Positions 1 to 64,000 of a stretch of DNA of 64,000 bases are shown here, one piece after another. A program made the translations under genes and the position numbers. The stretch spans positions 62,001-126,000 of the forward strand of contig NZ_CP159307.1 of assembly GCF_040448695.1 (NCBI RefSeq), written 5' to 3'. Source of the DNA: Dehalogenimonas sp. 4OHTPN (lineage in GTDB: Bacteria > Chloroflexota > Dehalococcoidia > Dehalococcoidales > Dehalococcoidaceae). The notes below the pieces were generated by a model, which saw only the letters and a list, made by a program, of their open reading frames with translations, was not told where the DNA came from and ran no database searches. Position 1 is the first letter of the stretch; every line of letters begins with the position of its first letter.

Positions 1-303
1 CTTTCACTCTTCGCTGTTCCTTTGTTCGATAAAAGCGGAAGGAACGTCTCAGCCTGGCAAAAATACTTCTCGGCAGCCGTTTTACTAATTGCGGCCATTA
101 CGGAATCTCGCAGACCCCAATCCGAAGCTATTCGTGGTTCGACAAACTCACCACGACTGACTGGCTAAAACGGGCAGGGAGCGATTGAAGCTGCCCTCAC
201 CCGACCTCTCCAGCCGTCAGCGGGAGAGAGGATCAAGCCCATCGTTGCTTAACTCCGCCGTTTTAGATATGCTTTCCTATCGGTATTTGAGACGAGGTTA
301 TGG
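1..303. other. Gene-free left edge
   Basis: I see no coding frame with a plausible start, ribosome-binding site or recognisable protein in this stretch. It ends directly at the proS start. A pyrimidine-rich and then purine-rich tract near 190-232 resembles non-coding intergenic filler rather than a gene. Confidence 0.5.
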
Positions 304-2016
304 ATGAAAGTTTCCCAGCTTTTCGGTAAAACGCAGCGCGAGATCCCCGGCGAGGCGGAGACGATATCTCACCAGCTACTGCTACGGGCGGGCATGATCA
401 ACCAGGTAACAGCCGGTGTGTATTCCTACTTACCGCTGGCATGGCGCACGGCGCGGAAAATCATGGACATCATCCGGGAGGAGATGGACGCCGCCGGCTG
501 CCAAGAGATCACCATGCCGGTGCTGCAGCCCGTGGAGCTGTGGGAGAAATCCGGCCGCGGCGCGGCCTTTGGTGCCAACCTGTTCAAGCTTCAGGACCGC
601 AAGGAGAGGACCCTCGCCCTCGGCCCAACTCACGAAGAGGTGGTCACCTCGCTAGCTGCCCAGTACATCCAATCGTATCGAGATTTGCCGCAGCGGCTGT
701 ACCAGATCCAGACCAAACTCCGCGACGAACCGCGGCCTCGCGGCGGGCTGATCCGCGTCCGCGAGTTCATCATGAAGGACATGTACTCGTTCGACGCCGA
801 CGAGGCCGGCCTGGAAGTCTCCTACCAGAAGATGGTGCAGGCCTACAAGAATATCTACCGAAGATGCGGGCTGCGGGCTATGGCCATCGAGGCGGACTCC
901 GGAGCTATCGGCGGCAAGGCGAGCCACGAGTTCATGGTGTTGGCCGAGTCAGGCGAAGACGAGGTCATCTTCTGCTCCGGCTGCGACTACGCCGCCAACG
1001 TCGAAAAAGCCCGGTTCGAGAAGGGCACTGTCACAGTGCAGGAACCGCTGCCGCTTGAAGAAGTCCCAACGCCGGGCAAAGAGTCCATCGAAGATGTGGC
1101 TGCTTTCCTGGGCCTGGCGCCGAGCCAGATGCTCAAGTGCGTCTTCTACGTGGCGGATAAGGAGTTCGTCATCGCCGTCATCCGCGGCGACTTGGAGATC
1201 AACGAGGTCAAGCTCAAGAACCTGCTCAAGGTTGCCGATCTGCGCCTGGCCACGGCCGAGGAAGTGGCGGAGCAGGGCATCATCGCCGGTTCGGCCTCAC
1301 CGGTCGGCTTAAAGGGTAAGGTCGTCGCCGACGACTCGCTGGTGTCCTCGGTCAACTATGTCGGCGGCGCCAACGTGGCCGGCCGCCACATGAGAAACAT
1401 CGTCCCCGGCCGCGATTTCACCACCTTCAAGACGGCCGATATCGCTTCGGCCAGGGTCGGCGCCACCTGCGCACGCTGCGGCGGGAAGCTGGGATCGACG
1501 CGCGGCATCGAGGTAGGACACGTTTTCAAGCTGGGCACCTTCCTGGCTGAGACCTTCGGCGCCACCTTCGCCGACGCCGAGGGCAACCAGAGGCCATGCA
1601 TCATGGGCTGCTATGGCATCGGCGTGGGCAGGCTGATGGCGGCGGCTGTCGAGCAGAACCATGACGACAAGGGCATCATCTGGCCGATGCCCATCGCCCC
1701 GTACCAGGTGCATTTCTGCGGCCTGTCGCTGGACAACGAGAGGGTGAAAGCGGCGGCCGAGAAATCGTATGAAGATCTGAGAGCGGCGGGCGTTGAAGTG
1801 TTGTACGATGATCGGATCGAGTCGCCCGGCGTGAAGTTCAACGATGCCGATTTACTAGGCATGCCACTAAGGATAACCGTCAGCCCGCGTTCCCTGGACA
1901 AGGGCGGGGTGGAACTCAAGAAACGCCCCGAGAAAGCGTTCGCCATCGTTTCAGTCGAGAATGTCGTGGCTGAGGTGAAGGCGGTCATTGAGAGGGAGAT
2001 GCAGGCCGCGGGCTGA
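304..2016 (+). CDS. proS: Prolyl-tRNA synthetase
   Basis: Class II aminoacyl-tRNA synthetase that charges tRNA-Pro with proline in the cytoplasm. At 570 aa it matches the usual bacterial-type ProRS length. The class II motif 2 region is clear (RDEPRPRGGLIRVREF near residues 140-155), followed by the catalytic core. A YbaK-like insertion domain (about residues 225-400) hydrolyses mischarged Ala-tRNA-Pro. The motif 3 region reads GCYGIGVGRLMAA near residue 440, and the anticodon-binding domain follows (about 470-570). The ATG at 304 begins the conserved N-terminus MKVSQLFGKT. The gene stands alone and converges on the MarR gene with only 7 bp between the stop codons. Confidence 0.97.
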   Translation: MKVSQLFGKTQREIPGEAETISHQLLLRAGMINQVTAGVYSYLPLAWRTARKIMDIIREEMDAAGCQEITMPVLQPVELWEKSGRGAAFGANLFKLQDRKERTLALGPTHEEVVTSLAAQYIQSYRDLPQRLYQIQTKLRDEPRPRGGLIRVREFIMKDMYSFDADEAGLEVSYQKMVQAYKNIYRRCGLRAMAIEADSGAIGGKASHEFMVLAESGEDEVIFCSGCDYAANVEKARFEKGTVTVQEPLPLEEVPTPGKESIEDVAAFLGLAPSQMLKCVFYVADKEFVIAVIRGDLEINEVKLKNLLKVADLRLATAEEVAEQGIIAGSASPVGLKGKVVADDSLVSSVNYVGGANVAGRHMRNIVPGRDFTTFKTADIASARVGATCARCGGKLGSTRGIEVGHVFKLGTFLAETFGATFADAEGNQRPCIMGCYGIGVGRLMAAAVEQNHDDKGIIWPMPIAPYQVHFCGLSLDNERVKAAAEKSYEDLRAAGVEVLYDDRIESPGVKFNDADLLGMPLRITVSPRSLDKGGVELKKRPEKAFAIVSVENVVAEVKAVIEREMQAAG

Positions 2017-2023
2017 TTGAGCT

Positions 2024-2518
2024 TTAACCCCGAGCCTCAGCCTTACCGGCCTTTTGGAGTGCGGCATCGGTTATTCTCCTCAGGTAGCCGCTCAGCTGCT
2101 GTTTTTCTTCCACATTCAACATAGATATAAATCCCTCACGGTACCTTGAGGCTTCGACTCGCTCCAATATCTCGATGCCTTTGTCGCTTAAGGCAAGCTT
2201 GATTCTTCCTCGTTCGCCTTTTTTAATCGTTACCAGGTTTTTCCTGGACATCCGCCTTATCAGGCTAGAAATTGTATGGTGTTCCCGAATCATTATGCGG
2301 CAGATTTCATCGATCGAGATATCGTTTTTTGCTTTTATCAACCTCATCACCGTAGCCTGTTCCAAGGTAACGCCGTGTTTGGCGACTTCCTTCTCGCTCA
2401 GGCGGTAAATACTTTGCCTCGCCCGGAACAGACTGAATATCAAGTCAGCATCAGAAACTGACATTTGGCTTGCCCCTGAAGTCATATTAGAAGGTTTCTC
2501 CAGATTCATACGAAGCAT
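2024..2518 (-). CDS. MarR-family transcriptional regulator divergent from rdhA-1
   Basis: Winged-helix DNA-binding regulator of the MarR family. Residues from about LIFSLFRARQSIYRLSEKEV form the first helix. They are followed by a helix-turn-helix (ISIDEICRIMIREHHTISSLIRRM) and the basic wing (TIKKGERGRIKLALSDKG). MarR proteins usually repress divergent genes. This one faces rdhA-1 across about 170 bp, the usual arrangement for rdh loci in Dehalococcoidia, so it is inferred to control that gene. The start is uncertain: an ATG at 2518 and a GTG at 2524 both follow a GGAGG at 2529-2533, and the frame stays open to a GTG at 2545. The ligand cannot be inferred. Confidence 0.88.
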   Translation of the reverse strand: MLRMNLEKPSNMTSGASQMSVSDADLIFSLFRARQSIYRLSEKEVAKHGVTLEQATVMRLIKAKNDISIDEICRIMIREHHTISSLIRRMSRKNLVTIKKGERGRIKLALSDKGIEILERVEASRYREGFISMLNVEEKQQLSGYLRRITDAALQKAGKAEARG

Positions 2519-2568
2519 TTTAACACAGTTCCTCCAACCTATCACAATCAGCTTAACCTTTTCTTAAC

Positions 2569-2640
2569 TAAAAATACGCATATATGCTTACTAGTACTAG
2601 TCCTTAGGTACGATGTAATTTTACTAACGTTTGTTATAAT
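2569..2640 (+). promoter_or_regulatory. Promoter region of rdhA-1
   Basis: Four elements lie in order: TAAAAATACG at 2569-2578 (also upstream of rdhA-3 and rdhA-4), ACTAGTACT at 2590-2598 and ACGATGTAAT at 2610-2619 (both also upstream of rdhA-2), and a TATAAT -10 hexamer at 2635-2640. A 10-bp palindrome GCATATATGC lies at 2578-2587. No good -35 hexamer is seen, which fits a promoter that depends on a regulator. The shared blocks are read directly from the sequence; their role is inferred. Confidence 0.6.
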
Positions 2641-2685
2641 ATCGAATACGACATATTACAAAATGTAGCTTTAGGAGGCATCACT

Positions 2686-4083
2686 GTGAGTAAATACCAC
2701 GCAACCCTATCCCGCCGCGACTTCATGAAGGCTGTCGGTCTGGCCGGTGCTGGCGTCGGCATCGCCGGCGCTGTAGCCCCCAGTTTCAAAGACCTCGATG
2801 AATTAGCCGCTGCGGGGACCAAGGAGGTTCACCCCTGGTGGGTCAAGGAACGCGAAGCCAACAATCCCACCTCGGAGATCGACTGGAATCTCTTCAAACA
2901 GCTCGACAAGAAGACCACCGGCATGCCGACGGCCTCAGCCGAAAACGCGGCTTTCCGAAAGACCCGGGATGAGAAGTTCGATCTGGAAGGTTTGACCCAG
3001 AAAATTCCCGGCCGCGACGTCCGCTGTGCCGCCTTGGCCGATATGGTCACCGGCCTGCAAACCGCCGCCCCGTGGGATGGGCCTACCGGAATCACTCCGC
3101 CCCAAGAAAGGGGCGCCAGCCGCTGGGAAGGCTCTGCCGAGGATAACCTGACCATGTTGCGGGCTGCTTTCCACCTGGCCGGCGCCCAGATGACCGGCGC
3201 CCTGGAACTTAACGACAAGACGCTACAAATCTTCGACAAAGACGCCGTCGTCTTCGAGAACATAGACCAGGGCACCCAGGACGCCAAGAAGGTCTACCAC
3301 ATACCAAATAAAGCCAAATACCTCGTTGCATACTCAGTACAGCAGAACTACGTTCAGAGCCTGTATCAGCTCCGCGAGGACGAGGCTTATCCCGGCAAGT
3401 TAGCCATGCCTATGCCACTAGGCCGCCCGGCTATCCACCGCGCCTATGGCGACGGCCGCTACACCGAATGGCAGGCGATGCGCTTCATTAAGAACCTGGG
3501 CTACGGTGCCTACAAGGCTGGCGTAACCACCAACGTAGCGCTAGGTATCTTCTCCGGTCTGGGCGAACAGGGCCGAGCCACCTACATGATGACGCCCCGC
3601 GCCGGCCTTATGACCCGCATCACGAACTACATCATCACCGACCTCCCGGTGGCCGCCACCAACCCGATAGATTTCGGCGGCACCAAGTTCTGCGAGACCT
3701 GCATGCGCTGCGCCGAGAAGTGCCCCTCGGATGCCCTAGGCAAGCAAACCGAACCGACCTGGGAAGCCGGACCCGGCAACCGCCCCGGTTACCGCGGCTG
3801 GCGCGTCGACTGGCTCAAGTGCATCGAGGTTGGTGCCCCGTCCCGTTGCGGCGTTTGCCATACCCTTTGCCCGTTCAACCACCCGTCCGAAGGCATGATC
3901 CACCCGATAGTCCGCTCGGTGGCGGGCAATACCTCTGTCTTCAACCAGTTCTTCGCAGATATGGACCGGGTCTTCGCCTATGGCGAGCCCAAGAGCCATG
4001 AAGAACTCGAGGCCTGGTGGACTCGAGACCTCAACAAATGGAAGGGTGACGTCACCCACGGCACCGGCAAGTTCAACTGGTAA
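2686..4083 (+). CDS. rdhA: Reductive dehalogenase catalytic subunit (RdhA-1)
   Basis: Corrinoid and iron-sulfur enzyme that removes halogen from organohalides as the terminal step of organohalide respiration, exported folded to the outer face of the membrane. The 465-aa protein begins with a Tat signal (SRRDFMK at residues 9-15, then a hydrophobic stretch to about 35). It ends with two ferredoxin-type motifs: Cys336/339/342/346 and Cys379/388/391/395. The GTG start at 2686 follows AGGAGG at 2673-2678. No rdhB anchor gene follows. Instead there is a hairpin (4089-4123) and then radical SAM genes on the same strand. The halogenated substrate cannot be told from sequence; it clearly differs from RdhA-2 and RdhA-3. 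Confidence 0.95.
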   Translation: MSKYHATLSRRDFMKAVGLAGAGVGIAGAVAPSFKDLDELAAAGTKEVHPWWVKEREANNPTSEIDWNLFKQLDKKTTGMPTASAENAAFRKTRDEKFDLEGLTQKIPGRDVRCAALADMVTGLQTAAPWDGPTGITPPQERGASRWEGSAEDNLTMLRAAFHLAGAQMTGALELNDKTLQIFDKDAVVFENIDQGTQDAKKVYHIPNKAKYLVAYSVQQNYVQSLYQLREDEAYPGKLAMPMPLGRPAIHRAYGDGRYTEWQAMRFIKNLGYGAYKAGVTTNVALGIFSGLGEQGRATYMMTPRAGLMTRITNYIITDLPVAATNPIDFGGTKFCETCMRCAEKCPSDALGKQTEPTWEAGPGNRPGYRGWRVDWLKCIEVGAPSRCGVCHTLCPFNHPSEGMIHPIVRSVAGNTSVFNQFFADMDRVFAYGEPKSHEELEAWWTRDLNKWKGDVTHGTGKFNW

Positions 4084-4088
4084 AAAAA

Positions 4089-4123
4089 CGAGAGAGGGGA
4101 GGCTTTCCGCCTCCCCTCTCTCG
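4089..4123 (+). terminator. Strong hairpin after rdhA-1
   Basis: Perfect 15-bp inverted repeat (4089-4103 with 4109-4123) around a TTTCC loop. No T-run follows on the plus strand, but an A7 run precedes it, so it would be a canonical Rho-independent terminator only for the minus strand. For rdhA transcripts it is more likely a 3'-end stabiliser or partial attenuator in front of the downstream operon. Confidence 0.7.
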
Positions 4124-4196
4124 ACAACCTAACCAATATCCTATATGATAGCCGGATGATGGGCGTTTCAAGCTTTGCCCTCCGCTTCAGGATCCT

Positions 4197-5000
4197 ATGA
4201 CGACTGTCTCAAATAAGCCATCGATCTCCGTAACAGCCAAAAAACCGGAAAATTCACTCTGTGTTTACCACGTGGTGTACGAACCGACCTTTAAGTCGAT
4301 TATCTTCCACCATTGGACTGAATGTAATCTGAAGTGCCGCGGCTGCTACTGCCGGCGGGAGAAGATAGACTTTTCACTGCTGCCGGACTGGCAGGTACGC
4401 CTTTCCACCAACCCTCCTGAATCTCCCCCGGAGGTGTTGCTCTCTCTCAGCGAAACTCTAAAGTTGACAAAAGGGCTGGCGATTGATCGAGCTATTTTCA
4501 TTGGGGTAGAGCCGACGCTCGATCCTGGGTTGCCGCGGTTGGCGCATGAACTCAAGTCGCGGTACGGCAGCTACAACATATTGTTCACCAACGCTGTTAG
4601 CCTGCCGGACATCACCGACATTGACGAGATTATCGTCAGCCTCAAAGCCGTGACGCCGGAGGTCTACCGTCAATACACTGAAGGCGACAACCGCAAGACG
4701 CTTCAGAACTTCCGGCGTATTTATGAATCGGGCAAGAAACTGCAGGCTGAGATTACTTTCATCCCAGGGGTTATCGACGCCCCTGAGATCGAAGAGGCAG
4801 CGAAGTTCATCGGCTCGATCGATCGGAACATCCCGTTGAGGATTACCGGGTTTATCAAGCTCTCCAACATGGAATTCCGGGCACCGACCGGAGAAGAGGT
4901 CGAAGCCGCGGCGCGGTTGGCGATGAAGCATCTTGAGACGGTGAACTACCTTTCGGGCGACATGCCCCGGGTAGGCGAACCGCCGGTCAGACTATTTTAG
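4197..5000 (+). CDS. Radical SAM protein
   Basis: Small radical SAM enzyme (267 aa) with the canonical CX3CX2C iron-sulfur motif at Cys43, Cys47 and Cys50 (CNLKCRGC). It contains no recognisable B12-binding or SPASM domain. The fold resembles activating-enzyme-type radical SAM proteins, with IFIGVEPTLDPGLP near residue 100 in the position of the strand-2/GGEP region. It lies 113 bp after rdhA-1, is followed after 9 bp by a B12-binding radical SAM gene, and leads a four-gene operon. The substrate is unknown. A glycyl-radical-type activase role has no partner here, so I leave the function open. Confidence 0.85.
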   Translation: MTTVSNKPSISVTAKKPENSLCVYHVVYEPTFKSIIFHHWTECNLKCRGCYCRREKIDFSLLPDWQVRLSTNPPESPPEVLLSLSETLKLTKGLAIDRAIFIGVEPTLDPGLPRLAHELKSRYGSYNILFTNAVSLPDITDIDEIIVSLKAVTPEVYRQYTEGDNRKTLQNFRRIYESGKKLQAEITFIPGVIDAPEIEEAAKFIGSIDRNIPLRITGFIKLSNMEFRAPTGEEVEAAARLAMKHLETVNYLSGDMPRVGEPPVRLF

Positions 5001-5009
5001 AAGGTTTTT

Positions 5010-6482
5010 ATGCGAGTATTGCTGGTTAATCCGGGCTCCGAGGTCAACCCCCGATTCAATACCTACGCCGTTTTCCCGAACGGGCTTTTATTTTTAGCGG
5101 CGGTGCTGGAGCGTGCCGGGCATGAGGTCAAGGTCTACGACAACGTTGTCGACCGCCAAAAGCCGACTGATTTCAAAGACTTCAACCCCCAGCTTATCGG
5201 CTACTCAGTGCTGACCGGTCCGGACATCACCCAAGCTATCCTCCAGTCGAAGGAGTTCAAGACTCTCTATCCCGAGGCCAGGATCGTCTGGGGCAATGTC
5301 CATCCCTCCTGTACCCCGGAGCAGACGATGGCTGAAGAGTATATCGACTACGTCATCGTCGGCGCCGGCGAGACAGCACTGCTGCAACTAATCGATTATA
5401 TCGAAAAAGGTGCGCCGCGGCCGGTGGAAATCGCCGGGCTGGTCTATCGCGAAAACGGCCAGTTCAAAATGAATGAGCGGGCATCTGAACTCAAGAACCT
5501 GGATGAATTGCCCGACCCGGCCTGGCACCTTATCGACGTGCCCAAATACTGGCAGGTGTCCCTGAACACCTCCCGCGGCTGCCCGTTCCGCTGTACCTTC
5601 TGCTACAATTCCGCCTTCCATTCCGGCTACCGCGGCGATTTCTCCGCTGAACGCATTATAGCCCAGGTGGAGCACCTGCAGCAGAAGTACGGAGTTAAGT
5701 TCATCCGTTTCTTCGAAGATAATTTCACCTTCAACCGCAATAGACTGCACCGCTTCTGCGAGCTGGTGATCGAAAAGAAGATCAAGCTCAAATGGGACTG
5801 CGAGGCTCGGGCTGACCTGTCCGAGAAGGACGTGGACCTGATGGCTCGGGCCGGCTGTGTTAGTGTCGGCATCGGGGTGGAGACCGGCTCCAAGAGGCTG
5901 CTGGAGTTCCTGAAAAAAGATATCGATCTAGGTGTCATGCAAAAGAGTTTCTGGAACATTGTGCGGCACCGCATTATGCCGCGCATCTACATAATGGAGG
6001 CGGTGCCGACGGAAACGCTGGCGGACTACCAGGCGACCCGCGACCTGTTGCATAAAATGGGTGATACACCCTATTTCTATATGCGCTTCGTGCCATACCC
6101 AGGGACGCCGATCTATTACTATTGTATCGAAAAAGGGCTGATCAAACCTCCGGAGAAACTGGCCGACTGGCCGCACTTCTCTTTTAACCTGGCGACCCGG
6201 GGCAACCTGTCCGAAGTGCCGACAGAAGTGGTGACGGAAGCCTTCGCTGAATATGCCCGGACATACGGGCCGCGGCGGGTGCGCTTCATGTGGCGATACA
6301 ATAAGCGCTTTTTCCTCTCTATGATCAAGAACCCGCCGCAGTTCTTTGGAGCGGTTAAGGAACTGATCAAGAATACCCTGCCGGTGATGTTCAATAAGAA
6401 CACCAGCGAAGCGCCGGAGATCAAGGTAGAGGACATCCGGACCAAGAAACTGGCCGAAACCCAGTCCGAGGCAAAAAAATAG
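5010..6482 (+). CDS. B12-binding-domain radical SAM protein
   Basis: Two-domain enzyme of 490 aa. An N-terminal cobalamin-binding Rossmann-like domain (about 1-150, starting MRVLLVNPGSEVNPRF) is followed by a radical SAM core with CX3CX2C at Cys191, Cys195 and Cys198 (SRGCPFRCTFCYN). The family includes BchE-type cyclases and methyltransferases that act on unactivated carbon. It sits 9 bp after a smaller radical SAM gene and 2 bp before the ribonucleotide-reductase-like gene, so co-translation is likely. It lacks the C-terminal PqqD-like domain and the CX4CX2C spacing of the proteins at 37079 and 43301. Substrate unknown. Confidence 0.9.
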   Translation: MRVLLVNPGSEVNPRFNTYAVFPNGLLFLAAVLERAGHEVKVYDNVVDRQKPTDFKDFNPQLIGYSVLTGPDITQAILQSKEFKTLYPEARIVWGNVHPSCTPEQTMAEEYIDYVIVGAGETALLQLIDYIEKGAPRPVEIAGLVYRENGQFKMNERASELKNLDELPDPAWHLIDVPKYWQVSLNTSRGCPFRCTFCYNSAFHSGYRGDFSAERIIAQVEHLQQKYGVKFIRFFEDNFTFNRNRLHRFCELVIEKKIKLKWDCEARADLSEKDVDLMARAGCVSVGIGVETGSKRLLEFLKKDIDLGVMQKSFWNIVRHRIMPRIYIMEAVPTETLADYQATRDLLHKMGDTPYFYMRFVPYPGTPIYYYCIEKGLIKPPEKLADWPHFSFNLATRGNLSEVPTEVVTEAFAEYARTYGPRRVRFMWRYNKRFFLSMIKNPPQFFGAVKELIKNTLPVMFNKNTSEAPEIKVEDIRTKKLAETQSEAKK

Positions 6483-6484
6483 AG

Positions 6485-8302
6485 ATGGCTGCCCAGTCCA
6501 CACCTGATGTCAGGGTTAAGCTCTCACCAAACGCCTCTCGCGTCCTCGAAAAGCGCTACCTGCGACGTGATGATAACGGAGAGATCGCCGAGACGCCTGA
6601 TGAGATGTTCCGGCGCGTGGCCCGAGCCGTCGCCGCCGTCGAGAAGACCTATGACCCAGTCGCCGACGTTGAAGCCATCGCCGAGGACTTCTTCCAGGCA
6701 ATGGCCTGTCTGCAATTCCTGCCCAACTCGCCGACGTTGTTGAACGCCGGAGCCGAACACGGGCAGCTTGCATCATGTTTCGTCCTGCCGGTTGAGGACT
6801 CGGTGGAGTCCACTTTTGAGGCAGTGAAACACACCGCCATCATCCACAAGAATGGCGGTGGTACCGGTTTCAACTTCTCTCAGGTAAGGCCGCGGCTGGA
6901 TCGAGCCGGGGGACGCCGCGGGGTGGCCGCCGGGCCCGTTGGGCTCATCGATGTTATTGCCACCGCCGCCGACTACATCAGGCAAGGCGGGGTAAGGCGG
7001 GGCTGCAATTCAGTGGTCCTAAACGTGGATCACCCGGACATTCTCGAATTCATCAAGGCTAAAAGCGACCCTGATGCATTGACCAATTTCTACATCTCGG
7101 TGGCGGTCACGGACAGCTTTATGTCAAGGGTTGATTCCGGGGCTGACTACCCTCTGGTTAATCCGCGCAGCGGCGCAACGGTGACCTTCCTGAATGCGAG
7201 GCAGGTTTTTGACCGTATCGTCGACCAGGCGTGGCATACAGGCGACCCCGGTCTGATTTTCCTCGATCGCATCAACCGCGACAACCCCACACCGCACCTT
7301 GGGAGCATCGACATGATCACCGGCTGCGGCGAACAGGCGATGCTGCCATACGAGTCTTGCCCGCTGGGCTCGATCAACTTGGCGCGGATGCTGAAAAGCA
7401 ATGGGGACACGGCTGTGGATTATAACAAACTCAGCCGCCTGGTGGACCTCGGCGTACGCTTCCTAGATGACGTCATCGACGCCTCGGCCTATCCGGTGGA
7501 TGTCATCGAACGAACCACAAAAACTACCCGCCGCATCGGACTGGGGGTAATGGGTTTCGCCGACATGCTCTTTCAAATGGGCGTACCATACAACTCCGGC
7601 ACGGCGGTGAAGGTCGTCTCTGAAGTCATGGGCTTTATCCAGGAGAGGGCGCATCGGGCGTCACGAAAGCTGGGCTTCGAACGCGGTTCTTTCCCCGCCT
7701 TCGAAGGTTCTGTCTATGACGTACCCGGAGGCGGACCGATCAGAAACGCCGCTTGCACTACAGTGGCGCCCACCGGAACCCTGTCTATCATCGCCGGATG
7801 CTCCTGCGGCATCGAGCCGTTGTTTTCCGTCGCCTTTGTCCGCCATATGCTCGATGGCGAGAGACTCCTGGACATCAACCCGCACTTCGAAGCGGCGGCG
7901 CGGCGGGCTGGTGTTTGGACGCCCGATCTGGCGCGGCGATTGGTGCGCTGCAACCACCTCCTGGAGCAGGCGGACGTACCCGATTCGATTAAGAAAGTGT
8001 TCGTCACCGCCCATGATATTGCCCCGGAGTGGCACGTCAAAATCCAGGCAGCCTTTCAGCAAAACGTCGACGCTGCGGTCTCGAAGACGGTGAACTTCTC
8101 CCATTCGGCAACTCGCGAGGACATCGCACGCGTTTTTCTGCTAGCCCACCGGTCCGGCCTCAAGGGCATCACCGTGTACCGCGACGGCAGCCGAGACGAG
8201 CAGCCGCAGTGCACCGGGGAACTGGGCTTGGAACTGGTCGACACGTATTTCGGCAGCAGGCCAGGTCTGGGCGATGACGGCAGCACTGCAAAGGCGATAT
8301 AA
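6485..8302 (+). CDS. Divergent adenosylcobalamin-dependent (class II) ribonucleotide reductase-like protein
   Basis: Ten-stranded-barrel protein of the class II RNR family, 605 aa. It keeps the first redox Cys98 (QLASCFVLP), the GG(V)RRG region at 168-173, the finger-loop Cys281 with Glu283, the partner Cys292 and the PTGTLSIIAGC loop. It departs from the family in three ways. The finger loop reads TGCGEQ where NPCGE is canonical, so the catalytic Asn position holds Thr279. The C-terminal redox Cys pair is missing (a single Cys remains in the last 40 residues). It is embedded in an rdhA/radical SAM operon. It may be a true but unusual NrdJ or a repurposed cobalamin enzyme. Its ATG is 2 bp after the preceding gene, and its TAA overlaps the next ATG. 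Confidence 0.82.
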   Translation: MAAQSTPDVRVKLSPNASRVLEKRYLRRDDNGEIAETPDEMFRRVARAVAAVEKTYDPVADVEAIAEDFFQAMACLQFLPNSPTLLNAGAEHGQLASCFVLPVEDSVESTFEAVKHTAIIHKNGGGTGFNFSQVRPRLDRAGGRRGVAAGPVGLIDVIATAADYIRQGGVRRGCNSVVLNVDHPDILEFIKAKSDPDALTNFYISVAVTDSFMSRVDSGADYPLVNPRSGATVTFLNARQVFDRIVDQAWHTGDPGLIFLDRINRDNPTPHLGSIDMITGCGEQAMLPYESCPLGSINLARMLKSNGDTAVDYNKLSRLVDLGVRFLDDVIDASAYPVDVIERTTKTTRRIGLGVMGFADMLFQMGVPYNSGTAVKVVSEVMGFIQERAHRASRKLGFERGSFPAFEGSVYDVPGGGPIRNAACTTVAPTGTLSIIAGCSCGIEPLFSVAFVRHMLDGERLLDINPHFEAAARRAGVWTPDLARRLVRCNHLLEQADVPDSIKKVFVTAHDIAPEWHVKIQAAFQQNVDAAVSKTVNFSHSATREDIARVFLLAHRSGLKGITVYRDGSRDEQPQCTGELGLELVDTYFGSRPGLGDDGSTAKAI

Positions 8303-9096
8303 TGCCTCATTCACTTTGTATCGAACTTGATCGGGATGTCGAGCAGTTGACGACACATTCGCCTGAACCATCCACCATCGGTGAAAAGGTCTTCGTCTCC
8401 TGGAGCGGCGGCAAAGACTCCTGCTTTGCCTGTTACAAAGCGCTTCAGGCTGGACTGGATGTCCGTTACCTGGCCTCGATGCTGACCAGGAACACCGGCC
8501 GGCTTTTCCCGCACTACGTCACCGTGCAAGTGTTGCAGGCACAGGCGGCTGCAATCGGCATACCGCTCTTCGAACAGTGGCTCGAAGTACCGGAAAATGT
8601 CACCCAGCACGTCCGCTTCGTTGATTACGACCGGAAGTACATGGAGATGCTGGAAAAGCTCAAGTCCTTGGGCATTACCGGAGGCGTATTCGGCGATGTC
8701 TCTCGGGGCAACCCTTTCGCTCAAGCCCACTGGGATCGGGTGGAGGATTTCACTCGCCCTGTTGGCATGAAGGCTTATCGGCCTCTGTGGGACCAGGACC
8801 GTGAAACGATGATCAGGGAATTCATCGACCTGGGCTTCAAACCGCTGGTCATCGTCACTGACAACCGCCTGCCGGAGTTGCTGGGCAAAGTGCTCGACCA
8901 TACCATCCTAGATGAGCTCAAGGCGCGCTATGAGCGGTCAAAAGAGCAGGAGCGTATCTACTACCACACCTTTGTCCTCGACGGGCCGATATTCAAGTCC
9001 CGCCTTGAGATTACTGAGAGTAAAAAAATAGCGGTTGGCGGGGTATCATACTTGGAAGTCATGTCTTTTGACATGGCGGCCAAGCCTGTCTGTTAA
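8302..9096 (+). CDS. N-type ATP pyrophosphatase, diphthine-ammonia ligase (Dph6) family
   Basis: PP-loop ATPase of 264 aa with the signature SWSGGKDSCFA near residues 33-43, which binds and adenylates with ATP. Members of this family (COG2102, MJ0570-like) include eukaryotic and archaeal diphthamide synthetases. Bacteria lack diphthamide, so the substrate here is unknown. The ATG overlaps the TAA of the preceding RNR-like gene by one base (TAATG), which indicates translational coupling, and it is the last gene of the rdhA-1-linked operon. About 30 residues precede the conserved core. Confidence 0.83.
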   Translation: MPHSLCIELDRDVEQLTTHSPEPSTIGEKVFVSWSGGKDSCFACYKALQAGLDVRYLASMLTRNTGRLFPHYVTVQVLQAQAAAIGIPLFEQWLEVPENVTQHVRFVDYDRKYMEMLEKLKSLGITGGVFGDVSRGNPFAQAHWDRVEDFTRPVGMKAYRPLWDQDRETMIREFIDLGFKPLVIVTDNRLPELLGKVLDHTILDELKARYERSKEQERIYYHTFVLDGPIFKSRLEITESKKIAVGGVSYLEVMSFDMAAKPVC

Positions 9097-9286
9097 ACAT
9101 GCAGTAAAATAACCCCTTGGACACCTTCAATTGCAGATTTGAACGAAGTTATCCTATCTGAGGTAATGTTTAGAAACTTGTAATTTATTCATAAAGTGCT
9201 AAAATACAACTTTAGAATGCCCGCTCGAAGTTTAACCTTTAGTTGGCTTGTGTGATGGGTGATAAATTTCTCAAAGGTGTTTTTCA

Positions 9287-9919
9287 ATGAATCTTTCGTC
9301 ACTTATCAGGCCTAGAGGCTATTTGTTTATCACCCTGTTGCTGCTCTTAGGCATTTTTGCCTCAGCCTGCGGAGGGGGTTCTCCGAATCCAACTACTACC
9401 AATCCAACACCGACGTCCACAACCCCCACCGGTGGCATAATGGATTTTCCATCTGGAAGTTATGCTAATACCAGGCTGCTGGCTGGTGATAATTTCAGAA
9501 TAAGCTGGACTAACACGGACGATACCATCTCGATTGGCATCAAGGGTAAAACCACAGGGTGGATTGCCATCGCATTGTCCCCGACATTGAGTAAAGGCGG
9601 AGCCGACCTGATAATCGGCGCGGTAACGGGCGGTCAGGTGACACTGATTGATTCCTACAGCCCAGGTTATTCCGGCGGTCACCCCCGCGATGCTTCGAGC
9701 GGCGGAACCGATGACCTGTATGACATCAGGGGCAGCGAGTCAGGCGGTGTGACGACCATCGAATTCAAACGTAAAATAAATACACTTGATTCTAGGGACG
9801 TAGCATTTCAACATGGAAGCAACCCATTTCTATTTGCCATGGGACCCGATGACACGATGGCCAGCGAACACAGCTTAGTGGGTGCGGGGGAAATCATCAT
9901 CGTCCTGACTCACCCCTAA
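9287..9919 (+). CDS. DOMON-domain lipoprotein
   Basis: Exported lipoprotein of 210 aa with a signal peptide and a lipobox-like ASAC ending at Cys28. A Thr/Pro-rich linker (about 33-48) leads into a DOMON-type beta-sandwich. The typical DOMON pattern is visible: GWIAIALSP, GADLIIGAV, a run of Asp/Gly residues (SSGGTDDLYD) and an IEFKRKI strand. DOMON domains bind heme or sugars outside the cell and often accompany redox proteins. No partner enzyme lies next to it. The 190-bp upstream gap is AT-rich and probably holds its promoter. Confidence 0.75.
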   Translation: MNLSSLIRPRGYLFITLLLLLGIFASACGGGSPNPTTTNPTPTSTTPTGGIMDFPSGSYANTRLLAGDNFRISWTNTDDTISIGIKGKTTGWIAIALSPTLSKGGADLIIGAVTGGQVTLIDSYSPGYSGGHPRDASSGGTDDLYDIRGSESGGVTTIEFKRKINTLDSRDVAFQHGSNPFLFAMGPDDTMASEHSLVGAGEIIIVLTHP

Positions 9920-9957
9920 TCTTTCATAGGTCAATTTCTTCAGGTCGTGGGGTTGCC

Positions 9958-10890
9958 ATGACGAGTGGCTTTCGTAATCCATACGAATACCCGGTTTCGC
10001 GGGCTGTCACCTTACCCCTCGCATCCGCAAACGGTTTACGACGGCTCGCTGTCGGCTTCAAGAATCCCCCGGACATAGCGCTGCCCGTCTCCCCCGCTAC
10101 CGCCGTCTGCTACCTACCCCCGGCTCAACAACACCAGGCGTTGGTGATTCTAGCCCATGGAGTTGGCGACACCAGCGCCATACCGTGTCACCTGCTTGCG
10201 AAAGCTCTGGCCCGGACGGGAATCGCCGGACTGGTTCTGCATCTGCCAATCCATTCACGAAGACTCAATCCGGAATTTAAAAAGAGGTTCTACAACCTGA
10301 CTCGGGAGGAGTGGTTTGAATTATACCGAATCTCAGTGATTAACATCCGCCAGGCCTTAGATTGGGCTGCCAGCAGGCCGGAACTGGACCCTGAACACAT
10401 AGGCATTTCCGGTGTCAGTTTCGGTGGCTACGTTGCCGCCATCGCGCTGGGTCTTGACTCAAGGCTGAAGGCTGGCGCTATTCTTCTGTCGGCCGGGAAC
10501 CTAGGAAAACTTGCCTGGAGCCGGTCAAGCCGCCGATACGGCAAGTGGGATATTTCCGAAGGGGTGTTTAAGCAGGAACAGGCTGAATATTTCAAATATG
10601 TGGATACAGTTACAAATCAGGGGTTTGAGAGTGTGCTGCCGTCTCATCCCGCGTACCTTTTCGACCCCTATACCTTCGTTGCCGCTATTAAGACCAAACC
10701 TACTTTACTCGTAAATGCTTTATGGGACGAGTATTTTCCGAAGGAAGCAGCCAGAGAATTCGGAGAAGCTGCGGGTTGTCCAGAACAATTATGGCTGCCA
10801 ACCGGGCATGCCACTGCCTGGCTGTTTTATCCAATCATCCGCAACCGCGTTGTCAGCTTATTCCGCAACTCGTTTAATGATCCCAACTGA
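9958..10890 (+). CDS. Alpha/beta hydrolase
   Basis: Cytoplasmic alpha/beta-hydrolase fold protein of 310 aa with no signal peptide. The nucleophile elbow is GVSFGG (GXSXG, near residue 163). An acidic residue in LWDEYFP (near 259) and the His of TGHATAW (near 282) complete a plausible triad. The region VILAHGVGDTS (about 62-72) is the oxyanion-hole strand. Esterases, dienelactone hydrolases and deacetylases share this fold, so the substrate is not assigned. Its 3' end overlaps the convergent arsC gene by 17 bp. Confidence 0.82.
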   Translation: MTSGFRNPYEYPVSRAVTLPLASANGLRRLAVGFKNPPDIALPVSPATAVCYLPPAQQHQALVILAHGVGDTSAIPCHLLAKALARTGIAGLVLHLPIHSRRLNPEFKKRFYNLTREEWFELYRISVINIRQALDWAASRPELDPEHIGISGVSFGGYVAAIALGLDSRLKAGAILLSAGNLGKLAWSRSSRRYGKWDISEGVFKQEQAEYFKYVDTVTNQGFESVLPSHPAYLFDPYTFVAAIKTKPTLLVNALWDEYFPKEAAREFGEAAGCPEQLWLPTGHATAWLFYPIIRNRVVSLFRNSFNDPN

Positions 10891-11308
10891 TATCAGGTTT
10901 ACTGCTCGGGCTAATCGGTTTGGTGCCCATACCTTCTAAGAGGAGAATGACCCGCTTCTTTATCTCGTCGCGAATCTTCCTGACCTCGGTGAAGTCTTTT
11001 CCCATGGGGTCGGGCAGCGCCCAATCTTCATGCGGAGCATTCACCACCGGGCAGCCGTCCATGCAGCCCATCGTGATGACTTTCTCGACGCCCTGAGCCA
11101 TCTCGAAGGTTAGAGCCCGCGGCAGGCTCTGTGACAGGTCGAAACCCAGCTCCCTCATCGCTTCGACGACGGCCGGGTTGACTGATTGCCCCGGCTCAGT
11201 GCCGGCAGACTCGGCTATTGCCTGATCACCAGCGTAGCGGTTGAAGAAAGCCTCGGCCATCTTGGACCGCCCGGAGTTGTGGATGCAGACAAACAACACC
11301 CTTCTCAC
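10874..11308 (-). CDS. arsC: Arsenate reductase, thioredoxin-coupled low-molecular-weight phosphatase type
   Basis: Reduces arsenate to arsenite. The P-loop CIHNSGRS (CX5R) near the N-terminus binds the oxyanion. The two further cysteines of the disulfide relay lie in GCMDGCPV, and the loop WALPDP supplies the general-acid Asp. I place the start at the GTG at 11308 (LVRRVLFVCIHN), about 8 nt after GGAGAGG, giving 144 aa; the frame stays open to 11383. It lies 127 bp downstream of phoU on the same strand, so it may be read through from the pst operon. That fits because arsenate enters cells through phosphate transporters. Confidence 0.9.
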   Translation of the reverse strand: MRRVLFVCIHNSGRSKMAEAFFNRYAGDQAIAESAGTEPGQSVNPAVVEAMRELGFDLSQSLPRALTFEMAQGVEKVITMGCMDGCPVVNAPHEDWALPDPMGKDFTEVRKIRDEIKKRVILLLEGMGTKPISPSSKPDISWDH

Positions 11309-11435
11309 CAACCCCGCCTCTCCATTCGAAATTCTGGGCACCTGATTCCAAACAGCGGTACCAATTAGTTCAACAGCGACCAACCGAAAGTTTTTTCATC
11401 TTCAGGCGCCCCGCGGCGACTAGGATGCTGGATGA

Positions 11436-12095
11436 CTAATATTTGCCGGCAATCTCTTCCTGCTTGCCGGTGACCACGAACACCACCCGCTCACAGATGT
11501 TGGTTACCCGGTCAGCGGAGCGCTCCAGGTTATGGGCTGCCCAGATGAGCCGGGTAGCCCGGCTGACCGTTTTGGGGTCCTCAGCCATGAAGAAAAGTAA
11601 CTCACGGAAGATCTGGTCGTAAAGGGCGTCGACCTCGTCATCCTCGTTGGTGACCACCCGCGCGGCTTCAGCGTCCCGCTTAATGAAAGCGTCCAGCGCT
11701 CGGTGCAGCATGTCAGCCGTTTTTTCCGACATCCGCGGCAAGTCGATCAGCGGCTTAAGCGGCGGCTCCTCGCCCAGCATAATAGCAATCTTGGCATTGC
11801 CGGCGGCATGATCGCCGATACGCTCCAGGTCAATGATGATATTTAGGACAGCTACAATGATCCGCAGGTCCCGGGCCATCGGCGCCTGGGTAGCGATGAG
11901 GTGGATGCAATCTTCTTCGATCTCGTAGCGTTTGACATTGATAAAATCGTCGTCCGCTACCAGCTTGCGGGCCAGTTCGATGTCGCGGTTTCTCATCGCC
12001 TCCATCGATAGGTCTATAGCTTTCTCCACCATGCTGCCCAATACCAGGACCTTGTCCTGGAGTTGTTTTAAGTTGCGCTCGTAATCGACTCTCAT
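11436..12095 (-). CDS. phoU: Phosphate uptake regulator PhoU
   Basis: Three-helix-bundle repeat protein of 219 aa that links the Pst transporter to the PhoR kinase and restrains the Pho response when phosphate is ample. Two PhoU repeats are seen, each with the metal-site signature (DDDFINVKRYEIEE near residue 49 and DDEVDALYDQIFRE near 150). It follows pstB after 15 bp as the last gene of the pst operon, the classic order. Confidence 0.95.
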   Translation of the reverse strand: MRVDYERNLKQLQDKVLVLGSMVEKAIDLSMEAMRNRDIELARKLVADDDFINVKRYEIEEDCIHLIATQAPMARDLRIIVAVLNIIIDLERIGDHAAGNAKIAIMLGEEPPLKPLIDLPRMSEKTADMLHRALDAFIKRDAEAARVVTNEDDEVDALYDQIFRELLFFMAEDPKTVSRATRLIWAAHNLERSADRVTNICERVVFVVTGKQEEIAGKY

Positions 12096-12110
12096 AGCGA
12101 TTTGCCTCTC

Positions 12111-12941
12111 TTAGCCGAAACGGCCGGTAATGTAGTCCTCGGTACGCTTGTCGCGGGGGTTGGTGAACAGGTCGGTGGTCGGTCCGTATTCGACGAGCGT
12201 ACCCGAACGATCGTCGTCGACCATCATGAAGGCCGTCATATCCGAGACGCGGGCTGCCTGCTGCATATTGTGGGTTACGATGACGATAGTATAGGTACAG
12301 GCCAGGGTGCGCATCAAGTCCTCAATCTTTAAAGTGGCAATTGGGTCCAGCGCCGAACATGGCTCATCCATCAGGATGACTTCTGGCTCCACCGCCAGCA
12401 CCCGGGCGATGCAGACGCGCTGCTGCTGGCCGCCGGAGATGGACAGGCCAGACTGGCCCAGTTTATCTTTGACCTCATCCCAGATAGCGGCCTGGCGTAA
12501 ACTTTTCTCGACGATCTCTTCCAGCACATGCTTCTTACGGATGCCGTGGCGACGCGGCCCGTAGGCGACATTGTCGAAGATGGACATGGGAAAAGGATTG
12601 GGCTTCTGGAAAACCATGCCGATGCGCTTCCTGAGTTCTACCACGTCGACATCCCTGTGAAAAATGTCCGCACCGTCGAACTCCACAAGTCCCTCGGTGC
12701 GGGCAGACGGAATAAGATCGTTCATACGGTTGAACTGCCGCAGCAGCGAAGACTTGCCGCAGCCGGAGGGCCCGATAATGGCGGTTATACCGCAGGCCGG
12801 GATGTCCAGGGTCACGTCCTTGAGCGCCCGGAAGTGGCCATAATAAAGGTTGACCTTTTCGGTTCGCAGCTTGCCGGTTCCGGGGACGCAACCGCAGGCG
12901 ATGGATTCTTTTTCGGCGGTAATGGAAGGTCTGACGTCCAT
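12111..12941 (-). CDS. pstB: Phosphate ABC transporter ATP-binding protein
   Basis: ATPase subunit of the high-affinity phosphate importer, 276 aa. Walker [10 protein letters not shown] (near residue 58), the ABC signature [10 protein letters not shown] (near 165), Walker [14 protein letters not shown] and the switch His in VTHNMQQA are all present. It pairs with PstC and PstA at the inner face of the membrane. It starts 4 bp after the pstA stop and is followed by phoU. Confidence 0.97.
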
Positions 12942-12945
12942 ATGA

Positions 12946-13800
12946 TTACCTCTTGCGGGTCTTTACGCGTATTACGGCGACCACTATGTTGAACAACAGC
13001 ACCATCGTCACGAGCACCAGCGCTACCCCCCACATCACCTCCCGCGGCATACCCGGGACGTGAGCCGATACGGTATAGAGGTGGTATGGCAAAGCCATGA
13101 AACGGTCAAAGGGCGAAGTCGGCAGGTTGGGTACCAGGAAGGCGGCGCCGACGACAAGTATCGGCGCTGTCTCGCCGGCGGCCCGGCTCATGGCCAGGAT
13201 GGCGCCGGTCAGAATGCCGGGAGAAGCCTCCGGCAGCACAGCGTGGCGGATAGTTTGCCACCTGGAAACGCCAATGGCCAGAGAGCCGTCCCGATATTCC
13301 TTTGGTACAGCGATGATGGCCTCTCTGGAGGTTGTAATGGTCATGGCCAGTGCCTGCGCAGCCAGGGTTAAAGAAGCGGCGATAAGCGAAAGTCCCATGT
13401 CGAGTGCCAGGACGAAGACCGCCAAGCCGAATAGGCCGAACACAATGCTAGGAACGCCGGCCAGATTGATAATAGCCAGGTTGATAAGCCGGGTCAGCCA
13501 GTTGTCCCGGGCGTATTCAGCCAGGTAGATGCCGGCCATAACGCCGATGGGCAGGGCTATAAGGATGGTGCCCAGCATGAGGTAGGCGGTACCGATGATG
13601 GCCGGCAGAATACCGCCGGCTCTGCCTGCCTGTGACGGACCCTGGCTGATGAAGTCCCATGAGATAACGCTGTAGCCGGAAGTAACCATGTAGATAAGGA
13701 TCAGGATGATCGGAATAACGACGACCAGCATGGCCGTAAACAACAGACTCATGGCGGCTTTCTGGGTCAGCTGCCTCGATCTCAGGTTTGACATCGTCAT
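12946..13800 (-). CDS. pstA: Phosphate ABC transporter permease PstA
   Basis: Membrane permease of 284 aa with about six transmembrane helices, the first at residues 15-40. The EAA-type coupling motif ([25 protein letters not shown] region, near residue 170) contacts PstB. It starts 18 bp after the pstC stop. Together with PstC it forms the phosphate channel. Confidence 0.96.
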
Positions 13801-13818
13801 CGTGTTATTGTCATTACT

Positions 13819-14754
13819 TTAATTTCTGGCGAACTTGCGCTTTTGGGCGTCCAGGACTCGGGCGGCGATGAAATTGACCAAAAGGGTCAGCATGAACAGG
13901 ACCAGACCTATAGCGAACAGGGCTTTGTATACCGGACCGCCGACCACCGCATTGCCGATGCCCGAAGCCACGGCCGCAGTCATCGGCATCATCGGTGTGA
14001 AGGGATTATTCGGCACCGCCAGCGCGCCGCCGGCCACCATCAGCACCGTCATCGTTTCACCGATAGCCCGGCCAACGCCGAGCATGATAGCCGCCGAGAC
14101 GCCGGACAGGGCCGAGGGGAGGCACACGTGCCAGATAGTCTCCCACTTGGTAGCTCCCAGCCCATATGACGCCTGCCGGTACTCGTCTGGCACCGCCCGC
14201 AAGGCGTCTTCCGAAACCGAGACAATGACCGGCAGGCTCATCATGGCCAGCATGATGCCGGCAGTGAAACCGGTCAGCCCGGTGTTGAGGCCGAGGGTGT
14301 TCTGCACCCAGGGCGAAAGAAGCAGCAAGCCGATGAAACCCATGACCACCGACGGGAAGCCGGAAAGGAGTTCGACCAGCGGCTTGACCGTATCCGAGAC
14401 TCGGCGTGGCGCCACTTCGGCCAGGTAAACGGCGCAGCCGACGCCCACAGGCACGGCAAGAAGGGTGGATACCCCAGTGACCCATAGGGTGGCTACGAAG
14501 AACTGACGGATACCTAACACTGGCGGTTCGGAGAACGGCAACCAGCGGTCCCCCGTGAGGAATTCCCAGGGTGAGGTCTGGAACAAAGCCGGCAGACCCT
14601 GCTGCAGCAGGATAGCAAAGACACCCACAAGCACAACGATGGCCAGTAGACCGGTGAAGCGGATGGCCAGTTCGATCACCTGCTCCAACGGGCGACGGCG
14701 TTTACGCAAACTCGCAGTGGTGCCGATAACCCGGCCTACCTGGGAATTAACCAC
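13819..14754 (-). CDS. pstC: Phosphate ABC transporter permease PstC
   Basis: Permease with six predicted transmembrane helices and the coupling region RQASYGLGATKWETIWHVCLP. The open frame extends to 14934, but the extra 60 codons overlap the upstream thioesterase gene and look nothing like PstC. The GTG at 14754 comes one base after that gene's TAG stop, implying translational coupling. It yields 311 aa, a normal PstC length. The first helix then begins near residue 30. Confidence 0.93.
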   Translation of the reverse strand: MVNSQVGRVIGTTASLRKRRRPLEQVIELAIRFTGLLAIVVLVGVFAILLQQGLPALFQTSPWEFLTGDRWLPFSEPPVLGIRQFFVATLWVTGVSTLLAVPVGVGCAVYLAEVAPRRVSDTVKPLVELLSGFPSVVMGFIGLLLLSPWVQNTLGLNTGLTGFTAGIMLAMMSLPVIVSVSEDALRAVPDEYRQASYGLGATKWETIWHVCLPSALSGVSAAIMLGVGRAIGETMTVLMVAGGALAVPNNPFTPMMPMTAAVASGIGNAVVGGPVYKALFAIGLVLFMLTLLVNFIAARVLDAQKRKFARN

Positions 14755-14755
14755 G

Positions 14756-15151
14756 CTAGACGATACCCGCTGTTGAAGTTGAACAATCGGCCGCCGGTTG
14801 GGTGATAGGTTGTTTTTTACCGTCGCGGTCGACGCTGACGAAAGTGATTCGGGTCTCAAAGAGAATGGTTTCCGGGCAGGCATGCCGCCGGGTGCCGAAA
14901 ACTTGAACCTTATACTGCACCGAGGTGTTGCCAAGGCCGGCGCGTTCGACGTCGAATCGGATGATCTCGCCGCCGGCCACCGGGTGGTGAAAGGCTACGT
15001 TGTCCAAAGCGATGGTGACGAGGCGGTTGCCCGGAAACTCCTGGTTAGCGGTGATATAAGCAAACTCGTCTATCCATTTCAGCATGTTGCCGCCGAAAAG
15101 AAAGCCGTCGTGGTTCAGGTGTTCCGGCAGAATCAGTTTGTAGTGGTCCAC
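14756..15151 (-). CDS. Acyl-CoA thioesterase, hotdog fold
   Basis: Hotdog-fold thioesterase of 131 aa, YciA/acyl-CoA hydrolase type. The pattern HDGFLFGGNMLKWIDEFAYI at residues 14-33 forms the central helix with the catalytic acidic residue. FHHPVAGGEIIRF and FVSVDRDGKK are the characteristic strands. It hydrolyses acyl-CoA esters in the cytoplasm. Its position is odd: it sits between pstS and pstC on the same strand, and its stop is one base from the pstC start. A phosphate-related function is not known for this family. Confidence 0.85.
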   Translation of the reverse strand: MDHYKLILPEHLNHDGFLFGGNMLKWIDEFAYITANQEFPGNRLVTIALDNVAFHHPVAGGEIIRFDVERAGLGNTSVQYKVQVFGTRRHACPETILFETRITFVSVDRDGKKQPITQPAADCSTSTAGIV

Positions 15152-15224
15152 TCGCCCTCGGAAAATTCGAATTTTGAACCGGCCAATTATAACACCCGGC
15201 GCCGGCGCTTTTCACCGGCGATGT

Positions 15225-15255
15225 GCGGGCTGCCGCTCTAACGGCGGCAGCCCGC
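15225..15255 (-). terminator. Hairpin between pstS and the downstream operon
   Basis: Perfect 12-bp inverted repeat (15225-15236 with 15244-15255, 7-nt loop) located 18 bp after the pstS stop. No U-run follows on the minus strand, so complete termination is unlikely. It probably stabilises the pstS message or attenuates downstream genes, giving more binding protein than permease. Confidence 0.65.
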
Positions 15256-15272
15256 AACGATCGAAAGATGTC

Positions 15273-16193
15273 CTACTTCAGGGCGACGAAACCTTCTTCT
15301 TCAACGATCTTCTGGCCGGCTGCCGACAAGGCGTAGTCTATGAAGGCTTTGGTCAGACCAGTGGGTTCACCAGCGGTGTAGTAGTACAGGTATCGGGAGA
15401 TCGGGTAGCTGCCGTCTTTGGCAGTAACCAGCGTCGGGGCTACGGCGGGGGACTCAGCGGTCTTTTTGATGGTCAGCGTCTTGACGGCGCTGGTAACGTA
15501 CCCCAGGCCGGAGTAGAAGATGGCGTTGGCGTTCTGGGCTACCTGGGTGATACCGACCTCAGTGGAGGGCAGCAGCTGTGCTCTGGTGGAAAACTGCAGG
15601 GTCTTGTCCTGCTTACCGGCGATCAGTTTCTGAACGACCTCTTCCAGGAAGTAGGCGTAGGTGCCGGAGTTGGTGTCACGGGACAGGATAACGATGGGGG
15701 CGTTGTTGCCGCCAACCTGGTTCCAGTTTGTAACCTTGCCGGTATATATGTCGGAAAGCTGTTCGATGGTGAGGGTACTGACCGGATTTGATGGATGGAC
15801 AACAATGGACAGGGCGTCGAGAGCTACCTTGGTCTCCACCACGGTTACGCCATTAGCTTTGGCCTGGTCGATCTCGGACTGCTTGATCGGCCGGGATGAC
15901 TGGGCGAAAGTGGTAGTCTTATTGATCAGGGCGGCGATGCCGGCGGAAGAGCCGGGACCGGCCACGGTGATGTTGACGTTTTTGTGGAGCTTCATAAACT
16001 CCTCAGCCCAGCGGGTACTGACCGGGGTGACGGTGTTGGAGCCGATAATATCCAGGGTGCCGGACAAAGTGTCGCCCGGGGCGGTCGTCTGACCGCCGCC
16101 GCTGTCACCACCGCAGCCGGTCAGGCCGACGGTCAGGGCAAGGATGAGAGTCAGGGACAAGACTATACATTTCTTGAAACCAGTTGTTTTCAA
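15273..16193 (-). CDS. pstS: Phosphate-binding lipoprotein PstS
   Basis: Extracellular substrate-binding protein of the Pst importer, 306 aa. The signal peptide ends in the lipobox LTGC with Cys27. The PstS signatures are clear: IIGSNTVTPVSTRWAEEF near residue 50 and the phosphate-contact loop GPGSSAGIAALI near 80. The strand VILSRDTNSGTYAYFLE lies near 168. It follows mgsA after 25 bp and is therefore placed second in the Pho-controlled operon. Confidence 0.96.
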   Translation of the reverse strand: MKTTGFKKCIVLSLTLILALTVGLTGCGGDSGGGQTTAPGDTLSGTLDIIGSNTVTPVSTRWAEEFMKLHKNVNITVAGPGSSAGIAALINKTTTFAQSSRPIKQSEIDQAKANGVTVVETKVALDALSIVVHPSNPVSTLTIEQLSDIYTGKVTNWNQVGGNNAPIVILSRDTNSGTYAYFLEEVVQKLIAGKQDKTLQFSTRAQLLPSTEVGITQVAQNANAIFYSGLGYVTSAVKTLTIKKTAESPAVAPTLVTAKDGSYPISRYLYYYTAGEPTGLTKAFIDYALSAAGQKIVEEEGFVALK

Positions 16194-16218
16194 TTTTTTC
16201 TCCTCTTCTTTTCTATGT

Positions 16219-16662
16219 TTACAGGGCCGAGACGACCCCGGTTAAGAAACGCGACCGGATTGACAGTTCGCTGATAATTTCCGGGTGATCGAAGATAAGA
16301 TGCAGTACCGCCTCGGCGGTGGTCAGGTTAGTTGCCAGCGGCACATTGTGAACGTCGCAAACCCGCAGCAGTGCGGTGACGTCGGGTTCGTGGGGCTGGA
16401 CGGTTAAGGGATCGCGCAGGAAGATGACCGCCCTGACCACGCCGGAAGCCACTAGGGAGCCGATTTGCTGGTCGCCGCCCATTGGGCCGGACTGCATCAG
16501 GGTGACAGCCAGATCAGTGCGGGCCTGAATCAAGAGGCCAGTGGAGCGGGTGGCCACCAGCGACAGCTTTGACAGCTCTTCCCTGTGATCCTTGACCAGG
16601 GACAGCATCTCTTCTTTCTTGTTATCGTGGGCGATAAGTGCCAGGGTGATGTTAGGTGCCAT
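16219..16662 (-). CDS. mgsA: Methylglyoxal synthase
   Basis: Converts dihydroxyacetone phosphate to methylglyoxal and releases phosphate; characterised enzymes are inhibited by phosphate. The 147-aa form starting at the ATG at 16662 (GAGGTG just upstream) begins MAPNITLALIAHDNKK. Conserved elements are ATRSTG (usual form ATGTTG), SGPMGGDQQIG with the catalytic Asp, FLRDPL and NVPLATN. The frame is open to 16722, but that extension overlaps the promoter. It is the first gene behind the Pho-type promoter at 16707-16762, ahead of pstS, which suggests that it is made when phosphate is scarce. Confidence 0.92.
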   Translation of the reverse strand: MAPNITLALIAHDNKKEEMLSLVKDHREELSKLSLVATRSTGLLIQARTDLAVTLMQSGPMGGDQQIGSLVASGVVRAVIFLRDPLTVQPHEPDVTALLRVCDVHNVPLATNLTTAEAVLHLIFDHPEIISELSIRSRFLTGVVSAL

Positions 16663-16706
16663 ATTCACCTCGTCGTTTTTATCATTACTTATCATCATAT
16701 GGTCAC

Positions 16707-16762
16707 AGTATAACTCCGGCACTTTAAAGCGCCTTTAAGAAAGGATTAAAGATTTGTTAAAG
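16707..16762 (-). promoter_or_regulatory. Pho-box promoter of the mgsA-pst operon
   Basis: Four copies of CTTTAA-like hexamers (TTAAAG, TTAAGA, TTAAAG, TTAAAG on the plus strand) start at 16724, 16735, 16746 and 16757, an exact 11-bp period. The nearest copy ends 11 bp before a TATACT -10 box (16712 to 16707, minus strand). PhoB/PhoP-type regulators bind direct repeats with 11-bp phasing in place of a -35 box, so the layout fits activation by the PhoB encoded next door. Repeats and spacing are read directly; the regulator is inferred. Confidence 0.82.
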
Positions 16763-16954
16763 ATTTTGAGAAGCGGCAGCGCGTGAAGTTCCCCCTAAAT
16801 GGCAGGAGAATGTGCCGGCTAATCCCCGATATGATTAGACATGATCCCAGCACGGTCTTGAAACCGCTGGAGGCTGCGGGCAGAACGAGTGATTAACAAA
16901 GCCGGATGCGAATTGAAAGCCGGGTAACCAGCTGTTGCCGGATAGACTGCGAAA

Positions 16955-18286
16955 CTATCCGGGCAGGGTGAAAGTGAACTTTGCTCCCTTGCTTGGGGCG
17001 CTTTCGGCGCGGAGGTCGCCGCCGTGGGCCTGGACGATGTGCTTGGCGATGGCCAGACCTAGGCCGGTACCACCGCCGGAACGGGCCTTGTCCGCTTTGT
17101 AGAAACGCTCGAAGATGCGCGGCAGGTCGTCAGGCGAAATGCCGACGCCGGTGTCTTTGACAGAAATCTCTACGCCTTTGGATGTCGCCGCGGCGGTCAC
17201 GACGATTTTTCCATCAGGCGGGGTGAACTTTATAGCGTTGTGTATCAGATTGACCAGCACCTGCTCAATACGGTCTGCGTCGGCAGGTACCGATTTGAGG
17301 TTCGGTGCCGCCTCAACAACCAGGGCTAATTTCGCCCGGTCGGCCTGAGGCCGCAGCCGCTCGACGACCCGCTCGATGAATGGGCCAATGTCCAGTGATT
17401 TTTTTTGCAGCGCCGCCTCGCCGCTTTCGATGCGTGAAAGTTCGCCCAGTTCGCGTACCATCTGGGTCAATTTATCGGTCTCCACCTCGATGCGGCCGAG
17501 GAAGTCAGCGGCCACCGCCGGGTCGTCGCAGGCGCCGGCTTTCAAGGTTTCGGCTAGCAATTTCAAAGATGCCAGCGGGGTACGCAGCTCGTGCGAGATG
17601 TTAGCCACGAAGTCACGGCGCACCCGTTCCAGGCGTTTGATCTCGGTCAGATCGCGGATGACCATAACCGCCCCGGGCTCGCCAGGCAGCGGAGACACGG
17701 TCACGCCGTAAACACGGCGGCTTGGCCGAACTTCAACGGCGCCCTCCTGTTGGCTGCCGCTCGAGAGGCATCTTTTAAGCAGAGAGTCGAATTCGTGATC
17801 ACGTACCGCCTCAATGAAGGTGTGTCCGATGGCCTTGTCTTTGAGGTGGAACATCCTCTCGGCTGCCTGGTTTAGGTGGACGATCTCTCCGTGTCGGTCA
17901 ACCATAATGATGGCATCGGCTACGCTTTGAAGCATCAGCTCCAGGTGGGAGAGCTCGGCAGTGGCCTGCCGCATCCGGTCGCCGACGCGCTTGGCCATCT
18001 CGTTAAAGGCGTGCTTGACATCAGCCAGTTCGCCTATAGCTACCAGGCGCACCTTGTCCGGCGATTCCCCGCCACCCAGCTTCTTCATAGCCACCTCAAG
18101 TTCAATCTCGTCGTCGCTCATTGAGGGCACCTGGAGGTAAATAACCACCGACACCGCCAGTGCCGCAACGGTACCGGCAATGAGCAGCGTCAAGTCGTAA
18201 CCTCGCACTGCGCCAACCACCAGAAAGACAGCAGCCAGGGTGAGCACGGTGGAAATGATCAGGCGGCGGACGGATTGGTCTGTCAT
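16955..18286 (-). CDS. phoR: Phosphate-regulon sensor histidine kinase PhoR
   Basis: Membrane sensor kinase of 443 aa. Two transmembrane helices lie at about 8-28 and 33-52 with almost no extracellular loop, as in PhoR proteins that sense through the Pst/PhoU complex. A HAMP-like segment (about 60-105) and a PAS domain (about 115-215) follow. The phosphoacceptor is His232 in ANISHELRTPLAS, and the ATPase domain has NLIHNAIKFT, DTGVGI and GGTGLGLAI. The ATG overlaps the phoB TGA by one base, so the pair is co-translated. Confidence 0.94.
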   Translation of the reverse strand: MTDQSVRRLIISTVLTLAAVFLVVGAVRGYDLTLLIAGTVAALAVSVVIYLQVPSMSDDEIELEVAMKKLGGGESPDKVRLVAIGELADVKHAFNEMAKRVGDRMRQATAELSHLELMLQSVADAIIMVDRHGEIVHLNQAAERMFHLKDKAIGHTFIEAVRDHEFDSLLKRCLSSGSQQEGAVEVRPSRRVYGVTVSPLPGEPGAVMVIRDLTEIKRLERVRRDFVANISHELRTPLASLKLLAETLKAGACDDPAVAADFLGRIEVETDKLTQMVRELGELSRIESGEAALQKKSLDIGPFIERVVERLRPQADRAKLALVVEAAPNLKSVPADADRIEQVLVNLIHNAIKFTPPDGKIVVTAAATSKGVEISVKDTGVGISPDDLPRIFERFYKADKARSGGGTGLGLAIAKHIVQAHGGDLRAESAPSKGAKFTFTLPG

Positions 18287-18981
18287 CAGCCCTCGAATTT
18301 GTAGCCCAGACCGCGCACAGTCACCAGGTGCTTCGGCCGGGACGGTTCAACTTCGATTTTTTGCCGCAGCCAGCGTACATGGACATCTACTGTACGGGAG
18401 TCGCCGGGATAATCTGAACCCCAGACGCGGTCAAGCAAAGTGTCGCGGGAGAAGGCCAGCCCGCGGTTGGTCATGAAGAAACTCAAAAGGTCGAACTCCC
18501 GGGGAGTGACGTCAACCGCTTGGCCGCCGACAGATAACCGATGGCGCGCCTGGTCAACTTCGACGTCGCCCGCCTTGAGCACCGAACCTTCCCGCTGCGA
18601 TACCGCATCGAGGCGGGCCAGTTCGCCACGACGCAGCATCGCCTTGACCCGGGCTAAAAGTTCACGCATAGAGAATGGCTTGGTGAGATAGTCGTCGGCG
18701 CCCAATTCCAGTCCAAGAACCTTGTCAATCTCTTCGCTGCGGGCAGTCAGCATCAGAACCGGAGTCGAAAACTCCCGCCGCAACAGTCGGGTCAGTTCGA
18801 AGCCGTCCATGCCCGGCAACATAACGTCCATAATCACGGCGTCGGGCTTTTCGCGGCGGATTAACTCCAGTCCGGCAACGCCGTCGGCGGCGGTGAAAAC
18901 AGCAAACCCCTCCCGGCTCAGGTTGTATTTCACCAATTCGGCGAGGGTCCGGTCGTCCTCGATGACGATGATTGTAGACAT
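18286..18981 (-). CDS. phoB: Phosphate-regulon response regulator PhoB
   Basis: OmpR-family response regulator of 231 aa. The receiver domain (1-120) has Asp9/Asp10, the phosphorylation site Asp52 (VIMDVMLPG) and Lys101 (LTKPF). The winged-helix domain (about 130-231) includes TPREFDLLSFF and the recognition region SRTVDVHVRWLRQKIE. It forms an operon with phoR and is the inferred activator of the mgsA-pst promoter. Confidence 0.94.
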   Translation of the reverse strand: MSTIIVIEDDRTLAELVKYNLSREGFAVFTAADGVAGLELIRREKPDAVIMDVMLPGMDGFELTRLLRREFSTPVLMLTARSEEIDKVLGLELGADDYLTKPFSMRELLARVKAMLRRGELARLDAVSQREGSVLKAGDVEVDQARHRLSVGGQAVDVTPREFDLLSFFMTNRGLAFSRDTLLDRVWGSDYPGDSRTVDVHVRWLRQKIEVEPSRPKHLVTVRGLGYKFEG

Positions 18982-19032
18982 ATAATCAGTATACGAATTC
19001 TGCTCAAAGGCAACAACTACTCTCCCGTGAAC

Positions 19033-19062
19033 TTGCTAATAAGGCTCCAAAACACGTATCAT
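19033..19062 (+). promoter_or_regulatory. Promoter giving a leaderless rhomboid transcript
   Basis: TTGCTA (19033-19038), an 18-bp spacer and TATCAT (19057-19062) place the expected transcript start on or next to the ATG at 19069. No ribosome-binding site precedes that ATG. Confidence 0.5.
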
Positions 19063-19068
19063 TGCCCC

Positions 19069-19638
19069 ATGTACCGCCGATACCAAAGGCCGTTCTACCA
19101 GGACCCCCTGCTTGTCCTTATCGGCTTGAATGTCGTATTTTTCTTATTGACGACCGGTTCTGACGCCCTCCTAATTCGTCTAGCCATCAGCCCGGCTACC
19201 TTCTTATCCGAGCCATGGACTGCAATCACCAGTATGTTCGTCCATGCCGGGCTTTCCCACCTGCTGTTCAATATGCTGGCACTGTACTTTTTCGGCAGCT
19301 ACCTAACCCAGATTGTCGGAGAACGGCAAATGCTAGCTGTTTATTTCATCGGTGGCATCGTCGGCAGCCTGTTTTTTTGGCTCCTCGGACCGTCGAATGG
19401 CTTGGCCGTCGGCGCTTCCGGGGCAATTTTCGCCCTGGGCGGCGCGCTGGCAGTGTTGCGGCCGATGACAAAGGTAATCATTTTTCCGATACCCATCCCC
19501 TTACCCCTCTGGGTGGCAGTTATCGGAGGGGGACTGTTGATTTCACTCGCGGCCAACGTGGCTTGGGAATCTCATCTCGGCGGTTTGATAACCGGCATCG
19601 CCGCTGGTCTGGTGAACCGCGGCCGCCTCCGGCTCTAA
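19069..19638 (+). CDS. Rhomboid-family intramembrane serine protease
   Basis: Membrane protein of 189 aa with six predicted transmembrane helices that cleaves transmembrane substrates within the bilayer. The catalytic Ser lies in GASGAIFAL and the catalytic His in WESHLGG. The conserved loop FVHAGLSHLLFNM supplies the oxyanion-hole residues. I choose the ATG at 19069, next to a promoter that would give a leaderless mRNA; an in-frame GTG at 19027 would add 14 residues. It is divergent from phoB. The substrate is unknown. Confidence 0.88.
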   Translation: MYRRYQRPFYQDPLLVLIGLNVVFFLLTTGSDALLIRLAISPATFLSEPWTAITSMFVHAGLSHLLFNMLALYFFGSYLTQIVGERQMLAVYFIGGIVGSLFFWLLGPSNGLAVGASGAIFALGGALAVLRPMTKVIIFPIPIPLPLWVAVIGGGLLISLAANVAWESHLGGLITGIAAGLVNRGRLRL

Positions 19639-19654
19639 TATCCCGAAATAATCC

Positions 19655-19683
19655 TTGCCATTATAGTCATCTAAGTCTATACT
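19655..19683 (+). promoter_or_regulatory. Promoter close to the receiver-gene start
   Basis: TTGCCA (19655-19660), a 17-bp spacer and TATACT (19678-19683) form a near-consensus promoter only 9 nt ahead of the ATG at 19693. The predicted transcript has almost no leader. Confidence 0.6.
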
Positions 19684-19692
19684 CTTCCTAAT

Positions 19693-20079
19693 ATGCCTAT
19701 AAAAATTCTTATTGCTGACGACCAGCCACAGATCCGCAATCTGGTAAAAAGCATGCTTTCGGAGTATCTCGTACTCCAAGCCTCTTCCGGCGAGGAAGCG
19801 CTAAGAGTCGTCCGGGAATCCAGGCCGGATCTGGTGATCATGGATATCCTGATGCCTGGGATGGATGGCTTGACCGCCTGCAGTCAGATTAAGGCTGACC
19901 CAGCCACCTCACAGATCCCGGTGCTTGTACTGACTATCATTGACCATGACCTTAATCGGCGGTTTGCCAACAATCTCGGGGCCGACGGGTACGTCACCAA
20001 ACCTTTCACCGCCGACCAGCTTCGGCAAGCGGTGGCTGGCCATCTTAAACCTGCGGAAAAAATTAGCCCGGGAGCATAG
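19693..20079 (+). CDS. Single-domain response regulator (CheY-like)
   Basis: Stand-alone receiver domain of 128 aa with no output domain. Acidic residues (ADDQPQ) lie near the N-terminus, the phosphoacceptor Asp is in LVIMDILMPGMDG, Thr is in LVLTIID and Lys is in VTKPF. No cognate kinase lies next to it. It probably relays phosphate or acts through protein contacts. The near-consensus promoter immediately upstream suggests a leaderless or near-leaderless mRNA. Confidence 0.9.
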   Translation: MPIKILIADDQPQIRNLVKSMLSEYLVLQASSGEEALRVVRESRPDLVIMDILMPGMDGLTACSQIKADPATSQIPVLVLTIIDHDLNRRFANNLGADGYVTKPFTADQLRQAVAGHLKPAEKISPGA

Positions 20080-20141
20080 ACCTGCCGGACGCGGCCACCA
20101 ATTCCCACAACCTCTGTTCGATACCTGATCCGGATTTCTCG

Positions 20142-21047
20142 TCAGCTCTTGTCCGAACTTTCCAGCCTCCGCAATAAACCTTCGGCCATGGTCAACGGTA
20201 AGCCTTCTTTATAAATATCAGCCCAGGGATCCGGGCGGTTTGCTAAAAGGTCGAAAACAGTAACCATATTGAATTGTGCTGGTTTGAGATTGGGGCTGGA
20301 TAATTCCTCCCAGGTAATCGGCACCGCAACCGAGGCGCCTTCCTTGGCACGTACGGAATAGGGTGCCACCGCGGTTTGAGCGAAATGATTGCGGTTGGTA
20401 TCTATAAAAATACGGTTTCCTCTTTTAGCTTTGGATATCTCAACTGTGGTTTCATCCGGGTGTTTCCGCTGGTAGAACGCGGCTACGCTGTCAGCGAAGC
20501 TGTCAACCAGCCCGAAGTCAGCGCTCCGGTCCAAAGGTACAGCGAGGTGCACCCCGCGGCTGCCGGTGAGTTTAATGAAACATTTCAGGCCAAGCTCCCC
20601 TAGCAGCGCCCTCATTTGAAACGCCGTTTTCTTTACCAGCTCAAAATCTTCCACTGGGGGATCCAGATCAAAAACCAGCAAATCGGGATTACGTGGTTTA
20701 TCGGCGCGGGCCAGTGAAGTATGGATGACAATCACAGCCTGCTGCGCGAAATAGACCAGGTCCGCCGCAGAGTTCGCGGAGGCATAGTCGACAATATCCT
20801 TGACACCGAGCGGAATCCGTTTTATCCAGTCCGGGTAAGATGCAGGTGCCTGTTTTTGGTAAAAACCTTCGGCATTGATGCCGTCGGGAAAACGCTGAAA
20901 TGACAGCGGGCGGTCCTTGATGTGGGGCAGCATGACCGGAGCGATTTTTAAGTAGTAGCGGATCAACTCCCCTTTTTTGATCCCAGGGAACAACTCTTTT
21001 TCAAGATTAGTCAGCTCTATCCGGTGACCGTCAACGGTGGTTTTCAT
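20142..21047 (-). CDS. LigD-type DNA polymerase/primase domain protein
   Basis: Stand-alone PolDom of the archaeo-eukaryotic primase superfamily, 301 aa, as found in bacterial end-joining ligase D. Family features include LEKELFPGIKKGELIRYY near the start, RPLSFQRFPDG, the catalytic metal-binding FDLDPP, the TGSRGVHLAVPL region and APYSVRAKEGASVAVPI. LigD PolDom fills gaps and adds ribonucleotides during non-homologous end joining. No Ku, ligase or nuclease domain is found within the window, so partners must lie elsewhere. Confidence 0.9.
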   Translation of the reverse strand: MKTTVDGHRIELTNLEKELFPGIKKGELIRYYLKIAPVMLPHIKDRPLSFQRFPDGINAEGFYQKQAPASYPDWIKRIPLGVKDIVDYASANSAADLVYFAQQAVIVIHTSLARADKPRNPDLLVFDLDPPVEDFELVKKTAFQMRALLGELGLKCFIKLTGSRGVHLAVPLDRSADFGLVDSFADSVAAFYQRKHPDETTVEISKAKRGNRIFIDTNRNHFAQTAVAPYSVRAKEGASVAVPITWEELSSPNLKPAQFNMVTVFDLLANRPDPWADIYKEGLPLTMAEGLLRRLESSDKS

Positions 21048-21170
21048 TTTTTTGCCATGGATTTATTGTCACCTGCGACTGGCGATCCCTCAAAGGGTGG
21101 TCCCGCAGCCGTATTTTCCGAAACTCTCGTCGCTCGGGAATGCTAACCAGATCAACTCAATCTGCCTGCT

Positions 21171-22046
21171 TTAATAATCAAGAGTTACGGCCGTTTGTGC
21201 TTCAATCGGCAGCGTGATTGCAACCGGTTGATTGACTTTATCCAGTACCATGCTCATGGTCATTTTCATTTTCATCCCCTGAACATCAATATCGACAATC
21301 ATATCGGTTTTAATTGTCATATAAGTTGTTGTATCTACCCAAAAAGTTACCTCAAGCTGCTTGAATGCTTGGGCGGGGTCAACAATTCCCAAATCAGCCA
21401 GGTTGCTGCCTGAAGCACCGAGGTATGCCATGAAGCTACCCAGGTCTGGCGATATCTTCACTTTGTAGCAGGTTTTGCCGCCGACCTGCTCCGTCCCGAG
21501 AATGGTTAAAGATGCCTGGTTAAGCAATATTTGATATTGCTTCCCAAGGTCTTGAGACAGCCACATGTCCCGGAGGTCAGATGCAGGCAGGGCAAACTTG
21601 TACCATACGTTGGCTTGAAGTTGACCGTCCGGGACGTTAACTTTGATATATTCCGTATCGTTAATGATATACATCTGGGTGACAACCCCAGCGGTATTCA
21701 TATCAACGAAGACTTTATTGCTGCCGATATCGACCGCCATGGAAGCCGTGATGTCAAAGTCCATCACCATCCCCGCTAGTGACATGTTCATTACGGTCGT
21801 CAGCTTGCCTTCATAACTGGTTAGCAACGCTGAGGTGGAAGTTATCGAATTAAGAAGGGCTCCCGGAGTCGGGGTTACCGGCGGAGAGGTGGTTTGGGGG
21901 ACCGTTTGAACTGGAACAGACACGCTGCCGCCGGGTTCGGTTTGCCCAGGGTTGGCGGTTTCTGTCACGCCGTTTCCACCGCAGGCCGGCGCAGACATTA
22001 TCATATAAATAACCAGGAGAGCGACCAGGAATCTTGATTTCCTCAT
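21171..22046 (-). CDS. LolA-like lipoprotein
   Basis: Exported lipoprotein of 291 aa starting at the ATG at 22046 (GAGG about 5 nt upstream). The signal peptide ends with SAPAC, followed by a Pro/Thr-rich linker. The rest is mostly beta-strand (VMDFDITASMAV, YKVKISPDLGSF, TYMTIKTDMIVDI), resembling DUF6612 or LppX/LolA-type lipid-binding lipoproteins. The frame stays open to 22127 but that extension runs into the preceding gene. Function not assigned. Confidence 0.75.
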   Translation of the reverse strand: MRKSRFLVALLVIYMIMSAPACGGNGVTETANPGQTEPGGSVSVPVQTVPQTTSPPVTPTPGALLNSITSTSALLTSYEGKLTTVMNMSLAGMVMDFDITASMAVDIGSNKVFVDMNTAGVVTQMYIINDTEYIKVNVPDGQLQANVWYKFALPASDLRDMWLSQDLGKQYQILLNQASLTILGTEQVGGKTCYKVKISPDLGSFMAYLGASGSNLADLGIVDPAQAFKQLEVTFWVDTTTYMTIKTDMIVDIDVQGMKMKMTMSMVLDKVNQPVAITLPIEAQTAVTLDY

Positions 22047-22077
22047 TTCATCCTCGGAAAGCATTTCTTGGAAGCTT

Positions 22078-22473
22078 TCACTCCCACTTTGTTCCCTGTC
22101 GAGCAATGACCTCTTCAATCTTCTCAATCAGTTCTTTGACTTTGAAAGGCTTTCCGATATAGCCGTCGGCGCCGGTCTCAAGAGCAAATCCTCCGATATC
22201 ATCCCTGGCGGTGAAAACGACCACCGGAATGTCGGAAAAATCACGTAGCTTGGTCAGGATGTCGAATCCAGTTACAGGGGTCATAAATAAGTCCAGCAGC
22301 ACCAAGTCTGAATCCCCGTCTCGGACCGCTGCAAGGGCTTCTTCGCCGTCGGAGGTCCCTTTTACCCTGAATCCGGCAATTTCAAGCCCGGCGCAGGCAT
22401 ACTGCAGTATAGCTTCGTCATCATCTACCACCAGAATCCTGATGGCTGGTTTGTCGTTGGAGTTCAAGCTCAC
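22078..22473 (-). CDS. Single-domain response regulator (CheY-like)
   Basis: Receiver domain of 131 aa with VDDDEA near the start, the phosphoacceptor Asp in LVLLDLFMTP, Thr in VVFTARDD and Lys in IGKPFKVKEL. It has no output domain. It lies 31 bp upstream of the lipoprotein gene on the same strand. No kinase is adjacent. Confidence 0.9.
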   Translation of the reverse strand: MSLNSNDKPAIRILVVDDDEAILQYACAGLEIAGFRVKGTSDGEEALAAVRDGDSDLVLLDLFMTPVTGFDILTKLRDFSDIPVVVFTARDDIGGFALETGADGYIGKPFKVKELIEKIEEVIARQGTKWE

Positions 22474-22545
22474 CCGCTCCCATTTCCGGCAACCATTGTA
22501 GCACTTCGTCCAGCCCCGGGCGACCGCCTGGAGGAAAATATGCAG

Positions 22546-23241
22546 CTAAATTGCCATTCTGACGGAATTATCGCTGAGCCATTGACGCTTTTCCTGGTAT
22601 CGGGGTACGAATTGCTCGACAAATTTCCAGAATTGACGCCCGTGCCCCCGAAACTTCAAATGCGCCATCTCATGAACAACGATATAGTCGATAATATCCG
22701 GCGGCGCCATGACAAGACGCCAGTTGAAATTCAATGCTCCTCTGATACCACAGGAACCCCACCGCTGCCGCGCGCCGGTAATGCGAAGGCCGCTGGGTCG
22801 GCAGCCCATCTCTGAGACACGTTGTTCAATGTTCTGCGTAATAACTTTCCGTGCCTGTGCCCGATACCAGTCTTCTATCAGGTCTCTAGCTTGGGATTCC
22901 TTTGCTCTCGGCAGCTGAATGTGACCATTAAAGTCAATTTTCGGGACGCCCGCCTCAACGAAATGAAGGCGGCAGGTTTGCCCCAAGAAAAGAAAATCCT
23001 CGCCTTCGACAAAGCCTTTTGGTTCCGCCCGCGGCCTTTGGGTTATCTCCGCCTGTTTGAGGGCGATCCAATCTGCGTGGCGCTTGACAAAACCAGCAAT
23101 CAGCCCAGGCTGCACGCGCCGAGGGGCGCGAACCACAACCACCCCATCGGCTTTAATTTCAATCGCCATCGTACGCCGGTTGGAACGAATCAGCAAGTAA
23201 TTGCTTGACCCAGCGCACGTGGTACTCACCAGCGTCGGCAT
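22546..23241 (-). CDS. YgjP-type zinc metallopeptidase (DUF45)
   Basis: Protein of 231 aa with the zinc motif HEMAHLKFRGHG (HEXXH plus a third His) near residue 190. The family signature TGARQRWGSCGIRGALNFNWRLV lies before it, here split by the WGSC core. DUF45/SprT-like proteins are cytoplasmic metallopeptidases of unclear role, often found near restriction systems. None is present here. Confidence 0.85.
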   Translation of the reverse strand: MPTLVSTTCAGSSNYLLIRSNRRTMAIEIKADGVVVVRAPRRVQPGLIAGFVKRHADWIALKQAEITQRPRAEPKGFVEGEDFLFLGQTCRLHFVEAGVPKIDFNGHIQLPRAKESQARDLIEDWYRAQARKVITQNIEQRVSEMGCRPSGLRITGARQRWGSCGIRGALNFNWRLVMAPPDIIDYIVVHEMAHLKFRGHGRQFWKFVEQFVPRYQEKRQWLSDNSVRMAI

Positions 23242-23321
23242 CAGGATTCAGGATCCATTCGGATCATGACACCTGGTCCCCGAGGTCATTCAAAAGTTGC
23301 ATCCAGCCGCCTCCGCCCGGA

Positions 23322-24158
23322 TCAAGCGACTCTAGCGACGACAAACAGAGTGCCGGGGCCGGCATGAGCACCCAACGCCGCTCCTAGCCTGGAAATGATA
23401 ATCTTTTCCCTGGGGAACAAAGCGCCGAGACGATCCGCGAGGCCGCTGGCCTCTTCCGGGGTGGTGGTGTGGACCACCGCTAGATCCTCAAGTTTGCCCA
23501 GGCTTCCGGCCCATTCGACTAACCGTTCGAGACCTTTCGCCCGGCTGCGCACCTGCCCGGCCGGATGCATCTCACCGTCTTTGACCGTGAGCACCGGTTT
23601 GACTGATAGGATAGAACCGACCAGTGCTTTTGCTTTTCCGATGCGCCCACCCGCGGCAAGGTATTTTAAAGTATCAAAAATACCCAGCAGTCTCACTTGC
23701 GAAATCGCCGCGTTGACAGCAGCCGATATCTCCTCGATACTTGCGCCGCTTTTAGCCAAGCGTCCGGCCAGAATGGCCAGCAGTCCCAAACCCATCGAAA
23801 CCGAGAGGGTATCTACCACTTCAAGCGTTTGATTTCCGCCCAGCATCTGTTTGGCTTGCAGCGCTGAGTCGTAGGTGCCTGACAATTTTTTTGAGATATG
23901 GAGCGAGAAAATACCGTCCTTAGCGGGCATTATTTCCTTATAAACGTCCAAAAAATCCTTTGGTGACGGTTGGGAGGTGCTGGGGTGCACCGGGTCGCTC
24001 TGGAGTCGTGTGTAAAACTGGTCTTCGGTGATCTCAACCCGGTCTTTAAAGACATCTTCGCCGAAGCGCACATACATCGGCACGATCTTGATACCCAATT
24101 CCGAAGCGATGGCTGGCGGCAAGTCGGCGGTGGTATCGGTCACAACTTTGACTGTCAT
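23322..24158 (-). CDS. DegV-family fatty-acid-binding protein
   Basis: DegV/FakB-type protein of 278 aa from the ATG at 24158, which follows GAGGAGG by 8 nt. The N-terminus VKVVTDTTADLPP and the fatty-acid-binding segment HPSTSQPSPKDFLD (T-S-Q-P-S) are typical. FakB proteins present bound fatty acids to FakA kinase for phospholipid synthesis. It is divergent from a PlsY-like gene, which fits a lipid role. No fakA is seen in the window. Confidence 0.9.
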   Translation of the reverse strand: MTVKVVTDTTADLPPAIASELGIKIVPMYVRFGEDVFKDRVEITEDQFYTRLQSDPVHPSTSQPSPKDFLDVYKEIMPAKDGIFSLHISKKLSGTYDSALQAKQMLGGNQTLEVVDTLSVSMGLGLLAILAGRLAKSGASIEEISAAVNAAISQVRLLGIFDTLKYLAAGGRIGKAKALVGSILSVKPVLTVKDGEMHPAGQVRSRAKGLERLVEWAGSLGKLEDLAVVHTTTPEEASGLADRLGALFPREKIIISRLGAALGAHAGPGTLFVVARVA

Positions 24159-24276
24159 CAGACGGACCCTCCTCAAGATTTCCCGAAACGGCGGCGACCG
24201 CAGATATGATAACTTGAATTATCGTTCAAAGTAAAGACTTTAATAACCCTGTTGTAAAAATAATCTCCAATAGTCT

Positions 24277-24282
24277 TATAAT
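24277..24282 (+). promoter_or_regulatory. TATAAT -10 box ahead of the PlsY-like gene
   Basis: TATAAT lies 14 nt before the ATG at 24297, so the predicted mRNA leader is about 8 nt. A TTGTAA at 24252-24257 is a possible -35 with a long 19-bp spacer. No ribosome-binding site is seen. Confidence 0.45.
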
Positions 24283-24296
24283 ACGCGGGACTCTCG

Positions 24297-25001
24297 ATGA
24301 TGGCAGGAGTATCAACTATCGCCGGACAGATCGTCGTTATCACCGCCGCCTATTTCATCGGGGCATTCCCCCACCTGCTGCTCCTGGCGCGGGTACACCG
24401 GCTGAGCACCGCAGGCGACCTTCATATCGCCCTGTGGCAGAAAGCCGGACCACGTTGGGGTCTCCTGGCTACCAGCATTGATGTGCTGAAGGGCATCATT
24501 ACTATCGTCATCGCCCGTCATCTGGGTTTCGACGCTGGGACGGTGGTCATCTCGGCATTGGCTGTCACCTGCGGCCAAATGTGGCCGGTCTTCAAAAGAT
24601 TCGACGGAGAGAAGGGCAACACCACCGGTTTCGGCGCTGCGGTCGCATTGGCTGCTGTGCCGACACTTGTTTCCCTCATTCCTGTGTTTACGGCGATCGG
24701 TCTAAAAGCCGCCAGGGCTATTCGGCTTAAAGATATCCCTTCCAACGAGCGTTTTAAAACTGGCGCCGGCCAAAGCGCGACCCTACCGCTCGGCGTCGCC
24801 CTGGCTTTCTTGGTCCTGCCTCTGATCGCCGAAGCGCTCGGCGAACCCCCGGAAATCGTCAACGGTTTTGCCGCTCTGTTCGGCCTGATCATGCTGCGGC
24901 GCCTTACCGCCGGCCTGTTTCGGGACCTTGCCTCCGGAGCATCCCGATGGAAAATCTTCTGGTACCGCCTGCTGCTTGACCGCCCGGTGATTCACCCGTA
25001 A
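24297..25001 (+). CDS. Divergent PlsY-like glycerol-3-phosphate acyltransferase family protein
   Basis: Membrane protein of 234 aa with about six predicted helices. It keeps the PlsY framework (YFIGAFPHLLLLAR at the start, IDVLKG, and GEKGNTTGFG in place of the GGKG motif). It lacks the canonical first motif (GSGN.GATN) and the conserved His of the middle motif, where CGQMWPVF is found. It may be a non-catalytic or altered-specificity paralogue; a full PlsY is expected elsewhere. It is divergent from the DegV gene. Confidence 0.7.
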   Translation: MMAGVSTIAGQIVVITAAYFIGAFPHLLLLARVHRLSTAGDLHIALWQKAGPRWGLLATSIDVLKGIITIVIARHLGFDAGTVVISALAVTCGQMWPVFKRFDGEKGNTTGFGAAVALAAVPTLVSLIPVFTAIGLKAARAIRLKDIPSNERFKTGAGQSATLPLGVALAFLVLPLIAEALGEPPEIVNGFAALFGLIMLRRLTAGLFRDLASGASRWKIFWYRLLLDRPVIHP

Positions 25002-25144
25002 ATAGAGCCGGGTTTTTGTTATCCAGATTTCAGACGGTTATAATTTATCGTTCCCTGCCTTGGTTTACTGATTTTCCGCAAGATATAGGAGAACGAACCG
25101 ACGGGCTATCTATTTACATCGGCCGTCGTTATGTCTAATATTAC

Positions 25145-26527
25145 GTGCCTTTAATGACTAAGTTCTTCAACGTGATCAAACGGTTCGCCGCCTGGAAGCA
25201 TGCATGGCTGGCCGCGATCCTTATCGGCTCGATGATTCTTCATCTGGGTCTGCTGTGGCACCCCAACGAACTGGTGCTGGACGAGCAATATTATGTCGTT
25301 GCCGCTCGTGATTATCTCGTCCAGGGCGACCTCCACCAGCCGGAACATCCCCCCCTGGCAAAGCTGGTGATTACCACGGGCATGCAGATATTTGGCGACA
25401 ATCCGTTCGGCTGGCGTTTTTTCCCGGCCGTATTCGGCGTAGGCGCCATTTTTTTCTTCTATCTCATTCTGCGGCAATTCCCGCTGTCCCAAACCGCGGT
25501 GAATATCGCGGTTAGTCTGTTCGCCTTTGAAAACGCTACTTTCTTAATGGCCAGCGTTGCCATGCTGGATATTTTCAACGTCACTTTCATGCTGGCTGGT
25601 TTCTGGGCTTATCTCGCCCGCAAATACCCGCTGGCAGTCCTGTTCCTGCTCCTTTCGGCATTGTGCAAGCTGACGGGTCTATTTCCGGTAATCGCCATCG
25701 CTCTCCACTGGCTTGTTTTCCGCAGGGATAAGGTTCTGATCCTGGCTATCTCCGGGCTGGCGGCTTACGCTGGTGCCATCTTGGCGGTACCAGGGCTGGA
25801 ATATCTTCTCACTGGGGATTGGAGCAACCCCTTTAGCCGCATCAACCATCTGTTTACCGTGCCGGGCACCATTACATTTGAAAACTCCACCCACCCCTCC
25901 GCCCTCCACCCATGGCAATGGGTCCTGGGGTATTACATCATGCCGTTCTGGTGGTCGCCTCAATACTTGTCGGCAGTTACGCCAACGGTCTGGGCAATAA
26001 CCTTGCCGGGATTTGCATGGACCTCCTGGCTGGCATGGCGCCGCCGTGGTGAAACGGCGTTCTTCGCCGCCGCCTGGATTTTCGCCACGCTGGTGGTGTG
26101 GATTATCTTGGGGGCGATCACCGACCGCATAACCTATATTTTTTACTTCGTCCCGATTGTTGGCGGTGTCCTTCTGGCATTCGCCCTTTTCTTCGACAAT
26201 GCCTGGGCATGGGTCCGGGGCACGCCCCGAAAAATCCGCGGGTTGATGCCTGAGGGTGTCGGCATCGGAGACCGTGATCCCATAAAGGAGACCAACACCG
26301 AAACCAACGCAATGACACCTGCCGGGGGTCAGACCTCGGGGGATTTTCCTCCGGTACCGCCGGAGGAGTACGTCCACGAGAGCCAACCTCCGAAGCCTGG
26401 GTGGTGGACGTTAGTTCGCCGCCGTAGGCTGTTTTTCATCGGCATGGGACTCTTTATAACCATCCACCTGGGTTTTTTCCTCGCCCTTTCACCTTTTACC
26501 AACTGGTGGCCAACCAATCCGGGGTGA
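25145..26527 (+). CDS. PMT-type membrane glycosyltransferase
   Basis: Integral membrane protein of 460 aa with about ten predicted helices, of the dolichyl-phosphate-mannose protein mannosyltransferase (GT39-like) type. The first external loop contains LDEQYYVVAARDYL with the catalytic-type Asp-Glu, then EHPPLAKLVI. A hydrophilic insert (about residues 365-420) precedes a last helix. It would transfer a sugar from a polyprenyl-phosphate donor to exported protein or lipid. The GTG at 25145 is used; an ATG at 25154 is an alternative. Confidence 0.82.
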   Translation: MPLMTKFFNVIKRFAAWKHAWLAAILIGSMILHLGLLWHPNELVLDEQYYVVAARDYLVQGDLHQPEHPPLAKLVITTGMQIFGDNPFGWRFFPAVFGVGAIFFFYLILRQFPLSQTAVNIAVSLFAFENATFLMASVAMLDIFNVTFMLAGFWAYLARKYPLAVLFLLLSALCKLTGLFPVIAIALHWLVFRRDKVLILAISGLAAYAGAILAVPGLEYLLTGDWSNPFSRINHLFTVPGTITFENSTHPSALHPWQWVLGYYIMPFWWSPQYLSAVTPTVWAITLPGFAWTSWLAWRRRGETAFFAAAWIFATLVVWIILGAITDRITYIFYFVPIVGGVLLAFALFFDNAWAWVRGTPRKIRGLMPEGVGIGDRDPIKETNTETNAMTPAGGQTSGDFPPVPPEEYVHESQPPKPGWWTLVRRRRLFFIGMGLFITIHLGFFLALSPFTNWWPTNPG

Positions 26528-26530
26528 ATC

Positions 26531-26560
26531 TTGCATCAATCTTGAGCATTATGCTATATT
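26531..26560 (+). promoter_or_regulatory. Promoter of tRNA-Ala
   Basis: TTGCAT (26531-26536), an 18-bp spacer and TATATT (26555-26560) preceded by TGC, an extended -10. The tRNA begins 16 nt later. Confidence 0.5.
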
Positions 26561-26575
26561 TCAAATCTGTCCCGT

Positions 26576-26651
26576 GGGGCCGTAGTTCACTTGGGAGAAC
26601 GTTTGACTGGCAGTCAAAAGGTAGAGGGTTCGATCCCCTCCGGCTCCACCA
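26576..26651 (+). tRNA. tRNA-Ala (anticodon GGC)
   Basis: Complete cloverleaf of 76 nt. The 7-bp acceptor stem carries the G3:U70 pair that defines alanine tRNAs. The D arm is GTTC/GAAC, the anticodon stem TTTGA/TCAAA with loop CTGGCAG (anticodon GGC), the T arm GAGGG/CCCTC with TTCGATC, and a genomically encoded CCA follows. It decodes GCC and GCU. Confidence 0.95.
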
Positions 26652-26789
26652 GTACTTTTTTTCGCTGACTTCACACCCATCTCAAAGCCTGCCCCCGGTG
26701 TTGGCTGCCGATGTCACTTCCAACACTTTTTCGACGTTCTTGTCGGATACTCCCCGTATTCTGAACCTTCATGCGCCACGGCGGCCGTC

Positions 26790-27638
26790 GTGAAACTGAA
26801 TCCAACGCATTACAGCCTGGCCACTCTGGCCGCCTGCCAGGCGCTGGCTATTGCCGTTTCACTGCGCCAGCAGGTCTTCATCGAAGAAGAGGGTATCGTC
26901 CTGCCGAAAATCTCCGCTGGACCGCCGCTGGTATATTTTTTTCTCACCGTCGCTGTTTTGGGGCTGACGCTGGCTTTCCTGCCCCTGCGGTTCCTCAAGT
27001 ACCTGATCAAGGGCATGTTCCTGCTTCTCTACGCCTGGGGCGTCTTCGTGGTGCTGGGACTTTCCCTGCCGGCGGTGGCGGCAGGAATCATCGCCGCGAT
27101 GGGAGCGCTGGCCTGGCTCAAATGGCCCCGGTTATGGCTGCACAACCTCCTTCTGGGAATAGCCCTGGCGGGCTATGGTTCGGTCTTCGGTTTCATCCTG
27201 TCACCAGGCTCGGTGCTGGTCATCATGGCGGTCATTTCAATCTACGATCTGGTCTCGGTTAAATCCGGGCACATGATGTGGATGGTTAAGAAACTCTCCG
27301 GCGTCGCCATCGTGCCAGCTTTCATTTTCCCGCGTAGGGGCACCGATTGGAGCATCGAATTGTCCGACCTCCGGCTGGAAAACGAGGCCGACGAGCGTGT
27401 CGTATCCCTGCTTGGCGGCGGCGATGTCGGTTTCGCGCTCATACTCCTGGTTTCGGTGCTGGCCGCGGCGGGGATTGTCCCGGCTTTCCTGACCGCCGGA
27501 GCTTTGATGTTGGGGCTGCTTTCGGTTTTTTGGGTACAGCGGGCGTTTTTCAAGGGCGGCCCGACGCCGGCAATGCCGCCGATCACCGCCGCCGCCGGCC
27601 TGGGTTACGGCTTGATGCTGCTTACCGGCATCGTTTAG
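26790..27638 (+). CDS. Presenilin-like intramembrane aspartyl protease
   Basis: Membrane protein of 282 aa with about eight predicted helices. It carries the three signatures of presenilin/signal-peptide-peptidase enzymes: YD in VISIYDLVSV (first catalytic Asp, near residue 151), GXGD in LLGGGDVGFAL (second catalytic Asp, near 213), and a PAL-like TPAMPP near the C-terminus. Archaeal homologues (PSH) cleave within membranes. Such proteins are uncommon in bacteria. The GTG at 26790 is the start. Its last 4 bp overlap the convergent GIDE-LemA gene. Confidence 0.85.
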   Translation: MKLNPTHYSLATLAACQALAIAVSLRQQVFIEEEGIVLPKISAGPPLVYFFLTVAVLGLTLAFLPLRFLKYLIKGMFLLLYAWGVFVVLGLSLPAVAAGIIAAMGALAWLKWPRLWLHNLLLGIALAGYGSVFGFILSPGSVLVIMAVISIYDLVSVKSGHMMWMVKKLSGVAIVPAFIFPRRGTDWSIELSDLRLENEADERVVSLLGGGDVGFALILLVSVLAAAGIVPAFLTAGALMLGLLSVFWVQRAFFKGGPTPAMPPITAAAGLGYGLMLLTGIV

Positions 27639-28912
27639 TCGACCAGATTTATCGCGACCGCCGCCCGCTCGAAAGTCTCGGCTTGAAGCAGGGGCAGGGG
27701 TTGGAAACCCAGCAGCCGCCCTAAAAGCGCGTCCGGGAAAACCTCCAGCCGCGTCCGGAAAAAGGTGGCGATGGAATTGTAGTAATCCCGGGCCAACGCC
27801 AGGCGCTCTTCTGTGTCCGCCAGCGACCGCTGCAGTGACAGGAACTGGCCGTCGGCTTTAAGATCCGGGTATTTTTCGGCAACGGCCAGCAACGCGCCGG
27901 ATACTCCGCGCGACTCCTCAACTTGGCCGGCGGCTGCCGCCTGACTGCGGAGTTCGGCGGCCAGATGCTGAAGCGAGCTTTCGTGGCGGCGGAAGCCTTC
28001 CACGACGGCAACCAGGTTGGGAATCAGGTCAGCCCGGCGCTTGAGTTCCACATCAATCTGGGAAAATCCCTGGCGTACCCGCTGACGCAGGTTGACCAGG
28101 CTGTTGTAGGCAGTCCATACCCAGGCTGCCGCAACGGCGCCGAGATAGATCCCAGCCGCGGAGAGAACCGCCGGGGCGTAGGAGGTCAGGCCAGCCTGCT
28201 GGAGATATATCGCCACGCCGCCGCCGGCGACGATTATTCCGAGCCCCAGCCAGAGCCAGAAGTAAAGCCGGAACCGGTTCGAGTGGTGTTTCTCCTCATG
28301 GGTGGAGATGATGAACATGGAGCCCTTGCGCGCCGCGATCTCCGCGGCTACCGCGTCCTGCCGCTCCCTGGCCTGACCGATGACATAGATGACATCGTGC
28401 AGGGGCAGTGCCAGTTCGGTGAAGCGGCGCCGGTGGGTGGAACCGCCAACCGCCTTCTCCGGCCCCTTGCCGTAGTAGAGCGGATCGTCGCGGCGGCAGG
28501 TTTTATCGAAGACTTTATCGGCGTGAACCTCCGCGCCCTCCGGCATGACGCGGATAACCCCGGTATCGTCCTTCAGGAAGATGGGCACGTATCTGGTCTC
28601 TGAGGCAACCGTCTTCCAGCCGCTCTGGGTCTGGGCGTGCCCTTTGGCGTTCACCGTAGTCCGCTGCCAGTGTTCCTCCACTTTATAGGAGTACCAGACG
28701 CAGCGGCTGGCGGCCAGGTAGCTTTCCAGCGGCGTCTCCGACTCCGCGGTGCCTTTGACCTCCGCCAGACCGATAAAGACGCCCCGGGTCTTTGACGTGG
28801 GCGTTTCATCTATCAGGCGGCGGCGTCGGTAGAAGTGGAAGGCGCCCAGCAGGCAGCCCAATGCCAGCGCGGCGGCGGCCAGGAGGATGAAGGGCGAGGC
28901 GGTTACCGGCAT
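27635..28912 (-). CDS. GIDE-LemA fusion membrane protein
   Basis: Protein of 425 aa in two parts. The N-terminal half (helix at about 8-24, then residues 40-205) matches the GIDE domain of mitochondrial MUL1-type proteins: GVFIGLAEVKGTAE, SRCVWYSYKVEE and an IYVIGQAR strand. Two further helices (about 218-262) lead into a LemA helical bundle (AYNSLVNLRQRVRQGFSQIDVELKRR split over 265-290). There is no RING domain, so ubiquitin ligase activity is not implied. The role is unknown; the domains probably face opposite sides of, or sit at, the membrane. Confidence 0.82.
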   Translation of the reverse strand: MPVTASPFILLAAAALALGCLLGAFHFYRRRRLIDETPTSKTRGVFIGLAEVKGTAESETPLESYLAASRCVWYSYKVEEHWQRTTVNAKGHAQTQSGWKTVASETRYVPIFLKDDTGVIRVMPEGAEVHADKVFDKTCRRDDPLYYGKGPEKAVGGSTHRRRFTELALPLHDVIYVIGQARERQDAVAAEIAARKGSMFIISTHEEKHHSNRFRLYFWLWLGLGIIVAGGGVAIYLQQAGLTSYAPAVLSAAGIYLGAVAAAWVWTAYNSLVNLRQRVRQGFSQIDVELKRRADLIPNLVAVVEGFRRHESSLQHLAAELRSQAAAAGQVEESRGVSGALLAVAEKYPDLKADGQFLSLQRSLADTEERLALARDYYNSIATFFRTRLEVFPDALLGRLLGFQPLPLLQAETFERAAVAINLVD

Positions 28913-29331
28913 CGGGGGAAAGCCTCAAGGCGTTCAGCGGTTTGGTTTTTGTTTTCCGCAGAATAATATAAATCGACGGAAACGATTCCTTTCTGCCACG
29001 TTCGATCCTGCCAGAACCCGCGATCAATGCCCGGATCGGCGGAAAAAAGAATCGAATCCCTGCGCGCGCTGCGGCCGGCAGCCAGCGAGTTCCGGAAAGC
29101 CGGCTTCAAGCATGGAAACCGGGAAAACAATTCATGGCCGCCAACCGGGGTCAGGTTGTCTGTCAATAACATGGCAGGTATTATAGCACACCAGTTCACA
29201 ACAGGTGTCAACCGACTTCTGTCGTATTTGGCGCGATATTTTGTTATGTCAAACTTAAGTAAAAGCCCCCAACCGAACAACGTCAGGGCGTGTACCTTGT
29301 CGGTACGAAAACGGCAAACCCGTGTTGCCAA
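28913..29331. other. Gene-free stretch with a minus-strand promoter
   Basis: No convincing gene. An extended -10 (TGCTATAAT on the minus strand, near 29169-29177) preceded by TTGACA about 20 bp upstream could drive the GIDE-LemA gene with a leader of about 250 nt. Two open frames cross the stretch on opposite strands, but neither has a ribosome-binding site or recognisable sequence. Confidence 0.4.
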
Positions 29332-29571
29332 TCAACTCCTTCGCAACTGGGCGATGCCGCAAACGATGACGCCTAAACCCAAAGGGAGAACGGCGGCCCC
29401 AGCCCAACGAGCAACCTTCAGGGCTTCGGGCTGGAAAACGGCGAGATCCGGTTCTCCATGTAAGCCACCAGGGTAGCTAAACTGCGTTGAGAAAGTCCCG
29501 CCGACGGCGATTCCGCCAAACACCAAAATGATAACGCCTAGAATTATCTGTAAAACTGCGAGTTTCTTCAT
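29332..29571 (-). CDS. Small membrane protein, last gene of the ECF operon
   Basis: Unrecognised protein of 79 aa with two predicted transmembrane helices (about 5-25 and 55-76) and a short loop between them. It lies 32 bp after the preceding membrane gene on the same strand and probably belongs to the sigma-factor operon. Function unknown. Confidence 0.6.
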   Translation of the reverse strand: MKKLAVLQIILGVIILVFGGIAVGGTFSTQFSYPGGLHGEPDLAVFQPEALKVARWAGAAVLPLGLGVIVCGIAQLRRS

Positions 29572-29603
29572 GCCCTATCTCCGTTCGCACCGAAGTAAAT
29601 GGA

Positions 29604-30173
29604 CTAACACTCACGCTTTGTTTGTCGAATTAGGGGCGCTTGCCTTAGTAGGTTACACAGACCGCTGGCAGCCACAGCAATACCCAGTGCGGCAATCACC
29701 CAGGTCACATTTATTGCCGAGTTGACCGCTGAATCTGGAAAACGATACAAAACCTCAAGTGTCCCATCCAGTTGAGGCTTGACGACATCCGCCGGATAAG
29801 GAAGCACGGCGATATATAAGCAGAGCCCGCCAACAACCGACCCGACGACAAGCTGCGCGGCGCCGGTTATGCTGGTCCATGCTTTTGACTTGATTCCCGT
29901 CGCAGGGGACTGCCGAGCGGTAACAGAGGCGAATAGATTAATAAGACCGAGGACGGCGACAATGACGCCGAGCAAGCTCAAGAGAAGAATAAATAATAAG
30001 GCATAGGTGACGGTGGTGTCCCAAAGCCAAGAAACGTGCAACACTGTTCCGCCGGCGGCGGCTACGGTTATGTCCGAGGGGAACCGGTGCTGGTGAACAT
30101 AAGCGCTGAATACGGCGATAAGAATACCGGCCGCCAGTTGGAGCAAGGCTAAGGAGACAGTCCGAATCTTCAT
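29604..30173 (-). CDS. Membrane protein of the ECF operon
   Basis: Unrecognised protein of 189 aa with four predicted transmembrane helices (near 8-25, 52-80, 105-128 and 155-180). The ATG at 30173 overlaps the stop of the upstream gene (ATGA), so I prefer it to the longer open frame reaching 30308. Its layout resembles that of the 79-aa neighbour duplicated: helix, external loop, helix. Confidence 0.65.
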   Translation of the reverse strand: MKIRTVSLALLQLAAGILIAVFSAYVHQHRFPSDITVAAAGGTVLHVSWLWDTTVTYALLFILLLSLLGVIVAVLGLINLFASVTARQSPATGIKSKAWTSITGAAQLVVGSVVGGLCLYIAVLPYPADVVKPQLDGTLEVLYRFPDSAVNSAINVTWVIAALGIAVAASGLCNLLRQAPLIRQTKREC

Positions 30174-30694
30174 ATTTTCGAGCGCCTCAGCCGTATCAAA
30201 TCCAGGGCTATTAGTGTCAAGATAACCGCCATGCAGATTAAGGCAAATAATTCCAACAAGGCGACGGAATCCCACGGCCACCGTTGCTCGATACTGGCTA
30301 AAGCCCAATACGGGCCGGGTAGCGGCACCGGCGGCTCTTCACCGGTATAATAGCTGACTGAAAAAGCCGGCCCGCCGCCGATACGCAGATATTGCCCGCT
30401 TTTAGCGACAACTACACCCTCGGCGTCGAGGATTTCAACACGGCTCCCGGCGACGCGGTAGGAATAGTCATGCGGCCATATAAGTAAGTGCGACCTGTCA
30501 CTACTACTTTCCTTCAAACGTAGTAATCCGTCATCGAGGACAAGTCTGCCGTAGTTGAGCAACAGCAGGCTGGGGCCCGGTTCATGGCGGACAGGAAAAT
30601 ATGATACCGGCAATACAGGAGTCTGTTGAAGGCATGCTGGCAGAAAAGAGAGGCTAAGGATAAGCACCAAGGGAAAAAATTTACAGAGCTTCAT
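30170..30694 (-). CDS. Lipoprotein with C-terminal membrane helix, ECF operon
   Basis: Unrecognised protein of 174 aa. The N-terminus is a signal peptide with a lipobox (LPAC, Cys near residue 21). A beta-rich external domain follows, with a transmembrane helix near the C-terminus (about 145-165) and a basic tail. The ATG at 30694 overlaps the upstream stop (ATGA). It is possibly an envelope sensor or target of the sigma factor. Confidence 0.65.
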   Translation of the reverse strand: MKLCKFFPLVLILSLSFLPACLQQTPVLPVSYFPVRHEPGPSLLLLNYGRLVLDDGLLRLKESSSDRSHLLIWPHDYSYRVAGSRVEILDAEGVVVAKSGQYLRIGGGPAFSVSYYTGEEPPVPLPGPYWALASIEQRWPWDSVALLELFALICMAVILTLIALDLIRLRRSKI

Positions 30695-30936
30695 CGGCGA
30701 CCCCTGCGCATCAATAACCAAAGCACCAAAAGCATGGCAGCCACAACCACCACCGAAACAATGACCGGCCCCAATACACTCTTTTCTTCAGGTATTCCAC
30801 CGAGGGTAATCCGAGGCAGAACGCTCTTGGTACCTTCAGGGGCTTCAGCGAACCCCGGTTCAGGAAACGCCCAAAGCAAGCCCGCAGCGATGATGGAAGT
30901 TAAAAGAACGCATTGTACTGAAGATACAGCTTTCAT
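30691..30936 (-). CDS. Small exported single-pass protein, ECF operon
   Basis: Protein of 81 aa with a signal peptide (to about residue 31, GFAEA), a short external segment, a C-terminal transmembrane helix (about 55-76) and a basic end (RRGRR). The tripartite C-terminus recalls sorting signals, but no known sorting motif is present. It overlaps both neighbours by ATGA junctions. Confidence 0.6.
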   Translation of the reverse strand: MKAVSSVQCVLLTSIIAAGLLWAFPEPGFAEAPEGTKSVLPRITLGGIPEEKSVLGPVIVSVVVVAAMLLVLWLLMRRGRR

Positions 30937-31412
30937 TGCCGGTATCTTTCGGAAGCTCTACTGCGCCGGAGCCGCCATATTACAAAGGCAGCGGCGGCGA
31001 AAAGAGCAAATAAAACACCAAACAGCGCAGCAAACAATGCGTTTGAGGTATTTTGCGGAATCACCACAGTCACCGTCGGAATAACGTGTGGTGGGACCGT
31101 CCCACTTGTTATTGTCGGCGGGGCGTCGCCGATACCCAAACCGGAGACATAAATGCTAACGCCGGCGCTCAAACCAGCAATCACCAAAAGCAGGACCAGG
31201 TAGGTGGCGATGCCTAAAACCGGCCTCCTGGGGTCAAAATGCAGAGCCTCCAGCAGGTCGGAAAACCAGACCGCCAGCCGGGATTTCTTCTCCGGCCGCT
31301 GCGAGACGGCCGTCGCTTTTAATACTGCAGCCTGCCAAAAATCCGACGGCGGTACGGCGGAATCCACCTCGGATTTGAAAAAAACCTCGAGTTCGCGTTC
31401 GAGCTTAGCCAT
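30933..31412 (-). CDS. Putative anti-sigma factor
   Basis: Protein of 159 aa with a cytoplasmic N-terminal part (1-60) and two predicted transmembrane helices (about 65-90 and 122-147). It starts 6 bp after the ECF sigma gene stop, the usual place for a membrane anti-sigma factor. No zinc (HXXXCXXC) motif is present, so the assignment rests on position and topology. Confidence 0.65.
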   Translation of the reverse strand: MAKLERELEVFFKSEVDSAVPPSDFWQAAVLKATAVSQRPEKKSRLAVWFSDLLEALHFDPRRPVLGIATYLVLLLVIAGLSAGVSIYVSGLGIGDAPPTITSGTVPPHVIPTVTVVIPQNTSNALFAALFGVLFALFAAAAFVIWRLRRSRASERYRQ

Positions 31413-31418
31413 CCAACA

Positions 31419-32000
31419 TCACCTCAAACCCTCGTAACCCAACTCTTTGCCAAGATGCGCCAGGGCGCGGGAGATGCGGGACTTGATCGTGCCAAGGGGC
31501 TGGTTGGTGATACCGGCGATCTCCGGCACGGTCAGGTCCGAGTAAAAACGCAGCACCACCGCCTCCCGCTGCTCCGGCGGCAGCGTGGTAAGGGCGCGCT
31601 TGATCAGCTGTCGCCTTTCAGCGGAGATGAGCTGCTGTTCCGGCAAATCCGTCTCGTCCGGGAAGTCGGCGGCGGCTTCGAGCGGGGCGACAGGCACATG
31701 TTTCATCCTGAATTGCTGCTTCACTTCATTAACCACGATGCGTATCAGCCAGGGTTTGACCTTTGAAGGGTCGCGGAGGGACGGCAGGCATCTCCAGATC
31801 TGAACGAGACCTTCCTGGACGGCATCTTCGGCGGCAGGCCGGTCATGAGTCATCAGATAGGCGACGCCGAAGAGGACGTTTTTATGCCTCTCGACAAGGA
31901 TGCGGAATGCCTCCGCATCTCCCGCCTGGCAGCGGCGGACTAAGGCCGCTTCTTCCGGCTCATCCAACAGGAGCGCTCCTTTTGAATGATTCTCTAACAA
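31419..32000 (-). CDS. ECF-type RNA polymerase sigma factor
   Basis: Sigma-70 family factor of 193 aa. Region 2 has RHKNVLFGVAYLMTHDRPAAEDAVQEG and WRCLPSLRDPSKVKPWL (about 38-90). Region 4 is PPEQREAVVLRFYSDLTVPEIA with helix-turn-helix GTIKSRISRAL (about 140-185). I use the TTG at 32000, but no ribosome-binding site precedes it, so a later start is possible. It leads six overlapping genes for envelope proteins. A GGAACG/CGTTCC inverted repeat lies just upstream. Confidence 0.9.
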   Translation of the reverse strand: MLENHSKGALLLDEPEEAALVRRCQAGDAEAFRILVERHKNVLFGVAYLMTHDRPAAEDAVQEGLVQIWRCLPSLRDPSKVKPWLIRIVVNEVKQQFRMKHVPVAPLEAAADFPDETDLPEQQLISAERRQLIKRALTTLPPEQREAVVLRFYSDLTVPEIAGITNQPLGTIKSRISRALAHLGKELGYEGLR

Positions 32001-32009
32001 TAGGATGCA

Positions 32010-32029
32010 GGAACGGGCGAAATCGTTCC
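32010..32029 (-). promoter_or_regulatory. Inverted repeat and possible ECF promoter
   Basis: GGAACG and CGTTCC flank an 8-bp spacer, starting 10 bp upstream of the sigma gene start. GGAAC is a common ECF -35 element, so this may be an autoregulated promoter. The -10 part is not clear. Confidence 0.4.
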
Positions 32030-32153
32030 ATTCTTGGACAGCGGATTTTCGTCACCCATTATAATGGCTGCGGGTAACTTGAGTTAATCCTGGCCAAAGG
32101 AAGGGCAAAGAGGTCGCACCCCGGCTTGAGAGAACATTGCGCCCTTAAAAACA

Positions 32154-35021
32154 CTAGTAAGTATAAAAGACCGTGGTGCCGCGGATGATCAGCCGAACGA
32201 AGGAATGGTACACCTGGCCGCTTACCGCCCTCTCCCTGCTGAACAACGTCAAATGAATCACCCGTTTGACCTCCGGCTGGTTGGTCCGAAGGTTTTTAAC
32301 ATCGTAGAACGGAGATGACCGGGCGACGGCCGCGGGATCGAAGACGAAGCTGAACTTGCCGTTCTTCACCGGGATCACCCCTTGAGAGGTGATGGCGCCG
32401 GGCGTGACCGCCGCGAAGTGAACCTCATCCCCGGTACTCTGACCGTTGATGGTTAAAGTGCCGCTCTGGGAAAAAGTCGTCTGTTCTTTGATTACCAGTG
32501 AAAGCTCCGGGCTTTGCGGCAAACGCGACCTTTCAATGACGAAGATCTTGCCGCCCTCTGGCGGCATCCCCGGCATATAACCCTTATTGCCCTGCCAGTC
32601 AGCTTCAATGGTATAGCGGTAGACGCCGGGGACATCCAGCGTCCAGCGGTCCTTACTGGCAAAAGAACCGCCGGAATCGCCGGTGCCCTGGGCGGTGAAA
32701 GCGCGGCCATCAGGATAAGTCAGCTTGAAAGTGACCACCGCCGGCAGCACCGGATCAATTTGGGCAACCGGTACGAAGGCAGCTCCGGTCTCGTAGGTCA
32801 TCCCCGGGCGAATGCTTACCAGGAATAGCCGCGCTTTAGTCCCGTCGGCGCCAAGCAGTTCCTCGGCGCCGGGGGCGATGACCCGGTTGTTGTTGGATTT
32901 GCCCGGCATGACAAAGCTTGATGCCAGATACCCGGCGTAGGCGGGGGGCTGGCCTTTTTGAAATAAGGCCACGCCGCCGATCAGCCGGTAGATGGTGCCG
33001 GGCAGGTCGCCATTGCTCGACGCGTTGATCTGCCCGCCGAAGGAGTTGGGGCTTACCGGCCAGTACGGCGCCTTGAGGCCGTCCGAGCCGACGATAAAAC
33101 GGGACATGAAACCCGGCCGCGGCGCGCCGGCGTAAAAATATGCCCGGTCGGTGATGAATTCCGGGAACAGCTGGGGTGAATAGTTGTTGGAGGTCTTGAA
33201 GCTGACGTTGGTAACGCCGATGGTTTGCCAGCGGGCTTCGTAAGCAAGCGGCGCCGCCTTGAAATCATAGGTCAAAACCGGCTCAATCTTGTTAGCCCCC
33301 TGCTGTTCCGACCCGATAAGCAGCACATCGCCGCTGTTATAGGGATAGTTGAGGTGCGCCAGGTGATTTTCGCCCGAAGCATCAACATAACCCTCAAATT
33401 TGGTTTCGCCGCGGTCTACGTATTTGCCGCCGATGGTCAGCTTTTTACCGTGGGCGACAATGGCAGAATCCGGCGGGTAGACGACGCCGGCATGGCGTAC
33501 CGAACACAGCCATAAATGCCCGTCCTGGTCTATGTACCTGGTCTTGATGTGGGCAAAATATTCGCCGGGCGAGTCAAGCGCCAGCTGCATGGCGCCCTGC
33601 GCCGCGCCGAAGATGCCTGAAGGCGAGGCACGGCCGGAGAAGGTGAGCGTTTTTTTCTTGCCCGGATCTGAATCAGGATACAGGTCCGCCGCCACAAAAA
33701 CATCTGCCGGCACCGCCGGAGCGAACCCCAGGTCCCGGCCGTATTTTCCGCCGACCTGAAACGCCGCTCCCTGAAAGGTGGCAGTAGCCAGCGTCATTCT
33801 TTTAGCGATGGCGAAACGGTAGCTGCCGCCGCCGTCATACCGGTTGCCCCAGATATCTTCCACATAGCCGGTGACGTTGACCGTGTACTCTCCGTAAGCC
33901 GGAGGCTTCCAGGCGGTAACGGCCGGGTTGGAGGTGGTAGGCCAACCGCCGCTCAGAGACGTAAAAGGAAACCGGCCGAGGTCATCGGTATGGCCGTCTG
34001 GCCCGATAATCTTGACCGAGACCTCGCCCCGGGTGTGGTCCATCGGTATGGCGTTCCTGGCCTCAATGGTCTGGGTGGGAAAACGCGGCTCCAGCGAATA
34101 CACCGCCTTAGTCTTGTTGTCATCAGAGTACAACGGCAGGATGACATCATCAGGGATGATGTTGCGGGGCGACAGGGCGAATGAGGCTTTGTCCTCCTCG
34201 GCGACCACTCCCGAGTAGCCGTTGGAGCCGTAGCCCGAAAGAATGACCCAGGGCAGGCGGGGTTTAATGGTTGAGGCATCGATAAACCTGCCGTCCGGCT
34301 GGCGGCCGCTGACTTTGAAGGGACAGGAATAAAAATGAGATTCAGCGGGCATGGCGGAAGCCGCCGGCCGCTGGGCGAAAGCCAGTCCGGCCAGGGAGTA
34401 GTTTTTGCCTTTGGCGACAACGCCGAAATCGAGACGCAGCCGGTAGATGCCCGGTGGCACCTCGGCCGGCACGGTCGGGAGCAGCCTGAAAACAATGCGC
34501 CGTTCGTCCGAGGCTGTCGGCGGCGCTTCGAGAGGCACGGTCAGAAATTCGTCCAGCGGCGTCTGGTACCGGCCGCCGAAACGTCGGGTGACCGCCCCTT
34601 GAACCCCGCCTTCGACGGCGAGACCGGTGGGCGTTACATAGCTGGACATTCGTTCGTGAGACGGGAAGCGGTGTATCCCGTCGGCATCGAAGGCGCGCTC
34701 GGCGGTAACGAGCAGGCAAACCTGTTCGACGATAATCTTGGGTGCCAGTTTCTGGATGATTGAATTCGGCAGGTAGAGCGAAACATCCAGGCTGATTTGG
34801 GCTCCCGGCTGCCACGACAGCGCGTCCACCGCCACTTCAGCATCCCACTCCCCGGCCGAGGTTGTGCCGTAACCGAAGAAATGGAAAAAGCCATCCTCAG
34901 GCTGGTCTACCCCCAGGTTCTGGGTGCAGGACTCCAGGCCGAAGACGGCAACCCCGGCGCCGGTGAGCGCGGCGCTTTTAATGAACCGCCGCCGGGAAAG
35001 TCCGCCGTCAAAACGCCCCAT
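32154..35021 (-). CDS. Large Tat-exported protein of unknown function
   Basis: Protein of 955 aa that starts with a twin-arginine signal (LSRRRFIKSAAL, residues 8-19); a Cys at residue 32 may or may not be lipidated. The remainder is predicted mostly beta-strand with repeated Ig-like or carbohydrate-binding-like patterns (YGEYTVNVTGYVEDIWGN, PGEYFAHIKTRYID, PGVYRYTIEADWQG), suggesting several sandwich domains. No catalytic motif is recognised. A Tat signal without a visible cofactor-binding site is unusual. It is divergent from rdhA-2 across 318 bp. It may be a surface or cell-envelope protein. Confidence 0.75.
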   Translation of the reverse strand: MGRFDGGLSRRRFIKSAALTGAGVAVFGLESCTQNLGVDQPEDGFFHFFGYGTTSAGEWDAEVAVDALSWQPGAQISLDVSLYLPNSIIQKLAPKIIVEQVCLLVTAERAFDADGIHRFPSHERMSSYVTPTGLAVEGGVQGAVTRRFGGRYQTPLDEFLTVPLEAPPTASDERRIVFRLLPTVPAEVPPGIYRLRLDFGVVAKGKNYSLAGLAFAQRPAASAMPAESHFYSCPFKVSGRQPDGRFIDASTIKPRLPWVILSGYGSNGYSGVVAEEDKASFALSPRNIIPDDVILPLYSDDNKTKAVYSLEPRFPTQTIEARNAIPMDHTRGEVSVKIIGPDGHTDDLGRFPFTSLSGGWPTTSNPAVTAWKPPAYGEYTVNVTGYVEDIWGNRYDGGGSYRFAIAKRMTLATATFQGAAFQVGGKYGRDLGFAPAVPADVFVAADLYPDSDPGKKKTLTFSGRASPSGIFGAAQGAMQLALDSPGEYFAHIKTRYIDQDGHLWLCSVRHAGVVYPPDSAIVAHGKKLTIGGKYVDRGETKFEGYVDASGENHLAHLNYPYNSGDVLLIGSEQQGANKIEPVLTYDFKAAPLAYEARWQTIGVTNVSFKTSNNYSPQLFPEFITDRAYFYAGAPRPGFMSRFIVGSDGLKAPYWPVSPNSFGGQINASSNGDLPGTIYRLIGGVALFQKGQPPAYAGYLASSFVMPGKSNNNRVIAPGAEELLGADGTKARLFLVSIRPGMTYETGAAFVPVAQIDPVLPAVVTFKLTYPDGRAFTAQGTGDSGGSFASKDRWTLDVPGVYRYTIEADWQGNKGYMPGMPPEGGKIFVIERSRLPQSPELSLVIKEQTTFSQSGTLTINGQSTGDEVHFAAVTPGAITSQGVIPVKNGKFSFVFDPAAVARSSPFYDVKNLRTNQPEVKRVIHLTLFSRERAVSGQVYHSFVRLIIRGTTVFYTY

Positions 35022-35248
35022 AAGCCACCTTCACAATCAACGTTATCATCCTACTCTTGCCGCACCCGAAATTCCAGAGGCGATAGGGACAAATCAAAGC
35101 TTGTTTTCGTCCCGTTCCGATACCGGCGCGAAGCCGGGGTATTTTCTGGAGAAGCCCATGAAATTTTCGAAAAAAGCAGAAATTTTGGATTAAATAGTAT
35201 TAATCTCCGTATTCAATACCCTGATTAATGAAAATAAATCAGCATGGT
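35022..35248. other. Intergenic region between the Tat protein and rdhA-2
   Basis: No gene is seen. AT content rises from 35160 onward towards the rdhA-2 promoter. Inverted AT-rich segments (TTAAATAGTATTAA near 35190) could be regulator sites, but nothing is certain. Confidence 0.4.
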
Positions 35249-35294
35249 ACTAGTACTTCAGGACGATGAAATGTTATCGGGATAGGGTTATAAG
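35249..35294 (+). promoter_or_regulatory. Promoter region of rdhA-2
   Basis: ACTAGTACT (35249-35257), ACGATGAAAT (35263-35272) and a -10-like TATAAG (35289-35294). The first two blocks recur upstream of rdhA-1 at nearly the same distance from the start codon (91 versus 96, and 77 versus 76 bp). AAGGAG at 35326-35331 is the ribosome-binding site. Confidence 0.55.
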
Positions 35295-35339
35295 AGGTGA
35301 AGGTAGGCTAACAAATCATAACAAGAAGGAGAAAAAGGC

Positions 35340-36866
35340 GTGTCTATCTTTCACAGCACAGTCAGCCGCAGGGAGTTCATGAAAGGCCTAGGCCTGGTCA
35401 GCGCCGGCGTCGGCGGCGCGATGGCCGCAGCCCCGGCGTTCCACGACCTGGACGAACTGATTCAATCCAGCGTGTCATCCCGGAAGCGCGCCTGGTGGGT
35501 CAAGGAAGTCGATGAGCCGACGGTCGAAATCGACTGGTCTTTGATGCAGCGCCATTACAACTACAGCACCCAGTCGGCCGCGGTCGTGGCGGCCTATCCC
35601 GGCCTGGAAAGGTACAACGCTGAGACAGCGACCGGACCGAGCCCGGCGGACAGGATGAAAAACAATCAGCCCGGCTACCGGTTGCGGGATCAGGCCCTGG
35701 CTTCCGCCAACGGCATCGGCAACGGCGCCCTCGGGGATACCAACTCCAATCTCAAATTCGGTCAGAAAACAGTCCAGACTCCGGAAGAGCGCGGCGTACC
35801 GAAGTGGACCGGCTCGGCCGAAGAGGCGACATTAATGCTGAGAGCGGCCATGGTCTTCTTCGGTTCAGCCGAAATCGGCACCGCCGCCATTGATGATCAC
35901 CATCAAAAACTGATCGGCTTGACCGGCGAGAATCCAAGCATTTCATACTACGACAAGCAGCCCCCGACCACGGTCACCAAGCCGATTGTGTTCTCGCAGA
36001 CCGATTCGAGTTTCAGGTTTGACGATAAAACCAGAATCACGTATCTGCCCAATGTGCCCCTATACAGCGTGACTTATCTGATCCCGCAGGACAGCGAGTT
36101 GAACCGGATGCGCCCCGGGACGCTGGGAGGTGTCGCCCAGACCCGCTACCGCCTGCGCGAGGTGCCGCGCGCCTGCACCCAGGGTTTCATCCAGGGCCTG
36201 GGCTACCAGAGCATGCTTGACGAACCGTACCGCGCCATTCCTTCCAACGCCGGCGCCGTACTGGGCGGTTTGAGCGAGAACGGCCGCCACTCCATCATGT
36301 CCATCAGCCCGGAATTCGGCGCTTTCGGCGGCTACTTCGATCTGCTGACAACGCTGCCACTGGAGCACACCAAGCCGATCGACGCCGGCATGTGGCGGTT
36401 CTGCCAGAGCTGCGGCTTATGCGCTGACCTCTGCCCATCCGGTTCGATAGTCAAGAAAGGCGAAGGCGAGCCGACCTGGGAAGTCCGGACGAGCAATGAA
36501 CCTAAAGCGCATATTCTGCCATGGGAAGGCATACGAACGGCGGGCGAGTTCCATAAGCTCGGCCGCAAGACCTACTGGACCGATATGCCCCAATGCCAGC
36601 TCTGGGTAAGGCGGAATATGAACGGGGAAAGATGCAATGTTTGCTGGGGCAACTGCGTCTTCAACGGGGCCAACGGAGCCATGATCCACCAGGTGGTGAA
36701 GGCGACGGCTTCCGTCACTCCGATCTTCAACAGCTTCTTCTCTGCGATGCATCCCACGATGGGCTACGGCATGAGGACCGGAGAGGATATCGAGGAATGG
36801 TGGCATATGTCCCTGCCGGCCTATGGCTTTGATTCCACCGTCTATGCCAAACACATGGGTTACTAA
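35340..36866 (+). CDS. rdhA: Reductive dehalogenase catalytic subunit (RdhA-2)
   Basis: RdhA of 508 aa, exported by Tat (SRREFMK, residues 9-15) and expected to bind a corrinoid and two [4Fe-4S] clusters. The cluster ligands are Cys355/358/361/365 and Cys419/432/435/439. The last motif reads CNVCWGNCVF, without the Pro that usually follows the fourth Cys. The GTG start follows AAGGAG by 8 nt. No rdhB follows. A terminator-like hairpin and a B12-binding radical SAM gene come next on the same strand. No regulator is adjacent. Substrate unknown. Confidence 0.95.
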   Translation: MSIFHSTVSRREFMKGLGLVSAGVGGAMAAAPAFHDLDELIQSSVSSRKRAWWVKEVDEPTVEIDWSLMQRHYNYSTQSAAVVAAYPGLERYNAETATGPSPADRMKNNQPGYRLRDQALASANGIGNGALGDTNSNLKFGQKTVQTPEERGVPKWTGSAEEATLMLRAAMVFFGSAEIGTAAIDDHHQKLIGLTGENPSISYYDKQPPTTVTKPIVFSQTDSSFRFDDKTRITYLPNVPLYSVTYLIPQDSELNRMRPGTLGGVAQTRYRLREVPRACTQGFIQGLGYQSMLDEPYRAIPSNAGAVLGGLSENGRHSIMSISPEFGAFGGYFDLLTTLPLEHTKPIDAGMWRFCQSCGLCADLCPSGSIVKKGEGEPTWEVRTSNEPKAHILPWEGIRTAGEFHKLGRKTYWTDMPQCQLWVRRNMNGERCNVCWGNCVFNGANGAMIHQVVKATASVTPIFNSFFSAMHPTMGYGMRTGEDIEEWWHMSLPAYGFDSTVYAKHMGY

Positions 36867-36888
36867 CAATCAGTATCGTTAGGGTCTA

Positions 36889-36921
36889 CGAGGCGGGCTC
36901 TCTGAGCCCGCCTCGTGTTTT
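36889..36921 (+). terminator. Rho-independent terminator after rdhA-2
   Basis: 12-bp GC-rich perfect stem (36889-36900 with 36904-36915), 3-nt loop, followed by TGTTTT. It separates rdhA-2 from the downstream radical SAM gene and would limit read-through. Confidence 0.8.
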
Positions 36922-36983
36922 AACTCTTCGTACCTGTTAGGGTATTCTATAGGGTAATTGTTGTATCGCGCTGGGGGACGAGC

Positions 36984-37082
36984 ATGAATCCGACAGTCAA
37001 CAGCGGGCATTCCCTGCTGTTACGAACGCCCTCTGTCAATTTCTTAGCCAAAATGTTTTCAACGGTGGGACCCGGCGCGTGA
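36984..37082 (+). CDS. Possible 32-aa leader or precursor peptide ahead of the radical SAM gene
   Basis: Short frame starting at ATG 36984, about 6 nt after GGGGGA, and ending in TGA that overlaps the GTG of the next gene (GTGA). The peptide is rich in Ser, Thr and Leu, with no Cys. The overlap suggests translational coupling. As the downstream enzyme carries a PqqD-like domain, a peptide substrate is conceivable, but a simple leader or chance frame is equally possible. Confidence 0.35.
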   Translation: MNPTVNSGHSLLLRTPSVNFLAKMFSTVGPGA

Positions 37083-39247
37083 AAGCCCTTCTGGTATTCC
37101 CGCCTCAATGGACGCCGTTCCGGCCTTACCTCAGCTTACCGTCCCTTTATGCATACCTGAAAGACAATGGCGTTGACGTCATTCAAAAGGACTTCAATCT
37201 TGAAGCCTATGACTTAATGCTTTCGGAAAGTTACCTCTCCGGGATCAGCCAACAGCTGAAAAACCAATTCTCAGGCTGGGAATTAAAGGACCGGCTGGCG
37301 CCGGGCACGGAGCAAAAACAGTACAACGACCTGTTCATGGCGAAAACACTGGCGCCGCTGCTGGCGGGAAAAATCGAGGCCGCCAAAAACACCTACCGGG
37401 ACCCTCAAAAATTCTACGATCCCGAGATCCTGGCCGGTGCCCGGAACACCATCACCCAGGCGCTGCAGGCGGTATCACTGGCCTATTTCCCGACCAACAT
37501 CGGCCTTTCGTCGTTCGAAATGCCGTCATTTAAGGGATCGTTCCAGGATTTGAAACAGGCGACGCAAAACCGGCTAGAGAATCCTTACATTCAGCTTTGT
37601 GAGGAATACCTGCTGCCGTTTGTGCGGGATGAAGCTCCGGAGGTCATCGGCATCACCATATCCGGCGAGAGTCAGCTCATTCCGGCGCTCACCATTGCGC
37701 GGCTCCTCAAGGCCGGAAACAAGAAAGCGCATATCGTCGTCGGCGGCTACGTCGTGACCATGCTGGCCGATGTGATCGTCAAATACGCGGAACTTTTTGA
37801 TATCTTCTTCGACAGCGCGATTATCAACGATGGAGAACAGCCGCTGCTGGAGCTAATCCGATGCGTCGAGAAGGGTGGATCTTTATTCAACGTTCCGAAT
37901 TTGATTTTCCGCGACGCCGTGGGCATCCATGTCACCGATAAGAAGCCGCCGGAAGACATCAACGCCCTGCCGCCTCCGAGCTTCGACGGACTGGCGCTGG
38001 AAAAATACCTCAGCCCGGAGCCGGTGCTGCCGGTATTGTCGTCCCGGGGCTGCTACTGGAGCCGGTGCGCCTTCTGTACCCACAGTCTGGCTTACGGCAT
38101 GGCGTACCAGGTTCGGGACCCGGTCAAATTCGTCGATGACATAGAGTTATTAGTGAAAAAACACGGGGTCAAGCACATCGCCCTTTCGGATGAGGGGACT
38201 TCGCCGAATTCAATCAACCGGATTGCCGATGAGATCTTGAGACGCGGCCTCGATGTGCGTTGTTCCACCAGCATCAGGCCGGAGCGGCAGTTTACCCCGG
38301 AGCTGTGCCGGAAAATGGCTGCCGCCGGCTTCCGGGAAGTTTACATAGGCATTGAATCAAGCTGCGACCGGGTCCTCGGCCTCATAAACAAAGGCACCAC
38401 GACGGCGGTAAATGAAGAGGTGCTGCGCAACATGTGCCAGGCCGGCATCTGGGATCACGTTTATATCATGTTCGGCTTTCCGGGCGAAACCATGGCGGAA
38501 GCCCGCCAGACGTTCAGTTTTCTAGCGCAGAACAAAGACATCATCAGGTCGCTGGGAATAAGCAATTTCTCGGTTGGGCGGAACTCCCGGGTGATGAAGA
38601 ATCCTGGTGACTATGGCGTGACCCTGCCCCGGTCCACCGAAGACACCGACTTCAAATTATACCTGCCGTATCTGGTCTCGGATGGACTGACCGATATACA
38701 AGGCTGGGAACTGACAGCGGAATGCCTGGCTACGGTAGCCACCCAACTGGCCGGTGACGCCTTCCTCGAAAAGATAGGCCATCATTACGATAAAGCCTGC
38801 ATCTTGCCCCAATACCTCTCACATTATGAGAAAACAGACCCGCTGTTGGCGTCGATTTTTAAGATGAAGAAACCGGCCAGAAAAAAGACGCCTAAGAAAC
38901 TTACCGCCGCTTCAATGCCGGCCCTCAAGCCCGGCGTGGTGATGGAGCGGCTGCATTTTAATCTTCGGGCAGTCTGGGAAAACATCCAAAACAAACGCGC
39001 CGAGCCAGTTTATCCGGACGAAAGCTGGTCCCTGTTCGACATCGAGCGCAATCGGTTCAAACGAATTTCAGACAGCGGCGCGGAGATGCTCTCCGGCTGG
39101 AACGGCAAACGGCCGATCTCGGCGATCGCCCGTGATCTGGCCAGAAAATACCGGCTGCCGCTGCGTGAAGTCGAACGGGAGTGTTTAGACATGGCGCAAT
39201 CCCTTGTCGATGAAGGCTACGCCCTCGCCCTTCAAGCCGAAAACTGA
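37079..39247 (+). CDS. B12-binding radical SAM protein with C-terminal PqqD-like domain (rdhA-2-linked)
   Basis: Protein of 722 aa. The N-terminal cobalamin-binding region (1-290) starts MKALLVFPPQWTPFRPYLSL and includes HIVVGGYVVTMLAD. The radical SAM core has a CX4CX2C motif at Cys325, Cys330 and Cys333 (GCYWSRCAFC) rather than CX3CX2C. The last 75 residues (DIERNRFKRISDSGAEML onward) resemble PqqD, a peptide-recognition fold. It is a clear paralogue of the protein at 43301-45442, which likewise follows an rdhA. The GTG start overlaps a short upstream frame. Possible roles are maturation of RdhA or of a cobamide, or peptide modification; none is proven. Confidence 0.88.
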   Translation: MKALLVFPPQWTPFRPYLSLPSLYAYLKDNGVDVIQKDFNLEAYDLMLSESYLSGISQQLKNQFSGWELKDRLAPGTEQKQYNDLFMAKTLAPLLAGKIEAAKNTYRDPQKFYDPEILAGARNTITQALQAVSLAYFPTNIGLSSFEMPSFKGSFQDLKQATQNRLENPYIQLCEEYLLPFVRDEAPEVIGITISGESQLIPALTIARLLKAGNKKAHIVVGGYVVTMLADVIVKYAELFDIFFDSAIINDGEQPLLELIRCVEKGGSLFNVPNLIFRDAVGIHVTDKKPPEDINALPPPSFDGLALEKYLSPEPVLPVLSSRGCYWSRCAFCTHSLAYGMAYQVRDPVKFVDDIELLVKKHGVKHIALSDEGTSPNSINRIADEILRRGLDVRCSTSIRPERQFTPELCRKMAAAGFREVYIGIESSCDRVLGLINKGTTTAVNEEVLRNMCQAGIWDHVYIMFGFPGETMAEARQTFSFLAQNKDIIRSLGISNFSVGRNSRVMKNPGDYGVTLPRSTEDTDFKLYLPYLVSDGLTDIQGWELTAECLATVATQLAGDAFLEKIGHHYDKACILPQYLSHYEKTDPLLASIFKMKKPARKKTPKKLTAASMPALKPGVVMERLHFNLRAVWENIQNKRAEPVYPDESWSLFDIERNRFKRISDSGAEMLSGWNGKRPISAIARDLARKYRLPLREVERECLDMAQSLVDEGYALALQAEN

Positions 39248-39961
39248 CTACACCCCCAACAGCTGGTCCAGGCCGGGGCTGCCGGATTTACCGGGAAACT
39301 TTTTAAGGCGGGCAAGGGATTTTTTCATATCCGAGGCGACGCGGGCTTTTTCAGCGTGTCTGAGGCGGTACTTGAACAGCCAGTAAGTAAACTCCCGCAT
39401 CTCAGCGAGTTTGAGCGAGCGCGAAATCCGCTCGCCGCGTTCACGCCGGAACATTTTCAGCAGTTCGGCGCGGGGCTGGTCGTAGATGCGCTTGAAGCTT
39501 TCATCGGCGGTATCGAACGACTTGATGACGACAGAGCGTTCGTCCTTGCGGACTTCTTCCTGGACGGCCAGGATCAGAGCTTCTTCCGCGGTGATGCCGT
39601 AAAAATAATTGAGCATCTGGCGGTAGCGCGCCTCGCCCAACAAGCCCTTCATTTCTTCGTCGGAGACCTCCACCGGAGCCTTTGAATTGAAAAGGAGGGC
39701 AACGCGCTCAGCCTCCGGCACCAGGTCGCGGACGGTCTCGGTCAGGCGCTCAGCCAGCAGCAGGAAGTCAAAAGCCTCGCCGTCGATCAAATAGCGATAC
39801 AGCCGCCCCTCGAAGCACTCCTCATCCGTCTGCCAGGCGCCGACAGCTTCCAGCAGCGCCAGATACCAGTGGCGTCCTTCCCCGATGGCGGCGCGCAGGC
39901 GGCGGACGGACCCGGCATCAGATTCAGCGAGGCCGGCGGTCCGGCAGGCTTCTTCAACCAT
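39248..39961 (-). CDS. Hypothetical protein coupled to secA
   Basis: Unrecognised protein of 237 aa, acidic and helical, with no signal or membrane segment. Its ATG lies 3 bp after the secA stop, so it is translationally coupled. Helix-rich stretches such as EEALILAVQEEVRKDERSV and a basic C-terminal tail (KKSLARLKKFPGKSG) are the visible features. It abuts the radical SAM gene convergently. Function unknown. Confidence 0.7.
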   Translation of the reverse strand: MVEEACRTAGLAESDAGSVRRLRAAIGEGRHWYLALLEAVGAWQTDEECFEGRLYRYLIDGEAFDFLLLAERLTETVRDLVPEAERVALLFNSKAPVEVSDEEMKGLLGEARYRQMLNYFYGITAEEALILAVQEEVRKDERSVVIKSFDTADESFKRIYDQPRAELLKMFRRERGERISRSLKLAEMREFTYWLFKYRLRHAEKARVASDMKKSLARLKKFPGKSGSPGLDQLLGV

Positions 39962-39964
39962 AGG

Positions 39965-42900
39965 CTAGGCTCCGCAGCATTTCTTGTATTTTTTACCGCT
40001 GCCGCAGGGGCAGGGATCGTTGCGGCCGACCTTGTGACCTTCGGCGTCTTTGGCGGTTGGCGCCGCCGTCCTGGGGGCGGCTATTCCGGCCATGGGCGAT
40101 GAGACCTCGGCTTTGGGCGAGGCGGGCGCCGCCCCGACGGCAAGAGGAGCGTGATGAGCCTGAACCCGCGGCGGCGCGGCGGCGCCGGGCGGCTGCTTGA
40201 CCACCTGGACTTTGAAAATGGCATGGACAACGTCATGTTTGATGCCGTCCAGCAGGTCTTCGAAAGCGCGGAAACCTTCGTTCTTATAAGCGTCAACCGC
40301 CTTGACCTGCCGTAACGTCTGCCAGCCGGCCTCCAGCCGCAGGTGCTCGACGAAAGTCAGGTGCTCTATCCACAGCGTGTCCATCACCCGGAGCATCAGG
40401 TGGCGCTCGATCTGGCGCAGGATGGGCGCGCCGATGTCCTGTTCCTTCTTTTCGTAGATGGCTTCAGCGGCGCACTTCAGGCGTTCGGCCACCTCATCGG
40501 ATGACAGGCGGGAGATCTCCTCGGCGGTGAAACCCTCCGGCTGAGGCATGAAGGCGGACAGGTCGGCGAGCAGCCCGGCGATGTCCCAGTCCTGATAGTC
40601 CAGCCCGGTCAAACGCTCGGCGACAATGCCATCAATGGTCTCCTTGACCATGTCCAGGATGTTAGACTTCAAGTCGGCGCCGGACAGGATTTTCTTGCGT
40701 TCGCCGTAGATGATCTCGCGGTGCTTGTTGACCACATCGTCATATTCGACCAGGTTCTTGCGGACGTCGAAGTTATAGCCTTCGACCCGTTTCTGGGCGT
40801 TTTCCAGGGAGCGGGAAATTAGCGAGTTCTCTATGGGGGTGTTCTCATCGAAGCCGAAGCGGTCCATCAGCCCGCGCACCATCTCGCCGCCGAAGCGCCT
40901 CATGATGTCGTCATCCAGCGAGACGAAGAAGCGCGACGAGCCGGGGTCGCCCTGGCGCCCGGCCCGGCCGCGAAGCTGGTTGTCAATGCGGCGAGCCTCG
41001 TGGCGTTCGGTGCCGATGACGTGCAGGCCGCCGGCTTTGACCACCGCCACGTAGCGCTCCAGCCACTCGTTGAAACGCTTGCGTTCTTTGTCGATCACCG
41101 TCTGGCAGCGGCCGGTGTCGATATTGCAGACCGTCTTTTTTGGACTATCCGGCAGCTCGCGGGACATATCGGCGACCCAGCCGCCGTAGGCGGCAAGGTA
41201 ACCCTCGGCGGTGGTTTTAAGCTTCTTTTCAAGTGACTCGATTTCAGCCAGCTTGCCGCTTTTTTCGGCGGTGGAGGCATCGGTCTTGATTTCCTGGATA
41301 TATTCCAGGCGCGCCGTATTAATCTGGCCCTGAAGGCGGGCGATCTCAGTCTCCGCCCGGGCGATGTCACGTTCGAATTCGGTCAGTTTATCCTTATCCA
41401 GGGGCGTTTTCGACAGTTCTTCGGCAAGATGAGCTTTCAGATCAGCCATCGGGTCGTAACCCTCGAGTTTGCCGCCAAGAATGATGTCCACGCCGCGGCC
41501 GGCCATGTTGGTGGCTACGGTGACGGCGCCGGGCTTGCCGGCCTCGGCGACGATGGCCGCCTCCCGTTCGTGCTTTTTAGCGTTCAGGACTTCATGAAGT
41601 ATGCCCTTCTTCCTGAGCATCTCCGAGATAAGATCCGAGTTTTCGATGGAAACGGTGCCCAGGAGTATCGGGCGGCCGGCGGCGCGCATCTCCTCGACCT
41701 CTCGGACGACGGCCTTGAACTTGGAGGGCACGTCTTTGTAGATCTGGTCGGTGTTGTCCTGCCTCACCATGGGGCGGTGGGTGGGAATGGCCACCACCTC
41801 CAGTTTGTAGATGCGCGAGAACTCCTCGGCCTCGGTCAGGGCGGTGCCGGTCATGCCGGAGAGCTTGTCATACATCCGGAAGTAGTTCTGGATGGTGATT
41901 GAGGCGTAGGTTTTGGTCTCCTCGCGGACCTTGAGGCCTTCTTTGGCTTCGATGGCCTGGTGCAGCCCTTCAGAATAGCGCCGGCCGACCATCTTGCGGC
42001 CGGTGAATTCATCCACGATGACAATTCCAGGTTGGCCGTCCGGGTCCCGGTCAACCACGTACTGCCGGTCGCGGAGGTAAAACTCCTTGGCCGACAGGGC
42101 GTTGCGGAGGTGGCGCATCAGCGAGGAATTCTGGGGGTCGTAGAGGTTCTCCGACTTGAGCAGTCCTTCGCGCTTCAAGAGGCCCTCGACCTTGGTCCAG
42201 CCGTCCTCGGTGAGTTCTGCCAGGCGCTCCTTGATCTTGACCTCGTAGTCTTCCGCCGGTTTCAGCCGCAGCACCAGCCTGGCGAAGGACTGATACAGCT
42301 TGCCGGCCTCGAAGTCCGGGGCGGAGATGATCAGAGGCGTCCGCGCCTCGTCAATGAGCAGATTGTCCACCTCGTCGACGATAGCGAAGTAGGGGCCGTC
42401 CGGCCGCTGCACGCACTGCGACAGGTCGATGACCATATTATCGCGCAGGTAGTCGAAGCCGAACTCGGCCGAGGTGCCGTAGGTGATGTCGGCGGCATAC
42501 GCCTCCTTGCGGGGCACCGGCCGGTAGTGCCGCCACGGGTCATTGTCCTTGCCGGAGTTGTAGGACGGTTCGAAGAGGCGCGACGGCTGGTGCTCGTCCG
42601 GCGTCTGCATGGGGTAGATGGAAGCCACCGATACGCCCAAAGCGTGGTAGACCGGGCCCATCCAGTAGGCGTCGCGGCGGGCCAGGTAATCGTTCTGAGT
42701 GATCAGGTGGGCGCCGCGGCCGAGAAGGCTATTCAGGTACAAAGACAGGGTGGCGACGAGAGTCTTGCCTTCGCCGGTCTTCATCTCGGCGATCCGGCCG
42801 TCGTGAAGGACGGCGCCGCCCATAAGCTGCACGTCATAATGGCGCAGGCCCAGGGTGCGGCGGGCGGCTTCGCGCACCGCGGCGAAAGCGGCAGGTATGA

Positions 42901-43189
42901 TCTCCTCGAAACAGGAGTTTTCCAGGGTGATGATCTTGTCTTTGAGCTTATTGCGGTCTTCCTGGCCCACGGTGACAGCCAGCTGGGATCGAAGACTGTC
43001 GATGTCGCCTTTCAGAGATTCGTATTCAGCGGTGACTTTGGCTTTGAAGCCGGCGGTTTTGGATTTGAGTTCCTCGTCGGTGAGCGCCATGAACTCCGGC
43101 TCCAGGGCATTGACCGCCGAAACTAAAGGCTGGAGCTTTTTAATCTCTTTTTCATTGGAATCGACCATTTTGCCGAGCCATTTGAACAT
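39965..43189 (-). CDS. secA: Protein translocase ATPase SecA
   Basis: Motor of the Sec export pathway, 1074 aa against about 800-900 in most bacteria. It has Walker A MKTGEGKTLVA (near residue 135), Walker B IVDEVDNLLIDEART, the NBD2 motifs GRGVDIILGG and RGRAGRQGDPG, and a C-terminal zinc motif GRNDPCPCGSGKKYKKCCG that binds SecB or ribosomes. Much of the extra length is an insertion of about 110 residues between about 570 and 715 within NBD2, predicted coiled coil, just before AGGLHVIGTERH. Confidence 0.96.
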   Translation of the reverse strand: MFKWLGKMVDSNEKEIKKLQPLVSAVNALEPEFMALTDEELKSKTAGFKAKVTAEYESLKGDIDSLRSQLAVTVGQEDRNKLKDKIITLENSCFEEIIPAAFAAVREAARRTLGLRHYDVQLMGGAVLHDGRIAEMKTGEGKTLVATLSLYLNSLLGRGAHLITQNDYLARRDAYWMGPVYHALGVSVASIYPMQTPDEHQPSRLFEPSYNSGKDNDPWRHYRPVPRKEAYAADITYGTSAEFGFDYLRDNMVIDLSQCVQRPDGPYFAIVDEVDNLLIDEARTPLIISAPDFEAGKLYQSFARLVLRLKPAEDYEVKIKERLAELTEDGWTKVEGLLKREGLLKSENLYDPQNSSLMRHLRNALSAKEFYLRDRQYVVDRDPDGQPGIVIVDEFTGRKMVGRRYSEGLHQAIEAKEGLKVREETKTYASITIQNYFRMYDKLSGMTGTALTEAEEFSRIYKLEVVAIPTHRPMVRQDNTDQIYKDVPSKFKAVVREVEEMRAAGRPILLGTVSIENSDLISEMLRKKGILHEVLNAKKHEREAAIVAEAGKPGAVTVATNMAGRGVDIILGGKLEGYDPMADLKAHLAEELSKTPLDKDKLTEFERDIARAETEIARLQGQINTARLEYIQEIKTDASTAEKSGKLAEIESLEKKLKTTAEGYLAAYGGWVADMSRELPDSPKKTVCNIDTGRCQTVIDKERKRFNEWLERYVAVVKAGGLHVIGTERHEARRIDNQLRGRAGRQGDPGSSRFFVSLDDDIMRRFGGEMVRGLMDRFGFDENTPIENSLISRSLENAQKRVEGYNFDVRKNLVEYDDVVNKHREIIYGERKKILSGADLKSNILDMVKETIDGIVAERLTGLDYQDWDIAGLLADLSAFMPQPEGFTAEEISRLSSDEVAERLKCAAEAIYEKKEQDIGAPILRQIERHLMLRVMDTLWIEHLTFVEHLRLEAGWQTLRQVKAVDAYKNEGFRAFEDLLDGIKHDVVHAIFKVQVVKQPPGAAAPPRVQAHHAPLAVGAAPASPKAEVSSPMAGIAAPRTAAPTAKDAEGHKVGRNDPCPCGSGKKYKKCCGA

Positions 43190-43300
43190 CTGAAAAACCT
43201 CTTCCAGTCCCCAGCCGGGGCAGACTACAGACTATATAACGCATCAAAGCGGATTTAGTATTCTACCATACTTGAAAAACTGAGGGTCAGCGCGCGCTGC

Positions 43301-45442
43301 TCAAACGATAAAACTGTCGGCTTTAAGCGCCGCCAGGACGCGAAGGCAGCCCGCCTCGACCTGCCAACTTGAAAGCCCGTTCTTACGCGTCAATGAGCGA
43401 GAGATCTGGCGAATCGTATTCCGTCCGTTTGACAATCCCAAGATATCCCATGATACGGCGTCAAGCTGACATAAACGACGGGTAGCAGGATTAAAAACTA
43501 CCAACCGCCGTTGACGGACGTTCGGCGCAGATAATTGCCCGCGCACAAAGGCGGGAAGGTCAAAGTGTATGACTGATCGGGTCACACCGTCTGCCATGAG
43601 GGGCGTATAGTCTAAAGTCATTTCCAAAGACTCATTGACCAAACCATGGTATCTGTCCCCGGATGCCGGAATAGCGGCGCTTAAGTTAGACAAGCCTGGG
43701 TCGGTACTCTCATTGTGAGAGAGGTAGACCAGTAGATCCTCTTTCGAAAGAAACCGCATGATGTCATGGGTGGGATACGATAAGACGAGGCGATCCCAGG
43801 TTTTCCGGCTTAACGATTCAGCCTGGCTTCGGTTCAAGCCGGTTCTAGGTGAAAAATCGAACCCGACAGCCAGATAGCCAGTAGCATCTCCCGCAGGCAA
43901 ATCTATCCCGAATTCCTCCGGTGATGCTAAGACGGCAGAGCCGCGTGTTAGCGAAAAATGGCCGATATTGAATGAACGAATCACTTCACTGTTTTGCTCT
44001 ATAAAACTGATTGTTTCTTCCGCTTCTGCCAGCGTTTCACCCGGAAAACCGAGGAAGATGTAGAGGTGATCCCAAATGCCGGCGGCTACCAGGTTGCGGC
44101 ATACTGCCAGCGCCAGTTCCCGGGTAGTCCCTTTCCGCATCAAGCCCAGCACCCGGTCGCAGCCGGATTCGAGACCGATGTAAACCACGCGAAAACCCGC
44201 CTGGTACATCTCTTGGCAAAGGCTGCCATCGAATTGAGCTTCCAGGCGGATATTCGTCGAAAACCGGCAATCAGCCTTACTCTCGAGAAACGTTCGGGTT
44301 AGGCCCGACATCAGAGACGGAGCGATGGCCTCATCACAAAAGGAGAAATGCCTGACGTTGTAACGACGGGACAGGTGGTCGATATCGGCGGCAACCTTTC
44401 TGGGTACTGAGGGACGGTATCTGTTCTCATAGGAAACGTTGTGGGAGCAAAAAGCGCACTTGCCCCAATAGCAGCCGCGTGAGGCTAGAACCGGCAGGAC
44501 CGGTTCAGGCGATAAATACTTGCGGAGAACCAGGCCGTCAAAGTCCGGAGGCGGCAATTCAGCCATCGAATCGGGTGGCACAGGGGAATTCTTCCGGACC
44601 GTTTTACCGTCATACCAAATCAGATTCGGGACGTCCGTCAGGGTTTCGCTACGCTCCACCCTCTTGACCAACTCAAGCAATGGACGTTCGCCTTCGAGGA
44701 TGACAAGCGAATCGAAATACCTGGTGAAAAAGCCCGGGTGACTGCTAAACACGGATGCCAGCAAGGTCACCAGATAGCCGCCGAGGACAATATGGCACCC
44801 AGGAAGAGCTTTTTTTACCAGGCGAGCTAAAGTAAGACCAGGTATCAACTGGGACTCGGCGTTAATTGAAATACCTATCAGGTCGGGACCCTGATCTTTC
44901 AGCCACGGAGAAGTTTGTTCTTCAAAATACCCCAAATAAGGATTCTGGCTACCGTCCGCGGTCAAGATTTCAACGCTATCGAAACGGCCGTCAAATGACG
45001 GCATAGAAAACGACGTCAGCTGGAGACGGGAAGGGAAGTGTGCTGCCGAGACCACAGCCAGCGCGTCTTCCAGTGTTCGGCGGGCTTGGGATAGGGTGTT
45101 GGCATCGAAATACTGGTGATCATGGAAAACCGCTTTAGCTTCTTCGACAGTGGTGGAAATGGACTCAATAGATAATTTTGCCAGAAAAAGATCGGCATAC
45201 CGCTGCTGCTCTATTCCAGGCTCGAGACTGGCTTTGGTATCCAGAACAGTAAATCGGTCTTCGATGCGACCCTTCAATGACTGTAAATAGCGGCGGGAAA
45301 GGAAATGTTCATATGATTCGATGCTCAGATCTTTTTGAACGACATCGATGCCCTGTCCTTTCAAGAAAGCATACAGCGAAGGCATACCGAGAGGAGGCTG
45401 ATACGGTAGCCATTGCGGGGGAAAGAGCAGCACTACGTTCAT
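43301..45442 (-). CDS. B12-binding radical SAM protein with C-terminal PqqD-like domain (rdhA-3-linked)
   Basis: Protein of 713 aa and paralogue of the one at 37079: the N-termini match (NVVLLFPPQWLPYQPPLGM against KALLVFPPQWTPFRPYLSL) and the cores share RKYLSPEPVLPVL. The cluster motif is CX4CX2C at Cys324, Cys329 and Cys332 (GCYWGKCAFC). The final about 65 residues (FNPATRRLCQLDAVSWDIL onward) form a PqqD-like winged helix. It follows rdhA-3 on the same strand after 78 bp holding a hairpin. Substrate unknown. Confidence 0.88.
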   Translation of the reverse strand: MNVVLLFPPQWLPYQPPLGMPSLYAFLKGQGIDVVQKDLSIESYEHFLSRRYLQSLKGRIEDRFTVLDTKASLEPGIEQQRYADLFLAKLSIESISTTVEEAKAVFHDHQYFDANTLSQARRTLEDALAVVSAAHFPSRLQLTSFSMPSFDGRFDSVEILTADGSQNPYLGYFEEQTSPWLKDQGPDLIGISINAESQLIPGLTLARLVKKALPGCHIVLGGYLVTLLASVFSSHPGFFTRYFDSLVILEGERPLLELVKRVERSETLTDVPNLIWYDGKTVRKNSPVPPDSMAELPPPDFDGLVLRKYLSPEPVLPVLASRGCYWGKCAFCSHNVSYENRYRPSVPRKVAADIDHLSRRYNVRHFSFCDEAIAPSLMSGLTRTFLESKADCRFSTNIRLEAQFDGSLCQEMYQAGFRVVYIGLESGCDRVLGLMRKGTTRELALAVCRNLVAAGIWDHLYIFLGFPGETLAEAEETISFIEQNSEVIRSFNIGHFSLTRGSAVLASPEEFGIDLPAGDATGYLAVGFDFSPRTGLNRSQAESLSRKTWDRLVLSYPTHDIMRFLSKEDLLVYLSHNESTDPGLSNLSAAIPASGDRYHGLVNESLEMTLDYTPLMADGVTRSVIHFDLPAFVRGQLSAPNVRQRRLVVFNPATRRLCQLDAVSWDILGLSNGRNTIRQISRSLTRKNGLSSWQVEAGCLRVLAALKADSFIV

Positions 45443-45464
45443 TGAAGGTTATTTTAACATGAAT

Positions 45465-45498
45465 AAACTTGTGGGGGTTCTCACACCCCCACAAGTTT
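45465..45498 (-). terminator. Hairpin after rdhA-3
   Basis: 13-bp stem (45465-45477 with 45486-45498), 8-nt loop, followed on the minus strand by TATTC with only a short T stretch from the stem end. It lies between rdhA-3 and the radical SAM gene and probably terminates most rdhA transcripts. Confidence 0.7.
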
Positions 45499-45520
45499 TG
45501 TTTAGCAGTTGGAGTAGATC

Positions 45521-46942
45521 CTAGTAGGTTTTGTGGTGGGCTGTGACCGATGTATCGAAACCAAGGGTGGGTTGAGCCAGATCCCACCAGCTTTCCTTAT
45601 CCTCACGCAAACCGTAGCCCCACCAGCTATCAGCCTTCCACAGGAAGCTGTTGAGCGCAGGCGTGGTCGCCAAAGCGGCTTTTACATAGCTGTGAACGGC
45701 AGCCGCACCGGTATTGAAGGTACAGGTAGCCATGCAGGTATGACAACCGCCGAAGGTGGCTTTCAAGCTCCAGCAATCAACGCCGTTAGTCCAGAACTGT
45801 TTCTTGCCGGGAACGTGAGTGGTGTCTTCCTTGCCGTAAATCTGCGGGATTTCCCATGAAGGCTCGTTATCCTGTGAGATCGAATTCGTCGGGCAGGCGT
45901 CAGCGCATTTGTGACAGGTATGGCAGAAGCGCCAGATACCGGCGTCGACAGGCGGGGTTGGTTCGACTGGAATATCCATAACCACGCTGAAGGCTCCGGT
46001 TACCGTGCCGTACTCCGGGCTGATGCAGACACCATTGTTACGGCCTCCTTCAACCAGGCCAGTGAGCGTATTAGTAGCAATAGTCGGAATAGCCCCGCAG
46101 ACCGGGGTGGTATAACCGTAGATCTGGTAGCCCAGCATCCGGGCGAATTGTTGCAAGCGCGTTTGGACAATCGACCATTGGCTGTAGCGGATGGAGTTGC
46201 CGGCGCTGGCAATATCTGAACTGGGTGTAGTGCGGAACATTTCCTTAGACAGCGGATGGAGAAACGCCATATCGTATAGGGGTACTGAAGAAGGGAAGAC
46301 TAGCTTGTCCTTAGCCTCGTAGCCGAGCGGAACATCCTCAAAGACATACTTCTGGTGGGCGGCGGCCTTATCATACTCACGGACGAGCTTATCCTTGACC
46401 TTCTGGTCAATTTCAGCGAAGCCGACAGTACCCATGCCGTAGAAACGGGCGGCGGCACGCAGCATCTTGCTGTTCTCTTCCGGGGAGCCTTGCCACTTGG
46501 GTACTCCCATTTGTTCCGGTGTTTTAGCTGACTGCAAACCCATGAAACTGATGGTAGCCTGATAAAGGCCACCGGAGAGGGCTCTGTCGCGAAGGTTCAT
46601 CCCCGGTGTGCTGTTTTTAAGTGTCTCGGTAGAAAACGCTGCTGCTTCAGAAGAACGTTTTTGCCGTTCTGCGTCACCCATGAAGTAGGTCTGGCATGAG
46701 CCGTCCTGGCCGGTCCACTTGCCGTCGGAACGGTACATTTGGCTCCAGTCTAATTCTACGGTAGGTTCATCAATTTCACGGTTCTTGATCCACCAGGCGC
46801 GCTTGAACTGTGCTGACTGAGAGCCGATCAACTCATCAAGGTCGTTAAAACTCGGAGCAGTCAAAGCGACAGCGCCTGTGGCGGTAAGCCCAAGTGCTTT
46901 CATGAACTCACGGCGACTGACAGTGCTGTGAAACTGTGTCAT
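45521..46942 (-). CDS. rdhA: Reductive dehalogenase catalytic subunit (RdhA-3)
   Basis: RdhA of 473 aa with Tat signal (SRREFMK, residues 9-15) and cluster ligands Cys340/343/346/350 and Cys390/400/403/407. The ATG at 46942 overlaps the TAA of a 26-aa upstream frame (TAATG) and follows AAGGAG within that frame. No rdhB gene follows; after a hairpin comes a B12-binding radical SAM gene. A MarR gene diverges from it. Its closest visible relative in the window at the signal region is RdhA-2 (FHSTVSRREFMK in both). Confidence 0.95.
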   Translation of the reverse strand: MTQFHSTVSRREFMKALGLTATGAVALTAPSFNDLDELIGSQSAQFKRAWWIKNREIDEPTVELDWSQMYRSDGKWTGQDGSCQTYFMGDAERQKRSSEAAAFSTETLKNSTPGMNLRDRALSGGLYQATISFMGLQSAKTPEQMGVPKWQGSPEENSKMLRAAARFYGMGTVGFAEIDQKVKDKLVREYDKAAAHQKYVFEDVPLGYEAKDKLVFPSSVPLYDMAFLHPLSKEMFRTTPSSDIASAGNSIRYSQWSIVQTRLQQFARMLGYQIYGYTTPVCGAIPTIATNTLTGLVEGGRNNGVCISPEYGTVTGAFSVVMDIPVEPTPPVDAGIWRFCHTCHKCADACPTNSISQDNEPSWEIPQIYGKEDTTHVPGKKQFWTNGVDCWSLKATFGGCHTCMATCTFNTGAAAVHSYVKAALATTPALNSFLWKADSWWGYGLREDKESWWDLAQPTLGFDTSVTAHHKTY

Positions 46943-47022
46943 TATTTTCTCTCCTTTATAAATGAACTAAATTTGCAGTCTTTGCCGCTGTCATCCGGTC
47001 TCTCCCGGGTGCCATTAGTCAT
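46942..47022 (-). CDS. 26-aa leader ORF upstream of rdhA-3
   Basis: Frame of 26 codons from ATG 47022, with a good AAAGGAG ribosome-binding site 7 nt upstream, ending in TAA that shares its last base with the rdhA-3 ATG. The peptide begins MTNGTRERPDD, has one Cys and ends in basic residues. The TAAAAATACG promoter block lies 95 bp upstream of this ATG, close to the 105-117 bp seen at rdhA-4 and rdhA-1, which supports it as the first translated frame. It is probably a translational-coupling leader. Confidence 0.55.
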   Translation of the reverse strand: MTNGTRERPDDSGKDCKFSSFIKERK

Positions 47023-47062
47023 TTTCAATCTCCTTTTATCAATCTATTCTTAATCTTTAGGT

Positions 47063-47117
47063 ATCATATGGTAACACAATATTCTATATAGAACATCCGC
47101 TAAATGACGTATTTTTA
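47063..47117 (-). promoter_or_regulatory. Promoter/operator region of rdhA-3
   Basis: Reading on the minus strand: TAAAAATACG (47117-47108), GCGGAT (47100-47095), the perfect 12-bp palindrome TTCTATATAGAA (47093-47082) and a -10-like TATGAT (47068-47063). The first two blocks recur upstream of rdhA-4 with identical 7-bp spacing. The palindrome is the size of a MarR operator, and a MarR gene diverges from here. Confidence 0.6.
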
Positions 47118-47227
47118 GTGATACTTTCATTACAAGAAAATTAAAGTGGTTTAATAAGACCGGCTGACAAGTTTACTCGTCGTTTGTCTGCCTCTATCAT
47201 TTGTGATATCTCTTCTGGTCTATTAGA

Positions 47228-47725
47228 ATGTTCGGCAATTCGGAAACTCTAGAAAAAATTATGCCGCAAAAAGTCATTTCTTACACCGACCCGACGCTGG
47301 ATATATGGGCGCGTTTCATGAGGACGCGGAATCTTCTATATAAGGTGTTCGCCCGTGATTTAAGGGAACTGGGAATCAAGCCCGAGCAACTCGGCATTCT
47401 GAATATTTTGAAGAAAATAGAAGGACCCGTTACGCCGGCGATGATTTCCAGGGTTTATAGACGCGAACCGCAAACGGTGTCGGTCAACTTGAAACGGCTG
47501 GAAGGGCGGGGATTGGTTAAACTGGTTAAAGACCTGGAGAAACGCAACATGATACGCGTGGAAATAACTGATGCTGGGATTGCGATCTGGGAACTTGGGA
47601 GAACCAAAACGGCAGCGGTGAGCCAAGCGTTTAAAGTGTTGTCACCGGACGACCTGATTCAATTAAGCTTGATCATCGATAAGCTGTCCGATTCAGCGCA
47701 ACAAGTGCTGAAATCCCATTCATAA
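47228..47725 (+). CDS. MarR-family transcriptional regulator divergent from rdhA-3
   Basis: Winged-helix regulator of up to 165 aa. The helix-turn-helix region is VTPAMISRVYRREPQTVSVNLKRL, followed by the wing (KDLEKRNMIRVEITDAG). It diverges from rdhA-3 and its leader, so it probably controls them through the palindrome at 47082-47093. The start may be the ATG at 47228 or the one at 47261, neither with a strong ribosome-binding site. It is not closely similar to the MarR protein at 2024. Confidence 0.88.
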   Translation: MFGNSETLEKIMPQKVISYTDPTLDIWARFMRTRNLLYKVFARDLRELGIKPEQLGILNILKKIEGPVTPAMISRVYRREPQTVSVNLKRLEGRGLVKLVKDLEKRNMIRVEITDAGIAIWELGRTKTAAVSQAFKVLSPDDLIQLSLIIDKLSDSAQQVLKSHS

Positions 47726-47771
47726 TGATATAATGCTGTACATCTTCTGCTGACTTAAACGGAGAAATACC

Positions 47772-48485
47772 ATCGATATTATCCCCGCCATAGACATCCG
47801 CGGCGGCCGCTGCGTGCGGCTGGTCCAGGGCGACTACAACCGTGAAACCGTCTATTCCGACAACCCTGTTGAAATGGCATTAAAGTGGCAGTCCATGGGC
47901 GCACCGCGGCTGCACGTCGTCGACCTGGACGGCGCTGCTTCCGGTGAAATGATCAACATGGACGTCATTTCCCAGATCGTCACCGCAGTGTCGGTACCGG
48001 TCCAGCTAGGCGGCGGCATCCGCGACATCGAAAGTATCAAGAAGCTGCTTTCGGCCGGCATCGACCGGGTCATCATCGGCACCGCGGCGGTCGAAAACCC
48101 GGATCTGGTAAAGGAAGCCTGCGCCAAGTACAACGAATCCGTCATTGTCAGCCTGGATGCCCGGGACGGCAAGATGGCGGTCAAGGGCTGGCAGGAAGAC
48201 ACCGACCTGCCGGTGCTGCAGTTCGCCCGGCAGATGATGGCGCTGGGCGTCCGCCGCTTCGTTTTCACCGACATCTCCCGCGACGGCATGCTGACCGAAC
48301 CCAACTTTACCGCCCTGTATGACCTGATCGATGCCCTCCGGATACCGGTGATCGCCTCCGGCGGCATCGCCTCGATCAGCCACCTGAAGATTTTGAAGCT
48401 TATCGGGGCTTCGGGTGCCATCCTGGGCAAGTCACTCTACGCCGGGACCATCAACCTGCGGCAGGCCCTCTACGCCGCCGCCTGA
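47772..48485 (+). CDS. hisA: Phosphoribosylformimino-5-aminoimidazole carboxamide ribotide isomerase, ATC start
   Basis: (Beta-alpha)8-barrel isomerase of histidine biosynthesis, 237 aa. Both phosphate-binding repeats (GGGIRD near residue 80 and ASGGIAS near 200) and the catalytic Asp residues (AIDIRGG near 8; FTDISRDG near 170) are seen. No ATG, GTG or TTG exists between the upstream in-frame stop (47751) and codon 15. The ATC at 47772 lies 7 nt after GGAG and lines up exactly with the family's initiating Met (XDIIPAIDIRGG). I therefore take ATC as the start codon, or a mutated or misread ATG. Confidence 0.9.
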   Translation: MDIIPAIDIRGGRCVRLVQGDYNRETVYSDNPVEMALKWQSMGAPRLHVVDLDGAASGEMINMDVISQIVTAVSVPVQLGGGIRDIESIKKLLSAGIDRVIIGTAAVENPDLVKEACAKYNESVIVSLDARDGKMAVKGWQEDTDLPVLQFARQMMALGVRRFVFTDISRDGMLTEPNFTALYDLIDALRIPVIASGGIASISHLKILKLIGASGAILGKSLYAGTINLRQALYAAA

Positions 48486-48593
48486 TCATCAATTTCCAAT
48501 AACCAAGATACAATAATCAAACAACTCAAAACACCAAATCTAAATAACCAAACGGGTTCGTGTCGATAATACAGTCGGAGGAGAAGAGCTTTC
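48486..48593 (+). other. AT-rich spacer between hisA and hisI
   Basis: 108 bp of low GC containing repeated AATAACCAA-like units (near 48498, 48512 and 48542), unlike the flanking genes. No frame is coding. hisF, often found between hisA and hisI, is absent here. Confidence 0.5.
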
Positions 48594-48938
48594 ATGGCAG
48601 TCAAGGGCAAGGGTCTCAAACTGGATGACAAGGGGCTGGTGGCGGCTATCGTGCAGGACGCCAACACCGGTCAGGTGCTGATGCTGGGTTATATGAACAA
48701 GGAGTCGGCCAAGCTGACACTGGAGACGGGCAGCGTCTGGTTCTACAGCCGCAGCCGGCAGGAACTGTGGAACAAGGGCGCCACGTCAGGCAACAAGCTC
48801 ATGGTCAAGGAAGTGTGGCTGGACTGCGATAACGACGCCATCCTGGTCAAGGCTGAGCCGATGGGCCCGACCTGCCACACCGGCGAGGTGAGCTGCTTCT
48901 ATGAACCGCTGACTATGGAGTGCGTGTCGCAGACGTAG
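48594..48938 (+). CDS. hisI: Phosphoribosyl-AMP cyclohydrolase
   Basis: Opens the purine ring of PR-AMP in histidine biosynthesis, 114 aa, the cyclohydrolase part only (no HisE fusion). Signatures are GYMNKESAKLTLETG and YSRSRQELWNKGATSGN. The metal-binding Asp/Cys set DCDNDAILVK and GPTCHTGEVSCF is complete. The ATG at 48594 follows GGAGGAG. A terminator follows. Confidence 0.95.
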   Translation: MAVKGKGLKLDDKGLVAAIVQDANTGQVLMLGYMNKESAKLTLETGSVWFYSRSRQELWNKGATSGNKLMVKEVWLDCDNDAILVKAEPMGPTCHTGEVSCFYEPLTMECVSQT

Positions 48939-48963
48939 GGCTAAAACGAAAGCCCCGAAAATC

Positions 48964-49003
48964 AATAAGTCGGCCTTGCCGCCCGTGGCAAGGCCGACTT
49001 ATT
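48964..49003 (+). terminator. Bidirectional-type terminator after hisI
   Basis: 17-bp stem (48964-48980 with 48987-49003) with a 6-nt loop, ending in ATTT. It lies between hisI and the convergent DUF1385 gene and could serve both. Confidence 0.75.
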
Positions 49004-49068
49004 TCCGTGGCTGTAGAAATCTGAGGCAACCGCCAATTCCCATCGAGGGCAAAGAAAGGCGGCGCAGG

Positions 49069-50031
49069 CTAGGTCAGGGCGTCAGGTCCGGCGGCAGGCG
49101 CCGGTTCGGCCGGGACTTCTACGGGGACCGCCGCCGGCGCAGGGTACAGCTCGGCCTCCAGCTCCGGATGGTCGTCGACCAGCGCCTTTTTTAAAGCGGC
49201 GATGCCGACCTCAATCTGGGCCAGTTCCGGCTGGCGGGTGGTCATCGCCTGAAGCCACAAGCCAGGGCGGGCCAGGGCCTGGACCAGGGCGTTTCCGCCG
49301 TGGCCGGCGGCGTAGCGGGTGAATTCATATGACAGCCCGGCGATAACCGGCAGCAGCAGGATGCGGGAGGCCACCATTAGCCACAACGCCGGCTTGCCCA
49401 GCAGGCTGAAGATCATGATGGCGATAACCATCACCGCCAGCAGGAAAGCCGTGCCGCAGCGGGTGTGGGCGGTGGAGAATTCGCGGACGGCCAGGGGCTC
49501 CAGCTTCACCCGGTGCTCATAAGCGTTGATGGTTTGATGCTCGGCACCGTGATAGGCAAAGACGCGCCGGATATCAGGCATGCGTCCTATGGCGGCCAGG
49601 TATGCGATGAACAGTGCCAGGCGGATCAACCCCTCGACAAGCGCGAACAGGAATCCCGAGCCGAGCAGATCGCCGAGTAGATTGGCTAAAAACAACGGCG
49701 TCAGGAAGAAGATGGCCACCGACAGGGCCAGCGAGAAGCCGACCATGCCCCACATCACCCAGGGCGAGACCTCTTCTGTCTCTTCCTCCAGGGCGACGTC
49801 AGCTGAGCGCATCAGCGCCTGGACACCGAGCAGCATCGCCTCCAGCAGGACGATAACGCCGCGGAAAAACGGGAGCTGGCGCAGCCTGCCGGTGTAAATC
49901 TTCGGCAGCGGCCTGGCTTCGACCAGGATTTCTCCTTTGGGGCGGCGGACGGCGGTCACCAGCGACTTCTGGCCGCGGATCATGACGCCCTCGATGATCG
50001 CCTGGCCGCCGTAGTAGAATTTTTGCGTCAT
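49069..50031 (-). CDS. DUF1385 membrane protein (YqhQ-like)
   Basis: Protein of 320 aa with the family start YYGGQAIIEGVMIRG and about four transmembrane helices. The polar segment YHGAEHQTINAYEH and HTRCGTAFLL carry conserved His and Cys residues that could bind metal. The family often neighbours rpmE and prfA in Gram-positive bacteria; here it follows rpmE on the same strand after a terminator. Function unknown. Confidence 0.88.
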   Translation of the reverse strand: MTQKFYYGGQAIIEGVMIRGQKSLVTAVRRPKGEILVEARPLPKIYTGRLRQLPFFRGVIVLLEAMLLGVQALMRSADVALEEETEEVSPWVMWGMVGFSLALSVAIFFLTPLFLANLLGDLLGSGFLFALVEGLIRLALFIAYLAAIGRMPDIRRVFAYHGAEHQTINAYEHRVKLEPLAVREFSTAHTRCGTAFLLAVMVIAIMIFSLLGKPALWLMVASRILLLPVIAGLSYEFTRYAAGHGGNALVQALARPGLWLQAMTTRQPELAQIEVGIAALKKALVDDHPELEAELYPAPAAVPVEVPAEPAPAAGPDALT

Positions 50032-50064
50032 GCCGGAATCTTACTCCACAAAACCCGATCTAAC

Positions 50065-50096
50065 AAAAAAGGGGCGGTTTATCGCCGCCCCCTTTT
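50065..50096 (-). terminator. Rho-independent terminator of the rplU-rpmA-rpmE operon
   Basis: 7-bp GGGGCGG/CCGCCCC stem (50071-50077 with 50085-50091) followed on the minus strand by TTTTTT (50070-50065). It lies 16 bp beyond the rpmE stop. Confidence 0.88.
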
Positions 50097-50112
50097 GAAT
50101 CGACAAAACAGT

Positions 50113-50322
50113 TTACTTATCCTTGAGGCCGTAGCGCTGCTTGAAGCGGTCTACGCGGCCGGCGGTGTCCACCATGCGCTTCTCGCCGGTGTAGAACGGG
50201 TGGCACTTGTTGCAAAGCTCCACTTTGATCTCCGGCTTGGTCGAGCCCAGCAGGAAGGTGTTGCCGCAGGAGCAGGTCACCTTGGATTCAGGGAAAAACT
50301 TGGGGTGCAATTTCTCTTTCAT
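50113..50322 (-). CDS. rpmE: 50S ribosomal protein L31
   Basis: Small zinc-ribbon ribosomal protein of 69 aa (MKEKLHPKFF onward). The zinc ligands CSCG and CNKC mark the zinc-containing form. AGGAG lies 5 nt before the ATG at 50322; a GTG at 50328 is also in frame. Third gene of the L21-L27-L31 operon. Confidence 0.95.
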   Translation of the reverse strand: MKEKLHPKFFPESKVTCSCGNTFLLGSTKPEIKVELCNKCHPFYTGEKRMVDTAGRVDRFKQRYGLKDK

Positions 50323-50330
50323 GGTCACTC

Positions 50331-50585
50331 CTAGACAGTCTTGACGCTGGCCATCTTGCGGTTGTTGGCCGTGGGGGCGAACTCCACGATGCCGTCAGCC
50401 AGGGCGAAAAGGGTGTGGTCCCGGCCGATGCCAACGTTCTCGCCGGCTTTGATGGGCGTGCCGCGCTGGCGCACCAGGATGGTGCCGGCCAATACCCGTT
50501 CGCCGCCGTAGCGCTTGACACCCAGCATCTTGGGTTTGGAATCTCGTCCGTTGCGGCTTGAACCGCCGCCTTTTTTATGAGCCAT
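50331..50585 (-). CDS. rpmA: 50S ribosomal protein L27
   Basis: Ribosomal protein of 84 aa. The N-terminus [16 protein letters not shown] reaches the peptidyl-transferase centre without a cleavable leader. The body [18 protein letters not shown] is highly conserved. It starts 17 bp after rplU. Confidence 0.97.
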
Positions 50586-50602
50586 TTTTCAAATCTCCTA
50601 TG

Positions 50603-50920
50603 TTACTTGGGGGCAACGATGCTTTCGATCTTCAGGCGGGTGAACACGGCGCGGCCGCCGACGCGGGTGTGGGCGCGACTCTTGGCTTTGAAGCGCAGAC
50701 CGCGGACTTTTTCACCCATGCCGGTGCCTTCAGCCTTGGCGACAACCTTGGCACCTTCAACTACCGGTTTGCCGATCATGTCATTCTGCCCATCAGAGAA
50801 GAACAGAACACGATCCATCTCGACGGTAGACCCGTCTTCCACATTCAAATGATCAACATCGAGGGTCTGACCCTCAGTTACCTTATACTGCTTGCCGCCG
50901 GATTCAACTATAGCGTAAAT
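50603..50920 (-). CDS. rplU: 50S ribosomal protein L21, ATT start
   Basis: Ribosomal protein of 105 aa, the normal length. The conserved N-terminus XYAIVESGGKQYKV begins at an ATT codon (50920-50918), 6 nt after GGAGG. Upstream in frame there is no ATG, GTG or TTG before a stop codon. The first later start-like codon (a TTG at 50848) would remove 24 conserved residues. AUU therefore appears to be the start codon. An AUU start is known for infC, where it serves autoregulation; whether that applies here is unknown. C-terminal GLRFKAKSRAHTRVGGR is typical. Confidence 0.9.
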   Translation of the reverse strand: MYAIVESGGKQYKVTEGQTLDVDHLNVEDGSTVEMDRVLFFSDGQNDMIGKPVVEGAKVVAKAEGTGMGEKVRGLRFKAKSRAHTRVGGRAVFTRLKIESIVAPK

Positions 50921-50949
50921 GGCGCACCTCCAGATAAAAACAACTTGCC

Positions 50950-50978
50950 ATTATACCAATCCGTAAGCGGCCGTGCAA
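50950..50978 (-). promoter_or_regulatory. Promoter of the rplU operon
   Basis: Minus strand TTGCAC (50978-50973), a 17-bp spacer and TATAAT (50955-50950). The expected leader is about 23 nt and carries the GGAGG for rplU. Confidence 0.75.
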
Positions 50979-51195
50979 GGGCATATACTCGAGAATACTG
51001 AAGAATAGAGACTTGGCTGAGGCTGTTCCTGTCAGATAAGCTTGACGAACTCAGGTGTTCACCTTCGACGAGCTCAACGACGACGGCAACCCGAAGAATC
51101 CGACCGGTGACTGAGCCGTCAGCGGCAACGATAACGGCCAGCGCCGCGCCCCAGACCGGGACCAGCCCTGCCAGCAAACGATTCACCGCGGATAA

Positions 51196-51510
51196 TTACT
51201 CGACGACGACACCGGTGCCGTAAGCGATGCATTCAGCGGCTGAGGTCATGACCATAGAGGTGCCGAAGTTCATGCTGATGACGGCGTTGGCGCCCTTTTT
51301 TTCGGCGTCGGCGATCATGCGCTTCAGCGCTTCTTCGCGGGATTCAGCCATCATCTGAGTGTATTCGTTGATTTCTCCGCCGACCATGCCGCGGAAGCCG
51401 GCCATAATGTCCTTGCCGATATGCTTGGCACGGATGGTGGAACCTCTGACCAGACCGATGGTCTTGACGATGGTTTTACCGGGGATGGATGGCGAGGTTA
51501 CGACGATCAA
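51196..51510 (-). CDS. YbjQ-family protein (UPF0145)
   Basis: Pentameric-barrel-type cytoplasmic protein of 104 aa. Family signatures are VKTIGLVRGSTIRAKHIGKD, EYTQMMAESREEAL and GANAVISMNF. The function is not established; a heavy-metal-binding role has been proposed for the family. It overlaps the upstream membrane gene by ATGA. Confidence 0.92.
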   Translation of the reverse strand: MIVVTSPSIPGKTIVKTIGLVRGSTIRAKHIGKDIMAGFRGMVGGEINEYTQMMAESREEALKRMIADAEKKGANAVISMNFGTSMVMTSAAECIAYGTGVVVE

Positions 51511-51725
51511 TTGTCCACTCCTTTTAAGTATTGTTCATCCTTTTTAGCTTTCAGACGGTCGCGGATGGCCGCGGCCAGTAAGAAGATGGTGCCGGCACCC
51601 AGCGAACCGCCGATGATCCAGGCCACCCCGGGGATTTCACCGGCATCCGCGGTCAGTGCCCAGATAAAAACGCCGACCATGGCCACCAGCGCAACGCCGA
51701 AAAGCACAAAACCCAGAGTTTTCAT
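51507..51725 (-). CDS. Small membrane protein
   Basis: Protein of 72 aa with two predicted transmembrane helices (about 4-25 and 33-53) and a charged cytoplasmic tail. It is coupled to the YbjQ gene (ATGA) and follows sdpI after 12 bp. Unrecognised. Confidence 0.65.
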   Translation of the reverse strand: MKTLGFVLFGVALVAMVGVFIWALTADAGEIPGVAWIIGGSLGAGTIFLLAAAIRDRLKAKKDEQYLKGVDN

Positions 51726-51737
51726 AGACCTCTCCTA

Positions 51738-52409
51738 CTATTTTACGGGACCGTTGCCGCGGTCCGGATCCGCCTTCCAGACGGTGTAAGAATAGATCAT
51801 CAGAAATACGATGGAAGCCAGGAAGGCGCCCATCACGCCGATAAACAGCCACGGCTCCCCGACGATGCCAGCCAAGGCCATAAGCAGGCCGAAGACGACA
51901 AAAATCCTGCCGCCAAGCCGGTGGGTTTTAATCCAGGACAGTTCTGAGGTCAGCGTCCACGGGGTGCGGATGCCGACGAACCAGGTGGGCTTCAACTTGC
52001 CGAAGTAGTTGCCGAGCACCGCCAGCATCAAGCCGACCATGACCATGACCGCTGTGCCGACATCGATCGGTACCTCATGTACCGCCGACGCTACGATAAC
52101 GCCGTGGAGGCCGAACATGAAGACTACCAGGAGCGTCCGAATGATGCGGTAAACGCCGCCGAACTTCTCGTAGTTGACGCGTTTGGGATCAAGGCGGGGC
52201 AGATACAGGAGCAGCAGGTAGATTCCGGCGGCCATCAGCGGCAGGAAGAACAGACCTTCGAATTTGCCGCCGAAGCGGTCCGGCTGGCCAGTGATATCCC
52301 AGTGAACCGGAATACGGTCCGGCGCTGATGACCAGCTCGCCGCCGAAATAACGAACATGGCGGCCAACAGTATCAGGTTGAGCGCTTCGCTGCGCCAGGT
52401 TATTTTCAT
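51738..52409 (-). CDS. sdpI: SdpI-family immunity/signal protein
   Basis: Membrane protein of 223 aa with six predicted helices, a DUF1648 N-terminal part (PDRIPVHWDITGQPDRFGG) and the SdpI signature (NYFGKLKPTWFVGIRTPWTL). In Bacillus, SdpI protects against the SdpC toxin and sequesters SdpR. No SdpC-like toxin is visible here. The ATG overlaps the sdpR stop (ATGA). Confidence 0.88.
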   Translation of the reverse strand: MKITWRSEALNLILLAAMFVISAASWSSAPDRIPVHWDITGQPDRFGGKFEGLFFLPLMAAGIYLLLLYLPRLDPKRVNYEKFGGVYRIIRTLLVVFMFGLHGVIVASAVHEVPIDVGTAVMVMVGLMLAVLGNYFGKLKPTWFVGIRTPWTLTSELSWIKTHRLGGRIFVVFGLLMALAGIVGEPWLFIGVMGAFLASIVFLMIYSYTVWKADPDRGNGPVK

Positions 52410-52723
52410 GACAGCTTGGGTTCCTCCATTGAAGAAGACTTGCCGACCTTGAACAGATCCATCAACGCCGCCATGGTCTCGTCAACGACTGAAAGATTCA
52501 GCGAGTAGACGATGGTGGCGCCGCGGCGCTCTTCCTGGATCAGGTCAGCGTTTTTTAGAACCAAAAAATGACCGGAAAGGGTGGATTTGGCCAGGTCAAA
52601 TTTTTCAGCGATCTCGCCGGCGGTCATCGGCCGCTCGCCAAGCAGTTTTAAGATTCTGCGCCGGGTGGCGTCGGCCAGGGCTTTATAAACGCTTTCGCTC
52701 ATATCAGTTCGGTATTTCGCCAA
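52406..52723 (-). CDS. sdpR: ArsR-family regulator SdpR
   Basis: Winged-helix repressor of 105 aa: VYKALADATRRRILKLLGERP, then the recognition helix AKSTLSGHFLVLKNADLI. It lacks the metal-binding Cys of ArsR metal sensors, matching the SdpR branch. It precedes sdpI in a coupled pair and probably represses its own operon. Confidence 0.9.
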   Translation of the reverse strand: MAKYRTDMSESVYKALADATRRRILKLLGERPMTAGEIAEKFDLAKSTLSGHFLVLKNADLIQEERRGATIVYSLNLSVVDETMAALMDLFKVGKSSSMEEPKLS

Positions 52724-52849
52724 CTACCGAAATGATACGACAGGGAGGGAATAATGTCAAGATGAGAGTCTTTTACCCCGGACAAAACCGGCGGGCGACG
52801 TCCTTCAACCGAAGGATCGCGCCTGCAGGGTCCAACCAGTCCGCCCGGT

Positions 52850-52875
52850 GGATTCCCGCCTACGCGGGAATGACA
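52850..52875. repeat. Intergenic palindromic repeat
   Basis: Stem TTCCCGC/GCGGGAA (52853-52859 with 52864-52870) around CTAC, within a GGATTCCCGCC...GGGAATGACA unit of the kind scattered through many bacterial genomes. It lies 4 bp past the cysS stop. Only one copy is seen in this window. Confidence 0.5.
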
Positions 52876-52878
52876 ATA

Positions 52879-54315
52879 CTATTTTGGCTTGTACTCCCAG
52901 GTAGTACCTGAGGGCGTGTCCTTCAAGCTGACGCCGATGCTCTCCAGTTTACCACGGAGGACGTCGGCATTAGCGAAATCTTTAGCCTTGCGCAGTTCAG
53001 CCCGCAGGGCGATAACATCCGCCATGGCCTTCCCGGCGTCGCCGTTCCAGTCCGGGACATCGCGGTCAAGTTCCCGGAAAATCTCGGCACCGGTCTCGGC
53101 GATTTCCCCACTATCGGCGGCGGTCTTCGCAGCCACTAACCTCAAGCCGAGGACATCCGCCAATTCCCGGAGCGAAGTTTTAGCTGCCGAGGCGTCGCCG
53201 CCCTCAGAATCAATGCGGTTCAGGTCGCGGGCCAAATCGAACAGCGTAGCCAGAGCCCGCGGCGTGTTGAAGTCATCGTCCATGGTCTCGATGAAGCGTT
53301 TGCGATAAGCCTCGCCGTCGAATGCGACAACCTTGCCGCCGCCCGCCGCCTGGAGCGCCTGGGCCAGCCGCTGGGCGCCTTTCTCCGCGCCGTCGATGAC
53401 CTCCACCGAAAAGGTCAGCGGGCTGCGGTAATGCGAGCTAAGGACAAAAATGCGCAGGGCGTCGGCGGAGTTCCTCGACAGGAAATCTTTGATGGTAATC
53501 AGGTTACCGACGGACTTACTCATTTTCTCGCCGCCGAGTTGCAGCAGACCGTTGTGCAGCCAGTAGCGGACGAAGGGCTTTTTGCCGGTAAAGCTTTCCG
53601 ACTGGGCAATCTCGTTTTCATGGTGGGGGAAGATCAGGTCGGCGCCGCCGCCGTGGATATCTATCGTCTCGCCCAGGTACTTGCGGCTCATAGCCGAGCA
53701 TTCGATGTGCCAGCCGGGCCGCCCCTTGCCCCAGGGCGAATCCCAGGACGGCTCACCGGGCTTGGCCGCCTTCCACAGCACGAAGTCCATGGGGTGTTCT
53801 TTATCCTCCCCGACCTCGATCCGGGCGCCGGCCTGCATCTGGTCCAGGGTGCGGTGTGAAAGCTTGCCGTAATCGTCGAGTTTGGTCACCCGGAAATAAA
53901 CCGAGCCTTTGGCCTCGTAGGCAAATCCTTTGTTAACCAGGCCCTGTACCAGTTCGATGATCGACGGAATCTCACGCGTCACTCTGGGGTAAGCGTCAGC
54001 GGGCATGATGTTCAGAGCGGCCATATCGGCCTGGAAATCGGCGATGTTGCGGTCGGCCAGTTCCAGCGGGGTGATGCCCAGGGGCGCGGCCTTGGCAATG
54101 ATCTTGTCATCGACATCGGTGAAATTCTGAACGTATTTTACCCGGTAGTCGCGGTACAGCAGAAAGCGCCGAATGACGTCGAAGTTGATGTAGCTCATGG
54201 CGTGCCCGATATGGGCCGCGGACTGCGGCGTGATGCCGCAGACATACATCTTGACCGGGTCGCCCTCGGGAATAAATTCTTCCTTGCGGCCGGTGAGAGT
54301 GTTCGAGATTTTCAT
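52879..54315 (-). CDS. cysS: Cysteinyl-tRNA synthetase
   Basis: Class I synthetase of 478 aa that charges tRNA-Cys. The HIGH motif appears as [12 protein letters not shown] (near residue 36) and the KMSKS motif as KMSKSVGN (near 263). The zinc ligands are Cys26, the CSAMS region, and [10 protein letters not shown]. Length is normal. It ends just before an intergenic repeat. Confidence 0.97.
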
Positions 54316-54354
54316 AGCGGCGAGTATATCACGGCCACGGGGTTGTGGCGAAGC

Positions 54355-54831
54355 CTATTTTTCGATCAGCGCCGATGCCCAGGCGGCCATGCCTTCTTCC
54401 CGGCCGATGAAGCCCAACTCCTCGGAGGTGGAGGCCTTAATGTTCACATCGGTCGGATCGATACCCAGGGTTTTGGCGATATTGTGACACATGGCCGGTA
54501 CGTGGCCGCGAAGTTTGGGCTGCTCGGCGACCACGGTGACGTCGATATTGCCAACCTTCCAACCATTATTCGTGAGCATACCGCCGACGCGCTCCAGCAG
54601 TTTCAAGGAGGAGATGCCTTTATACTGGGGATCGCCAGGCGGAAAGTGGGCGCCGATGTCGCCCAGGCCGGCGGCGCCCAGAAGCGCGTCCATGACAGCA
54701 TGGAGCAGGACATCCGCGTCGCTCCAGCCGATCAGGCCGTGGCTCCAGGGAATCTCCACGCCGCCCAGGACAAGCCTGTGGCCGGGCGCCAGTCGGTGGA
54801 CGTCATAACCCAGACCGGTGCGCATTTTCAT
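54355..54831 (-). CDS. ispF: 2-C-methyl-D-erythritol 2,4-cyclodiphosphate synthase
   Basis: MEP-pathway enzyme for isoprenoid precursors, 158 aa. Metal ligands lie in GYDVHRL and GWSDADVLLHAVMDALLGA, and the phosphate-binding loop is in the C-terminal half (STSEELGFIGREEGM). It starts one base after ispD stops, so the two are co-translated. Confidence 0.97.
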   Translation of the reverse strand: MKMRTGLGYDVHRLAPGHRLVLGGVEIPWSHGLIGWSDADVLLHAVMDALLGAAGLGDIGAHFPPGDPQYKGISSLKLLERVGGMLTNNGWKVGNIDVTVVAEQPKLRGHVPAMCHNIAKTLGIDPTDVNIKASTSEELGFIGREEGMAAWASALIEK

Positions 54832-54832
54832 C

Positions 54833-55525
54833 TTATTCCCCGCTTCTGCGCCACAGCATTTCAGCAGTGGCCAGGCTTTCCGGCGTGGTTATCTTGATAT
54901 TGCCGTAAGTGCCCTGGAAAATCTTAACCGCCGCTCCCAGGCGTTCCACTAACGAGGCGTCATCGGTGACCGAAGCGTCTTCGGCGGCTTCGTAAGCCCG
55001 GCGGATAAGGTCATAGCGGAAAACCTGAGGCGTCTGAACAGCCCACAGCCGCTCCCGCGGCAGAGTAGTTTCGATCACGCCGTCTTCTCTGGAAAGCTTG
55101 ATCGTGTCAGTCACCGGCACGGCGGAGACCGCGGCGCCGGATTCGGCGGCAGCCTCAATGCCGTCGTCAATCTGGTGCAGCCGCATCAGCGGCCGGGCGC
55201 CGTCATGGATGAAGACCCACTTGGCATCGCCTTCGAGCCTCTTCAGCGCGTTCATGACCGAGTCCTGGCGTCGCTCGCCCCCGGCAACGATGTCAGTGAC
55301 CTTGCGCCATTTTTCATAGTCCGCCAGCCGTTTGCCCTCGCCCATACGCTCAGCGTTGAGGACGATGATGATGCGGTCGATCATCGGGTGGCATTCAAAA
55401 GGGTATACCGTCCGCGCCAGCACCGGGCGGTTGCCAAGCAGAGTGAAAATCTTGTCCACCCCCTGCATGCGTTCGCTGCGGCCGGCGGCGGCGATTATTG
55501 CGGCGACTCTTTCTCCGTTGAACAT
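54833..55525 (-). CDS. ispD: 2-C-methyl-D-erythritol 4-phosphate cytidylyltransferase
   Basis: MEP-pathway nucleotidyltransferase of 230 aa. The CTP-binding start AAIIAAAGRSERMQG, VFIHDGARPLM and the later VQTPQVFRYDLIRRA are diagnostic. It precedes ispF in a two-gene operon. Confidence 0.96.
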   Translation of the reverse strand: MFNGERVAAIIAAAGRSERMQGVDKIFTLLGNRPVLARTVYPFECHPMIDRIIIVLNAERMGEGKRLADYEKWRKVTDIVAGGERRQDSVMNALKRLEGDAKWVFIHDGARPLMRLHQIDDGIEAAAESGAAVSAVPVTDTIKLSREDGVIETTLPRERLWAVQTPQVFRYDLIRRAYEAAEDASVTDDASLVERLGAAVKIFQGTYGNIKITTPESLATAEMLWRRSGE

Positions 55526-55658
55526 AGTGTTTATTATACGCTATCCGGAAGGGACGGCGCTACGTACCAAAGGATTAGAGCTGATTTCCGATACTTGAAT
55601 GACAGCCTGACTGAAGCGGTGTACAATCATCTGAAAACTTTGACCGAGGCTTGCCGGG

Positions 55659-56684
55659 ATGCGTTTGATAGACTTACGAAGCGATACCATTACCCATCCG
55701 ACTCAGGAGATGCGCCAGGCGATGTTCTGCGCTGAAGTCGGCGACGACGTCTTTTCAGAAGACCCCACCGTCAACCGGCTGGAGGAGATGGCCGCCGCGA
55801 TCACCGGCAAAGAAGCCGCTGTTTTCACCCCCAGCGGCACGATGAGCAATCTTATCGCGGTGATGAGCCATACCCGCCACGGCGACGAAATCATCCTCGG
55901 CGAGAAGGCGCACATATTTCTGAACGAAGCCGGCGGCGCCGCGGCGCTGGGCGGGGTAAGCTTGCGGACGCTGCCCAACAACCCGGACGGTACCATCGAC
56001 CTCGAAAGGATCGAGGGGGCGGTGAGGGGCAAGAACCTGCACTGGCCGCCGTCGAAACTCTTATGCCTTGAAAATACCCACAACTTCTGCGGCGGCGCGG
56101 TGTTGGACGTGGAATACACCATCGAAGCCGCCAAAACAGCCCGGCGCCATAATCTACTCGTACACCTCGACGGGGCCCGTCTTTTCAACGCTGCGGTAGC
56201 CCTGGGCGTGCCAGCCTCAGACCTGTGCCGGCCGGTGGATTCGGTCTGCTTCTGCCTGTCAAAAGGCCTTTCGGCGCCGGTGGGTTCGGTGCTGTGCGGC
56301 ACTGGAGATTTCATCGCCCGGGCCAGAAAGCTGCGCAAGATGGTCGGCGGCGGCATGCGCCAGGCCGGAATCATCGCCGCGGCGGGCATCGTCTGTCTGG
56401 AGACCTGCGTCGAGCGGCTGGCCGACGACCACAGGAACGCGCAAGCATTGGCTGAAGGGCTGCGGCAGATTCCGGGACTCGAAGTCGAGAAACCCCAGAC
56501 AAACATCGTAATGATCGGCACCGGCGAAATTCCCGCCGCCGATTTCGTCAAAAAAGCCGCCGAGGCCGGGGTCAAGATGATCTCCGTAGGAACCAGTCGG
56601 GTGCGGGCGGTGACTCATCGCATGGTGACGGCCGAGGATATTTCAGAGGCGGTGCGGCGGCTGAAGAAGGCGATGGCAGCATGA
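55659..56684 (+). CDS. ltaE: Low-specificity L-threonine aldolase
   Basis: PLP-dependent enzyme of 341 aa that splits threonine or allo-threonine to glycine and acetaldehyde. The start MRLIDLRSDTITHPTQEM, the PLP-stacking SGTMSNLIA and the Asp of VHLDGARLFNA are typical. The PLP-binding Lys is in CLSKGLSAPVGS (near residue 201). It is followed by a HEAT-like gene with an ATGA overlap. Confidence 0.95.
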   Translation: MRLIDLRSDTITHPTQEMRQAMFCAEVGDDVFSEDPTVNRLEEMAAAITGKEAAVFTPSGTMSNLIAVMSHTRHGDEIILGEKAHIFLNEAGGAAALGGVSLRTLPNNPDGTIDLERIEGAVRGKNLHWPPSKLLCLENTHNFCGGAVLDVEYTIEAAKTARRHNLLVHLDGARLFNAAVALGVPASDLCRPVDSVCFCLSKGLSAPVGSVLCGTGDFIARARKLRKMVGGGMRQAGIIAAAGIVCLETCVERLADDHRNAQALAEGLRQIPGLEVEKPQTNIVMIGTGEIPAADFVKKAAEAGVKMISVGTSRVRAVTHRMVTAEDISEAVRRLKKAMAA

Positions 56685-57301
56685 AACCCACCAAAACTGA
56701 GATTGCTGCGCTGGTGACACAATCAACTACCGACGACGGAAAGCTGGCCGAGCTTGTCGCCGGATTGTCATCGAAAGACCTGATAACCAAGCAGCGGAGC
56801 TTCCTGTCGCTTCAAAAACTCGTCGAGGGGAATCCGGCGCGCCTGTACCAGCGGCACTGGTACAGTATCGCCGCCATGCTTGACCACTCCGGCGTCGATG
56901 CCAAGTACATCGCCATCTACCTTCTGGCCGGCATGACAGCAGCGGACGCCGATGACCGGTTCGACGAGGTTTTCTACAAATACTTCTCGCTGCTGGATGA
57001 CAACACCCTCATCGCTCCAATGCACGTGGCTTTAAACGCCGCGGCGGTCCATAAAGCCAAGCCGGAACTCCGCGAGGACATCGTCAAGCTGCTGATAAGC
57101 ATCGATAAGACCCACCACACCCCGGCTCGGAAGGCGCTGATCGCCGCCTACGCCATCGAGTCGCTGGATAAAATTTTCGACGATGTCGAGGATAAGGCGG
57201 CGGTGCTGGAGTTCGTCCGCGGCTACGTCAAAGCGCCCAGCCCCAAGGCTCGCACCATGGCCAAGGCATTCCTCAAAAAGCGCGAAAAAACCGCGGTCTA
57301 G
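56681..57301 (+). CDS. HEAT-like helical repeat protein
   Basis: Unrecognised all-helical protein of 206 aa. The pattern of paired helices (for instance DLITKQRSFLSLQKLVE and AKYIAIYLLAGMTA) suggests an ARM/HEAT scaffold. No signal or membrane segment. Coupled to ltaE (ATGA). The last 4 bp overlap the convergent FmdB-type gene. Confidence 0.7.
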   Translation: MKPTKTEIAALVTQSTTDDGKLAELVAGLSSKDLITKQRSFLSLQKLVEGNPARLYQRHWYSIAAMLDHSGVDAKYIAIYLLAGMTAADADDRFDEVFYKYFSLLDDNTLIAPMHVALNAAAVHKAKPELREDIVKLLISIDKTHHTPARKALIAAYAIESLDKIFDDVEDKAAVLEFVRGYVKAPSPKARTMAKAFLKKREKTAV

Positions 57302-57546
57302 TGGCCGCAGCAGCTGCCGCCGCCACCACCGCCGCCGCAGGATGACACCTGGCTGCGGTCTTCGGCCCCACAGCAGGTCTTGCCGCCGGGGTTGCAGCGG
57401 TTGAGGACGACCGGGATGGAGCGCTGCTTTTCCAGGTCGGCGCCGCCGCATGACCCGCAAGCAAAGTTGGCGCATTTGCCGGTGTATGACACCAGAAGTT
57501 CGGTCACGGCGCCGCAGGCGCGGCATTTGAAGTCATAGATGGGCAT
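57298..57546 (-). CDS. FmdB-type zinc-ribbon protein
   Basis: Small protein of 82 aa with the family start MPIYDFKCRACG and a second pair CGSCGG, forming a zinc ribbon. Further cysteines (CC near residue 58, and CGGGGGGGSCC at the end) are typical of longer FmdB-like proteins. Proposed regulatory roles in the family are not proven here. It lies 15 bp after the NifX-like gene. Confidence 0.85.
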   Translation of the reverse strand: MPIYDFKCRACGAVTELLVSYTGKCANFACGSCGGADLEKQRSIPVVLNRCNPGGKTCCGAEDRSQVSSCGGGGGGGSCCGH

Positions 57547-57561
57547 TTCTTCCTCGATTCC

Positions 57562-57963
57562 TCAATGCAGTCGGTCCATACGGTTCTCCAACCGCCCTTC
57601 GATCATGGCTTTGATTACCTCGTCCGGGTCTTTGAGGTCGGTCAGCACCGGCTCGATGTCCTTCTCAATCATGCTCCGGTGAGCGCCGCCGCCCATGTGT
57701 CCGGCGACGATGACCCCGCAGTCCTCGGCGGCAGAAAGCATGGATTTATGCTTATTCTGCGACGCCGCGTCGGCGCCATGCTCGCCGTGGCAGGAGTGTG
57801 GCTCGTTGCCGTGCTCATGGAGAAAGCTATGATGGCCGACCTTATCCCGCACCTCACAGGCGGTGACCTTATCGTTATCTATCGTGTAAACGATGTAGTA
57901 CGGCGCCCGGCCGAAGTGCTGCGAGATATTCTTGCCGTCATCCGAGGCGATGGCTATCTTCAT
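57562..57963 (-). CDS. NifX/NifB C-terminal-like dinitrogenase cofactor-binding family protein
   Basis: Protein of 133 aa of the Fe-Mo-cofactor-binding fold (COG1433). The start MKIAIASDDGKNISQHFGRAPYY is shown by its core ISQHFGRAP, and the VAGHMGGGA loop follows. A His/Cys-rich insert (HHSFLHEHGNEPHSCHGEHG, about 44-63) is unusual and could bind metal. No nif genes are present, so nitrogen fixation is not implied. Confidence 0.87.
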   Translation of the reverse strand: MKIAIASDDGKNISQHFGRAPYYIVYTIDNDKVTACEVRDKVGHHSFLHEHGNEPHSCHGEHGADAASQNKHKSMLSAAEDCGVIVAGHMGGGAHRSMIEKDIEPVLTDLKDPDEVIKAMIEGRLENRMDRLH

Positions 57964-58041
57964 AAGAGTCTCCTGGAAAAGCGAGTCGGTTAGCCAAGCA
58001 TAACACCTGTAAGTTAGCCCGTCAACTAGTGGTTTTTGGTC

Positions 58042-58079
58042 GAATAGAAGGGGAGGACTCTCATCCTCCCCTTCTATTC
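58042..58079. terminator. Long perfect hairpin between two minus-strand genes
   Basis: 16-bp perfect inverted repeat (58042-58057 with 58064-58079), 6-nt loop, 14 bp after the chagasin-like gene. No T-run follows immediately on either strand. Termination or mRNA 3'-end protection is likely. Confidence 0.65.
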
Positions 58080-58092
58080 AGACAGCCGACAA

Positions 58093-58605
58093 CTAATTAA
58101 CGGTAATGTTGAGCGTCAGCGTCCAGGCATCTTGCTGGCCGCCCTGCCATGACTGAGAGTATTCAAATTTGATCGTTGTGACGCCAGCTGCCAGAGTCTT
58201 GAATGTCCAGACATCCTTACCGGCGGCGCCGGGCATCATCAACGAAGGCTCAACGAACTGGCGGGAATACTGCGAAAGCAAAGCCCCGTCACCAATAACC
58301 GCCTCTGCCCAGCTAAAGCCGGTGGAAGGATTGGAGGCCAGGGTGACGATGACCGAACCGGGCTTGGCGACGGTGACGTCCCTGACGATATGCTTCTGGC
58401 TCAATAGTTCGTCGTAGGTCAGCTCGATCTGGACCGAAGTGGTGCGGTCGTCGAGAGGCGGCACGACGGGCGGGTTGTTGTCGGTGATTTCAGGTTCGTT
58501 GGCCGCCTCGGCGTTGGGCGCGGCGCATCCTCCCAGGACCATAGTCAGGATCAATAGCGGCATCAAACCCCAAAGCAGGCTCTTGTTTTTGAGTGATTTT
58601 CCCAT
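58093..58605 (-). CDS. Chagasin-type (I42) cysteine protease inhibitor lipoprotein
   Basis: Exported lipoprotein of 170 aa. The lipobox is LGGC with Cys27, followed by a low-complexity linker. The three inhibitor loops of the chagasin family are visible: SNPSTGFSW (the NPTTG loop), GAAGKDVWTF (the GXXG...W loop) and YSQSWQGG (the R/SxW loop). It would block papain-like cysteine proteases outside the cell. No target protease is seen in the window. Confidence 0.85.
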   Translation of the reverse strand: MGKSLKNKSLLWGLMPLLILTMVLGGCAAPNAEAANEPEITDNNPPVVPPLDDRTTSVQIELTYDELLSQKHIVRDVTVAKPGSVIVTLASNPSTGFSWAEAVIGDGALLSQYSRQFVEPSLMMPGAAGKDVWTFKTLAAGVTTIKFEYSQSWQGGQQDAWTLTLNITVN

Positions 58606-58788
58606 ATCTTTCTCCTTTTTATTTTGGGTCGACCAGTCGTTTTACATCAGATACAACGAGGCCCGCCCGCGGCGGATAGCCTCTTGCGGCGCCGGTTGTC
58701 AAAAACTCCCCTTAAGGTCAGGTATGGACTAGTCCTTGCGGCCGATGCCTTGCTTGCGCCCGCCGCCCCGTTGCGCTAAAGTTTGCCC

Positions 58789-60192
58789 ATGCCTAAGTCC
58801 CGCGTCGTCTTCGTCTGCTCCGGCTGCGGCCAGGAGTCCCCAAAATGGCAGGGCAAGTGTCCCGGCTGCGGCGAGTGGAATACGCTCTTCGAGCAGACCG
58901 TCGCCGTCGTGAAGGCGACATCCCTCCGCCGCGCCCTCACTAACGCGCCGCAGGCTCTGTCCGAAGTCGCTTCGACCGGCCACGAGCGTATCCCCCTTTC
59001 AATGGGCGAGGTCAGCCGGGTACTGGGCGGCGGCCTGGTACCGGGATCTTTGATCCTTTTCGGCGGCGAGCCGGGCATCGGCAAGTCAACGCTGCTCCTT
59101 CAGGTGGCGGCGCAGACCGCCGAATCGTCCAAATCGCCCGTGCTGTACGTTTCCGGCGAGGAAACGCGGCCGCAGATCAAGATGAGGGCCAAGAGATTGG
59201 GCATCGAGGGCGGCGGGCTTTACCTCCTCAACGAGACCGACCTCGACCAGATCATCGCCGAGATGGACAAGCTCTCACCGGCCCTGGTCATCATCGATTC
59301 CATCCAGACGGTCTACACTTCTGACATCGAGATGGCCCCCGGCGGCGTGTCCCAGGTGCGGGAGTGCGCCGCGCGCCTGGTGACCTGGGCCAAGGCGTCT
59401 CAGACGCCGGTACTAATCGCCGGGCACGTCACCAAGGACGGCGCCATCGCCGGGCCGCGACTCCTGGAACACATCGTGGACACCGTTCTCTACCTGGAGG
59501 GCGAACCGTTCTCCAGCTATCGCATCCTGCGGTCGGTCAAGAATCGCTACGGCTCGGTCAACGAGGTCGGCATCTTCGAGATGAAAGAAGACGGCCTGCG
59601 GCAGGTGGACAACCCCTCCGAGGTCTTCTTATCGCGCGACCGCCAGAACACTGTCGGTTCGGCCGTGGTGCCGGTGCTGGAGGGCTCCCGCCCTCTCCTC
59701 GTCGAAATCCAGGCCCTGACCAACATGACCAGCTTCGGCCAGCCGCGGCGGACGGCCAACGGCCTCGACTTCGGGCGTCTGCTTATCATCACCGCCGTGC
59801 TGTCGCGGCGGGCTTACTTGAAACTGGGGACGCAGGATGTCATCGCCTCGGTCACCGGCGGCCTCCACGTGGCGGAACCTGCCGCCGACCTGGCCGCCGC
59901 CCTGGCAATAGCATCGAGCTACAAAAACGCGCCGGTCGATCCGCAGCTTGTCGCCATCGGCGAAGTGGGTCTCTCCGGCGAGATCAGGAACGTGCCGCAG
60001 ATCGAACGCCGGCTGGCCGAGGCCGACCGGCTGGGTTTCAGGAAGGCGCTCGTCCCGGTCAATGCCAGGATCAAACCGCCGTCAACGGATTTCAAGCTGA
60101 TCCCCGTCCGCGACATCCGCCAGGCGCTGCGGGAGGGCTTGACCGCCGCCCGGGAAGAACCCGAGGCCGAAACCGGGCAGTGTCTTCTCTGA
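58789..60192 (+). CDS. radA: DNA repair protein RadA
   Basis: Recombination protein of 467 aa with an N-terminal C4 zinc finger (CSGCGQ...CPGCGEW), Walker A GEPGIGKST (near 93) and the VKNRYG motif that is diagnostic for RadA (usual form KNRFG). The C-terminal Lon-protease-like domain includes DLAAALAIASSY. I use the ATG at 58789; an in-frame TTG two codons earlier is less likely. A small membrane gene starts 2 bp after its stop. Confidence 0.95.
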   Translation: MPKSRVVFVCSGCGQESPKWQGKCPGCGEWNTLFEQTVAVVKATSLRRALTNAPQALSEVASTGHERIPLSMGEVSRVLGGGLVPGSLILFGGEPGIGKSTLLLQVAAQTAESSKSPVLYVSGEETRPQIKMRAKRLGIEGGGLYLLNETDLDQIIAEMDKLSPALVIIDSIQTVYTSDIEMAPGGVSQVRECAARLVTWAKASQTPVLIAGHVTKDGAIAGPRLLEHIVDTVLYLEGEPFSSYRILRSVKNRYGSVNEVGIFEMKEDGLRQVDNPSEVFLSRDRQNTVGSAVVPVLEGSRPLLVEIQALTNMTSFGQPRRTANGLDFGRLLIITAVLSRRAYLKLGTQDVIASVTGGLHVAEPAADLAAALAIASSYKNAPVDPQLVAIGEVGLSGEIRNVPQIERRLAEADRLGFRKALVPVNARIKPPSTDFKLIPVRDIRQALREGLTAAREEPEAETGQCLL

Positions 60193-60194
60193 CG

Positions 60195-60542
60195 ATGGCC
60201 GCTAGCCGCGACCGGCAGATTTTCTGGATTAAAACGGTTCACTCCGCTGTCTTCTGGTTCATGCTGGGTTGTTTCTTTTACAACATCTACGCCGCGGCCG
60301 CAGGGGTTTTTACCTGGCTGCTGGCGGTAACCTACGGCACCCACCTGATCGAAGGCGTGGTGCTCATCTTCAACCGCTGGACGTGCCCGCTTCGGATCAT
60401 GGCCGAAAAGGCCGGGGCGGAGAACGGCCGGGTATCGGATATCTTCCTGCCCAGGTGGCTGGCCGATCATCTCTTCCAGGTAGGCATCGCCCTATTCGTG
60501 GTCGAGACTTTGTGGCTCGCGATAAGCTTTATCAACCGATAG
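60195..60542 (+). CDS. Small membrane protein downstream of radA
   Basis: Protein of 115 aa with three predicted transmembrane helices (about 14-33, 38-55 and 90-110) and a cytoplasmic-type loop FNRWTCPLRIMAEKAG. That loop recalls DUF2784-like small membrane proteins, but I do not assign the family. It starts 2 bp after the radA TGA. Confidence 0.65.
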   Translation: MAASRDRQIFWIKTVHSAVFWFMLGCFFYNIYAAAAGVFTWLLAVTYGTHLIEGVVLIFNRWTCPLRIMAEKAGAENGRVSDIFLPRWLADHLFQVGIALFVVETLWLAISFINR

Positions 60543-60551
60543 GAGAATTTC

Positions 60552-60734
60552 ATGACAAATAAAAAGCTCACTCTGGAGATCCCCGAGGAGTTGTTCAACC
60601 GGTTTTTCACCTATCTAATCAGTCAGTCCGAGGCCAGGCGAAATCCCACCTTCCAGGAAGTTAACGCCGCCGCTGAAGAAGCCTTGACCCGCTGGCTGGA
60701 TCAGGCGAAGAAGGCCACCGCGGAGAAAGACTGA
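60552..60734 (+). CDS. Small hypothetical protein
   Basis: Protein of 60 aa (MTNKKLTLEIPEELFNRF onward) with a beta-strand then two helices, reminiscent of short ribbon-helix-helix-like or antitoxin-like folds. AGGAG lies 7 nt upstream of the ATG. No toxin partner is visible, so no function is claimed. Confidence 0.55.
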   Translation: MTNKKLTLEIPEELFNRFFTYLISQSEARRNPTFQEVNAAAEEALTRWLDQAKKATAEKD

Positions 60735-60816
60735 TGCCAGGCGCACATGTCGCCAACGGCAAATAGCGAGCCCATCGCGAGTTACATCGGCTCCAATCGT
60801 AGTTGAAGCTGGAATG

Positions 60817-60846
60817 CTTTACGCCGCCTGTCTTTTGACCTATAAT
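60817..60846 (+). promoter_or_regulatory. Promoter of clpC
   Basis: CTTTAC (60817-60822), an 18-bp spacer and TATAAT (60841-60846), 33 nt before the ATG at 60879. No CIRCE or CtsR-type repeat is evident. Confidence 0.5.
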
Positions 60847-60878
60847 GGAAACGGTATCCCCATCAAAAGAGGTCTGTC

Positions 60879-63407
<2,529 letters not shown>

Positions 63408-63428
63408 CCGAAGCTTTATCGCTTGCCA

Positions 63429-63456
63429 AGAGCCCTCTCGGTGAGGGCTCTTTTTT
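63429..63456 (+). terminator. Rho-independent terminator after clpC
   Basis: 9-bp AGAGCCCTC/GAGGGCTCT stem (63429-63437 with 63443-63451), 5-nt loop, followed by a T6 run. It lies 21 bp past the clpC stop. Confidence 0.92.
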
Positions 63457-63546
63457 ATGCCCTAAAAGCCCAATGGGGGGGGAGGTTTCACCCGGTAGAG
63501 GTGAACTCCTGTTAACCCCTGCCAAATATGGTTATTAAACTATTAT

Positions 63547-63645
63547 TAAAAATACGCATATTGGCGGATACCTAAAACAAACGCAGGTATTTATAATATT
63601 AACGTAATCTTAGGCGCAAGCAGTAATCAGATGCTGTTTAGCGCC
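63547..63645 (+). promoter_or_regulatory. Promoter and leader of rdhA-4
   Basis: TAAAAATACG (63547-63556) and GCGGAT (63564-63569), spaced as at rdhA-3, then TATAAT (63592-63597). The predicted 60-nt leader holds a hairpin with an outer GGCGC/GCGCC stem (63613-63617 with 63641-63645) and an inner AAGCAG/CTGTTT extension. GGAGG at 63654-63658 is the ribosome-binding site. Confidence 0.6.
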
Positions 63646-63665
63646 CATAAAACGGAGGAATCTGA

Positions 63666-64000
63666 ATGAACAAGTACCACAGCACCATGTCACGCCGGGA
63701 CTTTATGAAAGCTCTCGGAGTCGCCGGTGGCGCCATGGCCGCGGCACCTGCGTTTGCCGATCTGGATGAAATGGCAGCCAAAGACGGCCTGTACACCAGG
63801 CGGCCTTGGTGGATCAAGACCCGCGAACACCTCGAGATGACCACCGATGTCGATTGGGACGAGATGCAGCGCTATTCCGAGAATGACACCATGCGCGGCA
63901 CCAAGGCCAGCGGGTACCGGCTGTCACTCTACGACCAGGCCGAATGGGACCGTCGGGCCGCGGTCAAAAAGGAGGAAGAAACCAAATTCCTCAAAGAAGA
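63666..64000 (+). CDS. rdhA: Reductive dehalogenase catalytic subunit (RdhA-4), cut by window end
   Basis: The first 111 codons of an RdhA: Tat signal SRRDFMK at residues 9-15, Ala-rich h-region, then the RPWWIKTREHLEMTTDVDW segment that matches the WW(I/V)K...(I/V/L)DW pattern of the other three. The cluster motifs lie beyond the window. The ATG is 7 nt after GGAGG. No regulator lies upstream within the window; clpC and its terminator precede it. Confidence 0.93.
   Translation, partial: MNKYHSTMSRRDFMKALGVAGGAMAAAPAFADLDEMAAKDGLYTRRPWWIKTREHLEMTTDVDWDEMQRYSENDTMRGTKASGYRLSLYDQAEWDRRAAVKKEEETKFLKE

Follow-up and report, generated by a model that had tools for sequence, protein, structure and literature searches.

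Dehalogenimonas sp. 4OHTPN carries, upstream of a methylglyoxal synthase gene, a short series of similar hexamers next to a possible -10 element. This locus raises the question of whether we are dealing with a promoter under phosphate control and, if so, how far the same element extends among related bacteria. We have studied it in a window of 64,000 nt (positions 62001–126000 of a single-contig genome of 1.75 Mb). Positions are those of the window unless another source is given.

The repeats and their spacing

On the plus strand TTAAAG is read directly in the sequence at 16724–16729, 16746–16751 and 16757–16762, and the remaining hexamer, TTAAGA at 16735–16740, has one mismatch to it. AGTATA at 16707–16712 is TATACT on the minus strand, and 11 nt (16713–16723) separate it from the first hexamer. 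A sequence-only reading had reported TTAAAG-like hexamers at 16724, 16735, 16746 and 16757 with a TATACT 11 bp beyond; the repeats are real and lie exactly at these places. It was silent on the strand: the predicted promoter would fire on the minus strand. A plus-strand reading with TTAAAG as the unit was rejected, since the genes, the -10 element and the conservation all belong to the minus strand. In minus-strand order the element is CTTTAACAAAT-CTTTAATCCTT-TCTTAAAGGCG-CTTTAA(AGTGC), with its units in exact 11-bp register and TATACT 11 nt past the last CTTTAA. It has the direct repeats of 11-bp period that characterize a Pho box, the operator of PhoB, PhoP or SphR. Its distance from the -10 element also agrees with a box which lies about 10–11 bp upstream of it and replaces the -35 element. 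A sigma-70 -35/-10 pair or a -35-like hexamer was sought on the minus strand and none was found.

The four-unit pattern has one match in the window, with 2 mismatches, against none in 100 dinucleotide shuffles. Pairs of units are less demanding: with 2 mismatches there are 8 matches in the window against 2.3 expected, and five of the eight are the site upstream of mgsA. We have also used a tandem test which requires no motif. In the phoR-mgsA intergenic region its top score is 25 out of 28 at period 11, and the remaining periods between 7 and 15 give 19–20; 25 is never reached, at any of these periods, in 1000 dinucleotide shuffles of this region.

Table 1. Features of the repeat region and of the neighbouring genes in the window
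Feature	Positions	Strand	Basis
Predicted Pho repeat unit 1, CTTTAACAAAT	16752–16762	-	pattern match; conserved in relatives
Predicted Pho repeat unit 2, CTTTAATCCTT	16741–16751	-	pattern match; conserved in relatives
Predicted Pho repeat unit 3, TCTTAAAGGCG (class consensus CYTTAA)	16730–16740	-	pattern match; conserved in relatives
Predicted Pho repeat unit 4, CTTTAAAGTGC	16719–16729	-	pattern match; conserved in relatives
Predicted -10 element TATACT, 11 nt beyond last CTTTAA	16707–16712	-	gap kept at 80/96 phosphate-gene sites
mgsA, methylglyoxal synthase, first gene of the operon	16219–16662	-	TIGR00160 170.4 bits (cut-off 146.9); PDB methylglyoxal synthases
pstS, phosphate-binding lipoprotein	15273–16193	-	TIGR02136 276.5 bits (cut-off 206.6)
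4HBT thioesterase gene, within the operon	14756–15151	-	PF03061
pstC	13819–14934	-	TIGR02138 280.2 bits (cut-off 196.45)
pstA	12946–13800	-	TIGR00974 266.6 bits (cut-off 193.45)
pstB	12111–12941	-	TIGR00972 395.2 bits (cut-off 343.2)
phoU	11436–12095	-	TIGR02135 205.8 bits (cut-off 130.25)
ArsC-like / low-molecular-weight phosphatase gene, end of the operon	10874–11383	-	PF01451
PhoR-like histidine kinase, upstream of the box	16955–18286	-	NF046044 PnpS 345.3 bits (cut-off 400); TIGR02966 PhoR 286.4 bits (cut-off 334.2)
PhoB-like OmpR-family response regulator, putative binder of the box	18286–18981	-	PF00072 and PF00486; TIGR02154 PhoB 234.7 bits (cut-off 296.2)

The operon and the regulator genes

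The genes around the repeats are listed in Table 1. In minus-strand order we find the response regulator, the histidine kinase, a gap of 292 nt which contains the box, and then mgsA, pstS, a thioesterase gene, pstC, pstA, pstB, phoU and the ArsC-like gene, so that the box lies upstream of genes for phosphate uptake. The mgsA product qualifies as a methylglyoxal synthase by model TIGR00160. The listed start of pstC is probably too far upstream, because it makes the gene overlap that of the thioesterase. At the end of the operon all arsenate reductase models score under their cut-offs with the ArsC-like gene. The regulator is called PhoB-like since it falls under the equivalog cut-off of TIGR02154; its top-scoring model is YycF and its best match in the PDB is RegX3 (2oqr). 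For the same reason the kinase is only called PhoR-like: the PnpS and PhoR models are among its best matches, though both stay under their equivalog cut-offs.

Conservation in related genomes

A footprint was made of ten genomes, eight of the same genus as the window and two of a sister genus. Of its 25 invariant columns, 24 belong to the repeats or to the -10 element, and the flanks diverge. The sequence of the units varies among these genomes between CTTTAA and CCTTAAC/ATTTAAC, so the common unit is YTTAAC. Gene order is also kept: mgsA followed by the pst permease genes, pstB, phoU and the ArsC-like gene is found at 7 of the 8 family loci compared, and PstS is recognized at 5 of them. The thioesterase gene changes place. 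It precedes pstC at four of the eight loci and stands between pstB and phoU at two; at the sister-genus loci compared it was not found.

Two genomes of the family have peculiarities of their own. In G005 the middle of the operon has been lost (L107, G005:C1:1598000–1606000): the box is kept, residues 5–34 of MgsA are joined almost directly to the 47 C-terminal residues of PstB, and phoU is fragmented. It is a natural loss of the pst operon. In G008 (L106, G008:C1:1294000–1304000) phoR and mgsA are separated by an alkaline phosphatase gene which has a box of its own; this is the sole PF00245 gene among 11 family genomes.

Distribution in Dehalococcoidia and beyond

Four CYTTAA units in 11-bp steps were searched for in the 156 genomes of the order, up to 3 mismatches being allowed; 51 of them have matches, of which 71 are listed, against 7 in the control. 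An [ACT]YTTAAC-type pattern was applied to a draw of 393 class genomes and matched in 86 of them, against 9 in the control; both control totals are our own sums. At these thresholds 105 of the order genomes and 307 of the class genomes have no match, many of them being incomplete. The first downstream gene was examined at 126 distinct places, after merging register shifts; they include five places outside the class (L221–L225) and leave out about 18 three-mismatch places of the class draw. Genes were assigned by BLASTP against the window proteins (E ≤1e-3), or by Pfam when unlike them. The gene is phosphate-related at 96 places, some of these assignments being weak (22–31% identity), it is not recognized as a phosphate gene at 26, and at four the contig ends. 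Thus the box precedes phosphate-related genes at 96 of the 122 placeable sites: PstS (33 places), MgsA (31), ArsC-like (21), PstB, PstC, DUF47 and Na/Pi cotransporter (2 each), PhoU-like, Pit and alkaline phosphatase (1 each). The share of phosphate genes climbs with the quality of the motif, from 10 of 22 placeable sites with at least 3 mismatches to 86 of 100 with 0–2.

A TATAAT-like hexamer is found exactly 11 nt beyond the box at 80 of the 96 phosphate-gene sites, with T in 89%, A in 92% and the final T in 95% of the sites. The search patterns carried no -10 element, so its presence at this distance gives independent support to a box which replaces the -35 element. The earlier proposal of a tandem Pho-type box with its -10 at a fixed distance is therefore borne out, and the arrangement recurs at phosphate genes of related genomes. 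Nearly every target has four units. Across the class the units follow YTTAAC every 11 bp, the C often missing from units 3 and 4 (CYTTAA); this consensus can be written as about [ACT]YTTAAC-N4-[ACT]YTTAAC-N4-CYTTAA-N5-CYTTAA-N11-TANNNT. Judging from these recurrences the box is class-wide in Dehalococcoidia, as a predicted phosphate switch. The consensus offers a testable rule of phosphate control for a class which includes the organohalide-respiring bacteria of bioremediation, and with it regulon members may be called from DNA alone in uncultivated genomes. One genus (G365, G373 and G309; L200–L210) has many boxes, with 12 matches in G365. Some of them precede genes for pilin-like, TIM-barrel and secreted proteins. 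The many boxes would make up an enlarged regulon.

We have also started from the protein, with 80 MgsA loci from named genomes chosen by protein similarity. Fourteen of them have a box, with up to 4 mismatches, in the 650 bp ahead of mgsA: all 13 loci titled Dehalococcoidia, Dehalococcoidales, Dehalococcoidaceae or Chloroflexi, and one more. PstS or PstC follows within 2.5 kb at 13 of the 14. The other 66 loci, from Bacillota, Meiothermus, Halanaerobiales, Thermotogales, Borreliella and others, have no box (best matches with at least 8 mismatches) and no PstS, PstC or PstA beside mgsA; six have only a match to a PstB-like ATPase. Thus the box and the mgsA-pst linkage co-occur and mark the class. 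The additional locus (L247, JAUWGI010000049.1) comes from a metagenome-assembled genome titled Deltaproteobacteria. It has phoR, box, mgsA and pst as in Dehalococcoidia and a box identical to that of G022; it is probably mis-titled or mis-binned.

Of 254 genomes from outside the class only 5 have a match with up to 2 mismatches, against none in the control, and all five matches (L221–L225) precede phosphate-transport genes. In the family of G656, with genomes of 3–14 Mb, 14 of 29 genomes have 18 matches, the control again having none; genes for a Na/Pi cotransporter, PstB or PstS follow at ten of these places but not at the other eight. In the family of G502 matches appear in 2 of 41 genomes, the same number as in the control. 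A consensus for Chloroflexota had been anticipated. The box is class-wide in Dehalococcoidia and has matches in one large-genome family, but a box common to the whole phylum is unsupported by the pattern used; from these searches the range of the predicted box appears to be Dehalococcoidia and at least one further family of Chloroflexota.

In its own genome the box is found at one operon only. When three units are sought and as many as 3 mismatches are allowed, the genome has 25 matches and the control 22, the mgsA site alone standing out; genome position 747315 has a three-unit match only, with 2 mismatches. The Pit gene of this genome has no box, and at the Pit loci of 11 genomes the best three-unit match has 5–7 mismatches, within the background. 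No box was found in the region upstream of phoB (best match 7 mismatches), and no alkaline phosphatase gene was found in the genome. A regulon of several operons was sought in this genome, but no second box was found. With neither a second box nor an alkaline phosphatase, the regulon may here consist of a single operon. The sequence-only reading had named the absence of similar repeats at other phosphate genes as the result that would count against it: they are indeed absent within this genome, but relatives have them, at the alkaline phosphatase of G008 and at many places in G365 and G373. Pho boxes usually occur at several places of a genome, but this is not what defines the operator.

A second PstS-like gene, 36% identical to pstS, follows a reductive dehalogenase gene in the same genome (L015, 1332635–1336459, at 1334135) with a 4-bp overlap. 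Such genes, 36–39% identical, are found at L010, L011, L015 and L016, and a neighbouring reductive dehalogenase was read in the first three. This paralogue follows a reductive dehalogenase and no Pho box was found at it, which rules it out as a second phosphate operon. By its position this PstS-type protein appears to be a companion of the dehalogenase.

Proposed mechanism and alternatives

We interpret the four 11-bp repeats as a Pho box, the predicted phosphate-starvation switch of the mgsA-pst operon, with a probability of about 0.9; the binder, its phosphorylation, the contact with the polymerase and the response to phosphate we infer as follows. When phosphate is scarce, the PhoR-like kinase would phosphorylate the PhoB-like regulator encoded just upstream. 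The tandem head-to-tail half-sites would take this regulator, two dimers being aligned along the same DNA face. The last unit would occupy the place of the -35 element, and sigma-70 RNA polymerase would be recruited to TATACT, 11 nt away, so that mgsA-pstS-thioesterase-pstC-pstA-pstB-phoU-arsC would be switched on. This scheme is that of PhoB, where tandem direct repeats are occupied head to tail by the phosphorylated regulator, which activates transcription (PMC4415409, PMC1906773).

The box might instead serve a different OmpR-family regulator, similar to WalR, MtrA or RegX3, which would respond to envelope or general stress and have phosphate genes as only a part of its regulon. The scores of the adjacent regulator with YycF and RegX3 would agree with it, as would the boxes which precede genes without a known link to phosphate and the 46.8-fold rise of DET0137, the mgsA of Dehalococcoides mccartyi 195, in solvent shock (PMC4340931). 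We consider it unlikely: phosphate-related genes follow the great majority of placeable sites, a PhoR-like sequence lies within 2 kb upstream at 10 of the 14 box-bearing MgsA loci, and RegX3 is itself part of a phosphate system, SenX3-RegX3 (PMC4415409).

Even less probable is a promoter which serves mgsA itself, for growth arrest or solvent stress, the pst genes being carried along. mgsA is the first gene at about a quarter of the places (31 of 126), and DET0137 has been presented as a biomarker of stress whose purpose is to stop growth (PMC4340931), but the box directly precedes pstS and the ArsC-like gene at 33 and 21 places and, where mgsA is absent, also stands before genes for Pit, Na/Pi cotransport or alkaline phosphatase. 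That AT-rich repeats have come together by chance in front of mgsA is excluded: pairs of units do arise by chance, but the tandem score is not reached in shuffled sequences and the element recurs before phosphate genes, its invariance in relatives being sufficient to refute such an origin.

Comparison with known Pho boxes

The PhoP box of Bacillus subtilis is formed by TTAACA-type repeats. Compared by this consensus, not by sequence, it resembles the class box in its TTAAC core in 11-bp steps. There is a close likeness with the SphR box of cyanobacteria, CTTAACCT, which has 8 bp, a 3-bp linker and at least three tandem copies (PMC1906773). It shares with the class box the 11-bp period of its direct repeats, a (C/T)TTAAC core and a location ahead of pst and phosphatase genes (PMC1906773). 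The box described here differs by having four units instead of three, by units 3 and 4 often without the C and by requiring no CCT tail; its targets include mgsA and the ArsC-like gene. Core and period agree with SphR across the class, but the CCT tail does not, and in the window units 2 to 4 are without the C. The PhoB box of Escherichia coli (CTGTCAT) shares the 11-bp period and a position about 10 bp upstream of the -10 element (PMC4415409, PMC1906773). It differs in its core, TGTCAT instead of TTTAAC; the column frequencies show no TGTCA core in the class, where four units are present at nearly every target. The PhoP box of Streptomyces (GTTCACC) likewise has tandem 11-bp direct repeats, with a different core (PMC4415409).

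The CTTTAA core had been thought to be unlike those of known boxes. This does not hold, as CTTTAA is one divergent case of YTTAAC, nearly the SphR CTTAACCT. Given that the class consensus is near the SphR box, the impression came from a single divergent site, whose first unit does contain TTAAC. In the open-licence literature we have found no description of a Pho box in Dehalococcoidia, and a search for methylglyoxal synthase with pstS and for a TTAACA-type Pho box gave nothing relevant. The excerpted text of PMC10875860 and PMC5736913 describes no Pho box, and that of PMC11497831 deals with an engineered Clostridium. Thus the predicted Pho box in Dehalococcoidia appears to be new; its kind, near the cyanobacterial CTTAACCT, is known.

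Methylglyoxal synthase and the ArsC-like gene

The less expected part of the arrangement is that mgsA often heads the operon behind the box, which ties methylglyoxal synthase to a predicted transcriptional control by phosphate. In G001, which may be D. mccartyi strain 195, the order is box-mgsA-pstS-pstC-pstA-pstB-phoU. If this identification holds, DET0137–DET0139 would be the start of a Pho-box operon, as the gene order suggests. The transcript of DET0137 clusters in solvent shock with those of DET0138 and DET0139; the authors proposed a growth arrest for DET0137 and mentioned phosphate limitation as a condition to which methylglyoxal synthase responds (PMC4340931). They left DET0138 and DET0139 unexplored, since most additional transcripts were annotated as hypothetical (PMC4340931). 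We rate as slightly better than even the following reading. Throughout the class mgsA would be a built-in member of the phosphate-starvation regulon, at the head of the pst operon, so that a shortage of phosphate would call for import and for stripping of phosphate from dihydroxyacetone phosphate, perhaps with slower growth. The 46.8-fold rise would then correspond to induction of the phosphate operon, with DET0138 and DET0139 as pstS and pstC. It suggests a new and checkable interpretation of DET0137, which has been proposed as a field biomarker of solvent stress.

The ArsC-like gene, for a low-molecular-weight phosphatase, often has a box of its own: it is the first gene at the 21 places counted above, for example L063, L083 and L195. 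Its product may protect against arsenate imported by Pst, or it may act as a phosphatase.

Follow-up and report, generated by a model that had tools for sequence, protein, structure and literature searches.

In Desulfitobacterium, the activator CprK controls dehalogenase genes from a dimer site near -41.5, the dehalobox, whose consensus is TTAAT-N4-ATTAA. The NarL heptamer, a half-site of another regulator family, has the consensus TACYYMT. In Dehalococcoides mccartyi CBDB1, the MarR protein Rdh2R reportedly binds as a repressor to an operator that is a direct repeat lying over the transcription start. For Sulfurospirillum, the RR2 site CTATW-N17-CTATW has been described (PMC7755780). A recent genus-wide study of Dehalogenimonas found regulators of the two-component, MarR and CRP types in the vicinity of rdhA, together with one 6-bp palindrome at one promoter (PMC13390414), and the IP3-3 genome paper found most rdhA loci to be without such regulators (PMC4918011). 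Across Dehalogenimonas, most rdhA loci lack an adjacent regulator (PMC4918011, PMC13390414). Here we analyse a candidate control site, termed the class-1 element, in a window of 64,000 nucleotides, bases 62001-126000 of the closed 1.75 Mb genome G000, a Dehalogenimonas as judged by its genes and relatives, in which 33 rdhA were analysed. The element is absent from the description given in the genus-wide study (PMC13390414), and a search of the open-access literature, with subscription papers outside it, found no earlier description of the motif.

Results and Discussion

The features of the window are collected in Table 1. A sequence-only reading had proposed that the arrangement TAAAAATACG-N7-GCGGAT stands in front of both rdhA-3 and rdhA-4, and both copies are indeed exact. 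When up to three mismatches are allowed, the window contains 5 matches against 0.51 expected, and five were reached in none of 100 shuffles. The 10-mer TAAAAATACG by itself is unspecific, since an extra copy lies at 20405-20414. Against the class-1 profile the two elements score E 5e-6 (rdhA-3) and E 8e-9 (rdhA-4) in a search of the window, both sites being part of the training set, and the rdhA-3 element is retained in the orthologous promoters of genomes G007 and G004.

Table 1. Positions of the elements, promoter hexamers and genes in the window.
Feature	Position	Strand	Basis or remark
marA, divergent MarR-like gene	2024..2545	-	PF12802, E 1.5e-5, below cut-off
class-2 box of rdhA-1, AAAAATACGCATATATGCTTACTAGTACTAGTCCTTAGGTACGATGTA	2570..2617	+	profile R2, E 3e-15 in window (site part of training set)
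-10 of rdhA-1, TATAAT, 19 bp past class-2 box	2635..2640	+	
rdhA-1	2686..4083	+	PF13486
class-2 right part before rdhA-2, GGTACTAGTACTTCAGGACGATG	35245..35270	+	profile R2, E 0.0013 in window, outside training set
rdhA-3	45521..46942	-	PF13486, E 3e-46
probable -10 of rdhA-3, TACCAT, gap 21	47068..47073	-	orthologous promoters
palindrome TTCTATATAGAA between rdhA-3 element and -10	47082..47093		candidate operator of neighbouring MarR protein
class-1 element of rdhA-3, TAAAAATACGTCATTTAGCGGAT	47095..47117	-	exact match
marB, divergent MarR-family gene	47228..47725	+	PF12802
class-1 element of rdhA-4, TAAAAATACGCATATTGGCGGAT	63547..63569	+	exact match
-10 of rdhA-4, TATAAT, 22 bp past element	63592..63597	+	
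rdhA-4	63666..64000, beyond window edge, end G000:127081	+	Tat signal MNKYHSTMSRRDFMKAL; PF13486 over G000:125798-126646

The distances to the start codons needed one correction. Those of 117 bp (rdhA-1) and 119 bp (rdhA-4) stand, while the 95 bp given for rdhA-3 lead to the ATG of a leader ORF at 47022; the start codon of rdhA-3 itself, at 46942, is 175 bp from the element. This leader ORF of 26 codons, MTNGTRERPDDSGKDCKFSSFIKERK, runs from 47022 to 46942 (-) and terminates at the rdhA-3 start, which suggests that the two are translationally coupled. The -10 offsets of 45-49 bp hold if counted from the first base of the element (45 and 49), but the rdhA-3 orthologues favour the -10 at gap 21, which reads TATCAT in G007 and TATAAT in G004, over the alternative TATGAT at gap 26.

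The sequence-only reading had named many occurrences at unrelated genome positions as grounds for its refutation, but these are absent from the genome-wide scan. G000 holds 3 exact copies and 1 with a single mismatch, and all four head rdh transcription units: besides those of rdhA-3 and rdhA-4, the copy at G000:1340533 (-) heads a B12-radical-SAM gene with two rdhA behind it, and that at G000:1445779 (+) heads a response-regulator gene leading to the rdhA at 1447829. The mismatch scan covered 41 genomes. With up to two mismatches, the 11 genomes of the family gave 41 matches versus 7 for a reversed-pattern control, and the 30 other genomes of the order gave 24 versus 24, which is chance level. 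An extended 27-base pattern found one exact match in a collection of ~85,000 species, about chance by our estimate, with near relatives possibly outside that scan. Some matches were discarded. The 2-mismatch match ATACGTAATTATACGTAT at G000:8785 is kept in G007, is not rdh-linked and was missed by the profile, and AAAAATACG...GCGGAT matches within one conserved gene of G008 and G009 are due to chance. NarL-adjacent variant sites in G015 and G037 looked at first like independent support; we did not use them because matches in that phylogenetic range equal the control rate.

Conservation was analysed with a training alignment of 28 sites from nine genomes. Because these had been picked for their rdh-linked promoter position (with one exception, G003:289582, which heads a class II ribonucleotide-reductase gene), the test of rdh linkage rests on the later matches. 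The consensus is ATTAAAAATACGCATnTTGGCGGAT, with T-3, A-1, T7, A8, G10, G18, C19, G20, A22 and T23 invariant in all 28. A sequence-only profile built from these sites was run over 11 genomes, opposite-strand reads of the training palindromes being left uncounted, and yielded 20 sites beyond the training set (E<0.02). Sixteen of them lie 80-225 bp upstream of a same-strand rdhA. Three more are rdh-linked in other ways, one divergent to rdhA, one 940 bp upstream of rdhA and one heading a zinc-ribbon/rdhA-like operon, and the last heads a class II ribonucleotide-reductase gene. Elements before class II-like ribonucleotide-reductase genes were seen in two genomes (G003:289582 and G006:C3:154659). 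In G010, a Dehalococcoides-like genome of 1,469,720 bases, the same profile search found no convincing site. As judged from these comparisons, the class-1 element is a real, lineage-specific control site beyond chance, and it is found at a fixed position in more than 50 predicted rdh-linked promoters of Dehalogenimonas and close relatives.

In the promoters, a TATAAT-like -10 follows the element at a gap of 20-22: 24 of the 28 training sites have one, as do 17 of the 24 in the held-out set. Overall, 41 of 52 sites have it, compared with an average of 4 in shuffles; the shuffle mean is 1.9 per set, and none of 2000 shuffles reached the observed count. The final base of the element is also the first of the -35 position. 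A fair TTGAC-like -35 is present in about one third of the sites, chiefly those ending in GCGTAT, and the others are poor, giving a mean score of 2.30 of 3.9 versus 1.72 at random. Because the element abuts the -35 with a fixed gap to the -10, the midpoint of its repeat falls near -42, where class II activators sit: a centre near -41.5, a weak -35 and a fixed -10 distance are all found. A role at the RNA level was rejected, since the element lies upstream of the -10.

The element contains an imperfect inverted repeat, ATACGC-N6-GCGKAT. Every site has complementary bases at 7-22 and 10-19; the pairs 6-23, 9-20 and 11-18 hold in about three quarters of the sites. The invariant pairs, as read from the alignment, fit an inverted and not a direct repeat. 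NarL-type 7-2-7 inverted heptamers are perfect or near-perfect in several sites (such as AATACGCATAAATGCGTATT and AATACGCCATTTGGCGTATT) and imperfect in most; the repeat can also be read as a CRP-like 5-6-5 site or, weakly, as a direct repeat of 10 bp.

The half element noted at rdhA-1 has to be reassigned. The 10-mer TAAAAATACG is present at 2569-2578, but it belongs to a related 46-bp class-2 box, AAAAATACGCATAAAGTCCAATGGTGACTAATCCTTTGGTACGATG, which is followed 19-20 bp further on by a -10-like hexamer. This box is common to the rdhA at 64686 (rdhA-1), 235307, 717096, 1414885, 1458975, 1472096 and 1474043 of G000, with boxes at 716876, 1414708, 1458870, 1471894 and 1473814. The class-2 profile finds more boxes across the genus, and the right part GTACTAATACTTTAGTACGATG also occurs in Dehalococcoides-like genomes. 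Since the left arm AAAAATACGCAT (AAATACGCAT) is common to both, the class-1 and class-2 sites seem to be sisters; between them they cover roughly 20 of the ~35 rdhA in G000.

Two further observations concern the transcription units themselves. Units of element-driven rdhA also encode radical-SAM proteins (43301-45442 (-), 4197-6482 (+) and G000:1338944-1340425), and a B12-binding domain is present in three of these proteins. In addition, a candidate new 5'-UTR RNA element was noticed some 36-80 nt ahead of rdhA starts, a hairpin whose GANAGA hexaloop is invariant. It lies at 46996-47007 (-) in the window and also at L088:5150-5240, and is present in 33 of 104 rdhA leaders, up to three times in tandem. 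The three innermost positions pair in all 37 distinct copies, with covariation in the outer pairs; a three-hairpin leader fold has a z of -4.2. No copy was found on the antisense strand of rdhA leaders, and the stretch tested gave no Rfam match for it.

Which protein could read the element? A common regulator of rdh genes had been suggested by the sequence-only reading, and this idea is strongly supported by specificity, genus conservation, held-out prediction and fixed promoter position; the MarR binder and the rdhA-1 half are the two parts of it that find no support. A regulator gene adjoins the site in 16 of 52 cases (seven MarR, five NarL and four OmpR), so that neighbouring genes alone do not decide on a family. 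The sequence data point to a shared control protein that would mostly not be encoded beside the genes it controls. NarL-type regulators with a GerE domain are present in all 11 family genomes, and a NarL-type gene lies within ~1 kb of five element-driven promoters. These five proteins and G000:501578 form one clade (support 0.98), marked by a VK[KG]...NRTQ helix, and the divergent intergenic region beside G000:501578 contains TACGCATAAAATACGATG. In G007, which has six or more elements, no clear member was found, so this clade would not be the sole binder. Taken as a whole, the element is probably the site of a trans-acting dimeric activator, with a NarL/FixJ-type protein as the most likely binder. 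Taken singly, activation would be the likely mode of action, and the assignment to a NarL-type protein acting in trans is quite possible, at a little less than an even chance. The fair TTGAC-like -35 in about one third of the sites makes repression through overlap a possibility.

An OmpR-type response regulator, bound to two direct half-sites spaced by 10 bp (CGNAT-N5-CGNAT), is an unlikely alternative to a NarL-type binder, although one orthologous group (G000:1445779 and relatives) has an OmpR-type pair flanking the site and Sulfurospirillum pceAB is controlled by an OmpR-type regulator overlapping the -35 (PMC7755780). The inverted repeat fits the conservation better, the invariant positions 7 and 8 are not repeated at 17 and 18, and rdhA behind OmpR pairs elsewhere in G000 (1412785, 1438344) are without a good element.

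Still less probable is that the divergent MarR proteins marA and marB bind the element and repress rdhA. Palindromes of ~20 bp are targets of MarR dimers, the element has marB homologues beside it in G000, G007, G004, G008 and G009, and according to the genus-wide study a Dehalococcoides MarR protein reportedly represses rdhAB by binding the rdhA promoter (PMC13390414). Against this, a search at E<=0.001 found no marB homologue in G001, G002, G003 and G006, all of which have several conserved elements, and marB was rejected as the common regulator. Moreover, the marB-linked promoters carry separate repeats that are better MarR candidates. The palindrome TTCTATATAGAA is conserved as TTCTATRTAGAA in the spacer of the three marB-linked promoters, and no spacer palindrome of this type was found at the other aligned class-1 sites. 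In G008:C1 and G009:C1, the marR-rdhA promoter has the 14-bp direct repeat ACGAACATTATGAT in tandem, past the predicted -10.

We regard as equally improbable a CprK-like activator of the CRP/FNR family reading TACGC-N6-GCGTA as a 5-6-5 site centred near -41.5. Its class II spacing and 5-6-5 geometry agree, and most of the genomes possess CRP-type genes, but G008 has the element and no HTH_Crp_2 match, none of the contexts examined has a CRP-type gene adjoining a site, and the 28-site consensus differs from that of the dehalobox. Finally, rdhA are multicopy and mobile, yet a chance likeness or functionless inheritance by recent rdhA promoter duplication is very improbable: the element is kept between differing flanks, at promoters whose rdhA proteins share just ~30-50% identity, it also precedes radical-SAM, response-regulator and ribonucleotide-reductase genes with fixed -10 spacing, and this spacing and the held-out test contradict such an origin.

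For the NarL-type activator we propose the following mechanism. The element would serve sigma-70 promoters of rdh units as an operator, an imperfect palindrome of 23-30 bp (TNAYTAAAAATACGYNNNNTGGCGKAT) that abuts a mostly weak -35, with the -10 about 21-22 bp beyond and its own centre near -42. A trans-acting dimeric regulator would bind it and recruit RNA polymerase (class II activation), so that several scattered rdhA would be switched on together. NarL/FixJ-type dimers would cover paired half-sites like TACGCAT-NN-ATGCGTA, and the class-2 box is possibly read by related regulators. Where local MarR repressors exist, they may exert a second level of control from sites of their own, which lie between element and transcription start. 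In its widest form, the proposal is a tentative one, with the odds somewhat against it: a single NarL-type regulator acting in trans, or a few of them, would form a family-wide switch of organohalide respiration, with the two box classes on ~20 of ~35 rdhA as well as on B12-radical-SAM and class II ribonucleotide-reductase genes, and most rdhA without a neighbouring regulator would be controlled remotely.

Conclusion

The element gives a rule for locating rdh promoters and, being fixed in position, a handle for the affinity purification of its binder. It may predict the groups that switch on together among a genome's 30 or more dehalogenases, which bears on predicting the dehalogenases that act at contaminated sites. 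Compared with known systems, the element resembles the Sulfurospirillum RR2 site in that a response regulator overlaps the -35 of a dehalogenase promoter (PMC7755780), the response regulator being our assumed binder in the class-1 case. The RR2 site differs in being a direct repeat of another sequence, read by the OmpR family. Like the operator reported for Rdh2R, the element is a cis-element of rdhA promoters, there in a sister genus, but it takes the form of an inverted repeat, lies upstream of the -35 and is also present without marR; G008 and G009 have both kinds of repeat at one promoter, the ACGAACATTATGAT tandem resembling the Rdh2R operator as it is reported. The CprK dehalobox is alike in its position near -41.5 and unlike in its sequence. 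With NarL heptamer pairs and DevR boxes the element shares 7-2-7 inverted half-sites starting with TAC and an activator position near -42, although TACGCAT stands here in place of TACYYMT and NarL binding would be by analogy; the class-2 box shares with the NarL/DevR family tandem boxes ~20 bp apart. As a regulon motif, the class-1 element is new but of a well-known kind.
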